Source: Achromobacter insuavis
GTDB taxonomy: Bacteria > Pseudomonadota > Gammaproteobacteria > Burkholderiales > Burkholderiaceae_B
Assembly (NCBI RefSeq): GCF_902859645.1
Contig: NZ_CADIJR010000054.1
Coordinates: 1 to 44,009, forward strand
Length of the DNA: 44,009 nucleotides
Reading direction: 5' to 3'
Part shown: positions 1 through 44,009 of the stretch, in pieces
Numbering within the stretch: position 1 is the stretch's first letter
Layout: each line of letters begins with the position of its first letter
Made by a program: the position numbers and the translations under genes
Notes under the pieces: generated by a model
Database searches by the model: none
Seen by the model: the letters and a program-made list of their open reading frames with translations, nothing else
Told to the model about the DNA's origin: nothing

Positions 1-577
1 CGCCCTCGGCGCGGGCGGCGCCGCGCACGCGCAGCACCTGGATCAGGAACTCCAGGCTGCGGGCCTCGCGCAGCAACGGCGAACTGGCGCCGCCCATCAA
101 GGCGCTGTCCAGTTCCTGGGCCGCCTGCAGCAGCCGCGGATCGCTCGGGGTCAGCCACAGGCCAAGGCCGCGTTCCAGGTCGGCGGCCAGGGCATCGCCG
201 TCTTCGCCGGCGATCTGGCGCAGCAGGGCAGGGGATACCAGCAGCCCGACATGCGGCATGTCGCCATGCATCTGCGTGTGCCAGGGGCCGCCGCCCAGCG
301 TGCCGCACAGCAGTTGACGGCTCTGCAGCCGCTGCTGGCGGCCATCCACGGCCACGTCCATGCCGCCCTTGGGCCAGATCGACAGCAGCAGGCGCTGGTC
401 GGAATCGCAGATCAGGCAATCGACCGGCTGCTCGTAGCGGCTGTGGCTGGCGAACGCCGTCAGTCCGGTGCCGGTCTGGTGCACCGCATTGGGCTGGGGC
501 GCCGACGGCCACAGTTCGGGCGGCGGGTTGGGGTCGTCGGGCAGGTGCCGGGCAAGGTCGATCAACGGCAGGTCCAT
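1..577 (-). CDS. AraC-family regulator, N-terminal part (partial)
   Basis: The minus-strand frame from ATG at 577 is open to the window edge (192 codons, no stop). It begins MDLPLIDLARHLPDD and ends in RSLEFLIQVLRVRGAARAEG. The layout, with a beta-rich N-terminal half (ICDSDQRLLLSIWPKGGMDV, then SRQLLCGTLGGGPW) followed by helical segments, resembles the effector-binding half of PchR/YbtA/AlcR-type AraC regulators. The DNA-binding half would lie outside the window, so family membership rests on this half and on context. It diverges from a TonB-dependent siderophore receptor and sits just beside a pair of direct repeats (589-626) that could be its binding sites. In this family such regulators usually bind the ferric siderophore and activate the receptor operon; that role is inferred here. 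Alternative: another AraC-type regulator unrelated to iron. Confidence 0.7.
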   Translation of the reverse strand, partial: MDLPLIDLARHLPDDPNPPPELWPSAPQPNAVHQTGTGLTAFASHSRYEQPVDCLICDSDQRLLLSIWPKGGMDVAVDGRQQRLQSRQLLCGTLGGGPWHTQMHGDMPHVGLLVSPALLRQIAGEDGDALAADLERGLGLWLTPSDPRLLQAAQELDSALMGGASSPLLREARSLEFLIQVLRVRGAARAEG

Positions 578-588
578 TGCAAATGCTC

Positions 589-626
589 CCGATCCGGGCA
601 GGAATACTGCCGATTCGGGCAGTAAT
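589..626 (+). promoter_or_regulatory. Tandem direct repeat, probable AraC-type activator site
   Basis: Two 17-bp direct repeats, CCGATCCGGGCAGGAAT (589-605) and CCGATTCGGGCAGTAAT (610-626), differ at only two positions and start 21 bp apart, two helical turns. AraC-family activators commonly bind such phased direct repeats. The second copy covers the expected -35 region (620-625) of a possible promoter whose -10 would be TATTGT at 643-648, the usual place for an activator site. The repeats lie between the divergent regulator and receptor genes, so they may also serve autoregulation. Confidence 0.6.
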
Positions 627-627
627 T

Positions 628-646
628 GTTAATGAGAATCGATATT
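628..646 (+). promoter_or_regulatory. Fur box before the siderophore receptor
   Basis: GTTAATGAGAATCGATATT matches the 19-bp Fur consensus GATAATGATAATCATTATC at 14 of 19 positions. It starts 2 bp after the direct repeats and ends 36 bp before the receptor ATG at 683, overlapping the likely -10 region. Iron-loaded Fur would be expected to block this promoter, so the operon probably needs both iron starvation and the activator. Confidence 0.75.
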
Positions 647-682
647 GTATGGCCGATTCCTTCTCACCCCTGTGCGATTTTC

Positions 683-2749
683 ATGTCCATGCCTACCCGA
701 ACTGCCCTGGCCGTTGGCCTGTCCCTGGCGCTGGCCGCGCCCCTTTCCCTGCGCGCGGCGCCACCCGCGGCCAACGCGGCCAATGGCGAAGCGGCCGCGG
801 ATGCCGTCCGGCTGGCGCCGGTGGTGGTCACCGCCACCAAGCAAGGCGCGGCCGAGCAAGTCACGCCCGCCAGCGTCACCGTGATTGACGGACTTGCCGT
901 TGAACGCGATGGCCTGGACGGCCTGTTCGACGTGGCGTTGCGTTCGCCCAACGTCTACTTCACCAGCTTCACGCAAAACACGCCCAGCCTCACCATCCGC
1001 GGGTTGGGCTTCTCGGACGATGAATCCGACAGCGTCAGCACCAGCGTGCTGATCGACGGCGTGCCCATGACCGTCATGACGTTGGGCCAGTTGTTCGATG
1101 TCGAGCAGATCGAGGTGCTGCGAGGACCGCAAAGCACCCTGTACGGCCAGAACAGCATGGGCGGGCTGGTGGCCGTGCGCACCCGCGATCCGGGCTTCGC
1201 GTTCGGCGGCAACGCCCAGCTCGAGTACGCCACCGGCAACCGCCGGCGCGAGACGGCGGCCATGGATATCCCCCTGTCCGACCGCACCGCCATCCGTATC
1301 GCGGGCGGCGCCGAAAACGCCGATGGCTACGTCAAGAACGACGTCCTGGACCGTGACGACACCGGCGGCTGGCGCAGCCGCTTCGGCCGCGTCAAGTTCC
1401 TGCACGTGGACGATGCGGGCGGTGAATGGCGGTTGGGCGTGCACGGCGTGAAAACGCGGGGCGGCAACGACTTCTTCACCACGCGCCAACTCGCGGACAA
1501 GCACCATTCCGGCAATAGCGAAGCGGGCCAGAATGACCTGTCCTACACCCTGGTCACGGGCTCGTATGACCGTGAGCTGGCCAATGGCAACCGGCTCGCC
1601 GTCAACCTGGGCGGCAGCCGGATGGATTGGGATTACTGGATGCCCGAGTCGGTGCTGGGGGCATCCAGCGGCTTCAATTCCTCTGTCGAGCAGTACAGCG
1701 CCGAGGCCCGCCTGTCGCATCTGCCCAGCGGCGGGACCGGCCTGGACTGGATGGCCGGCCTGTATGGTTCGAAGATCCGCCGCGATTCGCCGTATACCTT
1801 CGCGATGCCCAATGTCTTCAGCAGTGTGACGTCGGCCCGCATCAAGGGGGCGACGGCGGCGATCTTCGGCGAACTGGGCTGGCGTTTCGACCCGCGCTGG
1901 CGCATCGCGGGGGCGCTGCGCGTCGAACGCGACGAGCGCCGCATGGACTGGCGCAGCACGCAAAGCGCCGGACCCTACAGCGCCGTGGAAACGCTGCGCG
2001 GCAAGACGCACGACACCGTGCTGCTGCCGCGCCTGACGCTCGAATACCGCCCCGATGTCCAGCAGTTCGCCTGGGCCACCCTGGCGCGCGGCTACAAGGC
2101 CTCGGGCTTCAACCAGTACGCGACCGACAGCGCTTCCGCCGCGCAGGCCTACCAGCCCGAGTATGGCAACTACGCCGAACTGGGCTACCGCCTGCAGGGA
2201 CTCGACGAGAGCTGGAATGTAAGCGCCGTCGGCTTCTACACCAAGCTGCGCGACCAGCAGGTCGTGACCATCGGCAGCGGCGGCCAAAGCCTGACCAGCA
2301 ACGCGGGCCGATCGCACAACGTGGGCATGGAACTGACCGGCACCTGGCGGCCCGTGCGCAGCGTGGACCTGAGCGCCTTCGTCGGCCTGGTCAAGGCGGT
2401 CTATGACGATTACCACAAGGGCGGCGTGGACTATGCCGGCCAGCAGTTTCCCAACACGCCGCGCCAGAGCTATGGCGTGACGGCGGCGTGGCGCTTCGCG
2501 CCGGGCTGGGAGGCGGGCCTGGCGGTGCGGCATCAGGGCTCGTCCTATCTCTATCCCACCGCCACGGCCAAGAACGACGCCTACACCTTGCTGGATGCGC
2601 AACTGACTTACCGCGTCGACCGCCATTGGACGGTCGGCGTCTACGGCAAGAATTTGACGGACCGCGTCTACTACACCCGCGCGCTCAACGACCTGGTGGT
2701 GGCGGGCACGGGCCGGGTGGTGGGCGTGCGCGTGGGCCTGGATTTCTAG
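683..2749 (+). CDS. TonB-dependent siderophore receptor
   Basis: This 688-residue outer-membrane receptor takes up a ferric chelate using energy from TonB. Residues 1-25 form a signal peptide (MSMPTRTALAVGLSLALAAP). A TonB-box-like stretch LAPVVVTATK follows near residues 44-53, then a plug domain to about 165 (VLIDGVPM, VEVLRGPQSTLYGQNSMGG), and a beta-barrel ending in the usual aromatic residue (GVRVGLDF). I chose ATG 683 because the frame upstream overlaps the Fur box; ATG 689 is also possible. The stop is one base from the permease start, so it leads the operon. The ligand cannot be read from sequence. The partner permease and ABC proteins resemble pyochelin and yersiniabactin uptake genes, so a phenolate or thiazoline siderophore is a reasonable guess. 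Confidence 0.9.
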   Translation: MSMPTRTALAVGLSLALAAPLSLRAAPPAANAANGEAAADAVRLAPVVVTATKQGAAEQVTPASVTVIDGLAVERDGLDGLFDVALRSPNVYFTSFTQNTPSLTIRGLGFSDDESDSVSTSVLIDGVPMTVMTLGQLFDVEQIEVLRGPQSTLYGQNSMGGLVAVRTRDPGFAFGGNAQLEYATGNRRRETAAMDIPLSDRTAIRIAGGAENADGYVKNDVLDRDDTGGWRSRFGRVKFLHVDDAGGEWRLGVHGVKTRGGNDFFTTRQLADKHHSGNSEAGQNDLSYTLVTGSYDRELANGNRLAVNLGGSRMDWDYWMPESVLGASSGFNSSVEQYSAEARLSHLPSGGTGLDWMAGLYGSKIRRDSPYTFAMPNVFSSVTSARIKGATAAIFGELGWRFDPRWRIAGALRVERDERRMDWRSTQSAGPYSAVETLRGKTHDTVLLPRLTLEYRPDVQQFAWATLARGYKASGFNQYATDSASAAQAYQPEYGNYAELGYRLQGLDESWNVSAVGFYTKLRDQQVVTIGSGGQSLTSNAGRSHNVGMELTGTWRPVRSVDLSAFVGLVKAVYDDYHKGGVDYAGQQFPNTPRQSYGVTAAWRFAPGWEAGLAVRHQGSSYLYPTATAKNDAYTLLDAQLTYRVDRHWTVGVYGKNLTDRVYYTRALNDLVVAGTGRVVGVRVGLDF

Positions 2750-2750
2750 C

Positions 2751-3986
2751 ATGGCGACGCAACGTTCTTCGGACCGGCGCAGCCAGTTCGTGGCCCTGGG
2801 CCTGATGTATTTCGCGCAGGGCCTGCCGAGCGGCCTGGCCTTCAATGCCCTGGGCGTGCTGATCCGCGACGGCGGCCACAGCGTGTCCGACGTGAGCCTG
2901 ACGGGCCTGGCGTTCCTGCCCTGGGCGCTGAAATTCCTGTGGGCCGGGCCGATCGAGAACTGGTGCGCGCGACGCAGCCATGCCTATGTGGTCGGCGCGA
3001 CGCAATGGCTGGCCATCGTGCTGTGCCTGCTGCTGGCGAATTTCCCGCCGTCCACCGAGCTCTATCTGTGCGTGGCGGGCGCGGTGGCGTTGAATCTGGT
3101 CTGCGCCACGCAGGACATCGTGACCAATGCCTATGCCGTGGCCCGCATGCGCGGCCGCACGGCGGGCGCCGCCAACGCGATCCAGGTGTCGGCGTTCATC
3201 GGCGGCATGCTGGCGGGCGGCGGCGGCCTGCTGGTCGTGTATCAGCATTGGGGCTGGGCCGTGGCCATGCAGGGCCTGGCCGGCCTGATGCTGCTGCTCT
3301 ACCTGCCGCTGCTGCTCGGCCGGCGCTGGCGCCAACCGCCGGCGACGGCCGCCGAAGGCGACCCGGCGCCCGGCCCTGAAGGGCGAGTGCGCCTGCGAGA
3401 CCTGCGTGAACACCGCGACCTGGGCTGGGCGCTGCTGATCGCCATCCTGTTCAAGTGCGCCGGCACGGCCGTGGCGACCTTGCTGCAACCCTGGCTCATC
3501 GATCATGGCATGTCGGTGGCGCAGGCGGGCGGCCTGCAGGTCAGTAACCTGGTGGCCAGCGCCGTGGGCGGCGTGGTGATCGGCATTCCGCTGATTCGCT
3601 GGCTGGGCGACCGCGGCGCCGTGCTGGCGTCGCTGGCGGGTGCGACGCTGCTGCTGGGCACGGCGTGGGGCCTGCAGGCGGCGCAGGTCAGTGATGTCCG
3701 CGTGATCTTCGCGGCCTTCGCGGTGCAATCGCTGGCCGAAGGCGCCATGTACGTGACGGTCTGGGCGCTGTTCATGAACTGGGCTTCGCCGCGCCGGCCG
3801 GGCACGGACTACACCGTCATGCAATGTTGTGAAAGCCTGTCCAACGCCGCCGCGGCGGCCGTCATCGGCGGGCTCGGCCAGGCGCTGGGCTACCGCTACG
3901 CGTTCGGGCTGGCGTGGGCGGCGGCGTTGGTGGCCCTGCTGTTGATCGCGCTGGGCCTGCGCCGGCTCGAGGGAGCCGCCCGATGA
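2751..3986 (+). CDS. FptX/RhtX-type siderophore permease (MFS)
   Basis: This 411-residue inner-membrane protein has the hydrophobic pattern of a 12-helix major-facilitator transporter. Its start (GLMYFAQGLPSGLAFNALGVLIR) and ATQDIVTNAYAVARMRG resemble the RhtX/FptX/AmpG-like group, whose members import ferric pyochelin (FptX) or rhizobactin (RhtX) across the cytoplasmic membrane. The ATG lies one base after the receptor stop and the gene's end overlaps the next start by 4 bp (ATGA at 3983), so it is translationally coupled on both sides. YbtX of the yersiniabactin locus is a distant alternative. The uptake role is inferred from family and neighbours. Confidence 0.83.
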   Translation: MATQRSSDRRSQFVALGLMYFAQGLPSGLAFNALGVLIRDGGHSVSDVSLTGLAFLPWALKFLWAGPIENWCARRSHAYVVGATQWLAIVLCLLLANFPPSTELYLCVAGAVALNLVCATQDIVTNAYAVARMRGRTAGAANAIQVSAFIGGMLAGGGGLLVVYQHWGWAVAMQGLAGLMLLLYLPLLLGRRWRQPPATAAEGDPAPGPEGRVRLRDLREHRDLGWALLIAILFKCAGTAVATLLQPWLIDHGMSVAQAGGLQVSNLVASAVGGVVIGIPLIRWLGDRGAVLASLAGATLLLGTAWGLQAAQVSDVRVIFAAFAVQSLAEGAMYVTVWALFMNWASPRRPGTDYTVMQCCESLSNAAAAAVIGGLGQALGYRYAFGLAWAAALVALLLIALGLRRLEGAAR

Positions 3987-5800
3987 GCGCGCCCAAGGCG
4001 CCGCAGGGCGTCGCCATCCCGGACGCCGATGCCTCCGATCCCGCGATGGACGCGGGCGGCCATCGTTTCGCCAGCCTGGTGCGGCATTCGCCCGGACTGC
4101 TGGGCCTGTCGGTGGCGACGGCGATCGTGTCGGCGGCGCTGAGCGTGGCGCCGTTCTGGCTCATCTACCGGATGGCGGTGGAATGGTGCGGTCCGGCGCC
4201 CGACCTGGCGTCCGTCCGCATGCTGGCCGGCTGGACACTCGCGGCGCTGGCGCTGCGCTGGGCCGCCATGGCGGCCAGCCACGTCCTGGCGCATCGCGGC
4301 GCCTTCAGCATCCAGCACCGCCTGCGCCTGGCGCTGGCCCGCAAGCTCGGCCAGGTGCCGCTGTCTTTCTTTGCCGCGCGTGGCCGTGGCGGGTTGCGGC
4401 GCGTGCTGACGGACGATGTCAACGGACTGGAGGGCTTCCTGGCGCACATGCTGCCGGACGCGGTGGCGGCGGCCGTGGTGCCGCTGGCGGCGCTCGCCGT
4501 GCTGTTCGCGGTCGATTGGCGCCTGGCCCTGGCGGCGGTGGCGCCTTTGCCGGCGGCGCTGGCGGCCCAGGCGGTGCTGATGCGCCGCGCCGCCAGCGGC
4601 GCGGGCCGCTGGAGCGCGTTGCAGCGCGAGATCGCCGACCAGGTCGGCGAGTATGTGCGCGGCGTGCAGGTGGTGAAGTCGTTCGGACTCGAGGCGCGTT
4701 CCTTCAGCCGGCTGGCGGCCGCCATCCACGGTTCCGCGGACTGGGTGGCGCAGTATGCGCGCGCCAGCGCCCGGGGTTGGCTGGTGTACGTGGGGCTGCT
4801 GTCCTCGAATCTGCTGCTGGTGGCGCCGCTGGGGGTCTGGCTGCACGCGCGGGGCGCGCTGGACATCCCGACGCTCTTCCTGTTCCTGCTGCTGGCGCCC
4901 GCCGTGCTGCAACCGCTGTTGCGCCTGACGTTCGCCCTGGGCGAGCAGTCGCAGCGAGCGCAGGCGCTGGCCCACATCAATGCCGTGCTGGCCGAGCCGG
5001 CGCTGGCACAGACGCCGGGCGCCACCGCGCCGGCGGGCGCGCTGTCGATCGAATACGACAGCGTCAGCCATCGCTATGGCGACCGGCTGGCGCTGGACGG
5101 CGTGTCGTTTCGGGCCGGCGCCGGTCGCCTGACCGCGCTGGTGGGGGCGAGCGGGTCGGGCAAGAGCACGCTCGCGCGGCTGTTGCCGCGCCTGTATGAC
5201 GCCAGCGCGGGCCAGGTGCGGGTGGGCGGACGAGACGTGCGGGACTGGCCGCTGGATGCGTTGCTGGCGCAGGTCAGCGTGGTGTTCCAGGACGTGTTCC
5301 TGTTCCATGGCACCATCGCCGACAACCTGCGGCTGGCGCGGGCCGACGCCAGCGCCGGGCAGCTCGAAAGCGCCGCGCGCGCGGCCAGCGCCCACGATTT
5401 CATCATGGCGTTGCCGCACGGTTACCAGACCGTCATCGGCGAACGCGGCGCGCGGCTGTCTGGCGGCGAGCGCCAGCGGCTGTCGATCGCCCGGGCGCTG
5501 CTCAAGGACGCGCCGGTCCTGTTGCTGGACGAAGCCACTTCCAGCATCGATGCCGAGAACGAAGACCTGGTGCAGGACGCGCTGTCCCGGCTGTGTCGCG
5601 GCCGCACCGTGCTGATGATCGCGCACCGGCTGCACACGGTCATGCAGGCGGACCACATTGTCGTGATGGCGCGGGGGCGGGTGGTGGGGCAGGGCACGCA
5701 TGAGTGCCTGCTGGCGGGTTGCGCCGCCTATCGTGAACTATGGCGCGACCACGAGGACGCGCTCGACTGGCGCCTGGGCGCGCAGGGAGAACAGGCATGA
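3983..5800 (+). CDS. Half-size ABC transporter, YbtP/IrtA-like
   Basis: This 605-residue protein fuses an N-terminal membrane domain of exporter (type IV) fold (about residues 30-330) to an ATPase domain. Walker A is GASGSGKST (388-396), the signature LSGGERQ starts at 492, Walker B ends in D516 with catalytic E517, and the switch histidine is H548. The start at 3983 gives the 4-bp ATGA overlap with the permease; an earlier in-frame start would run back into the permease gene. It probably pairs with the next gene as a heterodimer. Despite the exporter fold, YbtPQ and IrtAB pairs beside siderophore receptors import ferric siderophores, so import is the better guess, though export (PchHI-like) cannot be excluded. 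Confidence 0.85.
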   Translation: MSAPKAPQGVAIPDADASDPAMDAGGHRFASLVRHSPGLLGLSVATAIVSAALSVAPFWLIYRMAVEWCGPAPDLASVRMLAGWTLAALALRWAAMAASHVLAHRGAFSIQHRLRLALARKLGQVPLSFFAARGRGGLRRVLTDDVNGLEGFLAHMLPDAVAAAVVPLAALAVLFAVDWRLALAAVAPLPAALAAQAVLMRRAASGAGRWSALQREIADQVGEYVRGVQVVKSFGLEARSFSRLAAAIHGSADWVAQYARASARGWLVYVGLLSSNLLLVAPLGVWLHARGALDIPTLFLFLLLAPAVLQPLLRLTFALGEQSQRAQALAHINAVLAEPALAQTPGATAPAGALSIEYDSVSHRYGDRLALDGVSFRAGAGRLTALVGASGSGKSTLARLLPRLYDASAGQVRVGGRDVRDWPLDALLAQVSVVFQDVFLFHGTIADNLRLARADASAGQLESAARAASAHDFIMALPHGYQTVIGERGARLSGGERQRLSIARALLKDAPVLLLDEATSSIDAENEDLVQDALSRLCRGRTVLMIAHRLHTVMQADHIVVMARGRVVGQGTHECLLAGCAAYRELWRDHEDALDWRLGAQGEQA

Positions 5801-7545
5801 TCCGAGCGTTGGCGCAGGCCGGATTCAGGTTGGCGGGACGGCGCGACGCGCGCCTGGCGCGGGGCGTCGCCTGGGCGGTGGCGGAAGGGGCGTTGAGCGC
5901 CGCGTTCTACGGCGCGCTGTACCTTCTGCTGCGGCGCGGATTCGCGGGCCAGGCTTCGCCAGGCTTCATCCTGGCGGCGACCGCGGGGCTGGCCGCGCTG
6001 GTCTGGCTGCGCATCGCGGCCGGCCAGCGCGCCATGCCGCTGATCTTCGCCGGCGCCTACGCCATGATGGGCGAAGCGCGGCTGCGGCTCGCGGACCATC
6101 TGCGGCGCCTGCCGATGGGTTGGTTCGCGCGTCAGCGCGATGGCGATTTGGCCGCCCGGCTGACCTCGGATCTGGACATGGTCGAGTCGATCTGGTCGCA
6201 CTTCCTGGGCGTTTTCGTGACGGGACTGGCGATGCCGTGCTTTCTGCTGTTGTTCCTGGCCTGGCTGGACGGACCGATGGCGCTATGGGTGGCGGCGGTG
6301 ATGCCGCTGGCCGCGCTGGCGATGGCCTGGACGCAGCGCGTGGCGCGACGGCCCGGCGAACGGATGTTCGCCGCCAACGAGACGGCACAGGCTGCGCTGG
6401 CCGAGTATGTGGCCGGTGTTCCGGTATGGCGCGGCTTCGGTCGCCACGGGCAGGCCTGGCGCCGGCTGCGCGGCATCCTGGACGAGCAGCTGGCCGCGGT
6501 GACCGCGGTGGAATCGCGGCCGGCGCCCTGGCTGGCGTTGTTCGGCTTCGTGCTGGAAGCGGGGTTCGTGGCCGTGGCGCTGGCGGGCGCGGCACGCCTG
6601 GCCGATGCGTCCTACGGGCCGCAGCAATTGTTGCTGTTCCTGGTAGTGGCGCTGCCGCTGTACCGCCAGCTGTTCGAGGTCGGCCTGTCCACCTTGTTGC
6701 TGCGCTTCGCGCAACGCGCCATGCAGCGCATCGAGGATATCCTGCGGCAGCCGCCGCTGCCCGAACCGGCATGCCCATCCCTGCCGCAAGGCCAGGATTT
6801 CGAGTTGCGCGACGTGAGCTTTGCCTATGACGGCGGCGAGCCGGTCCTGGCCGGCGTGTCGTGCCGCATTCCGGCCAATGGCCTGACCGCGATTGTCGGC
6901 CGCAGCGGGGCCGGCAAGACCACGCTGGCGCACCTGCTGGCGCGGCTGTGGGATGTGACGGCAGGCAGCATCCGGCTGGGGGGCGTGGATGTGCGGCAAC
7001 TGGGCACGCGGGCGCTGCACGAGCGCGTGGCGATCGTGTTCCAGGAGGTCGTGCTGTTTTCCGGCTCGGTGCGCGACAACCTGCTGATCGGCAGGCCCGA
7101 CGCGACCCAGGCCGAGATCGAGGCCGCGGCGCGCCGCGCCTACGCGCATGACTTCATCATGGCCTTGCCGCAAGGCTACGACACGCGGTTGTCCGAGAAT
7201 GCGGAGTCGCTGTCTGGCGGCGAGCGCCAGCGGCTGTCCATCGCCCGGGCGCTGCTCAAGGACGCGCCGATCCTGCTGCTGGACGAGGCGACCGCGAGCG
7301 TGGATCCGTCGGCCCAGGCCGAGATCCAGCGCGCTATCGGCGACCTGGCGCGCGGACGCACCGTGGTGGTCATCGCCCATCGCCTCAATGCGGTCCAGCA
7401 TGCCGACCAGATCCTGGTGCTCGATGGCGGGCGCCTGTGCGAATCCGGAACGCATGCCGAGTTGCTGGCGCGGGACGGCGTCTATGCCTCGATGTGGCAC
7501 AGGCAGCAGCGCGCGCGAGGATGGCGCCTGCAGCCTTCGCCCTGA
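5797..7545 (+). CDS. Half-size ABC transporter, YbtQ/IrtB-like
   Basis: This 582-residue membrane-ATPase fusion is the second half of the predicted heterodimer. Walker A is GRSGAGKTT (368-376), LSGGERQ starts at 472, Walker B is D496 with E497, and the switch histidine is H528, so both nucleotide sites look catalytically complete. The ATG overlaps the previous stop by 4 bp, and nothing follows on the plus strand until a convergent gene, making this the last gene of the receptor-permease-ABC operon. The ATPase domain matches the preceding partner closely around the signature (LSGGERQRLSIARALLKDAP in both), suggesting origin by duplication. Confidence 0.85.
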   Translation: MIRALAQAGFRLAGRRDARLARGVAWAVAEGALSAAFYGALYLLLRRGFAGQASPGFILAATAGLAALVWLRIAAGQRAMPLIFAGAYAMMGEARLRLADHLRRLPMGWFARQRDGDLAARLTSDLDMVESIWSHFLGVFVTGLAMPCFLLLFLAWLDGPMALWVAAVMPLAALAMAWTQRVARRPGERMFAANETAQAALAEYVAGVPVWRGFGRHGQAWRRLRGILDEQLAAVTAVESRPAPWLALFGFVLEAGFVAVALAGAARLADASYGPQQLLLFLVVALPLYRQLFEVGLSTLLLRFAQRAMQRIEDILRQPPLPEPACPSLPQGQDFELRDVSFAYDGGEPVLAGVSCRIPANGLTAIVGRSGAGKTTLAHLLARLWDVTAGSIRLGGVDVRQLGTRALHERVAIVFQEVVLFSGSVRDNLLIGRPDATQAEIEAAARRAYAHDFIMALPQGYDTRLSENAESLSGGERQRLSIARALLKDAPILLLDEATASVDPSAQAEIQRAIGDLARGRTVVVIAHRLNAVQHADQILVLDGGRLCESGTHAELLARDGVYASMWHRQQRARGWRLQPSP

Positions 7546-7587
7546 TGGCGTGGGGTGGCTGCATGCGATCCGCCGCCCCCGCCGGCC

Positions 7588-8580
7588 TCAATCCAGCTTG
7601 ATCTCGGCGCGCCGGCCCACTTCGCCGAAGGTCTGTAATTCCTGCTGCATGCGCGCCGTGAAGGCCGCGCCGTCCAGGTAGACCGGTTCCAGCGCCAGAT
7701 CCGTGACGGCGCGTTGCACCTGTGGATCGGCCATGATTTCGGCCACCGCGCGGTTCAGCGTGGCCAGCACCGGTTGCGGCGTGCGGGCCGGCGCCACCAG
7801 GCCGTACCAGCCCACCATCGACACGCCCGGCAGGCCGCTTTCAATGAAGGTCGGCACGTCCGGCAACTGCGGCACGCGGTGTTCGCCGGTGACGGCCAGC
7901 GCGCGCACCTTGCCGGCCTTGACCTGCGGCGCGGCCGACGACACCGTGTCCACGCCCAGCGCGATCTCGCCGCCGATCAGGGCGGTGATGAACTGCGCGC
8001 TGCCCTTGTAGGGCACCGGCGTCATCTTGGCGCCGGCGGCCTCGGCGAACATTTCGCCCACCAGGTGCGGCGCCGATCCCGGGCCGAAGGTGCCGTACAT
8101 CAGGCCGCCGCTGGCGGTCTGGCGGCGGGCCAGGTCGGCCGCCTGCTGCGCGGTCTCGGCTGGCAGGCTGTTCTGCACCAGCAGCACCACCGGCGCCAGC
8201 GCCACGATGGCGATGTGCTCGAAGCTGCGGCGCGGATCGTAGGGCAGGTCGCGCTTGAGCGCCGGCAGCACGGTGTAGGTGGTGCTGCCCGACAGCATCA
8301 GCGTGTAGCCGTCGGGCTGGGCCTGCGCCACGGCGTTGGCGCCGATGACGGTCGAGGCGCCGGGCCGGTTCTCGACGATCACGGCCTGGCCCAGCTTGCC
8401 CGACAGCCGGTTGGCCAGCAGCCGGGCCACGGCGTCGGTGGCGCCGCCGGGCGTGAACGGCACCACCAGCTTGATGGCCTGTTCGGGGTAGGCGGCATGG
8501 GCGGCGGGCGCGCCCACGGTGGCTTGCAGGGCAAGGGCCGAAAAGCAGGCCAGCGCGGCGGCGCGGATTCTGGCGATCAT
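7588..8580 (-). CDS. Bug-type (TctC family) periplasmic binding protein
   Basis: This 330-residue protein has a signal peptide (MIARIRAAALACFSALALQA, cleavage near AHA-AYP) and family motifs: YPEQAIKLVVPFTPGGATDAVAR at the mature N-terminus, VIVENRPGASTVIGAN and VPYKGSAQFITALIGGEI. Bug proteins bind small carboxylates, amino acids or related solutes in the periplasm and are greatly expanded in Bordetella and Achromobacter. No tctAB membrane genes are beside it, as is common for orphan Bug genes. It follows the M20 peptidase gene by 12 bp and is likely cotranscribed with it, so its ligand may be the peptidase substrate or product. It converges on the ABC operon with a 42-bp gap. Confidence 0.92.
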   Translation of the reverse strand: MIARIRAAALACFSALALQATVGAPAAHAAYPEQAIKLVVPFTPGGATDAVARLLANRLSGKLGQAVIVENRPGASTVIGANAVAQAQPDGYTLMLSGSTTYTVLPALKRDLPYDPRRSFEHIAIVALAPVVLLVQNSLPAETAQQAADLARRQTASGGLMYGTFGPGSAPHLVGEMFAEAAGAKMTPVPYKGSAQFITALIGGEIALGVDTVSSAAPQVKAGKVRALAVTGEHRVPQLPDVPTFIESGLPGVSMVGWYGLVAPARTPQPVLATLNRAVAEIMADPQVQRAVTDLALEPVYLDGAAFTARMQQELQTFGEVGRRAEIKLD

Positions 8581-8592
8581 GGTCGGGTCCGG

Positions 8593-10017
8593 TCAGGGTT
8601 GGGCAATGGTAACGGTGTTGCGGGCGGCCAGGCGCAGCGCGGCGCCCTGGTCGCCCAGGTCGCAGAACAGGCCGGCCATGATGGCCAGGCCCTCGCGCGC
8701 CACGCTGCCCAGCAGATGCTCGTTGGGCGCGTGCTGGGCGCAGGCGGGGTAGGAATGTGGCACCCACAGCGTGGGCAGGCCGAGCAGGTCGGCGAAGATG
8801 TCGTTGGGCAGCGAGCCGCCCAGGTTGGGCAGCAGGGCCGGCCGCAGCCCCGTGCTGCGCTCGATCGAGGCGGCGGCCCAGCGCACCCACGGGTTGTCGG
8901 GAGACAGCCGGGTGGCGCCGGCCTGCATGCCGACGCGCACCTGCACGTCGCCGAAGCCGGCCTCATCGAGGTGGGCGCGCACGTGGCGTTCCAGCGCCTT
9001 CCAGTCGGTGCCGACCACGAAGCGCAGCTGACACCAGGCCGAGGCGGCCGGCGGAATGGCGTTGACCGGCTTGGCCGGATCGCCGGCGCCGAAGGTCAGC
9101 ACGTCCAGGCTGTTCCAGCCGAACACCTGTTCCGCGGGCGACAGCCCCGGTTCGCCCCAGTCGCTGTCGATCGCGGGATCGTCGGGACCGCCGCCGACCT
9201 CCAGGTCGGCCAGCGCGGCGGCCACCGGGGCCGGGATGGGCGGCGGGCGCAGGCCCGGCACCTGGATGCGGCCGCGCGCGTCCACCAGCGTGGCGATGGC
9301 GTGCGACAGGATGATGGCGGGGTTGGCCAGCAGGCCGCCCCAGTTGCCCGAGTGATAGCCGCGGTCGCGGGCGCGCAGCGACAGTTCGAAATTGACCGCG
9401 CCGCGCGAGCCCATGAACAGGGTGGGGCGGGCGGCCGCCAGGCGCGGGCCGTCGCTGGCGATGAAGACGTCGGCGGCCAGGCTCTCGCGCTGCGCCTCGC
9501 AGAACGCCGCCAGGCCCGGCGAGCCGGCTTCCTCGCCGGTCTCGATCAGCCAGGTGGCGTTGAATCCCAGCCTGCCGTCGCGCGCCCGCAGGACTTCGCG
9601 CAGCGCCGCCAGGTTGATGGTGTGCTGGCCCTTGTTGTCGGCGGTGCCGCGGCCGTACCAGCGGTCGCCCTCGACCCGCAGGCGCCAGGGATCGCGGCCA
9701 GCGTCCCATTTGGCCGCGTTGCCGCGCACCACGTCGCCGTGGCCGTACAGCAGCACCGTCGGCAGCGAGGCGTCCTCGATGCGCCGCGCCACCAGGATCG
9801 GCAGGTCCACGCCCGTCGGGTTCGGATGCACGTGACAGGTGAAGCCCAGCGCCCGCAGTTGCGGCGCCAGTTCGTCGTTCAGATAGGCGTGCTGGCTCGG
9901 CGCCTGGCCCGGCTCCTCGCTCTCGGTCGGGTAGGCCACGCTGCGGGCCAGCTCGGCCTGCAGGGTGCCGTCGTCGTAGGCGTTGGTGGCGTGAAGAATG
10001 GCTTGTTCGCGGATCAC
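8593..10017 (-). CDS. M20-family metallopeptidase/amidohydrolase
   Basis: This 474-residue cytosolic enzyme carries the M20 di-zinc signature: YGHGDVV with the first histidine-aspartate ligands, RGTADNKGQH with the bridging aspartate, and ETGEEAGSPGL with the catalytic glutamate pair. C-terminal metal and substrate residues lie in GGSLPNDIF and HAPNEH. An internal dimerisation domain sits between. M20 enzymes cleave dipeptides, acylated amino acids or related amides; the exact substrate is not evident. The start is GTG at 10017 and has a weak ribosome site. Gene order peptidase then Bug, with a divergent LysR regulator 144 bp away, suggests a small LysR-controlled catabolic unit. Confidence 0.88.
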   Translation of the reverse strand: MIREQAILHATNAYDDGTLQAELARSVAYPTESEEPGQAPSQHAYLNDELAPQLRALGFTCHVHPNPTGVDLPILVARRIEDASLPTVLLYGHGDVVRGNAAKWDAGRDPWRLRVEGDRWYGRGTADNKGQHTINLAALREVLRARDGRLGFNATWLIETGEEAGSPGLAAFCEAQRESLAADVFIASDGPRLAAARPTLFMGSRGAVNFELSLRARDRGYHSGNWGGLLANPAIILSHAIATLVDARGRIQVPGLRPPPIPAPVAAALADLEVGGGPDDPAIDSDWGEPGLSPAEQVFGWNSLDVLTFGAGDPAKPVNAIPPAASAWCQLRFVVGTDWKALERHVRAHLDEAGFGDVQVRVGMQAGATRLSPDNPWVRWAAASIERSTGLRPALLPNLGGSLPNDIFADLLGLPTLWVPHSYPACAQHAPNEHLLGSVAREGLAIMAGLFCDLGDQGAALRLAARNTVTIAQP

Positions 10018-10095
10018 AGCGGTCTCGGAGGCGAAGAAGGCACAAAGTTATTACGCTTGTTCACATGCCACAATTAGATAATTCGCATTTGATCG

Positions 10096-10110
10096 TTGCT
10101 ATTTTGGCAA
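10096..10110. promoter_or_regulatory. Possible LysR-type operator
   Basis: TTGC-N7-GCAA contains the T-N11-A pattern typical of LysR-type binding sites (T at 10097, A at 10109). It lies between the divergent M20 peptidase and LysR genes, 51 bp before the LysR start. Short motifs of this kind occur by chance, so only the position gives weight. Confidence 0.4.
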
Positions 10111-10161
10111 TGGTTTGCGCGGTCGTTCCGAGGCGCTCGGCATGACCCTGGGGAGAGTGTC

Positions 10162-11088
10162 GTGATTTCGCTCGGTTTGAGGTATTTCCTGGAGGTCGCG
10201 CGCTGCGGCTCGGTCGCCGGCGCGGCGGCCGCGCAGCACGTGGCGGCGTCGGCGGTCAGCCGCCAGATCGCCAAGCTGGAGGACGAGCTGGGCGTCGCGC
10301 TGTTCGAGCGCCAGGCGCGCGGCATGGCGCTGAGCGAGGCCGGGCGCCAGTTGGCCGCCTACGCCAGCGCCGCCGCGCTGGAGGCCGAGCGCATCGCCAC
10401 CGGCATCCGCCAGCGCAGCGCGCTGGGCGACGTGACCGTGCGGCTGGCTTGTACCGAGGGCTTCGCGCACCGCTTCCTGCCGCAGTGCATGGCCGATTTC
10501 AAGCGCCTGCATCCCGAGGCGCGCTTCCATCTGCTGGTGGAGCGGCCGGAGGAGGTCAACCGGCTGATCCTGGAGGGCTTGTCGCAGCTGGCGCTGCGCT
10601 ACACGGTGGCGCCCGACGAGCGCCTCAAGACCGAGCTGCTGTGCCGCGCGCCGGTCTACGCCATCATGTGCCGGCATCATCCGCTGGCCGCGCGCCGCAG
10701 CGTCGGCGTGCGCGACCTGGCGCAGGCGCCGCTGTCGCTGGGGGATCCGGGCACGACGGTGCGCGACCTGTTCGACACGGCCTGCGCCAATGCCGGCGTG
10801 CACATCGAGCCGGCCTATGTGTCCAACCATTCGGCGGCCTTTCTGCCGATGCTGCCGGGCAGCCAGATCGTGGCGTTGACGGGCTACCTGACGGTGATCG
10901 GCCTGCTCGACAGCGCCGGCCTGGTGGCGGTGCCGTTCAGCAATCCCGAAATGCGCCAGCGCAGCATCCAGGTCGTGACCTTGCGCGGCGCCCACCTGCC
11001 GCCGCTGGCGCGGGCCTTCCTGGCGCTGCTGGCCGAACGCCTGGGCGAGGCGCCGCGCGCCCCGGAACTGGCGCGCGCGGCGGATTGA
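10162..11088 (+). CDS. LysR-family transcriptional regulator
   Basis: This 308-residue protein has an N-terminal winged helix-turn-helix (GLRYFLEVARCGSVAGAAAA then SAVSRQIAKLEDELGVALFE) and a C-terminal effector-binding domain. I chose GTG 10162, preceded by GGGGAG at 10150-10155, because homologous LysR proteins begin just before the LRYFLEV motif; a TTG at 10096 would add 22 unlikely residues and overlap the putative operator. It is divergent from the M20 peptidase-Bug pair and probably controls it. Its inducer is unknown. It ends 30 bp from the convergent RND operon. Confidence 0.9.
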   Translation: MISLGLRYFLEVARCGSVAGAAAAQHVAASAVSRQIAKLEDELGVALFERQARGMALSEAGRQLAAYASAAALEAERIATGIRQRSALGDVTVRLACTEGFAHRFLPQCMADFKRLHPEARFHLLVERPEEVNRLILEGLSQLALRYTVAPDERLKTELLCRAPVYAIMCRHHPLAARRSVGVRDLAQAPLSLGDPGTTVRDLFDTACANAGVHIEPAYVSNHSAAFLPMLPGSQIVALTGYLTVIGLLDSAGLVAVPFSNPEMRQRSIQVVTLRGAHLPPLARAFLALLAERLGEAPRAPELARAAD

Positions 11089-11118
11089 GGCGCCGCAGGC
11101 GCGATGCGGACGGGCGGG

Positions 11119-14100
11119 TCAGGCGCGCCGCCCGGCCACCTTCAGCCGCAGCCGCTCCAGCGCCAGGTACACGATCGGCGTGGTGTACAGCGTCAGGAAC
11201 TGGCTGATCATCAGCCCGCCGACGATGGTCACGCCCAGCGGCCGGCGCAGTTCCGAGCCTTCGCCCATGCCCAGCACCAGCGGCAGCGCGCCCAGCAGGC
11301 CGGCCAGGTTGGTCATGACGATGGGACGCAGGCGCAGCATGGCGGCGCGGTGGATGGCTTGTTCCGGCGTCAGGCCCTCGCGCCGTTCCAGGCCGAGCGC
11401 GAAGTCGATCATCAGGATGGCGTTCTTCATCACCACCCCCACCAGCAGGAACAGGCCGAGCAGCGCGATCAGGCTGAATTCGATATTGGCCAGCCGCAGC
11501 GCCAGCAGCGCGCCGACGCCGGCCGAGGGCAGGGTCGACAGGATGGTCAGCGGATGCAGCGGGCTTTCGTACAGGATGCCCAGCACCAGGTAGATCGCCA
11601 CCAGCACGCCCAGGATCAGCCAGGGCTGGTCCTGCAGGCTCTGCTGGAAGCTGCGGGCGTCGCCGCCCAGCCGCGTCTGGATGTGGGCCGGCACCATCAG
11701 CCGCGCCATGGCGGCGTCGATGGCGGCCAGGCCCTGCTGCAGCGAGACGCCCTCGGCCAGCGAGAAGCCGACGCCGACGGCGGCGAACAGGCCGTCGTGG
11801 AACACGCGGTCGTTGACCAGGCCGTGCTCGTAGGTGGCGAAGGCCGACAGCGGCACGCGGCTGCCGTCGGCCGCCACCACCTGGACGCGCTCGAGCACCT
11901 CGGGGTCCTCGGTGTAGCGCGGATCCAGCTCCAGCACCACGCGGTACTGGTTCATGGGGTCGTACAGCGTCGCCACCTGGCGCTGGCTGAAGGAATTGCT
12001 GAGCACGCTGGCGATGGTGCGCATGTCCACGCCCAGGCGCTGGGCGGCGGCGCGGTCGATGTTGATGACCACCTGCTGGGTGGCGGCGTCGCCCACCGCG
12101 TCGACGTCGCGCAGCTCGGGAATGTCGCGCATCGCGCGCGAGATCTTGCGCGACCATTGCCGCAGCGCCGGCACGTCGCTGGCCATGATGGCCAGCTCGT
12201 GGTCGCCGGAATTGCCGAAGCCGCCCGGCATGCGCAGGTCCTGGTCGACGTTCAGGAAGAACATGCCGCCCGGCACCGGCGGCGCGTTGGCGCGCAGCCA
12301 GTCGATCACCTGGGCCGAGGATTCGCGCCGCTCGGCCACGGGCTTCAGGCGGATCAGGAACAGCGAATTGCTGATGCCCAGGCTGCCGCCGTTGTAGCCG
12401 ATCACGTCCTGCACCGCCGGATGCTTGAGCACCAGCTGGCGGTAGACGTCGATCTTGGGCTGCATCACCTGGAACGAGAAGCCGTCGTCGCCGCGCACGA
12501 AGCCCATCAGCTGGCCGGTGTCCTGCTGCGGCAGGAAACCCTTGGGCGCCTGCGCGTACAGGTAGGCGTTCAGCGCCACCACCGCGGCCAGCAGCAGCAG
12601 GGTCAGGCGGGCGTGGCCCAGCACCCGCGCCAGCGACGCGCCGTACCACTGGTGGGCGCGGGCGAATGCGGCGCGCAGCCGCGAGGGCCGCGGGTTGGCC
12701 TCGGCCGGCGGGCGCAGCCAGCGCGCGCACAGGCTGGGAATGATGGCGACCGACACCACCAGCGAGATCAGGATGGCGGCCACCAGCGTGATCGAGAACT
12801 CGCGGAACAGCCGTTCCACCAGCCCGCCCATGAACAGGATCGACACGAACACCACCGACAGCGCCAGCGTCATCGCCACCAGCGTGAAGCCGACCTCGCG
12901 CACGCCGCGCAGGGCCGCCTGGCGCGGACCCAGGCCGCGCTCGAGGTGGCGCGAGATGTTCTCCAGCACCACGATGGCGTCGTCCACCACCAGGCCCGCG
13001 GCCACGATCAGCGCCATCAGCGACAGGTTGTTGAGCGAGAAGCCCCACAGGTACATGACGGCGAAGGTGGCGATCAGGCACACGGGGATCGCCACGCTGG
13101 GAATGGCGGCGGCGCGGGCGCTGCCCAGGAACAGCCATACCACCAGGATCACCAGCCCGACCGCCAGCCCCAGCGTCACGTGGGCCTCGCGCAGCGTGGC
13201 GTGGATGCCGGGCGAGCGGTCCAGCACCACGGTCAGGTCGACATCGGCGGGCATCAGCGCGCGCAGGCCGGGCAGGGCCTGGTTGATGGCGGCGATGGTC
13301 TCGATGATGTTGGCGCCCGGCTGGCGGCTGATGGTCAGCACCACCGCCGGGTCGTGGTTGTGAAAGCCGCTGCTGTAGCGGTTCTCGACCGAGTCGCTGA
13401 CGCGCGCGATCTGCGCCAGCCGGATGGTGGCGCCGTCCTGGTGGCGCACGATCAGGCCGTTGTAGTCGTCGGCCGTGCGCGGCTGGCCGGGCGTGCCGAC
13501 CTCCCAGCGCTGGTCGGCCGAGTCGAGCTGGCCCTGCGGTCCCATGGGGGCGGCGTTGGCGATGGACTGGCGCAGGTCGTCGAGCGCCACGCCATAGTGC
13601 GCCAGCGCGTTGGGGTTGACCTGCACCCGCACCGCCGGCAGCGAGCTACCGCCCAGCGTCACTTCGCCGACGCCGACGATCTGCGAGAGTTTCTGCGCCA
13701 GCACCGTGGCGCCCAGGTCGTAGAGCCGGCCGGCGGGCCGCGTCGGCGAGCTGAGCGCCAGCGCCATGATGGGCGCCTGCGACGGGTTGACCTTGCGGTA
13801 GGTGGGGTTGCCGGGCATGCCGGACGGCAGCTCGGCGCGGGCGGCGTTGATGGCGGCCTGCACGTCGCGCGCGGCCGCGTTGATGTCGCGGTCCAGCGCG
13901 AACTGCAGCAGCACGCGGGTGGCGCCCTGGTTGCTGGAGGAGCTCATGGCGCTGACGCCGGCGATGCCGCCCAGCGCGCGTTCCAGCGGCGCGGCCACGG
14001 TGCTGGCCATGCTTTCGGGGCTGGCGCCGGGCAGATTGGCCCGCACTTCGATGGTGGGAAAGTCCACCTGCGGCAGGGGCGCCACCGGCAGCAGGCGCCA

Positions 14101-14178
14101 GGCCACCGCGCCCAGCAGCGTCAGGGCCAGCGCCAGGAAGATGCAGGCGACGGGCCGGTGCAGCAGCGCGCGGATCAT
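11119..14178 (-). CDS. mdtC: RND efflux pump, MdtC-type subunit
   Basis: This 1019-residue inner-membrane pump has the RND layout: a helix near the N-terminus, two large periplasmic loops and two six-helix bundles. The proton-relay aspartates are present as D399-D400 in [17 protein letters not shown]. The start overlaps the MdtB-type gene by 4 bp. In MdtABC (MuxABC in Pseudomonas) two different RND subunits form a heterotrimer, commonly B2C, that exports novobiocin, bile salts and other compounds. The order adaptor, B, C supports this assignment over the AcrB type, which has one pump gene. No outer-membrane channel or baeSR genes are adjacent. Length is close to E. coli MdtC (1025). Confidence 0.9.
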
Positions 14179-17100
14179 GGCGCCGGCCGGTCCGCGGCGG
14201 CGGGCGCGGTCTTGCGGCGGCCCGCGCCCAGCTGGTGGAAGAACAGGTAGACGGCGGGCGTGGTGAACAGCGTCAGCACCTGGCTGACCAGCAGGCCGCC
14301 CACCATCACCCAGCCCAGCGGCTGGCGCAGCTCGGCGCCGGAGCCGGTGGCCAGCATCAGCGGCAGGGCGCCGAACAGCGCCGCCAGCGTGGTCATCAGG
14401 ATCGGCCGCAGCCGCAGCAGCGCCGCTTCGCGGATCGCCTCGCGCGGCGCCAGGCCGCGGCTGCGTTCGGCTTCGAGCGCGAAGTCGACCATCATGATGC
14501 CGTTCTTCTTGACCAGCCCGATCAGCAGGATGATGCCGATGACGGCGATCAGGTCCAGCGGCCGGCCGGTCAGCAGCAGCGCCAGCAGCGCGCCCACCGT
14601 GGCCGACGGCAGGGTCGAGAGGATGGTGACCGGATGGATCGCGCTTTCATACAGCATGCCCAGCACCAGGTACATGGTGACCACGGCCGCCAGCATCAGC
14701 CACAGGGTGTTGGACAGCGAGGCCTGGAAGGCGGACGCCGCGCCCTGCAGGCGCAGCTCGACGCTCGGCGGCATGGCGATGTCCTGGCGCGCCGCCTCGA
14801 TGGCGGCGATGGCCGCGCCCAGCGAGCCGCCCGGCGGCAGGTTGAACGAGAAATTGACGGCGGGGAACTGCGACAGGTGGTTGACCGCCAGCGGCACGGC
14901 GCGCTCGCTGACCGTGGCCAGCGCCGCCAGCGGAATCGGCTGGCCGTCCGCGGTTTTCAGGTGGATGCGCTCCAGCGCCTCGGGGCTGGCGGCCAGGCGC
15001 CGGTCCACTTCCAGCACCACGCGGTACTGGTTCGACTGGGTGAACAGGGTGGCGACCTGGCGCTGGCCGAAGGCGCTGTAGAGCGCCTGGGTCACGTCGT
15101 CCATGGTCAGGCCCAGCCGCGCGGCGGCGTCGCGCGAGACCTCCAGGTAGGCTTGGCGGCCGCCGTCCTGCAGGTCCGACGAGACGTCGGCCAGTTGCGG
15201 CGCGGCGGCCAGGCGCTGGGTCAGGGCGTGGCTCCAGCGCGCCAGCAGCGCGCTGTCGGGCGAGGTCAGGGTGAACTGGTACTGGCCGCGGCTGACGCGA
15301 TCCTCGATGTTCAGCTCCTGCACCGGTTGCAGGTACAGCGAGATGCCCTGCACCTGGCGGGCGCGGGCGTCCAGCCGCGCCATGATGTCGGCCAGCGGCG
15401 CGCCGCGCTCGCTCCAGGGCTTGAGGTTGACCAGCAGGCGGCCGGTGTTGAGGGTGGCGTTCATGCCGTCGATGCCGATGAAGGACGACAGGCTGGCGAC
15501 GTCGGGGTCTTCCAGCAGGCGTTGCGCCAGCGCCTGCTGGCGCCGCGACATGGCCTCGAACGAGGTGCTTTGCGCCGACTGGGTCACGCCTTGCAGCACG
15601 CCGCCGTCCTGCACCGGGAAGAAGCCCTTGGGCACCGCCAGGTACAGCAGGCCGGTCAGCGCGACGGTGGCCAGCATCGCCAGCAGCGTCAGGCGCTGGT
15701 GGCGCAGGGTGATGTCGAGCCAGCCGGCGTAGCGCGCCTGCAGGCGGTCGAGCAGGCCGGGCGGGCGCTCGGCGTGCGGCGGCAGCAGGCGCGCGCACAT
15801 CATGGGCGTCAGCGTCAGCGATACCGCCAGCGAGATCAGGATGGCCACCGCCAGCGTGATGGCGAATTCGCGGAACAGCCGGCCGACCACGTCTTCCATG
15901 AACAGCAGCGGGATCAGCACGGCGATCAGCGACAGCGTCAGCGACACCAGCGTGAAGCCGATCTGCCCGGCGCCCTTGAGCGCGGCCGCCATCGGACTGT
16001 GGCCTTGTTCGCGGTAGCGGGCGATGTTCTCCAGCATGACGATGGCGTCGTCGACCACGAAGCCGGCGCCGATGGTCAGCGCCATCAGCGTCAGGTTGTT
16101 GGTGGAGAAGCCCGCCAGATGCATCACGCCGAACGTGCCGATCAGGGACAGCGGCACCGCCAGGCTGGGGATCAGCGTGGCCGGCAGGTTGCGCAGGAAC
16201 AGGAAGGTCACCAGCACCACCAGCCCGACGGCGAAGGCCAGCTCCCATTGCACGCCGCGCACGGAGGCGCGGATGCTTTCGGTGCGGTCGGTCAGCACCC
16301 GCACCTGCACCGCCGCCGGCAGGCTGGCGGTCAGCTGCGGCAGCAGAGCCTTGACCTGGTCGGCCACCGCGATGACGTTGGCGCCGGGCTGGCGCTGGAT
16401 GTTCACCAGCACCGCCGGCTGGCGGTCGACCCAGGCGGCCAGGTAACGGTCCTCGGCGCCGTCCTCGACCGTGGCGACGTCGCCCAGGCGCACCGGCGCG
16501 CCATTGCGCCAGGCCACGATCAGGTCGCGGTATTCCTGCGCGCTTTGCAGCTGGTCGTTGGCGTCCATGATGACCGAGCGCACCGGACCGTCGAAGCTGC
16601 CCTTGGGCTGGTTGGAGTTGGCCTTGGCGATGGCCTCGCGCAGGTCGGTCAGTTGCAGCCCGCGCGCGGCCAGCGCCATCGGGTTGGCCTGCACCCGCAC
16701 CGCGGGCCGCTGGCCGCCGGCCAGGCTCACCATGCCCACGCCCGACAGTTGCGCCAGGCGTTGCGTCATTCGGGTGTCGACCAGGTCGTAGACCTGCGGC
16801 AGCGGCAGCGAATCCGAGGTCACGGCCAGCGTCAGGATCGGCACGTCGGCCGGGTTGACCTTGCGGTACACCGGCGGCGTCGGCAGGTCGGACGGCAGCA
16901 GCGAGCCGCTGGCGCTGATGGCGGCCTGCACCTCCTGTTCGGCCACGCCCAGCGAGACGTCGAGCGAGAACTGCAGCGTGATCACCGAGATGCCGCTGCC
17001 GCTGGAGGACGACATCTGCTTGAGCCCCGGGATCTGGCCGAAGCGGCGCTCCAGCGGCGCGGTCACGGCGCGCGCGGTGACGTCGGGGCTGGCGCCCGAA

Positions 17101-17252
17101 TAGGGCGTGGTGACCTGGATGATGGGGTAGTCGACCTGCGGCAGCGCCGCCACCGGCAGCATGCGCCAGGCGAGGATGCCCGACAGCAGCAGCGCCAGCA
17201 TCAGGAACGAGGTGGCGACCGGCCGCAGGATGAAGGGACGTGACAGGCTCAT
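14175..17252 (-). CDS. mdtB: RND efflux pump, MdtB-type subunit
   Basis: This 1025-residue RND pump begins [20 protein letters not shown] and includes [20 protein letters not shown], typical of MdtB/MuxB. The proton-relay pair is D401-D402 within [17 protein letters not shown]. It overlaps the adaptor gene upstream and the MdtC-type gene downstream by 4 bp each, so the three are translationally coupled. The two pump proteins share layout throughout, consistent with ancient duplication. Substrates are inferred only from the family. Confidence 0.9.
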
Positions 17253-18418
17253 TGGGTTTCCACGATCAGCACGTCGCGGCCGTCATGCAGGCGGTCCACG
17301 CCTTCGACCACCACGCGCTCGGCCGCGGCCAGACCCGAGCGGACTTCGACCCGGCCGGCGTTGGCGCGGCCCAGCGTCAGGTCGCGCCGGGTGGCGCGCT
17401 GGTCGTCATCGATGACGAAGACGAAGGCGCCGTCGGCGCCGTACTGCACCGCCGCCGTGGGAATCGACAGCACGTCTTCCTGCCGCGCCAGCGCCAGCCG
17501 GATATTGACGAACTGGTTCGGGAACAGCGCCTCATCGGCATTCTCGAACAGGGCGCGCAGCTTGACCGTGCCGCTGGCGGCGTGGATCTGGTTGTCCAGC
17601 GCCTGCAGCGTGCCGAGCGCGATCAGGCGGCGTTCGTCGGCGTCCCAGGCCTGCACCTGCAGGGCGGCGTCGCCGGCCTGCGCCTGGGCCTGGCGCAGCA
17701 AGTCCAGATGGGTCTCCGAAATCGAGAACAGCGCCGAGATCGGGCGCGTCTGCACCAGGGTGGCCAGGCCATTGGCGTCGGCGGCGCGCACGTGGTTGCC
17801 GGCGTCCACGCGCCGAAAGCCGATGCGGCCGTCGTGCGGCGCCTGGATGCGGGTCTGCGCCAGCAGGCGGCGGGCGTCGGCGACGCCGGCCGCCAGGCGC
17901 TGGCGCTGCGCGGCGTAGCTGCGCGCCTGGGCCTCGGCGGTGTCCAGCTGCTGGCCCGCCACCGCTTCCTGGCGCGCCAGCTGCCGGTAGCGGCGCAGGT
18001 CGATCTCGGCATTGCCGAGCAGCGCCTCGACGCGCGCCAGTTCGCCTTCGGCCGCCGCCAGCGCGGTCTGGTAGGGGCGCGGGTCGATCTCGGCCAGCAG
18101 TTGGCCGCGGCTCACCGCCTGGCCTTCGGTGTAGTGCAGGCGTTGCAACTGGCCGTCGACCTGGCTGCGCAGCACCACCTGCGCCAGCGGCGTGACCGTG
18201 CCCAGCGCGTGCAGGTCGCGCGGCAGCGGGCCGCTGCGCGCGGCGGCGATGCCGACGGGAACCGGTTGCTGGCCGTAATTGGGAATGGCGGCGGGCGCGG
18301 GGCCTTGCAGGGCGTAGCGCCACAGCGCCCACGCGGCCAGCGCGGCCACGGCCAGGAGAGCGGCCAGCACCAGGCGCTGGCGCGAGGAGGCGGCGCCCAC
18401 GGAAGGGGGCAGGGACAT
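17249..18418 (-). CDS. mdtA: RND membrane-fusion (adaptor) protein, MdtA-type
   Basis: This 389-residue periplasmic adaptor has an N-terminal membrane anchor ([17 protein letters not shown]), a biotinyl-lipoyl-like half motif ([20 protein letters not shown]), a coiled-coil hairpin (about residues 115-185, rich in Ala, Arg and Gln) and beta-barrel domains ending RDVLIVETQ. It would link the MdtBC pump to an outer-membrane channel, probably a TolC/OprM-type protein encoded elsewhere. It is the first gene of the operon, preceded by an AT-rich palindrome resembling a Fur site and a TAGAAT -10 candidate (18463-18458). Confidence 0.9.
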
Positions 18419-18464
18419 CTTGGTACTGCCGGGGACGGAAAGTTGGGGACAGGACGGATTCTAT

Positions 18465-18483
18465 CTGAATAATAATTATTAGC
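18465..18483 (-). promoter_or_regulatory. Fur-like AT palindrome in mdtABC promoter region
   Basis: TAATAATTATTA at 18470-18481 is a perfect 12-bp palindrome, an AT island in very GC-rich DNA. Read on the minus strand, the 19 bases match the Fur consensus at 12 positions. It lies just upstream of a TAGAAT -10 candidate and about 50 bp before the mdtA start, so a bound repressor would block that promoter. Chance AT richness of a promoter is the alternative. Confidence 0.4.
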
Positions 18484-18554
18484 GTTTTGGAATCAGTTTT
18501 CTGTCAGGTTGCGGCGCGGCCGGCCTGCCGCGCGGCGGGCGCATCGCGACGCGC

Positions 18555-18583
18555 TTGCCTCGCCGTTGGCGGGCTGCTAGCAT
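18555..18583 (+). promoter_or_regulatory. Promoter of the fluoride-riboswitch operon
   Basis: TTGCCT (18555-18560) and TAGCAT (18578-18583) are separated by 17 bp, the standard sigma-70 spacing. The predicted start near 18590 falls just before the aptamer at 18596, which supports it. Confidence 0.5.
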
Positions 18584-18595
18584 TCGTCCGTTCGT

Positions 18596-18656
18596 CGGAG
18601 ATGGCATTCCTCCACCAACCGCCGCGCGCCTTGCGCGGCTGATGATGCCTACAGAT
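18596..18656 (+). promoter_or_regulatory. Fluoride riboswitch (crcB motif)
   Basis: The conserved fluoride-aptamer blocks are present in order: GGAGATGGCATTCCTCC (18597-18613), an ACCAACC linker, a hairpin GCCGCGC/GCGCGGC (18621-18627 with 18633-18639), then TGATGATGCCTACAG (18640-18654). These match the known motif, in which the 5' part and the GATGCCT segment form the fluoride and magnesium pocket. The 3' end of the aptamer is also the first arm of a terminator, so bound fluoride should prevent termination and turn on the antiporter gene 86 bp downstream of the terminator. Confidence 0.93.
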
Positions 18657-18688
18657 CCCTGGCACCGCCGGGGCTGTAGGCATTTTTT
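18645..18688 (+). terminator. Intrinsic terminator of the fluoride riboswitch
   Basis: ATGCCTACAG (18645-18654) pairs perfectly with CTGTAGGCAT (18674-18683), followed by a run of T to 18688. The first arm is shared with the aptamer, so the two structures exclude each other. This is the expression platform: terminator when fluoride is absent, read-through when present. Confidence 0.92.
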
Positions 18689-18773
18689 GCGTCCGCGGTT
18701 TTCTTGCCCGCGCCCGACGCATCCCGCAGCCTGGTGGATTCAGGGGAGTTTTTATCCTCGGACCCGGAACACC

Positions 18774-20087
18774 ATGTCTCGCCCCTCCCGCCTGGAACAG
18801 TTGGAACTGCTGCCGTACATCGGCAAATGGCTCGTCATCGCCTTCATCGTCGCCTGCCTGGCGGGCGCCGCCTCGGCGCTTTTCCTGCACGCCCTGGATT
18901 GGGCGACCGCCACCCGCCTGGCGCATCCGGCGCTCATCTGGCTGCTGCCCGTCGCGGGCTTTTTCGTCGGCTGGTGCTATCTGCGCCTGGGGCGTCCGGT
19001 GGAAGCGGGCAACAACCTCATCATCGACGAGATCCACGATCCCAAGAAAGTCATTCCCCTGCGCATGGTGCCCATGGTGCTGGGGGGCACGGTGATCTCG
19101 CACCTGTTCGGCGCGTCCGTCGGCCGCGAAGGCACTGCGGTGCAGATGGGCGGGGCGCTGGCCGACCAGCTGACGCATCTGCTGCGGCTGCGCCCGGAGG
19201 ATCGGCGGATCGTGCTGATGGCGGGCATCGCGGCGGGCTTTTCCTCGGTGTTCGGCACGCCCCTGGCCGGCGCCATCTTCGGGCTGGAGGTGCTGGCGAT
19301 CGGCCGCATGCGCTATGACGCGCTTTTTCCCTGCGTGGTCGCGGCGATCGCGGCGGACCAGGTGGGCCAGGCCCTGGGCATCCACCACACCCATTATGCG
19401 GTGTCGCAGGTCGCGCCGCTGGGCCTGGTGAGCGTGCTGAGCGTGGTGGTGGCGGGCATCCTGTTCGGCCTGATCGGCATGGTCTTCGCCAACAGCGCGC
19501 ACGCCATCGGCGCTTTCATGAAGCGGCATATCGCCTACGCGCCGCTGCGGCCCCTGGCGGGCGGAGCGGTGATCGCGGCGGCGGTGTGGGCCACCGACGG
19601 CTATCGCTACATCGGCCTGGGCATCCCCTCGATCGTGCAGGCGTTCCAGCAGCCGGCGGCGCCGTGGGACTTCGCCGGCAAGCTGCTGTTCACCGTGGCC
19701 TCGCTGGGCAGCGGCTTCAAGGGCGGCGAGGTGACGCCGCTGTTCTACATCGGCGCCACGCTCGGCAACGCGCTGGCGCCGCTGCTGCAATTGCCGTTCT
19801 CGATGCTGGCCGGGCTGGGCTTTGTCGCCGTGTTCGCCGGCGCCGCCAACACGCCCATCGCCACCATCGTCATGGCGATCGAGCTGTTCGGGCCGGACAT
19901 CGCGCCGTTCGCCGCCATCGCCTGCATCGCGGCCTATTTGTTCTCGGGACACAGCGGCATCTACCACGCGCAGCGCGTGGGACACGCCAAGCACCGCGCG
20001 CTGCCCGGGGAACTGCGGCTGTCGGAACTGGGCGCGTACCGCAAGCGGCTGCGCCAGCAGTCCGTGGCGCGCACCCCTGAGCAATGA
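18774..20087 (+). CDS. CLC-F type fluoride/proton antiporter
   Basis: This 437-residue inner-membrane CLC protein expels fluoride. The chloride-coordinating GSGIP motif of ordinary CLC exchangers is replaced by GNNLI (79-83), and the gating glutamate E119 sits in GREGT instead of GREGP; both substitutions are typical of the fluoride-specific CLC-F (EriC-F) branch. ATG 18774 was chosen because the frame upstream runs through the riboswitch, and the alignable region starts soon after. The riboswitch upstream supports a fluoride function independently. The stop overlaps an ATG at 20084, and a small DUF190-like gene follows, so the two are probably cotranscribed. The generic alternative is a chloride exchanger, which the motifs disfavour. 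Confidence 0.92.
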   Translation: MSRPSRLEQLELLPYIGKWLVIAFIVACLAGAASALFLHALDWATATRLAHPALIWLLPVAGFFVGWCYLRLGRPVEAGNNLIIDEIHDPKKVIPLRMVPMVLGGTVISHLFGASVGREGTAVQMGGALADQLTHLLRLRPEDRRIVLMAGIAAGFSSVFGTPLAGAIFGLEVLAIGRMRYDALFPCVVAAIAADQVGQALGIHHTHYAVSQVAPLGLVSVLSVVVAGILFGLIGMVFANSAHAIGAFMKRHIAYAPLRPLAGGAVIAAAVWATDGYRYIGLGIPSIVQAFQQPAAPWDFAGKLLFTVASLGSGFKGGEVTPLFYIGATLGNALAPLLQLPFSMLAGLGFVAVFAGAANTPIATIVMAIELFGPDIAPFAAIACIAAYLFSGHSGIYHAQRVGHAKHRALPGELRLSELGAYRKRLRQQSVARTPEQ

Positions 20088-20104
20088 CCCGAGGACCTGA
20101 CCCG

Positions 20105-20473
20105 ATGACGACCGACCTGACCGCGCTGCGCCTGTACTTTCCCATTTCGGCCCGGGCGCGGGCCACGCGCTTCTGGCACCGGCTGAGCGCGCCCGCGCTG
20201 GCCCACCACCTGATCAACGCCGCGCGCCGCGCCGGCATCCAGCAGGCGGTGCTGCACCCCATCCAGTCCGGCTACCTGGCGGGCGAGCGCCTGAGCCATC
20301 ATCACCCGGAGGTCACCCACATGAAGCACCCGCAATGCATCGAGCTGATCGACCGCGAAGCGGTGCTGCGGACCTTCCTGCATGACCATGCGGCCGAACT
20401 GCACAAGGTCCGGGCGGTGCTGCTCAAGTGCGAGATCCCGCTGATCCCCGGCGCCGAGCCGGCCATGGGCTGA
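20105..20473 (+). CDS. Small DUF190-like protein in the fluoride operon
   Basis: This 122-residue soluble protein begins MTTDLTALRLYFPISARA. The pattern of a first beta strand (LRLYFPI), an AINAARRAG-like helix (HHLINAARRAGIQQAVLHPI) and a late HPQCIELIDREAVLRTFL strand-helix resembles DUF190, a ferredoxin-like fold family frequently found beside the fluoride channel crcB. The match is by eye and the central GATV-type glycine block of classical DUF190 is altered, so this is a divergent member at best. I chose ATG 20105, preceded by GAGGA at 20091-20095; an ATG at 20084 overlapping the antiporter stop would add seven residues. Its biochemical role is not known; a regulatory or accessory role in fluoride export is an inference. 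Confidence 0.65.
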   Translation: MTTDLTALRLYFPISARARATRFWHRLSAPALAHHLINAARRAGIQQAVLHPIQSGYLAGERLSHHHPEVTHMKHPQCIELIDREAVLRTFLHDHAAELHKVRAVLLKCEIPLIPGAEPAMG

Positions 20474-20494
20474 ACCCGGGCGGGTCAGGGACCC

Positions 20495-21433
20495 CTATGC
20501 TTGCGGCGCAGGCGCGGCGGCCGGGCCCAGGCCGACCTCGGCCAGGCGTTGCTGGATCAGATCCAGCAGCGCCCGGGCCCGCGCGCTGACCGACTGGCGG
20601 TGACTGTAGACGCCCAGCAATTGCAGCGGCGCGGGTTGCAGGTCCAGCGGCACTTCGCGCAGGCGGCCGGTGGCCAGGTCTTCCTGGCATGAGGCGGCCG
20701 CCAGGATCGCGAAGCCGATGCCCTGGCGCGCGCCCACCAGCGCCAGTTCGCCGCTGTTGACGCGGTAGCGGCTGCGCACCGGCACCTTGACGATGTCACC
20801 GGCCGCGTCCACGAATTGCCACGGCATGCCCTTGAGCGCGCTCAGGGTGGTGATGCAGGGCAGCGCCTTGAGCTGGCGCGCCTGGCGCGGGGCGCCGACG
20901 CGGGCCAGCAGCGCCGGCGCGGCGACGACGATGCTGGGCAGGATGGCCAGTTCACGGGTGATGAGGCTGCTGTCGTCCTGGCGGCCGCGATGGAACACGA
21001 TCGACAGATCGACATCCTCGCGCAGGGCGTCGATGCCGTCGAGGCGGGTGTCGCAGGCCAGGTCGATGCCGGGATGACGATCGCAGAATTCCGCCAGGAT
21101 CGGCGCCAGCAGCCGTGGCGCTTCGCCGGGCATGCACAGGCGCAGCGGCCCGCGCAGCGCCTGGCGGACGGCGCCCAGTTCCTCTTCCGTGGCGGCCAGG
21201 CTATCCAGCAGCGGCTTGGCCCGCTGGTACAGCAGTTGGCCGGCTTCGGTCATGCGCAGGTGGCGGGTGCTGCGTTCCAGCAGCCTCACGCCCAGCCGCC
21301 GCTCCAGTCCCGCGACATGGCGGCTGACGTTCGATGAGGGCATGGCCAGACGCCGCGCCGCGCCCGCGAAACTCTGTTCATCCACGACCGCCGCATAGAC
21401 GCGAACGCTGTTCAGATCCAGGGCCTGGCCCAT
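20495..21433 (-). CDS. LysR-family transcriptional regulator
   Basis: This 312-residue regulator has the LysR helix-turn-helix (LNSVRVYAAVVDEQSFAGAA then MPSSNVSRHVAGLERRLGVR) and a substrate-binding domain of the subgroup with PRLLAPILAEFCDRHPGIDL. ATG 21433 (MGQALDLN) is preferred to the upstream in-frame ATG at 21466 because the helix-turn-helix begins near residue 10. It is divergent from the flavin monooxygenase gene with a 127-bp shared region, the usual arrangement for a regulator and its target. The inducer is unknown. Confidence 0.9.
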   Translation of the reverse strand: MGQALDLNSVRVYAAVVDEQSFAGAARRLAMPSSNVSRHVAGLERRLGVRLLERSTRHLRMTEAGQLLYQRAKPLLDSLAATEEELGAVRQALRGPLRLCMPGEAPRLLAPILAEFCDRHPGIDLACDTRLDGIDALREDVDLSIVFHRGRQDDSSLITRELAILPSIVVAAPALLARVGAPRQARQLKALPCITTLSALKGMPWQFVDAAGDIVKVPVRSRYRVNSGELALVGARQGIGFAILAAASCQEDLATGRLREVPLDLQPAPLQLLGVYSHRQSVSARARALLDLIQQRLAEVGLGPAAAPAPQA

Positions 21434-21483
21434 GATTATCCCGTTTGAGATATGAAAGGAACCCATTTTTCCATACTAGTTCT

Positions 21484-21508
21484 CGCATCCGGCGGAATCT
21501 ACGATGCG
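21484..21508. promoter_or_regulatory. Inverted repeat between LysR and monooxygenase genes
   Basis: CGCATC-N13-GATGCG lies in the 127-bp divergent region, 52 bp before the monooxygenase start. The size and spacing suit a dimeric regulator, and the adjacent LysR protein is the obvious candidate. Six-base arms can arise by chance in this composition. Confidence 0.3.
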
Positions 21509-21560
21509 GATCCTGTGTGCGGCGTCGGGCCGGCACGCGGAATTTGAACAGGAATTCAGC

Positions 21561-22715
21561 ATGGACATCGGAATACTGGGCGGCGGGATTGCCGGCCTGA
21601 GCGTGGCGCTCGCCCTGCATCGGTCGGGGCATCGGCCGCGGGTCTACGAACGCGGCGCCGCGCCGGCCGCCATGGGGGCCGGCGTGACGCTATGGCCCAA
21701 TGCGGGGTTCGTGCTCGACCGGCTCGGCCTGCTGCCGGACATCGCGGCGCTGGGGGGAAAGCCGGTGGCGATGCGCCGTTACGACCCCGCGGGCAATGCC
21801 CTGGGGGGACTCGACATCACCGCGCTGGATCGCCTGATGGGTTACCCGACCCATACGATCCTGCGCCGCGACCTGCTGGCCGCGCTGCTGGCGCACACGG
21901 CGCGCGCCGGCATCACGGTCGAGTATGACCACTGCGCCGTGGCGATCGAGCCGGGCGATGATGGCCGCGCCACCGCACGGTTCGGCAATGGCGTCGCCAT
22001 CCGGCCGGACCTGCTCATCGGCGCGGATGGCCGGATGGACTCGGTGGCGCGTCGGTTCGTCACGGGTGACAACACGCCGGTGTACCAAGGGTTCGTGAAC
22101 TGGATCGGTGTCGCGTCGGCGCCGGGCCTGGCCGATGACATCGCCATCCAGGACTATTGGGGCGTCGGCGAGCGTTTCGGCTGCGTCGCGGTGCGGCCGG
22201 ATCTGGTCTATTGGGCGGGGGCCCAGGTCCGGCCGCTGTCCGCCGCCGGGCAGGGGGCGGATCCGCGCGCGGAGGTCGCCGGCCTTTTCGCCGATTGGGC
22301 CGCGCCGGTCGCGCGCATCATCCGGGCGACGCCCGCCGACGCCGTGCGCCTGATCGCCGTGCATGACCTGGACACGCCGGCGGTCTGGCACCGGGACAAT
22401 GTGCTGCTGGTGGGCGATGCCGCGCATGCGCCATTGCCGACCTCGGGCCAGGGCGCCTGCCAGGCGCTGGAGGATGCCTGGCATCTGGGCCAATGCCTGG
22501 CGGCCGGGCCACGCGACCTGGAGGCGGCGCTGGGCGCCTTCACCGCGATCCGCCAGCCCAAGACCGCCGGCTTGACCGAGCTGGCCCGCGTCCATGCGCG
22601 CGGCCTGTTCGAGCGCGATCCGGAGATCTGCCGCCTGCGCGACCAGCAGGCCAGGGCGGCCGACCCGGCGGCGGCGCTACGGGGTTTGGCCAGCGCCTGG
22701 GGCGAAGGGCTGTGA
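21561..22715 (+). CDS. Class A FAD-dependent monooxygenase
   Basis: This 384-residue flavoprotein has the dinucleotide-binding GGGIAG (residues 6-11), the acidic end of the second strand (VYERG), the DG fingerprint (LLIGADGRMDSVARRF) and the second FAD motif LLVGDAAHAPLPTSGQGACQALEDA. These define the p-hydroxybenzoate hydroxylase-like group, which inserts one oxygen into aromatic or related substrates using NAD(P)H. The substrate cannot be assigned from sequence. ATG 21561 directly precedes the Rossmann strand (MDIGILGGG). It is transcribed away from a LysR gene that probably regulates it, and no other catabolic gene is attached. Confidence 0.88.
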   Translation: MDIGILGGGIAGLSVALALHRSGHRPRVYERGAAPAAMGAGVTLWPNAGFVLDRLGLLPDIAALGGKPVAMRRYDPAGNALGGLDITALDRLMGYPTHTILRRDLLAALLAHTARAGITVEYDHCAVAIEPGDDGRATARFGNGVAIRPDLLIGADGRMDSVARRFVTGDNTPVYQGFVNWIGVASAPGLADDIAIQDYWGVGERFGCVAVRPDLVYWAGAQVRPLSAAGQGADPRAEVAGLFADWAAPVARIIRATPADAVRLIAVHDLDTPAVWHRDNVLLVGDAAHAPLPTSGQGACQALEDAWHLGQCLAAGPRDLEAALGAFTAIRQPKTAGLTELARVHARGLFERDPEICRLRDQQARAADPAAALRGLASAWGEGL

Positions 22716-22785
22716 ACGGGGATAATACGGTTTTCCAGCCAGTTTCCGCCCCGGCGCACGCCGGGCCGCTCATAGGGTTTCATCC

Positions 22786-23601
22786 ATGCAAGAAAATACC
22801 TCCGCCGCCGCGCTGATCGACGCGCTGCGCACCGACCGCGCCGCGTTGCAGCTGTGGCAAACCGTGGCGCGCGAGTACCAGGGCAAGCATGCCGAGGTGC
22901 TGGCGCCGCTGGAGGTCACCGAGATCGAGCTCAAGGCCAGGCTGGTGTTCTGCTTCGACCATGCCGCCAAGCAGAAGGAGCTGACCAAGGCGGAACGCCA
23001 GCTGGTGTCCGAGATCGCCGCGCAATTGGGGCAGGAAACGCTGTTCTCGATCCTGCTGGATGGCACGCCGGCCGAATGCGACGTCGAGCGCCTGAAGGCG
23101 GTCTACCGCAAGCACAGCGATTCCGACATCGACGCCGAAGTGGCCGAGGAACGCGAGGCCGAGGCGGCCGAGATGGCCGAGATGGCCGCCTCCGAGCAGG
23201 CCCAGGCAGACGCGCCCGCCACCGCGGCGACGTTCGCGCCCGACGCGCTGGCGCAGGCCGAGGCCTTGCTGGCGCTGGGGCCGGATGGCCTGGACGGCGT
23301 GCCCCAGGACAAGCTCGCGCTGGCCATTCCGGTGCTGCGGGAACAACTGGCCGCGCTGAACCGCGAGCTGGCCGTGTTCGAGCGCGACTTCAAGGCCGAA
23401 TACCGCTTCGATCCGGAGCAGCCGATCGACCCGGCCGACCTGATGGAAGACCTGGAGGCGGAAATCGCCGATGTGCAGGACTACATCGGCGAGCTGGAGT
23501 TCGAGCTGTCGCAGTTCGTCGACATGCAGCAGCTCAAGGCCTGGCTCAAGGCCATGAAGAAGCAGCTGGAAGCGACCCGCCGGCGCGAAGCGCGCGGCTG
23601 A
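22786..23601 (+). CDS. Hypothetical coiled-coil protein, 271 aa
   Basis: I do not recognise this protein. It is soluble, with no signal peptide or membrane helix. Residues 1-110 look helical and globular (DALRTDRAALQLWQTVAREY, then CFDHAAKQKELTKAERQLVS). Residues 120-155 form a Glu/Ala-rich stretch (AEVAEEREAEAAEMAEMAAS) likely to be coiled coil or flexible linker. Residues 185-265 are again charged helix (LREQLAALNRELAVFERDFK) and end basic (KKQLEATRRREARG). The coding bias and ATG start are like those of its neighbours, so it is real. It stands alone between the monooxygenase gene and the convergent nnrS. No catalytic motif is visible; I considered a J-domain-associated protein but saw no HPD motif. 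Confidence 0.75.
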   Translation: MQENTSAAALIDALRTDRAALQLWQTVAREYQGKHAEVLAPLEVTEIELKARLVFCFDHAAKQKELTKAERQLVSEIAAQLGQETLFSILLDGTPAECDVERLKAVYRKHSDSDIDAEVAEEREAEAAEMAEMAASEQAQADAPATAATFAPDALAQAEALLALGPDGLDGVPQDKLALAIPVLREQLAALNRELAVFERDFKAEYRFDPEQPIDPADLMEDLEAEIADVQDYIGELEFELSQFVDMQQLKAWLKAMKKQLEATRRREARG

Positions 23602-23620
23602 GGCCGGGGCCGCCCGGATC

Positions 23621-24871
23621 TCAGGGCGCCCGGCGCGGCCCGGCGGGCACGATCTTCATCAGCGGCGCGGCCGGCTTGGCCGCGGCGTCCGCGCGCGGCC
23701 GGATCATCCACGGGAAGAAGCGCCACAGATACAGGCCGAACCCCAGCGCCCAGGCGCAGGCCGAGGCGTGCAGCAACCCCGCCGCGGCGCCGGTTGGCAT
23801 CAGGGCGGCCAGGCGCAGCAGCGCCGCCAGGATCACCAGGGCGTAGCTCAGCACCATGCTGCGGTCGGCGCGCAGCGGCCGGCCCAGGTGGCCCATCGCC
23901 GTGCGCGTGGCCATGCCGATGATCAGCACCGAGAAACCGGCCACGCCGATGACGTGCGCCGGCCAGGCTGGCCGCGCCACGTAGCCGGCCAGTTGCGCCG
24001 CGCCCGCCAGCAGGCCGATGCCCAGGCCCAGATAACCCACGTACAGGATCCACAGCAGCGGCACGCGGCGCGCGGCCCAGGGCTTCCAGGCCAGCCACTG
24101 CGCCAGCGCCAGGACGCCGGTGACCGCGAGCAGCAGCGCGGCGGCGCGAGGCGCGCCGGCCAGCAGGCAGGCAATCGCCATCACGCCGGCGCCCAGTTGC
24201 CAATGGCCGCTGCGGGTGTGGGGCGGAATCTCCAGGCCCTGCACGGCGCGCTTGGCGAAGAACGGCAGCACGCGGCGCGCGATCAGCAGCGTCAGCACCG
24301 CCATGGCCAGGAGGCCGGTGTTGAAGTAGCGCATCAGCGCCACGTAATCGCCGGCCAGGGCGGCGCGCAGGTACAGCGCATGCGCCGCGGCCAGTGCCAG
24401 CAGCAGCAGGGGCACGCCGTAGTTGCGGCGGTTGCGCGTGATCCAGACGGCGCGCGCCAGCGCGGCGGCGGCCCACAGGAAGAACAGCAGGTCGGCCGCG
24501 GCCGCGAGGGTGAACGCCGTCATGCCGGGCGCCAGGTAGGCGCCGCGCGCCACCAGCCAGACCGCGCACAGCGCCGCCAGCGGCGCGCCGCGCAGCGGAT
24601 TGCGGCCGGTCCAGTTGGCGCCCGCCGTCAGCAGGAAGCCGACCGCGATGGTGGCCACGAAGCCCCACAGCATCTCGTGCGCGTGCCAGGGCATGGCGGT
24701 CAGCACGCCAGCCAGCCGGGCCGGCGCGAACACCCACAGCAGCACGGACGCCAGCGCCCAGGAACAGCCGGCCAGATACAACGGGCGGAAGCCCATTTCG
24801 GTGAAGGCGCGCCAGTTCGGCCGCGCGGCGCCGTCGGCGGCGGGTTCTTCCAGGGTGAGCAGGGTGGACAT
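23621..24871 (-). CDS. nnrS: NnrS family membrane protein
   Basis: This 416-residue polytopic inner-membrane protein has the NnrS signature of about twelve helices, the opening FTEMGFRPLYLAGCSWALAS, and MPWHAHEMLWGFVATIAVGF with histidines that may bind haem or copper. NnrS proteins protect against nitric-oxide stress and are common in denitrifiers and nitrate-respiring bacteria. ATG 24871 (MSTLLTLEEPAADG) was chosen because an upstream in-frame start at 25012 would translate through the NsrR palindrome. The gene diverges from narK1. The operator overlaps its predicted -10 sequence, implying repression by NsrR relieved by nitric oxide. Confidence 0.92.
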   Translation of the reverse strand: MSTLLTLEEPAADGAARPNWRAFTEMGFRPLYLAGCSWALASVLLWVFAPARLAGVLTAMPWHAHEMLWGFVATIAVGFLLTAGANWTGRNPLRGAPLAALCAVWLVARGAYLAPGMTAFTLAAAADLLFFLWAAAALARAVWITRNRRNYGVPLLLLALAAAHALYLRAALAGDYVALMRYFNTGLLAMAVLTLLIARRVLPFFAKRAVQGLEIPPHTRSGHWQLGAGVMAIACLLAGAPRAAALLLAVTGVLALAQWLAWKPWAARRVPLLWILYVGYLGLGIGLLAGAAQLAGYVARPAWPAHVIGVAGFSVLIIGMATRTAMGHLGRPLRADRSMVLSYALVILAALLRLAALMPTGAAAGLLHASACAWALGFGLYLWRFFPWMIRPRADAAAKPAAPLMKIVPAGPRRAP

Positions 24872-24909
24872 GGGGGCCTTTGCACGGGGCGGCCAGCGTA
24901 CCGGCCTTG

Positions 24910-24932
24910 AATATGTATTTGAAATACATATT
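24910..24932 (-). promoter_or_regulatory. NsrR operator at the nnrS promoter
   Basis: AATATGTATTT-G-AAATACATATT is a perfect 11-1-11 inverted repeat, 38 bp before the nnrS start. It matches the NsrR consensus AAGATGYATTT-N-AAATRCATCTT except for one symmetrical base per arm. A -10 candidate TAATAT (24933-24928, minus strand) overlaps it, as expected for a repressor site. NsrR is an iron-sulphur repressor that loses DNA binding on nitrosylation. Confidence 0.85.
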
Positions 24933-24967
24933 AACGCCGTCCGGCGGATGTCGCCCACCGCGCGCGC

Positions 24968-24981
24968 TTGATCGCGCGCAA
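24968..24981. promoter_or_regulatory. Weak FNR-like site between nnrS and narK1
   Basis: TTGAT-CGCG-CGCAA has one perfect FNR half-site and a 3 of 5 match in the other. Its distances to the likely nnrS and narK1 promoters are not the canonical -41.5, so it may be a weak or chance site. Confidence 0.3.
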
Positions 24982-24995
24982 ACGCGGCGGCTTTT

Positions 24996-25072
24996 CCGGG
25001 GTGACTAGTCACATCGGCAGGGGGGATTTGGTCGGCCGGCGAATGGTGGCGGGGGGCGAGGATGCCTAGGCT
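24996..25072 (+). promoter_or_regulatory. narK1 promoter module (copy 1)
   Basis: Three blocks occur here and again before narG at the same spacing: CCGGGGTGACTAGTCAC (24996-25012, containing the 12-bp palindrome GTGACTAGTCAC), CCGGCGAATGGT (25036-25047) and GCCTA (25064-25068). The last overlaps a possible -10 (TAGGCT, 25067-25072), which puts CCGGCGAATGGT near -35 and the palindrome centre near -72. NarL, encoded in the same island, is the leading candidate to bind one of these blocks, although neither resembles the E. coli NarL heptamer. Confidence 0.65.
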
Positions 25073-25114
25073 TGGGGCTGTCGTATTCCGTGTGCAAAAA
25101 AAGCGAGAACCACC

Positions 25115-26422
25115 ATGGCATCAACCCACCCCTCGGCCAGCGCGCCCATGCGGGTCCTGGTATCCAGCACCTTCGCCTTCACCATCTGTTTCGCGGTATG
25201 GATGATCTTCGCGGTGCTGGGCATTCCCATCAAGACGCAGCTCGGCCTGTCCGAGACCGAATTCGGCCTGCTGGCCGCCATGCCGGTGCTGACCGGCTCC
25301 CTGGTGCGGGTGCCGCTGGGCATCTGGACCGACCGCTACGGCGGCCGCCCGGTGTTCTTCGTGCTGATGCTGCTGGCGGTGGTGCCGATCTGGCTGCTGT
25401 CCTACGCCACCGAGTATTGGCAGTTCCTGGTGCTGGCGCTGTTCGTGGGCCTGACCGGCGGTTCGTTCTCGGTCGGCACGCCCTATGTGGCGCGCTGGTT
25501 TCCGCGCAACAAGCAGGGCCTGGCCATGGGCGTGTTCGGCGCCGGCAATTCGGGCTCGGCCATCACCAAGTTCGTGGCGCCGGCGCTGATCGCCGCCGCC
25601 GGCGGCGCCTGGGTGATCGTGCCGCAGGTCTACGCGGTGGCCCTGCTGGTGACGGCGATCCTGTTCTGGCTGTTCTCGGCCTCGGATCCGTCGCACCGGG
25701 TGGCCGGCGGCGCCTCGCTGCGCGAGCAGATGGCGATGCTGAAGGACCCGCGCGTGTGGCGCTATTGCCAGTACTACTCGGTGGTGTTCGGCGGCTACGT
25801 GGCGCTGGCGCTCTGGATGACCAAGTACTACATCGGCGAATACGGCTTCGACATGAAGCTGGCGGCGCTGCTGGCCGCGTGCTTCTCGCTGCCGGGCGGC
25901 GTGCTGCGCGCCGTGGGCGGCTGGATCTCGGACCGCTACGGCGCCTACAAGACCACCTGGTGGGTGATGTGGGTGTGCTGGGTGGCGTTCTTCATCCTCA
26001 GCTATCCGCAGACGCACTTCACCGTCCTGACCACCGGCGGCCCGCGCCAGTTCGACATCGCCCTGGGCCCGACCAGCTTCACCATCCTGCTGTTCATTGT
26101 CGGCATCGCCATGGCCATCGGCAAGGCCTCGGTCTTCAAGTTCATCTCGGATGAGTTCGGCCAGAACATCGGCGCGGTCTCGGGCATCGTCGGCCTGGCC
26201 GGCGGCCTGGGCGGCTTCATCCTGCCGATCCTGTTCGGCGTGCTGCTCGACCTGACCGGCGTGCGTTCCAGCGCCTTCATGCTGCTGTACGGCACGGTCT
26301 GCGTCTCGCTCATCTTCATGCACTTCAGTTTCCGGCCCGAAAGCGCCGCCACCGCGCGGCGGCAAGCCGCTCAGGGCCTGTTCACACTGAAAGGAGCCTC
26401 GCATGAGCACCCAAATGAGTGA
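25115..26422 (+). CDS. narK1: Nitrate transporter NarK1
   Basis: This 435-residue MFS protein of the nitrate/nitrite porter family has twelve predicted helices. The nitrate-coordinating arginines of helices 2 and 8 lie in GSLVRVPLGIWTDRYGGRP and GGVLRAVGGWISDRYG, and the nitrate signature is GVFGAGNSGSAIT. NarK1 types usually act as nitrate/proton symporters, paired with a NarK2 antiporter as here. The last sixteen residues (from Gln420, QGLFTLKGASHEHPNE) are encoded by the inverted-repeat element starting at 26373, which also supplies the stop codon, so the natural C-terminus has been replaced or extended. These tail residues lie after the last membrane helix and should be tolerated. Confidence 0.93.
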   Translation: MASTHPSASAPMRVLVSSTFAFTICFAVWMIFAVLGIPIKTQLGLSETEFGLLAAMPVLTGSLVRVPLGIWTDRYGGRPVFFVLMLLAVVPIWLLSYATEYWQFLVLALFVGLTGGSFSVGTPYVARWFPRNKQGLAMGVFGAGNSGSAITKFVAPALIAAAGGAWVIVPQVYAVALLVTAILFWLFSASDPSHRVAGGASLREQMAMLKDPRVWRYCQYYSVVFGGYVALALWMTKYYIGEYGFDMKLAALLAACFSLPGGVLRAVGGWISDRYGAYKTTWWVMWVCWVAFFILSYPQTHFTVLTTGGPRQFDIALGPTSFTILLFIVGIAMAIGKASVFKFISDEFGQNIGAVSGIVGLAGGLGGFILPILFGVLLDLTGVRSSAFMLLYGTVCVSLIFMHFSFRPESAATARRQAAQGLFTLKGASHEHPNE

Positions 26423-26640
26423 CTATCAAGGCGCGAAGCGCAGACGTGGCAGGCCCCCGACGAGCATTCGCAACGACGAGAGGCGCTCATTTGGGTACTC
26501 ACCCTTCGGGCAGGCCGGTAATCGGCCGCCAGGCGTCGTTGCGCTCACCTTGCGTGGCACAGCCACGCGGCGGCGACCGCGCCTAGCCTGGCGGCCGATT
26601 ACCGGCCTGTGCGAGGCTCCTTTCAGTGTGAACAGGCCCT
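26373..26640. repeat. 268-bp cruciform-like element (MITE-like) between narK1 and narK2
   Basis: The ends 26373-26403 and 26610-26640 are perfect 31-bp inverted repeats (AGGGCCTGTTCACACTG at the left end). Directly inside lie two further stems: arm A (26404-26419 with 26486-26501, 15 of 16 paired) and arm B (26511-26534 with 26586-26609, 24 of 24 paired). The nine bases between the arms (26502-26510) form a CUUCGG mini-hairpin. The stems abut with almost no unpaired bases, giving a four-way-junction shape on a single strand. No ORF of note is inside. Flanking TCA and TAA could be remnants of a 3-bp TNA target duplication, as made by some IS5-group elements, but they are not identical. It looks like a non-autonomous mobile or dispersed repeat rather than a simple terminator. 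Confidence 0.85.
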
Positions 26641-26667
26641 AACCCCCGACCTCACCGGAGAAAACCT

Positions 26668-28053
26668 ATGTCTTCCCATGTCCTGGCGCGCTGGGAGCCG
26701 GAAAACCCCGGCTTCTGGAAACAGACCGGCGCCCGCATCGCCAACCGCAATCTGTGGATTTCCATTCCCGCGCTGATGCTGGCGTTCAGCATCTGGATGC
26801 TGTGGAGCGTGGTGGTGGTCAATCTCGACCGCGCCGGCTTCATGCTGTCCAAGAACCAGCTGTTCTGGCTGACCGCGCTGCCGGCGCTGTCGGGCGCCAC
26901 GCTGCGCATCTTCTATTCGTTCCTGGTGCCGGTGTTCGGCGGCCGCAAGTGGACCGCGATCTCGACCGCCTCGCTGCTGATCCCGGCGCTGGGCATGGGC
27001 TTCGCGCTGCGCGACCCGACCACCTCGTTCCCGACGCTGCTGATCCTGGCGCTGCTGTGCGGCCTGGGCGGCGGCAACTTCAGCTCCAGCATGGCCAACA
27101 TCAGCTTCTTCTTTCCCAAGGACAAGAAGGGCCTGGCCACCGGCCTGAACGCCGGCATCGGCAACCTGGGCGTGTCGCTGGTGCAGTTCGTGGTGCCGGT
27201 GGTGATCTCGATGGGCGTGTTCGGCGCCCTCGGCGGCGAGCCGCAGACCGTCACGGCGGGTGACGTGCAGCGCAGCCTGTGGCTGCAGAATGCCGGCTTC
27301 ATCTGGGTCATCCCCATCGCGCTGGCCTCGCTGGCCGCGTGGTTCGGCATGAACGACATTGCCGACGCGCGCGCCTCGTTCGCCGACCAGGCGGTGATCT
27401 TCAAGCGCAAGCACAACTGGCTGATGTGCTGGCTGTACGTGGGCACCTTCGGCTCGTTCATCGGTTTCTCGGCCGGCTTCGCCATGCTGACCAAGACGCT
27501 GTTCCCGCAGGTCGACCCGACCACCTACGCCTTCCTGGGCCCGCTGGTCGGCTCGCTGACGCGGCCGGTGGGCGGCTGGGTCTCGGACAAGCTGGGCGGG
27601 GCGCGCGTCACGCTGTTCACCTTCATCGGCATGATTGCCGCGGTGCTGGGCGTGGTGATGTTCCTGCCGCTGAACGGGCAGGGCGGCGACTTCAACGGCT
27701 TCCTGGCCATGTTCATCGTGCTGTTCGCGCTGACCGGCGTGGGCAACGGCTCGACCTTCCGCATGATCCCGGTGATCTTCCTGCGCGAGCGCACCCAGGC
27801 CGCGCAAGGCAAGGGCGAGGCCGCGCAGAAGCAGGCGCTGACCGACGCGGCGCGCGAATCGGCCGCGGTGCTGGGCTTTTCCGGCGCGATCGGCGCCTAT
27901 GGCGGCTTTTTCATCCCGCGCAGCTTCGGCACCTCGCTGGAGCTGACCGGCAGCGCCCAGGCGGCCCTGTATTGCTTCATCGGCTTTTACGCCACTTGCG
28001 TGCTGATCACGTGGTGGTTCTACGCGCGCCGCAACGCGCCCGTGCCCTGCTGA
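26668..28053 (+). CDS. narK2: Nitrate/nitrite antiporter NarK2
   Basis: This 461-residue porter has twelve predicted helices with the substrate arginines in GATLRIFYSFLVPVFGGRK and GSLTRPVGGWVSDKLGG, and the signature GLNAGIGNLGVSLVQF. NarK2 types mainly exchange nitrate for nitrite, removing the product of NarGHI. A long loop near residues 375-395 (ERTQAAQGKGEAAQKQALTD) is typical of this subtype. GGAG at 26657-26660 gives a good ribosome site. It starts 27 bp after the inverted-repeat element, which separates it from narK1. The narG promoter module begins 12 bp after its stop. Confidence 0.94.
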   Translation: MSSHVLARWEPENPGFWKQTGARIANRNLWISIPALMLAFSIWMLWSVVVVNLDRAGFMLSKNQLFWLTALPALSGATLRIFYSFLVPVFGGRKWTAISTASLLIPALGMGFALRDPTTSFPTLLILALLCGLGGGNFSSSMANISFFFPKDKKGLATGLNAGIGNLGVSLVQFVVPVVISMGVFGALGGEPQTVTAGDVQRSLWLQNAGFIWVIPIALASLAAWFGMNDIADARASFADQAVIFKRKHNWLMCWLYVGTFGSFIGFSAGFAMLTKTLFPQVDPTTYAFLGPLVGSLTRPVGGWVSDKLGGARVTLFTFIGMIAAVLGVVMFLPLNGQGGDFNGFLAMFIVLFALTGVGNGSTFRMIPVIFLRERTQAAQGKGEAAQKQALTDAARESAAVLGFSGAIGAYGGFFIPRSFGTSLELTGSAQAALYCFIGFYATCVLITWWFYARRNAPVPC

Positions 28054-28065
28054 GGGCGGGGTTGG

Positions 28066-28142
28066 CCGGGGTGACTAGTCACTCTGCCGCGCCCGCCCTG
28101 TGCCACCGGCGAATGGTCGGCCGGGCGGGCGACGCCTAAAGT
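28066..28142 (+). promoter_or_regulatory. narG promoter module (copy 2)
   Basis: This is the second copy of the narK1 module: CCGGGGTGACTAGTCAC (28066-28082), CCGGCGAATGGT (28106-28117) and GCCTA (28134-28138), with the same 35 and 63 bp offsets from the palindrome. A possible -10 is TAAAGT (28137-28142). Bases between the blocks differ from the narK1 copy, so the blocks look conserved by function. No canonical FNR site is visible at -41.5. Confidence 0.65.
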
Positions 28143-28168
28143 GGTTCTGACAGCACAGATTGCAGTAC

Positions 28169-28187
28169 GCGCCGGCCGGGCCGGCGC
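28169..28187 (+). promoter_or_regulatory. GC hairpin in the narG leader
   Basis: GCGCCGGCC-G-GGCCGGCGC is a perfect palindrome just 4 bp before the ribosome-binding GGAG (28192-28195). In RNA it would form an eight-pair, all-GC stem with a three-base loop. It could affect translation start or protect the mRNA 5' end; it lacks a T run, so it is not a terminator. Confidence 0.5.
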
Positions 28188-28202
28188 TCTTGGAGAAACG
28201 CA

Positions 28203-31200
28203 ATGAGTCATTTTCTGGACCGGTTGAAGTTCATGTCGCGGGTGAAATCCACCTACGCGGACGGTCACGGCGAAGTGGTCAACGAGGACCGCAAGTGGGA
28301 AAACGCCTATCGCGCCCGCTGGCAGCACGACAAGGTGGTGCGCTCGACCCATGGGGTCAACTGCACCGGCTCGTGCTCGTGGAAGGTCTACGTCAAGAAC
28401 GGCCTGATCACCTGGGAGACCCAGCAGACCGACTACCCGCGCACGCGGCCGGACCTGCCCAACCATGAGCCGCGCGGCTGTCCCCGTGGCGCGTCCTACA
28501 GCTGGTACGTCTATTCGGCGCAGCGCGTGAAATACCCGATGATGCGCGGCCGCCTGATGGAAATGTGGCGCGAGGCGCGCAAGACCATGGACCCGATCGC
28601 GGCCTGGGAATGGATCAGCCAGGACCCGGCCCGCGCCAAGCGCTACAAGTCGGTGCGCGGCCTGGGCGGCTTCGTGCGCACGGACTGGGACACGGCGATG
28701 GAAATGATCGCCGCGGCCAACGCCCTGACGATCAAGAAGTTCGGCCCCGACCGCGTCATCGGCTTTTCGCCGATTCCCGCCATGTCGATGGTCAGCTATG
28801 CCGCCGGCGCCCGCTACCTGAGCCTGCTGGGCGGCGCCTGCCTGAGCTTCTATGACTGGTATTGCGACCTGCCGCCGGCCAGTCCGCAGATCTGGGGCGA
28901 GCAGACCGACGTGCCGGAATCGGCCGACTGGTACAACTCGACCTACCTGATGGTGTGGGGCTCGAACGTGCCCCAGACCCGCACGCCTGACGCCCACTTC
29001 TACACCGAGGTCCGCTACAAGGGCACCAAGACGGTGGCGGTGTCCAGCGACTTCGGCGAAATGGTCAAGTTCGGCGACATCTGGCTGGCGCCCAAGCAGG
29101 GCACCGACGCCGCGCTGGCGATGGCCATGGGCCACGTCATCCTCAAGGAATTCCACCTGTCGGGCGCCTCGGCCTATTTCCGTGACTACGTGCGCCGTTA
29201 CACCGACATGCCGATGCTGGTGCTGCTCAAGGAGCGCGACGGCTTCCATGCGCCCGATCACTTCCTGCGCGCCTCGCAGCTGGACGGCGCGCTGGGCGAG
29301 CAGAACAACCCCGACTGGAAGACGCTGGTGTTCGACGAAACCAGCGGCGACCTGGTGGCGCCCAACGGCAGCATCGGCTTTCGCTGGGGCGAGGGCGCGG
29401 TCAACGGCGGCGAGAAGGTCGGCCGCTGGAACCTGGAAGCGCGCGACGGCGGCAGCGGCCGCGCCATCGAGCCGCGCCTGAGCCTGGCGGACGGCGCCGA
29501 CGCCGTGGTCGGCGTGGGTTTCCCGTACTTCGGCGCCGAGCACGACGAACTGCTGGTGCGCAATGTGCCGGTGCGCCGCATCCGCCTGGCCGATGGCAGC
29601 GAGGCCCTGGCGGCCACGGTGTACGACCTGCAGATGGCCAACTACGGCCTGGATCGCGGCCTGGGCGGCGGCAACGTGGCCACGTCCTATGACGACGACG
29701 TGCCCTACACCCCGGCCTGGCAGGAAAAGCACACCGGCGTGCCGCGCGCGCAGGTGATCCAGGTGGCGCGCGAGTTCGCCCAGAACGCCCACGATACCGA
29801 GGGCAAGTCGATGGTCATCGTCGGCGCCGGCCTGAACCACTGGTACCACATGGACATGATCTACCGCGGCATCATCAACATGCTGATGATGTGCGGCTGC
29901 GTCGGCAAGAGCGGCGGCGGCTGGGCCCACTATGTGGGCCAGGAAAAGCTGCGCCCGCAGTTCGGCTGGGCGCCGCTGGCGTTCGCGTCCGACTGGGTGC
30001 GCCCGCCGCGCCAGATGAACGGCACCTCGTTCTTCTACGCCCATACCAGCCAGTGGCGCCATGAAAAGCTGAACGTGCAGGAAGTGCTGGGGCCGACCGC
30101 CGACCGCGGCCGCTATGGCGACCTCAGCATGATCGACCTGAACGCCCGCGCCGAGCGCATGGGCTGGCTGCCGTCGGCGCCGCAGCTGCGCACCAATCCG
30201 CTGGACCTGACCGCGCAGGCCGAAGCCGCCGGCAAGGACCCGGTGGCCCACGCCGTCGAACAACTCAAGTCCGGCGAACTGCGCATGTCCTGCGAAGACC
30301 CCGACGATCCCGCCAACTTCCCGCGCAACATGTTCGTGTGGCGCTCCAACATCCTGGGCTCCAGCGGCAAGGGCCACGAGTATTTCCTGAAGTACCTGCT
30401 GGGCACGCAGAACGCCGTGTTCGGCGACGAGGCCGACGCCATCAAGCCGGTCGAGGTCACCTACCAGGAAGACGCGGCCGAGGGCAAGCTCGACCTGCTG
30501 ACGGTGCTGGACTTCCGCATGAGCACCACCTGCCTGTACGGCGACATCGTGCTGCCGACGGCCACCTGGTACGAGAAGGACGACCTCAACACGTCCGACA
30601 TGCACCCCTTCATCCACCCGCTGAGCGAAGCCGTGCAGCCGCTCTGGGAAAGCAAGACCGACTGGGAGATCTACAAGCTGCTGGCCAAGAAGTTCAGCGA
30701 GATCGGCGGCCCCTACCTGGGCAAGCGCCGCGACCTGGTGCTGACGCCGCTGATGCATGACACCCCGGGGGAACTGGGGCAGGCCTTCGAACCCAAGGAC
30801 TGGAAGCTGGGCGAATGCGACCTGGTGCCGGGCAAGACCGCGCCCAACATGACCGTGGTCGAGCGCGACTACAACGACATCTACCGCAAGTTCACCTCGG
30901 TCGGTCCGCTGCTGGACAAGCTGGGCAACGGCGGCAAGGGCATCAACTGGAACACCGAGCATGAAGTGGGCGAGCTGGCCGGCATCAACGAGCGCGTGGC
31001 CGAAGCCGGCGTGAGCCAGGGCCGGCCGCGGCTGGACAGCGCCATCGACGCCGCCGAAATGATCCTGACCTTCGCGCCCGAGACCAATGGCCACGTGTCG
31101 GTCAAGGCCTGGGAAGCGCTGGGCAAGATCACCGGCCGCGACCACACCCACCTGGCGGTGGGCCGCGAGCACGACAAGATCCGCTTCCGCGACATCCAGG

Positions 31201-31958
31201 CGCAACCGCGCAAGATCATCTCGGCGCCGACCTGGTCGGGCCTGGAAAGCGAAGAGGTCAGCTACAACGCCGGCTACACCAACGTGCACGAGCTGATCCC
31301 GTGGCGCACCCTGACCGGCCGCCAGCAGTTCTACCAGGACCACCGCTGGATGCTGGACTTCGGCGAGGGCTCGTGCGTCTACAAGCCGGCGATCGACACC
31401 AAGACCGTGGCGCCGATGCTGGGCCGCTATCCCAATGGCGAAAAGGAGCTGGTGCTGAACTGGCTGACGCCGCACCAGAAGTGGGGCATCCACAGCACCT
31501 ATTCCGACAACCTGCGCATGCTGACCTTGAGCCGCGGCGGTCCCCACGTGTGGATCTCCGAGGCCGAGGCCAAGCAGGCCGGGCTGGTCGACAACGACTG
31601 GGTCGAGGTGTTCAACGTCAACGGCACGCTGACCGCGCGGGTGGTGGTGAGCCAGCGCGTGCCGGTCGGCATGTGCCTGATGTACCACGCCCAGGAAAAG
31701 ATCGTGAACGTGCCGGGCGCGGAGACCAGCGGCAAGCGCGGCGGCATCCACAACTCGGTGACGCGCACCGTGCTCAAGCCGACCCACATGATCGGCGGCT
31801 ACGCGCAGCAGGCCTACGGCTTCAACTATTACGGCACCGTGGGCGCCAACCGCGACGAATTCGTGGTGCTGCGCAAGATGAAGAAGGTGGACTGGCTGGA
31901 AGGCCCGCTGGTCGAGGATCCCGCCGCCCAAACGCAACAGGAAGAGAAGCAATCATGA
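28203..31958 (+). CDS. narG: Respiratory nitrate reductase alpha subunit
   Basis: This 1251-residue catalytic subunit (E. coli NarG has 1247) reduces nitrate to nitrite at a bis-molybdopterin guanine dinucleotide molybdenum site on the cytoplasmic side. The FS0 iron-sulphur ligands H50, C54, C58 and C93 are all present at the E. coli positions (HGVNCTGSC and HEPRGC). YNSTYLMVWGSNVPQTRTPD contains the region of the aspartate molybdenum ligand and substrate pocket. There is no Tat signal, as expected for cytoplasmic NarG. TTGGAGA upstream gives a good ribosome site. Its stop overlaps the narH start by 4 bp (ATGA). Confidence 0.98.
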   Translation: MSHFLDRLKFMSRVKSTYADGHGEVVNEDRKWENAYRARWQHDKVVRSTHGVNCTGSCSWKVYVKNGLITWETQQTDYPRTRPDLPNHEPRGCPRGASYSWYVYSAQRVKYPMMRGRLMEMWREARKTMDPIAAWEWISQDPARAKRYKSVRGLGGFVRTDWDTAMEMIAAANALTIKKFGPDRVIGFSPIPAMSMVSYAAGARYLSLLGGACLSFYDWYCDLPPASPQIWGEQTDVPESADWYNSTYLMVWGSNVPQTRTPDAHFYTEVRYKGTKTVAVSSDFGEMVKFGDIWLAPKQGTDAALAMAMGHVILKEFHLSGASAYFRDYVRRYTDMPMLVLLKERDGFHAPDHFLRASQLDGALGEQNNPDWKTLVFDETSGDLVAPNGSIGFRWGEGAVNGGEKVGRWNLEARDGGSGRAIEPRLSLADGADAVVGVGFPYFGAEHDELLVRNVPVRRIRLADGSEALAATVYDLQMANYGLDRGLGGGNVATSYDDDVPYTPAWQEKHTGVPRAQVIQVAREFAQNAHDTEGKSMVIVGAGLNHWYHMDMIYRGIINMLMMCGCVGKSGGGWAHYVGQEKLRPQFGWAPLAFASDWVRPPRQMNGTSFFYAHTSQWRHEKLNVQEVLGPTADRGRYGDLSMIDLNARAERMGWLPSAPQLRTNPLDLTAQAEAAGKDPVAHAVEQLKSGELRMSCEDPDDPANFPRNMFVWRSNILGSSGKGHEYFLKYLLGTQNAVFGDEADAIKPVEVTYQEDAAEGKLDLLTVLDFRMSTTCLYGDIVLPTATWYEKDDLNTSDMHPFIHPLSEAVQPLWESKTDWEIYKLLAKKFSEIGGPYLGKRRDLVLTPLMHDTPGELGQAFEPKDWKLGECDLVPGKTAPNMTVVERDYNDIYRKFTSVGPLLDKLGNGGKGINWNTEHEVGELAGINERVAEAGVSQGRPRLDSAIDAAEMILTFAPETNGHVSVKAWEALGKITGRDHTHLAVGREHDKIRFRDIQAQPRKIISAPTWSGLESEEVSYNAGYTNVHELIPWRTLTGRQQFYQDHRWMLDFGEGSCVYKPAIDTKTVAPMLGRYPNGEKELVLNWLTPHQKWGIHSTYSDNLRMLTLSRGGPHVWISEAEAKQAGLVDNDWVEVFNVNGTLTARVVVSQRVPVGMCLMYHAQEKIVNVPGAETSGKRGGIHNSVTRTVLKPTHMIGGYAQQAYGFNYYGTVGANRDEFVVLRKMKKVDWLEGPLVEDPAAQTQQEEKQS

Positions 31959-33517
31959 GGATACGCGCCCAAATCGGCATGGTGCTGAATCTGGACAAGT
32001 GCATCGGCTGCCACACTTGCTCGGTCACCTGCAAGAACGTCTGGACCAGCCGCGACGGCGTCGAGTACGCCTGGTTCAACAACGTCGAGACCAAGCCCGG
32101 CATCGGCTATCCCAAGGAATGGGAGAACCAGGAGAAGTGGAAGGGCGGCTGGCGCCGCACGGCGGCGGGCAAGCTGGAACCGCGCCAGGGCGGCAAGCTG
32201 CGCATCCTGGCCAACCTGTTCGCCAACCCGAACCTGCCGCAGATCGACGACTACTACGAGCCGTTCACCTTCGATTACGAGCACCTGAAGAACGCGCCGC
32301 TGTCGCAGACGCCGCCCACCGCGCGCCCGGTGTCGGTGCTGACCGGCAAGAAGATGGACAAGATCGTCTGGGGCCCGAACTGGGAGGACGACCTGGGCGG
32401 CGAATTCGCCGCGCGCAGCCGCGACGCCTTGTTCGAGGGCGTGCAGAAGGAGATGTACTCGACCTTCGAGAATACCTTCATGATGTACCTGCCGCGCCTG
32501 TGCGAACACTGCCTGAACCCGGCCTGTGTCGCCAGCTGCCCGTCGGGCTCGATCTACAAGCGCGAGGACGACGGCATTGTGCTGGTCGATCAGGACAAGT
32601 GCCGCGGCTGGCGCATGTGCATCTCGGGCTGCCCGTACAAGAAGATCTACTACAACTGGCACAGCGGCAAGGCCGAGAAGTGCACCTTCTGCTATCCGCG
32701 CATCGAGGCCGGCCAGCCGACCGTGTGCTCGGAGACCTGCGTCGGCCGCATCCGCTACCTGGGCGTGATGCTGTACGACGCCGACCAGATCGAGCGCGCC
32801 GCCGCCGTCGGCAACGAACAGGATCTGTACGAGTCGCAGCTGGACCTGTTCCTGGACCCGCATGCGCCCGAGGTGATCGCCGCCGCGCGCGAGCAGGGCA
32901 TCCCGGAATCGTGGCTGGAAGCCGCGCGCCAGTCGCCGGTCTACAAGATGGCGGTGGAGTGGCGCGTCGCCTTCCCGCTGCATCCGGAATACCGCACGCT
33001 GCCGATGGTCTGGTACATCCCGCCGCTGTCGCCGATCCAGACCGCGGCCGAGGCTGGCAAGATGCCGCAGCGCACGCTCGGCACCAGCGCCATGATCCCG
33101 GACGTGGCCAGCCTGCGCATCCCGGTGCGCTATCTGGCCAACCTGCTGACGGCGGGCAAGGAAGCCCCCGTGTTGCAGGCGCTCGAACGGATGCTGGCGA
33201 TGCGCGCCTACAAGCGCGCCGAGACCGTGCACGGCGAGCGCGATACGGCCTTGCTGGATCAGGTCGGCCTGTCGGAAGCGACCGTGCAGGACATGTACCG
33301 CATCATGGCGATTGCCGACTACGAGGACCGCTTCGTGGTGCCCAGCAGCCACAAGGAGATCGTCGAGGACAGCTTCAACGAGAAGGGCAGCTGCGGCTTC
33401 ACCTTCGGCAACGGCTGCTCGGGCGGCGTCTCGGAAGGCACGCTGTTCGGCCGCAAGCCGCAGGGCAGCGAGATCTTCATCGACATGCCGAAGTCGCGCA
33501 AGAAGGCCGCGGCCTGA
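31955..33517 (+). CDS. narH: Respiratory nitrate reductase beta subunit
   Basis: This 520-residue electron-transfer subunit carries four iron-sulphur clusters between NarI haem and NarG. The first cysteine group CIGCHTCSVTC places C16, C19, C22 and C26 as in E. coli. The later groups are CEHCLNPACVASCP, CRGWRMCISGCP and CTFCYPR with CSETCVGR. The tryptophan in CRGWRMC replaces a cysteine, giving the 3Fe-4S cluster known in NarH. The ATG at 31955 overlaps the narG stop. Upstream in-frame codons lie inside narG and are not coding. Confidence 0.98.
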   Translation: MRIRAQIGMVLNLDKCIGCHTCSVTCKNVWTSRDGVEYAWFNNVETKPGIGYPKEWENQEKWKGGWRRTAAGKLEPRQGGKLRILANLFANPNLPQIDDYYEPFTFDYEHLKNAPLSQTPPTARPVSVLTGKKMDKIVWGPNWEDDLGGEFAARSRDALFEGVQKEMYSTFENTFMMYLPRLCEHCLNPACVASCPSGSIYKREDDGIVLVDQDKCRGWRMCISGCPYKKIYYNWHSGKAEKCTFCYPRIEAGQPTVCSETCVGRIRYLGVMLYDADQIERAAAVGNEQDLYESQLDLFLDPHAPEVIAAAREQGIPESWLEAARQSPVYKMAVEWRVAFPLHPEYRTLPMVWYIPPLSPIQTAAEAGKMPQRTLGTSAMIPDVASLRIPVRYLANLLTAGKEAPVLQALERMLAMRAYKRAETVHGERDTALLDQVGLSEATVQDMYRIMAIADYEDRFVVPSSHKEIVEDSFNEKGSCGFTFGNGCSGGVSEGTLFGRKPQGSEIFIDMPKSRKKAAA

Positions 33518-33531
33518 GACGGGAGAACACC

Positions 33532-34179
33532 ATGAGCCTTTATCGCCTGCTTTCCGCGCTGCTCTGCTACCCCGAACAGGAACTGCTGGACGCCCTGACC
33601 GAGGTCGAGGGCGCGCTGGCCGCCTATCCGGAAGCCGAGGAAACCCTGCAACCGCTGATCGGCCACCTGGCCAGCCAGGACCTGATCGCGCTGCAGGAGA
33701 CCTACGTCGCCACCTTCGACCGCAACCGCGCCCATTCGCTGCACCTGTTCGAGCACGTGCACGGCGAAAGCCGCGACCGTGGCCAGGCCATGGTCGACCT
33801 GCTGGAGACCTACCGCCAGCACGGCTTCGAACCGGTGGTGTCGGAACTGCCGGACCACGTGCCGCTGTTCCTGGAGTTCCTGGGCGTGATCGACCCGGCC
33901 GTGGCGCAGGACCTGCTGGACGACGCCATCCACGTGCTGGCCGCCATCGGCGCGCGCCTGGCGCGCAACGAGAGCCCGTACGCCAGCGTCTTCGTCGTGC
34001 TGCGCGGCCTGTCGCGGGTCACGCCGCGCGAGCAGACCGCGCCGCCGGTGCGCGACATGGACGAAGCCATGGAGACCTTCGGCACCGGCGCCGACGGCGT
34101 CGAACCGCTGCTGCGCCCGTTCTCGGGCGACGGCGCGCAGGCCGTGCGCTTCTATCCCCGGGCGCCGGTCACCCGCTAA
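33532..34179 (+). CDS. narJ: Nitrate reductase assembly chaperone
   Basis: This 215-residue cytoplasmic chaperone of the TorD/DmsD/NarJ family is all-helical. It opens MSLYRLLSALLCYPEQELLDAL and contains the family signature YVATFDRNRAHSLHLFEHVH and LPDHVPLFLEFLG. NarJ binds the NarG N-terminus and is needed for molybdenum-cofactor and FS0 insertion before the enzyme docks on NarI. It starts 14 bp after narH with GGGAGA as ribosome site and ends 17 bp before narI, so it is within the operon. Confidence 0.97.
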   Translation: MSLYRLLSALLCYPEQELLDALTEVEGALAAYPEAEETLQPLIGHLASQDLIALQETYVATFDRNRAHSLHLFEHVHGESRDRGQAMVDLLETYRQHGFEPVVSELPDHVPLFLEFLGVIDPAVAQDLLDDAIHVLAAIGARLARNESPYASVFVVLRGLSRVTPREQTAPPVRDMDEAMETFGTGADGVEPLLRPFSGDGAQAVRFYPRAPVTR

Positions 34180-34196
34180 TTTCCAGGACACGCATC

Positions 34197-34880
34197 ATGA
34201 ATTCCCTGAACCAGTTCTTCTTCGGCATCTATCCCTACATCGCCCTGACGGTGTTCCTGCTGGGCAGCCTGGCGCGCTTCGAGCGCGAGCAGTACACCTG
34301 GAAGACCGACAGCTCGCAATTGCTGCATCGCGGCCAGCTGCGGCTGGGCAACATCCTGTTCCACGTCGGCATCCTGGGGCTGTTCTTCGGCCACCTGGCG
34401 GGCCTGTTGACCCCGGTGGTGGTGTGGGACACGCTGGGCGTGTCGCACACGCTCAAGCAGACGGTGGCCATGGTGGCCGGCGGCGTCATGGGCGGGCTGT
34501 GCCTGATCGGCCTCCTGATCCTGATCCACCGCCGCCTGAGCGACCCGCGCATCCGCAAGGCCACCCGGCCCGGCGACAAGCTGTTGCTGGCGTGGATTCT
34601 GGTGACGCTGCTGCTGGGCCTGTCGACCATCGCGCTGTCGGCCGGCCACATGGACGGCGAGATGATGGTGCGCCTGATGCACTGGGCGCAGCACATCGTC
34701 ACCTTCCGCAGTGGCGCCGCTGACTTCGTGGCCGAGGTGCCGCCGCTGTTCAAGGCGCACCTGTTCATGGGCCTGACGCTGTTCGTGATCTTCCCGTTCA
34801 CGCGCCTGGTGCACGTCTGGAGCGGCTTCGCCTCGGTCGGCTACCTGGGCCGCGCCTGGCAACTGGTGCGTCCGCGCTGA
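34197..34880 (+). CDS. narI: Respiratory nitrate reductase gamma subunit (cytochrome b)
   Basis: This 227-residue inner-membrane protein has five predicted helices and carries two b haems that oxidise quinol and pass electrons to NarH. The haem histidines H56 and H66 (FHVGILGLFFGH) match E. coli exactly, and H188 and H206 (KAHLFMG, RLVHVWSG) correspond to E. coli H187 and H205. The start MNSLNQFFFGIYPYIAL is typical. The gene is followed 15 bp later by the ppiC-like gene. Confidence 0.97.
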   Translation: MNSLNQFFFGIYPYIALTVFLLGSLARFEREQYTWKTDSSQLLHRGQLRLGNILFHVGILGLFFGHLAGLLTPVVVWDTLGVSHTLKQTVAMVAGGVMGGLCLIGLLILIHRRLSDPRIRKATRPGDKLLLAWILVTLLLGLSTIALSAGHMDGEMMVRLMHWAQHIVTFRSGAADFVAEVPPLFKAHLFMGLTLFVIFPFTRLVHVWSGFASVGYLGRAWQLVRPR

Positions 34881-34895
34881 CCCGAGGAGGCCGAC

Positions 34896-35654
34896 ATGCC
34901 TGTGACGATCAATGGCGTCGAACTGACCGACGCCGACATGGAGCAAGAACTGCCGCTGCACGCGGACGCGCCCAACCCGATGCGCGCCGCCACCACCGCG
35001 CTGGTGCTGCGCCGGGTGCTGCGGGACGAGGCGGCGCGGCAGGGGTTGGACCTCGCCTCGGAAGACGACGCCATCGGCATCCTGCTGGAACGCCACGCGC
35101 CGGCGCCCGAGGCCGACGAGGCGGCCTGCCGGCGCTATTACCAGGCCAATCCGCAGCGCTTCATCGTGGGCGAGCTGATCGAGGCCGATCACATCCTGTT
35201 CCAGGTCACCCCCGGGGTGAACCTGGACATGCTGCGGGCCCACGCCGGCGCGGTGCTGGCCGACCTGCTGGCCGATCCGTCCGGTTTCGCCGAGGTCGCG
35301 CGGCGGCAGTCGAACTGCCCGTCGGCGACGGTGGGCGGCAACCTGGGGCAGCTGGGGCGCGGCGACACCGTGCCGGAATTCGAGAAGGCCGTGTTCGCCC
35401 TGCCGGCCGGCGGCCTGCTGCCGCAGGTGCTGGAAACCCGTCACGGGCTGCACATCGTGCGGGTGACGCGGCGCATCGAAGGACGCCTGCTGCCGTTCGA
35501 GCAGGTGCATGAATCGATCGCCTCGGCCCTGGCCGCCGCCAGCCGCGACACCGCCTGGCGCCAGTACGCCAGGCTGCTGGTGGATCGCGCCGACGTGCGC
35601 GGCATCGACCTGGGCGGCGCCGAGGACGACCGGGTGTTCGGGAGCCCGTCATGA
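34896..35654 (+). CDS. PpiC/parvulin-type peptidyl-prolyl isomerase
   Basis: This 252-residue protein has an N-terminal helical region and a C-terminal parvulin domain (about 130-225): [11 protein letters not shown], then [36 protein letters not shown] and [11 protein letters not shown]. It lacks a signal peptide, so it should be cytoplasmic, like the NifM group. It follows narI by 15 bp and overlaps moaA by 4 bp, a position known in betaproteobacterial nar operons. It may help fold NarGHI or another operon product; direct evidence is not in the sequence. Confidence 0.92.
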
Positions 35655-36697
35655 CACCCGCGCCCGCCCTGGCGATGGCCCCGGCGGCCGCGGTCGCCAC
35701 CCTGGCGCCCGCCGCGCGGCGGGGGCTGATCGACGGCTTCGGCCGCCGCATCGACTATCTGCGGGTGTCGGTCACCGACCGCTGCGACCTGCGCTGCGGC
35801 TATTGCATGCCCAAGGGCTTCAAGGGCTTCGAGGAACCGTCCAACTGGCTGCGCCACGACGAGATGGCGCGACTGGCGGGCCTGTTCGCCGGCCTGGGCG
35901 TGCGCCGCGTGCGGCTGACTGGCGGCGAACCGCTGCTGCGCCGCGGCGTGGCCGACCTGGCGGCGGCGATTGCCGCGCTGCCAGGGGTGGACGACCTGTC
36001 GCTGTCGACCAACGGCACCCAGCTGGCGCGCCATGCCGCCGCGTTGCGCGCGGCCGGCGTGGACCGTCTCAACATCAGCCTGGACACGCTGGACGCGGCC
36101 GAGTTCGGCCGCATCACCGGCCGCGATTGCCTCGATGCGGTGCTGGCCGGCCTGCGCGCCGCGCGCGACGCCGGTTTCGCGCCGATCAAGCTCAACAGCG
36201 TGGTGCACGCCGCCACGCCCGAGGCCGACGTGCGCCGGCTGCTGGACTACGCCGTGGCGCAGGGCTTCATCCTGCGCCTGATCGAGCCGATGCCGGTGGG
36301 CGATTGCGGCCGCCGCTATGCCCATGCCGACCTGGGCGCGCTGGGCGCGCGGCTGGCGGCCGACGCCGGCCTGGTGCCGGCGCTGGCGGGGCAGGGCGCG
36401 GGTCCGGCGCGCTACTGGGGCACGGGCAGCGGCGCGCCGGCGCTGGGCGTCATCACCCCCATGTCGCGCCACTTCTGCGCCGCCTGCAACCGCGTGCGGC
36501 TGGGCGTGGACGGCACCCTGTACCTGTGCCTGGGCCAGGAAGACCAGGTGCCGCTGGGCCGGCTGCTGCGCGACGGCGCCAGCGACGCCGAGCTGGAACG
36601 GGCCATCCGCGCCGGCATCGCCGCCAAGCCGGAGCGCCACGAGTTCACCACCCGGCCCGAGCGCATCGTGCGCTTCATGTCGCAGACCGGAGGTTGA
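35651..36697 (+). CDS. moaA: GTP 3',8-cyclase (molybdenum cofactor step 1)
   Basis: This 348-residue radical-SAM enzyme starts molybdopterin synthesis by converting GTP to 3',8-cyclo-GTP. The N-terminal 4Fe-4S cluster motif is CDLRCGYC within [18 protein letters not shown], and the second cluster is bound by [15 protein letters not shown] followed by a third cysteine in LYLCLG. The SAM-contact GGEPLL is also clear. An N-terminal extension of about 30 residues ([20 protein letters not shown]) is low complexity. Its placement in the nar operon secures cofactor supply for NarG. Confidence 0.95.
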
Positions 36698-36700
36698 ACC

Positions 36701-37360
36701 ATGCGCGATCTAGAACGGCTGGTGGACGGCTTCCAGCGCTTCCAGCACCAATACTACGAAGAGGCGCCGTCGCTGTACCGCAACCTGCGCGACGGCCAGC
36801 ACCCCAGCACGCTGCTGGTGGGCTGCTGCGATTCGCGGGTCGATCCGGCCATGCTGCTGGGCTGCGACCCGGGCGACATCTTCACCGTGCGCAACGTCGC
36901 CAACCTGGTGCCGCCGCCCGACCGCGACCAGGGCCACCACGGCGTGCTGGCGGCGATCCAGTTCGCGGTCGAGCAACTCAAGGTCAGCCGCATCATCGTG
37001 CTGGGCCATGCCCAGTGCGGCGGCATCCGCGCGCTGATGGAGCGGCCGGCGCGCGCCGACGGCGAGCCCGACTACCTGAACCGCTGGATGGATATCGCCG
37101 AGCCGGCCCGCCAGCAGGTGCTGAGCCAGATGCCGGCGGCGTCCCTGGCGGAACACCGGCAGGCCTGCGAGCAGGCCTCCATCCTGATCTCGCTGCGCAA
37201 CCTGGAAGCCCTGCCGTGCGTGCAGCGGCGCCTGCAGGCCGGCGACCTGACCCTGCATGGCTGGTACTTCGACCTGGTGGCGGGCGCTTTGCTGGCATAC
37301 TCGGCCCGGGCGGACGCGTTCCTGCCCATCGTCTGTCCCTTGTTCACGGAGCCAGCATGA
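36701..37360 (+). CDS. Beta-class carbonic anhydrase
   Basis: This 219-residue enzyme interconverts carbon dioxide and bicarbonate. The zinc ligands are C42, H103 and C106 with the D44-R46 dyad, seen in [10 protein letters not shown] and [10 protein letters not shown], which puts it in the beta class. It starts 3 bp after moaA and its stop overlaps mobB by 4 bp, so it is embedded between two molybdenum-cofactor genes of the nar operon. The ligand set is intact, so activity is expected. Its reason for being here is not obvious; pH or bicarbonate supply during nitrate respiration is one possibility. Confidence 0.94.
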
Positions 37361-37854
37361 CCCCCGTTTTCGGCATCGCCGGCCGCTCAGGCAGCGGCAA
37401 GACCACCCTGATCGAGGCCATGCTGCCGCTGCTGGGCGCGCGCGGCCTGAAGGTCAGCGTCATCAAGCACAGCCACCACGACTTCGAGATGGAGCCGCCC
37501 GGCAAGGACAGCGCGCGCTTTCGCCAGGCCGGGGCGCAGGAGGTGATGGTGGCGTCGCCGTTCCGCTACGCCATCGTGCACGAGCTGCGCGGCGCGCCCG
37601 AGCCGCCGCTGGCCGAGCAGGTGGCCCGCCTGGCGCCGGCCGACCTGGTGCTGGTCGAGGGCTTCAAGCAGGCCGCCATCCCCCGCATCGAGGTCTACCG
37701 CCCGGCGCTGGGCAAGCCGCCGCTGCACGCCGAGGACGGCAGCTTCCTGGCCGTCGTGACCGACGCGGCGCTCGATACCGGCTTGCCCTGCCTGCCGCTG
37801 AACGATCCGGCGGCGGTGGCGGACTTCATCGCGCGCACGGTGGGGCGGGGCTGA
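37357..37854 (+). CDS. mobB: Molybdopterin-guanine dinucleotide biosynthesis protein MobB
   Basis: This 165-residue P-loop GTPase has [12 protein letters not shown] at residues 6-17, [20 protein letters not shown] with the family histidine-rich segment, and a strand LVLVEGFKQ typical of MobB. It assists MobA in forming the MGD form of the cofactor used by NarG. The ATG overlaps the carbonic anhydrase stop. It is the last gene of the narGHJI-ppiC-moaA-can-mobB run, with 81 bp before narX. Confidence 0.94.
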
Positions 37855-37935
37855 ACTACACTTGAGGCTGTGGACCGCGCGGCGCCATGCTCGCCTCGCG
37901 ACCGTCCCGACCCCGCCCATCCGCCAGCCCATTTC

Positions 37936-39873
37936 ATGACCACGCCCGACCATTCCCCCGACGCCCAGGGCCTGCCGTCGCCGCGGCACCGGCTGTCGAC
38001 GCGCATTGTCGCCAGTTCGCTGATCGCGCTGATCGTGGTGCTGGGCATGATCGGCCTGACGCTGTGGCTGTCGTGGCAGCTGGAAGGCGCGGGCGCGGCC
38101 ATCAACGACACCGGCAGCCTGCGCATGCGCGCCAACCGCGTCGCGGTCGAGCTGATGCGGCCGCAGGCCGGGCGCCAGGTGCGCACCGAGGAACAGGTGC
38201 GGCTGATGGACGACACCATCGCCCGCCTGGAGCGCGGCAACCCGGCGCGGCCGCTGTTCATTCCCAACGACCCGACCATCCGCCAGCATTGGCACGGCGT
38301 GGCCGAGTACTGGCGCGACATCATGCGGCCGGCGGCAATGCGCGCCATCGCCCGCGAAGACGCGGCAGAGTACCTGCAGACGCTGCCCGATTTCGTCGCC
38401 CGCGCCGACGAGCTGGTGCGCATGATCGAACAGGACAACGCCGGCAAGACGACCTCGCTGCGGCTGTCGCAGGGCGTGCTGGCGGCCATCGCCAGCGCCG
38501 GCACCCTGGCCATGATCTATCTGCTGTACTTGTGGATCATCGCGCCCGTGCTGCGCCTGCGCGACGGCCTGCAGCGCATGGCGGCGCGCGAGTTCAGCAC
38601 CCGCCTGCCGGTCGAGAGCGAGGACGAATTCGGCGTGCTGTCACGCGGCTTCAACCGCATGGCCGACGAATTGCAGAGCCTGTACACCGGCCTGGAGCAG
38701 CGCGTGGGCGAAAAGACCGCCCAGCTGGCGGCGCAGAACCGCGACATCGGCGCCCTCTACGACATGGCGGCGTTCCTGAACCAGCCCAACGACATCGAGG
38801 CCATGTGCCAGGGCTTCCTGCGCCGCGTCATGCTGCAGTTCGACGCCGAGGGCGGCAGCATCCGCGCGCTGGACCCGGACAACGAAAAGCTCAACCTGGT
38901 GGTGTCGCTGGGGCTGTCCGACGAACTGGTCGAATCCGAGCACTGCATGCGGGTCGACGACTGCTATTGCGGCGTGGCCACGCGCCAGGCCGGCGTCATC
39001 GTGATCCAGGATTTCCGCCAGGCGCCGCCGCAGCTGGACCTGAACTGCCAGCAGGACGGCTTCGCCAGCGTGGCGGTGTTCCGCATCGTCACGCGCGACG
39101 AGGTGCTGGGCTCGTACTCGCTGCATTTCCGCAGCCAGCGGCGGCTAGCGCCGTCCGACTCGCAGTTGCTGGAGACCCTGGGGCAGCACCTGGGCGTGGC
39201 GCTGGACAACCGCCGCCTGAGCGCCCAGGCGCGCCAGCTGGCGGTGGTGCAGGAGCGCGGCCTGGTGGCCCAGGGGCTGCACGACAGCCTGGCCCAGGGG
39301 CTGAACTTCCTGAACCTGCAGCTGCAGCTGCTGGACGCGGCCGTCAAGCGCGGCGACCAGGCTGAAGTCGAGGAGATCCTGCCGCTGCTGCGCACCGGGG
39401 TCGACGAAAGCTACAAGGACGTGCGCGAGCTGCTGACCAACTTCCGCGCCAAGCTGGGCCAGGGCGACCTGAAGGGCTCCATTGGCGACATCGTCGAACG
39501 CTTCCGCCGCCAGACCGGCATGCGCACCGACCTGGCCTTCAGCCAGGGCGTGGGCGCGCCGCTGGCGCCCGAGCAGCAGCTGCAGGTGCTGTTCATCCTG
39601 CAGGAAGCGCTGTCCAACGTGCGCAAGCATTCCGAGGCCGACCGGGTCGACATCGTGGTGCGCAACGACCGCGATTTCAACCTGCTGATCGCCGACAACG
39701 GCCAGGGCTACGACCCGGCCGAGGTGTCGCAGCGCGGCGAGGCCCACGTGGGCCTGCACATCATGCGCGAACGCGCCGCCCGCATGCATGCCACGATTAC
39801 AATGAAATCCCGACCCGGCGGCGGCACGCGCATCGCGCTGACGCTGCCCGGCGCCGAACGCCAGGCCGCCTGA
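37936..39873 (+). CDS. narX: Nitrate-sensing histidine kinase NarX
   Basis: This 645-residue membrane kinase has two transmembrane helices flanking a periplasmic sensor, with the nitrate P-box INDTGSLRMRANRVAVELM, then a HAMP domain, a GAF-like cytoplasmic module with cysteines CMRVDDCYC, and a HisKA_3/HATPase core. The phosphorylated residue is H449 in QGLHDSLAQGLNFLNLQLQ, and ATP-binding boxes are QEALSNVRKHS and DNGQGYD. NarX phosphorylates NarL on sensing nitrate. A GTG at 37870 would add 22 residues; ATG 37936 is chosen because the added part is Pro/Arg-rich and has no well-spaced ribosome site. It precedes narL by 13 bp. Confidence 0.95.
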   Translation: MTTPDHSPDAQGLPSPRHRLSTRIVASSLIALIVVLGMIGLTLWLSWQLEGAGAAINDTGSLRMRANRVAVELMRPQAGRQVRTEEQVRLMDDTIARLERGNPARPLFIPNDPTIRQHWHGVAEYWRDIMRPAAMRAIAREDAAEYLQTLPDFVARADELVRMIEQDNAGKTTSLRLSQGVLAAIASAGTLAMIYLLYLWIIAPVLRLRDGLQRMAAREFSTRLPVESEDEFGVLSRGFNRMADELQSLYTGLEQRVGEKTAQLAAQNRDIGALYDMAAFLNQPNDIEAMCQGFLRRVMLQFDAEGGSIRALDPDNEKLNLVVSLGLSDELVESEHCMRVDDCYCGVATRQAGVIVIQDFRQAPPQLDLNCQQDGFASVAVFRIVTRDEVLGSYSLHFRSQRRLAPSDSQLLETLGQHLGVALDNRRLSAQARQLAVVQERGLVAQGLHDSLAQGLNFLNLQLQLLDAAVKRGDQAEVEEILPLLRTGVDESYKDVRELLTNFRAKLGQGDLKGSIGDIVERFRRQTGMRTDLAFSQGVGAPLAPEQQLQVLFILQEALSNVRKHSEADRVDIVVRNDRDFNLLIADNGQGYDPAEVSQRGEAHVGLHIMRERAARMHATITMKSRPGGGTRIALTLPGAERQAA

Positions 39874-39886
39874 GCCCTTCAAGACC

Positions 39887-40558
39887 ATGCCCATCCGTAT
39901 CCTGCTCGTCGACGACCACACCCTGTTCCGCTCGGGGATGCGGCTGCTGCTGCAGCGCCAGCCCGATTTCGAGGTGGTGGCCGAGGCCGGCGACGGCGTC
40001 GAGGGCCTCAAGCGCGCCAAGGAACTCAAGCCCGACGTGGTGCTGCTGGACCTGAACATGCCCGGCCTGTCGGGCCTGGAGACGCTGCAGCTGCTGACCC
40101 AGGACCTGCCGTCCTGCGCCGTCATCATCCTGACCGTGTCGGAAGAAGCCGACGAGCTTGGCCAGGCGCTGCGCGACGGCGCCCGCGGCTATCTGCTCAA
40201 GAACATCGACGCCGAGGCGCTGACCACCGCCATCCGCCGCGCCGCCGGCGGCGAGCCGGTGATCGCCGAGAGCATGACGGCCAAGCTGGTCGAGCAGTTC
40301 CGCGGCCAGGCCAGCCTGGCCGCGCAGGCGCCGGCGGGGCAGGCCGAGCGCCATCGCCTCACGGCGCGCGAGCGCCAGATCGTGCAATGCCTGGCGCGCG
40401 GCGCCAGCAACAAGGTCATCGCGCGCGAGCTCGACGTCAGCGAAAGCACGGTCAAGATCCACGTGCAGAACGTGCTGAAGAAACTCAACCTGACCAGCCG
40501 GGTGCAGGTGGCGGTCTACGCCGTCGAGCACGGCCTGCACGGCGACGATCCGGTCTGA
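39887..40558 (+). CDS. narL: Nitrate/nitrite response regulator NarL
   Basis: This 223-residue regulator has a receiver domain with the acidic pocket D9-D10 and phosphorylation site D55 (VVLLDLNMPGLSG), and a LuxR-type DNA-binding domain (LTARERQIVQCLARGASNKV, then LDVSESTVKIHVQNVLKKLN). It should be phosphorylated by NarX and control the nar promoters. The twin promoter blocks at 24996-25072 and 28066-28142 are its obvious candidate targets. A linker of about 25 residues rich in Ala and Gln separates the domains. Confidence 0.95.
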   Translation: MPIRILLVDDHTLFRSGMRLLLQRQPDFEVVAEAGDGVEGLKRAKELKPDVVLLDLNMPGLSGLETLQLLTQDLPSCAVIILTVSEEADELGQALRDGARGYLLKNIDAEALTTAIRRAAGGEPVIAESMTAKLVEQFRGQASLAAQAPAGQAERHRLTARERQIVQCLARGASNKVIARELDVSESTVKIHVQNVLKKLNLTSRVQVAVYAVEHGLHGDDPV

Positions 40559-40591
40559 CATCGCGCGTGCGCGGCGCCGCCGCCGCGCGGT

Positions 40592-40633
40592 TTGATCTGC
40601 GACAAGGCCCGCGGCCGTGCCGGCCCCTAGACT
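40592..40633 (+). promoter_or_regulatory. FNR-type promoter of ubiUVT
   Basis: TTGAT-CTGC-GACAA (40592-40605) matches the FNR/ANR consensus TTGAT-N4-ATCAA at 8 of 10 specified bases. A -10 sequence TAGACT lies at 40628-40633. Class II FNR spacing (centre at -41.5) predicts the transcript start at about 40640, one base before the ubiU ATG, so the mRNA would be leaderless or nearly so. Confidence 0.65.
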
Positions 40634-40640
40634 GGCCGGC

Positions 40641-41657
40641 ATGCAAACCCGAACCTCTCCCCTAGAACTCGTGGCGCCGGCAGGCAGCCTGGCCGCGCTG
40701 AAGGCGGCGATCGAGGCTGGCGCCGACACCGTCTACCTGGGCCTGAAGAACGCCACCAACGCCCGCAACTTCGCCGGGCTCAACTTCACCGAAAGCGACA
40801 TCCGCGCCGGCGTCGAGCTGGCGCACAGCAAGAACCGCCAGGTGCTGTTCGCCATCAACACCTTCGTGCAGGCGGGCCGCGGCCACGAATGGCGCGAGGC
40901 GGTCGATGCCGCGCACGCGCTCGGCGCCGACGCGGTCATCATGGCCGATGCCGGCCTGCTGGGCTATGCCCGCGACCGCTATCCCGACCTGCGCCTGCAC
41001 CTGTCGGTGCAGGGCTCGGCCACCCACACCGACGCCATCGAACTGATGAAGGAGCAATTCGGCATCCGCCGGGTGGTGCTGCCGCGCGTGCTGACCCTGG
41101 CCGAGATCGCCCGCATCTGCGCCAACGTCAGCGTCGAGGTCGAGGTGTTCGGCTTCGGCAGCCTGTGCGTCATGGCCGAGGGCCGCTGCCTGCTGTCGTC
41201 GTACGCCACCGGCGATTCGCCCAACAACAAGGGCGTCTGTTCGCCCGCCAGCGCGGTGCGCTGGGTCGAGGAAGACGGCCGCCTGGACGCGCGCCTGAAC
41301 GGCATCCTGATCGACCGCTATGGACCGGGCGAGGCGGCCGCCTATCCGACGCTGTGCAAGGGCCGCTTCGAAGTCGACGGCGTCGCCGACCACGCGCTGG
41401 AGGAACCCACCAGCCTGAACGCCATCGGCCTGTTGCCCAGGCTGGCCGAGATGGGCGTGTCCGCGATCAAGATCGAAGGGCGCCAGCGCAGCCCGGCCTA
41501 CGTGACGCAGGTGGTGTCCACGCTGCGCGCCGCGCTCGACAGCGCCCACGTCGACCCCAACCGCTATTCCCCCCGTCCCGAATGGAACGCCACGCTGGCG
41601 CGCCATGCCGAGGGTTCCCAAGTCACGCAAGGCGCATTTGAACGTCCATGGAAATGA
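40641..41657 (+). CDS. ubiU: Oxygen-independent ubiquinone hydroxylation protein UbiU
   Basis: This 338-residue U32-peptidase-family protein (old name YhbU) has 4Fe-4S ligands C176, C183, C200 and C239. The spacing of 7, 17 and 39 residues equals that of E. coli UbiU (C169, C176, C193, C232). It opens LELVAPAGSLAALKAAIEAG, the family start. With UbiV it hydroxylates the ubiquinone ring without oxygen, using prephenate as the oxygen donor in current models. The ATG at 40641 is the only sensible start; the earlier in-frame codon at 40617 overlaps the -10 sequence. It overlaps ubiV by 10 bp. Confidence 0.95.
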   Translation: MQTRTSPLELVAPAGSLAALKAAIEAGADTVYLGLKNATNARNFAGLNFTESDIRAGVELAHSKNRQVLFAINTFVQAGRGHEWREAVDAAHALGADAVIMADAGLLGYARDRYPDLRLHLSVQGSATHTDAIELMKEQFGIRRVVLPRVLTLAEIARICANVSVEVEVFGFGSLCVMAEGRCLLSSYATGDSPNNKGVCSPASAVRWVEEDGRLDARLNGILIDRYGPGEAAAYPTLCKGRFEVDGVADHALEEPTSLNAIGLLPRLAEMGVSAIKIEGRQRSPAYVTQVVSTLRAALDSAHVDPNRYSPRPEWNATLARHAEGSQVTQGAFERPWK

Positions 41658-42544
41658 AACCCAAGGCTTTCCGCATCTCGGTCGGACCGCTGCTGTACTA
41701 CTGGCCGCGCCAGCACACGCTGGCGTTCTACGCGGCGCTGGCCGACAGTCCGGCCGACATCCTCTATATCGGCGAAACCGTCTGTAGCCGGCGCCACGAG
41801 CTGCGCGCCGACGACTGGCTCGACCTGGCGCGCGACCTCGCGGCAACGGGCAAGGAAGTGGTGCTGTCCGGCCGCACGCTGATCGAGACCGGCGCCGAGG
41901 CCTCGGCCCTGCGGCGCCTGTGCGAGCAGCAGGACTTCCAGGTGGAGGCCGGCGAGGCCGGCGCGCTGCGGCACCTGGGCGGGCGGCCGTTCGTGGCCGG
42001 ACCGCACATGAACGCCTACCACGGCGGCACGCTGGAATGGCTGGCCGCGCGCGGCGCGACGCGCTTCGTGGCGCCGCTGGAAATGCACGTCAACACGCTG
42101 GCGCGGCTGCTGGCCGAGCGGCCGGCGGGGCTGGAGGCCGAGATCATGGTGTGGGGCCGCATGGCCCTGGCGTTCTCGGCGCGCTGCTTCACGGCGCGCC
42201 ATTTCCGCCTGAAGAAGGATGATTGCGGCTTTCGCTGCATCGAGCATCCAGACGGTCTGGACATGCGCACCCGCGAATCGCGCGAGTTCCTCGCGATCAA
42301 TGGCATCCAGGTGCAGTCGGCGGCCTGTCTCGACCTGCTCGACCAGGCGGGCTATCTGGCGGACATGGGCGCCGACGTGTTGCGCGTCAGCCCGCAATCG
42401 TCCGGCACGCTGGAGGCCATCGCCGCGCTCGACGCGGTGCGCGGCGGCCGCGTCCCGGAAAGCGTGAATCCGCCGGTGGGCATCGGCCGCTGCAACGGCT
42501 ACTTCCACGGGCAATCGGGCATCGCCTGGCAGGAGGCGCCATGA
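41648..42544 (+). CDS. ubiV: Oxygen-independent ubiquinone hydroxylation protein UbiV
   Basis: This 298-residue protein (old name YhbV) pairs with UbiU. The likely 4Fe-4S ligands are C46, C180, C193 and C197 (GETVCSRRH, FSARCF, DDCGFRC); the last three have the same spacing as in E. coli UbiV. It starts MEMKPKAFRISVGPLLYYWP inside the end of ubiU and overlaps the next gene by 4 bp, so the three genes are coupled. It supports quinone synthesis for nitrate respiration when oxygen is absent. Confidence 0.95.
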   Translation: MEMKPKAFRISVGPLLYYWPRQHTLAFYAALADSPADILYIGETVCSRRHELRADDWLDLARDLAATGKEVVLSGRTLIETGAEASALRRLCEQQDFQVEAGEAGALRHLGGRPFVAGPHMNAYHGGTLEWLAARGATRFVAPLEMHVNTLARLLAERPAGLEAEIMVWGRMALAFSARCFTARHFRLKKDDCGFRCIEHPDGLDMRTRESREFLAINGIQVQSAACLDLLDQAGYLADMGADVLRVSPQSSGTLEAIAALDAVRGGRVPESVNPPVGIGRCNGYFHGQSGIAWQEAP

Positions 42545-42975
42545 GCCGCGCCGGATTCACCGTGCCGGGGTTGGTCGCGCGCGTGGGCCGGCGCCTGCCG
42601 GCGCCCCTGGTGTCGCTGCATTTCGTGGCCGGGCTCGAGCTGGCCCGGCGCCTGGACTGGCTCAGTCCGCCGGCGGAACTGGACGGGCGCAGCTTCGCCA
42701 TCACCGTCGAGGACCTGGGCGTGCGTAGCAGTTTCATGGTGCGCGGCGGCGCGTTCCGGCCGCTCTGGAACGGCCAGGCCTGCGAGCTGGAACTGGGCGC
42801 CAAGGTCGCCGACCTGCTGGCGCTGATGCGCGCCGAGACCGACGCCGACACGCTGTTCTTCCAGCGCCGGCTGCGCATCTCGGGTGATACCGAGCTGGGC
42901 CTGATCGTGAAGAACTGGCTGGACGCCGCGCCGCGTCCGGCCTGGCTGGAGCGGCTGGGCGCGCGCGGCCACTAG
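42541..42975 (+). CDS. ubiT: Ubiquinone biosynthesis accessory factor UbiT (SCP2 domain)
   Basis: This 144-residue protein has a short N-terminal helix and an SCP2 lipid-binding domain (about 25-125: LELARRLDWLSPPAELDGRS, then FQRRLRISGDTELGLIVKNW). UbiT takes the place of UbiJ in anaerobic ubiquinone synthesis, holding the lipid intermediate. The ATG overlaps the ubiV stop. It ends the plus-strand nitrate-respiration island and converges on an ABC permease gene 21 bp away. Confidence 0.93.
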   Translation: MSRAGFTVPGLVARVGRRLPAPLVSLHFVAGLELARRLDWLSPPAELDGRSFAITVEDLGVRSSFMVRGGAFRPLWNGQACELELGAKVADLLALMRAETDADTLFFQRRLRISGDTELGLIVKNWLDAAPRPAWLERLGARGH

Positions 42976-42996
42976 GCCGCCAGCCCGCCGCGCGGC

Positions 42997-44009
42997 TCAG
43001 GCCGCCGCCGGTCCTTCCATGCGCCGCGCCACGCGCGACAGCGCCAGGCTGGCCGTGAAGTACAGCAGCGCCACCGCCAGGTAGACCTCGACGTGGTACG
43101 GCCGCCAGTCGGTGCCCGCCACCACCGCCTTGGCCGCGCCCAGCACGTCGAATACGCCGATGATGCTGACCAGCGAGGTGTCCTTGACCGCGCCCACGAA
43201 CACGCCCAGCGCCGCCGGCGCGGCGATGCGGCGCGCCTGCGGCCAGATCACCGTCCAGTAGGCCACGGCCGGGCGCATGCCGAGCGCGCGCGCCGCCATC
43301 ATCTGGCCGGGCGGAATCGCCTGCAGCGCGCCGCGCAGCACCTCCGCCAGCAGGCAGGCGGTATGCAGCGTCAGCGCCGCCAGCGCCATGCCGAACTTGG
43401 ACACGCCGCCGCCCAGCAGCAACGGCAGCACGAAGGATGCGAACAGCAATTGCGTCACCAGCGGCACGCCGCGCACGGCCTCGATCAATGCGGCGGCCGC
43501 GAGCGATCCGCCGGGGCTGCCGGAACGGCGCAGCAGCGCCAGGCCGAAGGCCAGCGGCAACGCCGCCAGCAGCGCCGCGATCGCCAGGATCAGCGTCACC
43601 AGCAGGCCGCCCCAACGCAGCGGACCGATGGCCGCGCCGCCCCAGGGCCAACCGGCCAGCGCGATCACGGTGACGACCAGCATCAGCGCGACCCATGCCA
43701 GACGCGCTCGCGGCGCGAGCCGGCCCAGGCCCAGCGCCACCGCCACGCCGGCCAGCAGGGCGGCGCAGGCCGCCAGCGCCTGGGCGCGGTCGGCCTGCGC
43801 CATGGCGCCGAACAGCAGCAGCGGCAGGTTCTCGCCCACCGCGGCCCAGCAGGCGCCCGCCGCGGCGGCGCAGGTGGCGGGGCCGCCGCTCCAGACGGCG
43901 CGCAGCAGCGCCCAATCGAACAACGCCCAGCCCGCGGCGGCGAGCAGCAGCGCCATCAGCGCCGAGCCCAGCCAGCCACCGATGCCGCGCGAGCCGCGGT
44001 CCAGCAGGC
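42997..44009 (-). CDS. Polar amino-acid ABC transporter permease (5' end outside window)
   Basis: The minus-strand frame is open to the window edge (337 residues visible). An internal ATG at 43956 exists, but the frame upstream continues as LLDRGSRGIGGWLGSALMAL without stop, so the true start lies beyond 44009. Features are several membrane helices and the permease EAA loop: EVLRGALQAIPPGQMMAARALGM, then FVGAVKDTSLVSIIGVFDVL. This resembles AapM/HisM-type permeases of polar amino-acid importers. The ATPase, binding protein and second permease are not in view and would lie outside. Confidence 0.88.
   Translation of the reverse strand, partial: LLDRGSRGIGGWLGSALMALLLAAAGWALFDWALLRAVWSGGPATCAAAAGACWAAVGENLPLLLFGAMAQADRAQALAACAALLAGVAVALGLGRLAPRARLAWVALMLVVTVIALAGWPWGGAAIGPLRWGGLLVTLILAIAALLAALPLAFGLALLRRSGSPGGSLAAAALIEAVRGVPLVTQLLFASFVLPLLLGGGVSKFGMALAALTLHTACLLAEVLRGALQAIPPGQMMAARALGMRPAVAYWTVIWPQARRIAAPAALGVFVGAVKDTSLVSIIGVFDVLGAAKAVVAGTDWRPYHVEVYLAVALLYFTASLALSRVARRMEGPAAA

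Follow-up and report, generated by a model that had tools for sequence, protein, structure and literature searches.

A dispersed 268-bp palindromic element of Achromobacter insuavis, probably a MITE of an IS5-family insertion sequence

The analyzed window, i.e. the whole stretch of 44,009 nucleotides of Achromobacter insuavis that was examined, carries a complete palindromic element of 268 bp (26373..26640, no strand assigned), delimited from its inverted arms, its fold, 36 aligned full copies and empty sites. It lies between two frames, narK1 (25115..26422, + strand) and narK2 (26668..28053, + strand). The narK2 frame is uninterrupted and encodes a nitrate/nitrite transporter of the NarK family, with 350.9 bits for TIGR00886, above the cut-off of the model. 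The product of narK1 is NarK-like: it matches the NCBIfam NarK model with an E-value of 1.7e-62 but with only 211.6 of the 311.7 bits of the cut-off. The names of the two flanking genes are those of the first-pass annotation. The narK1 frame has lost its native stop codon and runs on into the element, which provides its last 16 residues; close relatives, in the nearest loci compared, end the upstream gene with CAAGCCGCCTGA (RRQAA, stop).

The element is bounded by two terminal inverted repeats of 31 bp (left, 26373..26403, + strand; right, 26610..26640, - strand), which are complementary at 31 of 31 positions, as the first reading had noticed. The outer 18 bp of the left end (26373..26390, + strand; AGGGCCTGTTMACACTAA in most copies) and of the right end (26623..26640, - strand) resemble the ends of an IS of the IS5 family. 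The ends enclose (i) arm A (26404..26501), an imperfect hairpin whose stem base co-varies and whose apex is conserved in sequence, (ii) the mini-hairpin CCCTTCGGG (26502..26510, + strand), with a TNCG loop in 47 of the 48 distinct 268-bp copies, and (iii) arm B (26511..26609), which has a perfect base of 24 bp and a conserved apex, inverted in one copy from Bordetella ansorpii; neither arm is assigned a strand. If the TA is a target duplication, the element would rather be described as 266 bp (GGGCCTG..CAGGCCC) plus a terminal A and T that belong to the flanking TA dinucleotides. Its minimum-energy fold consists of the outer stem, arm A, the mini-hairpin and arm B, with zero unpaired bases at the junction. 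As RNA, the + strand folds at -190.4 kcal/mol compared to -109.3 for shuffled sequences (sd 5.4; z = -15.0), and none of 200 shuffles was as good; z is -15.7 for the - strand and -15.6 with DNA parameters. This fold confirms the nesting of stems without gaps that had been proposed, together with the mini-hairpin and the base of arm B (24 pairs out of 24), but the base of arm A pairs at 17 of 18 positions and not at 15 of 16.

The first-pass annotation had considered a dispersed structured repeat and had proposed to count its copies in related genomes. The element or pieces of it are indeed present in 27 of the 43 genomes of the genus, the window's own genome included (E-value of 1e-3 or better), and in 51 of 268 genomes of the family, distributed over 12 of 43 genera (E-value of 1e-6 or better). 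Its length is very constant: 35 of the 36 full-length copies of the first collection have exactly 268 bp, as do 51 of the 55 full-length rows obtained after addition of other genera (among which L306 repeats L121 and was removed only from the comparison of identical copies), although in some the identity to the window copy drops to 73-78%. Shortened variants were also found: those of 173 bp lack arm B, and in those of 185 bp a short stretch stands in place of arm A. The window's own genome (G000) harbors a second full copy (96% identity) and at least 14 short pieces bearing end-like sequence, and the genome G029 carries three identical copies at different sites.

The narK comparison included 30 narK2 loci, 29 of them from other genomes. 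The narK1-narK2 site is devoid of the element in all 29, including genomes that are 97-99% identical nearby, and the window copy is therefore recent; recent arrival was one of the two possibilities, beside active maintenance, that the first-pass annotation had drawn from the exact nesting. Restriction to a single locus with slowly diverging arms, which had been put forward as the observation that would argue against mobility, was not seen. Polymorphic insertion sites are also present elsewhere. Thus, cgact[268]aagcc in G031 corresponds to cgactaagcc in G029, and tacact[268]gggaat in G011 to tacactaggaat in three genomes, with one base changed. Copies of 39 bp have comparable junctions (gaattct[39]aggag and gaattctaggga; caaccct[39]aagc and caaccctaagc). 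The sites of G031 and G011 are the cleanest ones for the full-length element; many other sites gave no usable empty counterpart. The narK junction itself is unclean (empty, GCCGCCTGATCCCC; filled, GCCGCTC[268]AACCCCC), too much so to choose between TA and TNA as target, and further junction differences affect G011b, L030, L031, L135 and solo21, while L124 shows a net gain of 269 bp.

Among 53 distinct full-length sites, 43 have a T at position -1, 45 have an A at position +1 and 37 have both, leaving 16 sites without T..A. The target thus looks like TA, mostly within CTAG or CTAA, although a 266-bp element with a duplicated TA and an insertion at CT^AG without duplication would look identical in sequence. 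The TNA target proposed at first reading is accordingly corrected to TA; the +269 of L124 would fit TNA. Overall, these comparisons reveal a dispersed, recently mobile palindromic element of 268 bp that is found mostly at TA (mostly CTAG) and decays to short remnants. In the right flank of L126 and in the left flank of L131, a short palindromic remnant directly adjoins a full copy, which looks like a second hit on the TA or CTAG of one insertion.

The search for an IS partner started from weak Pfam hits in eight genomes, the fetched transposase loci being then scanned for end-like sequences. It identified an IS5-family IS of 828 bp in a congener (G019), present in three 100% identical copies, with the ends AGGGCGTGTTAACACTAA and AGGGCCTGTTAACACAAA and CT..A flanks. 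Its two frames match DUF4096 (E-value of 8.6e-22) and DDE_Tnp_1 (E-value of 7e-11); for the NCBIfam IS5 model NF033580 (transpos_IS5_3, cut-off of 110 bits), the second frame reaches 130.1 bits and the first one 102.8. Related ISs are carried by plasmids of Variovorax, Polaromonas, Cupriavidus, Caballeronia, Pseudomonas aeruginosa and Enterobacter cloacae (16 records, 11 of which cover 80% or more of the query at a single location), and the six plasmid ISs retrieved resemble it at their ends and are flanked by CT..AG. Both ends of the G019 IS are identical at 17 of 18 positions to the TTAACAC form of the element end. The 14 IS ends examined match the element end at 15-17 of 18 positions, each being compared with whichever of the forms TTCACAC and TTAACAC fits better, the weakest being the right end of the Caballeronia IS. 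The comparison with IS terminal repeats that the first-pass annotation had advised thus gave a positive answer for the outer 18 bp. Moreover, the ISs are flanked by CT..A at all eight distinct sites and by CT..AG at seven of them. The IS differs from the element by its size (828 bp in G019), by its transposase-coding capacity and by an unrelated interior: 15-19 bp are common at the outer ends, and interior matches are short and at chance level only.

The IS and the 268-bp element coexist in G019. No IS with such 16-bp ends located 0.5-3 kb apart (up to three mismatches, judged by eye) was found in G000, a draft of 199 contigs, or in G007, so that the presumed enzyme either is missing from the genome of the window or escaped detection there. 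When the 31-bp ends were searched in eight congeners and in the window's own genome (up to three mismatches), they framed 268, 173 or 160 bp and no autonomous copy. The sole wider pair, in G019, corresponds to a tandem duplication of 1,019 bp holding two copies of the element (L298, G019:C15:752000-755400; repeats at 507-1525 and 1527-2545). This duplication is exact, has an unread base at its joint and unrelated frames between the copies, and may be an assembly effect. Also in G019 (contig C25), L301 and L302 are two IS copies located 3.7 kb apart within a shared stretch of 2.9 kb (99.8% identity), i.e. within a duplicated segment.

The element has the size (268 bp) and the inverted ends (31 bp) of a MITE, contains no transposase gene but just short frames, of which the longest internal one shows no clear constraint, has ends in common with an autonomous IS and occupies a target like that of this IS (T..A at 37 of the 53 sites). 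We consider it very likely that it is a MITE of an IS5-family IS; the non-autonomous IS5-like mobile element proposed at first reading is supported by the dispersal, by the empty narK site and by the IS5-family ends. An IS5-type transposase would bind the ends of the element in trans, excise it and insert it at a TA, generating a 2-bp TA duplication. During replication, a chromosomal strand carrying the element could fold into a cross, and template switching of the polymerase between the arms would preserve their complementarity and occasionally invert an arm tip. Slippage between the direct repeats GGCCTGT located near both ends would delete 229 bp and leave a 39-bp scar. At narK1, the insertion removed the native stop codon and placed a large hairpin between the two nitrate-transporter genes. 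We read the element as belonging to a known kind, the IS5-type MITEs, and to a new family characterized by an unusually strict four-armed body and by a scar cycle.

The maintenance of the arms was analyzed on 28 rows chosen from the collected copies so as to avoid near-identical ones (alignment A1). In these distinct copies, 98.0% of the paired cells are standard pairs and 42 of the 110 pairs change on both sides, a result that none of 500 shuffles reaches; for the outer stem alone, 16 of 31 pairs change on both sides and 99.5% of the cells are paired. The two ends of one copy differ on average at 0.40 positions, compared to 4.16 between copies. In 47 copies, the outer stem and the base of arm B display 68 alternative Watson-Crick types, of which 38 are transversions, compared to eight types of G.T pair and 23 types of other mismatches, the share of G.T being, by our estimate, about that expected from random single changes (L119 was excluded from the G.T count and from the variability classes because of its inverted arm tip, and copies of other lengths than 268 bp from gap-free counts). 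The base of arm A shows the opposite, with nine G.T types and six mismatch types. In L119, from Bordetella ansorpii, the tip of arm B is inverted: it matches, at 96% identity, the reverse-complemented tip of two sister copies, and no other 268-bp copy has an inverted tip. Arm homogenization and spacer inversion are both described as products of template switching between inverted repeats, according to the consulted part of one study (PMC8604942). Since the arms co-vary mostly without G.T preference and one tip is inverted, the patterns point to hairpin events in DNA rather than to selection on RNA. The tips of the arms and the loop of the mini-hairpin keep their sequence, the apices being about as conserved as the ends.

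The strict length of 268 bp in several genera, the conserved tips and loop and the matching of the arms at the DNA level suggest a further reading, which we hold only tentatively and consider rather unlikely: the folded cross would itself be the functional unit, and movement or amplification would need the single strand in extruded form, both arms being rebuilt by fold-back synthesis in each new copy. If so, the substrate of this transposase would be a cruciform instead of plain double-stranded ends.

The short forms raise the question of which form moves. The window element carries the direct repeat GGCCTGT at 26375..26381 (+ strand, element position 3) and at 26604..26610 (+ strand, element position 232), and an in-silico deletion between these copies yields a 39-mer of the common scar form. 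The repeat is one base longer in L039, while the exact 7-base repeat was not found in L121 and L312, the two others of the three additional copies checked, which very slightly lowers our confidence in the main reading. In the collection, 43 distinct rows fit the 39-mer (at most one mismatch in the last eight bases), a number that falls to 37 after removal of six rows (L088, L092, L104, L105, L138 and L153) that end with CAGGCCCG and correspond to ends of longer or truncated copies; some of the 37 occupy orthologous sites. The 39-bp units might be the mobile form, and the 268-bp form a pair of 39-mers with captured arms. The empty sites of solo16, solo106 and solo9 are clean or nearly clean, and G000 contains nine 39-mer rows compared to two full copies, as expected if 39-mers moved by themselves. 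However, the 39-mer looks like what deletion between the GGCCTGT repeats leaves behind and contains only one full end plus 8 bp, and remnants of other sizes occur at orthologous sites: 268 bp in L056 and 146 bp in L267, 39 bp in L144 and 46 bp in L264, 268 bp in L029 and 27 bp in L224. Each of these pairs is read as decay in place of a single ancestral copy. We therefore judge independent mobility of the 39-mers improbable. Among the sites compared, none has a 268-bp copy in one genome and an exact 39-bp scar in another. L147 and L263 carry the 39-mer at the same site in opposite orientations in two genomes. In G007, two mini palindromes of 37 bp (C1:1108305-1108341 and C1:5700041-5700077) consist of two 16-bp end matches placed back to back and are perhaps a second kind of scar.

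Selection could also act on a conserved structured or regulatory RNA gene that would have spread secondarily. The compensated changes reported above would be expected from such a gene, as would apices about as conserved as the ends and the G.T excess at the base of arm A. UNCG is a stable tetraloop motif of RNA, and the TNCG loop resembles it. Nevertheless, selection on RNA should tolerate G.U, and G.T is not clearly favored in the outer stem and in the base of arm B (eight types versus 23); furthermore, both strands fold about equally well, and the element occupies different sites in different genomes. In Rfam, no family scores above threshold, the only match being MIR918 (32.5 and 29.4 bits, compared to the 268 needed), which we judge due to chance, and no sigma-70-like site was found in the region searched (26300-26720). 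Based on the lack of Rfam matches above threshold and on the G.T test, to which the base of arm A and the TNCG loop are opposed, an RNA family was set aside as very unlikely.

REP/BIME-like elements moved by a RAYT (Y1 HUH enzyme) were also considered, since single-strand excision 3′ of CT on a hairpin substrate would require no duplication. RAYTs cut after CT, which is found at most cut sites here, and the palindromic structure and the 39-bp short forms would suit such an enzyme. However, PF01797 (Y1_Tnp) is unmatched in five genomes bearing the element (G000, G007, G011, G040 and G018) and is matched in only 10 of the 43 genus genomes. In the 18 Y1 loci that were retrieved, end-like sequence matches at best 16-19 of 31 positions, compared to 13-20 in one shuffle each, so that no convincing ends were found, while the IS5 match accounts for the ends and for the target at once. 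Mobility by a RAYT is thus highly improbable. As for a small mobile gene encoding a 79-residue peptide with its own ribosome-binding site, the frame (26403..26642, + strand, ATG in the left end) is preceded by AAAGGAG at a fixed spacing, is open throughout in 49 of 55 rows (a count that includes L043, in which the frame is shifted but remains open) and shows a marginal excess of synonymous changes (92 versus 79.6 expected, P = 0.05), but the six nonsense changes observed come close to the 6.9 expected and pN/pS is like that of the antisense frame (0.69 versus 0.68), so that in the absence of clear constraint we read this frame as incidental and regard a protein-coding role as extremely improbable.

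Two other candidates were rejected. Mobility of the IS630/Tc1 type was discarded because an IS630-type transposase (DDE_3) was found in none of eight genomes. Carriage by phages or plasmids was set aside, since searches with the element gave no match in phage and plasmid collections, in which records near the window's genome may be absent, and since viral contigs contained no exact match to a degenerate 30-base end.

Several small palindromic repeats of bacteria resemble the element. As far as the consulted parts of their descriptions go, the Correia/NEMIS elements of Neisseria are small, with long end repeats (24 bp), TA ends, a target duplication and a strong fold (PMC2229807), and inversion has been reported for them (PMC10969869). 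Compared by description, they are shorter (about 107 and 155 bp versus 268 bp), and the four-arm plan is absent from the part of the account consulted (PMC2229807). ERIC/RU-1 is likewise described, in the parts consulted, as a palindromic repeat found throughout a family, the enterobacteria, with TA ends and an open frame, which may be located at the 3′ end of genes (PMC2229807, PMC2267715, PMC10969869), but it has 127 bp, a single long stem-loop and 7-bp end repeats, whereas the ends reported here are 31 bp long and the element has two arms and probably an IS partner. RUP from Streptococcus pneumoniae, with IS630-Spn1, provides in the same partial account another non-autonomous repeat with ends shared with an IS and a TA target, its partner belonging to IS630 and not to IS5 (PMC2229807). 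Bor-1 and Bor-2 of Bordetella are structured intergenic repeats of related bacteria; their models have 93-117 and 167 bp in the excerpt consulted (PMC2267715), and since they were compared by description only, they could have the same identity as the element. Literature searches by end-sequence strings gave no match, and no paper describing the element was recognized among the listings and abstract beginnings retrieved by subject. The element adds to the beta-proteobacteria a family-wide palindromic MITE with a likely IS5 partner. Furthermore, its many orthologous copies constitute a natural record of hairpin-driven change of bacterial DNA, i.e. arm matching, tip inversion and scar deletion.

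The element also touches genes. In the window's strain, it gave a nitrate-transporter-like gene a new end. The large hairpin between the nitrate-transporter genes may alter messenger processing, as can be supposed from the ERIC and Correia elements presented in the consulted parts of two accounts (PMC2229807, PMC10969869). In L053, a left-end remnant (1501-1537) provides the ribosome-binding site and the ATG of a 163-residue frame that starts at 1530 and encodes a glutathione peroxidase-like protein (NCBIfam E-value of 4.4e-54, below the cut-off of the model). On the reverse strand of L024 (G000:C139), a left-end remnant is located directly at the ATG (1531) of a 298-residue frame, which we take to resemble an ABC transporter permease.
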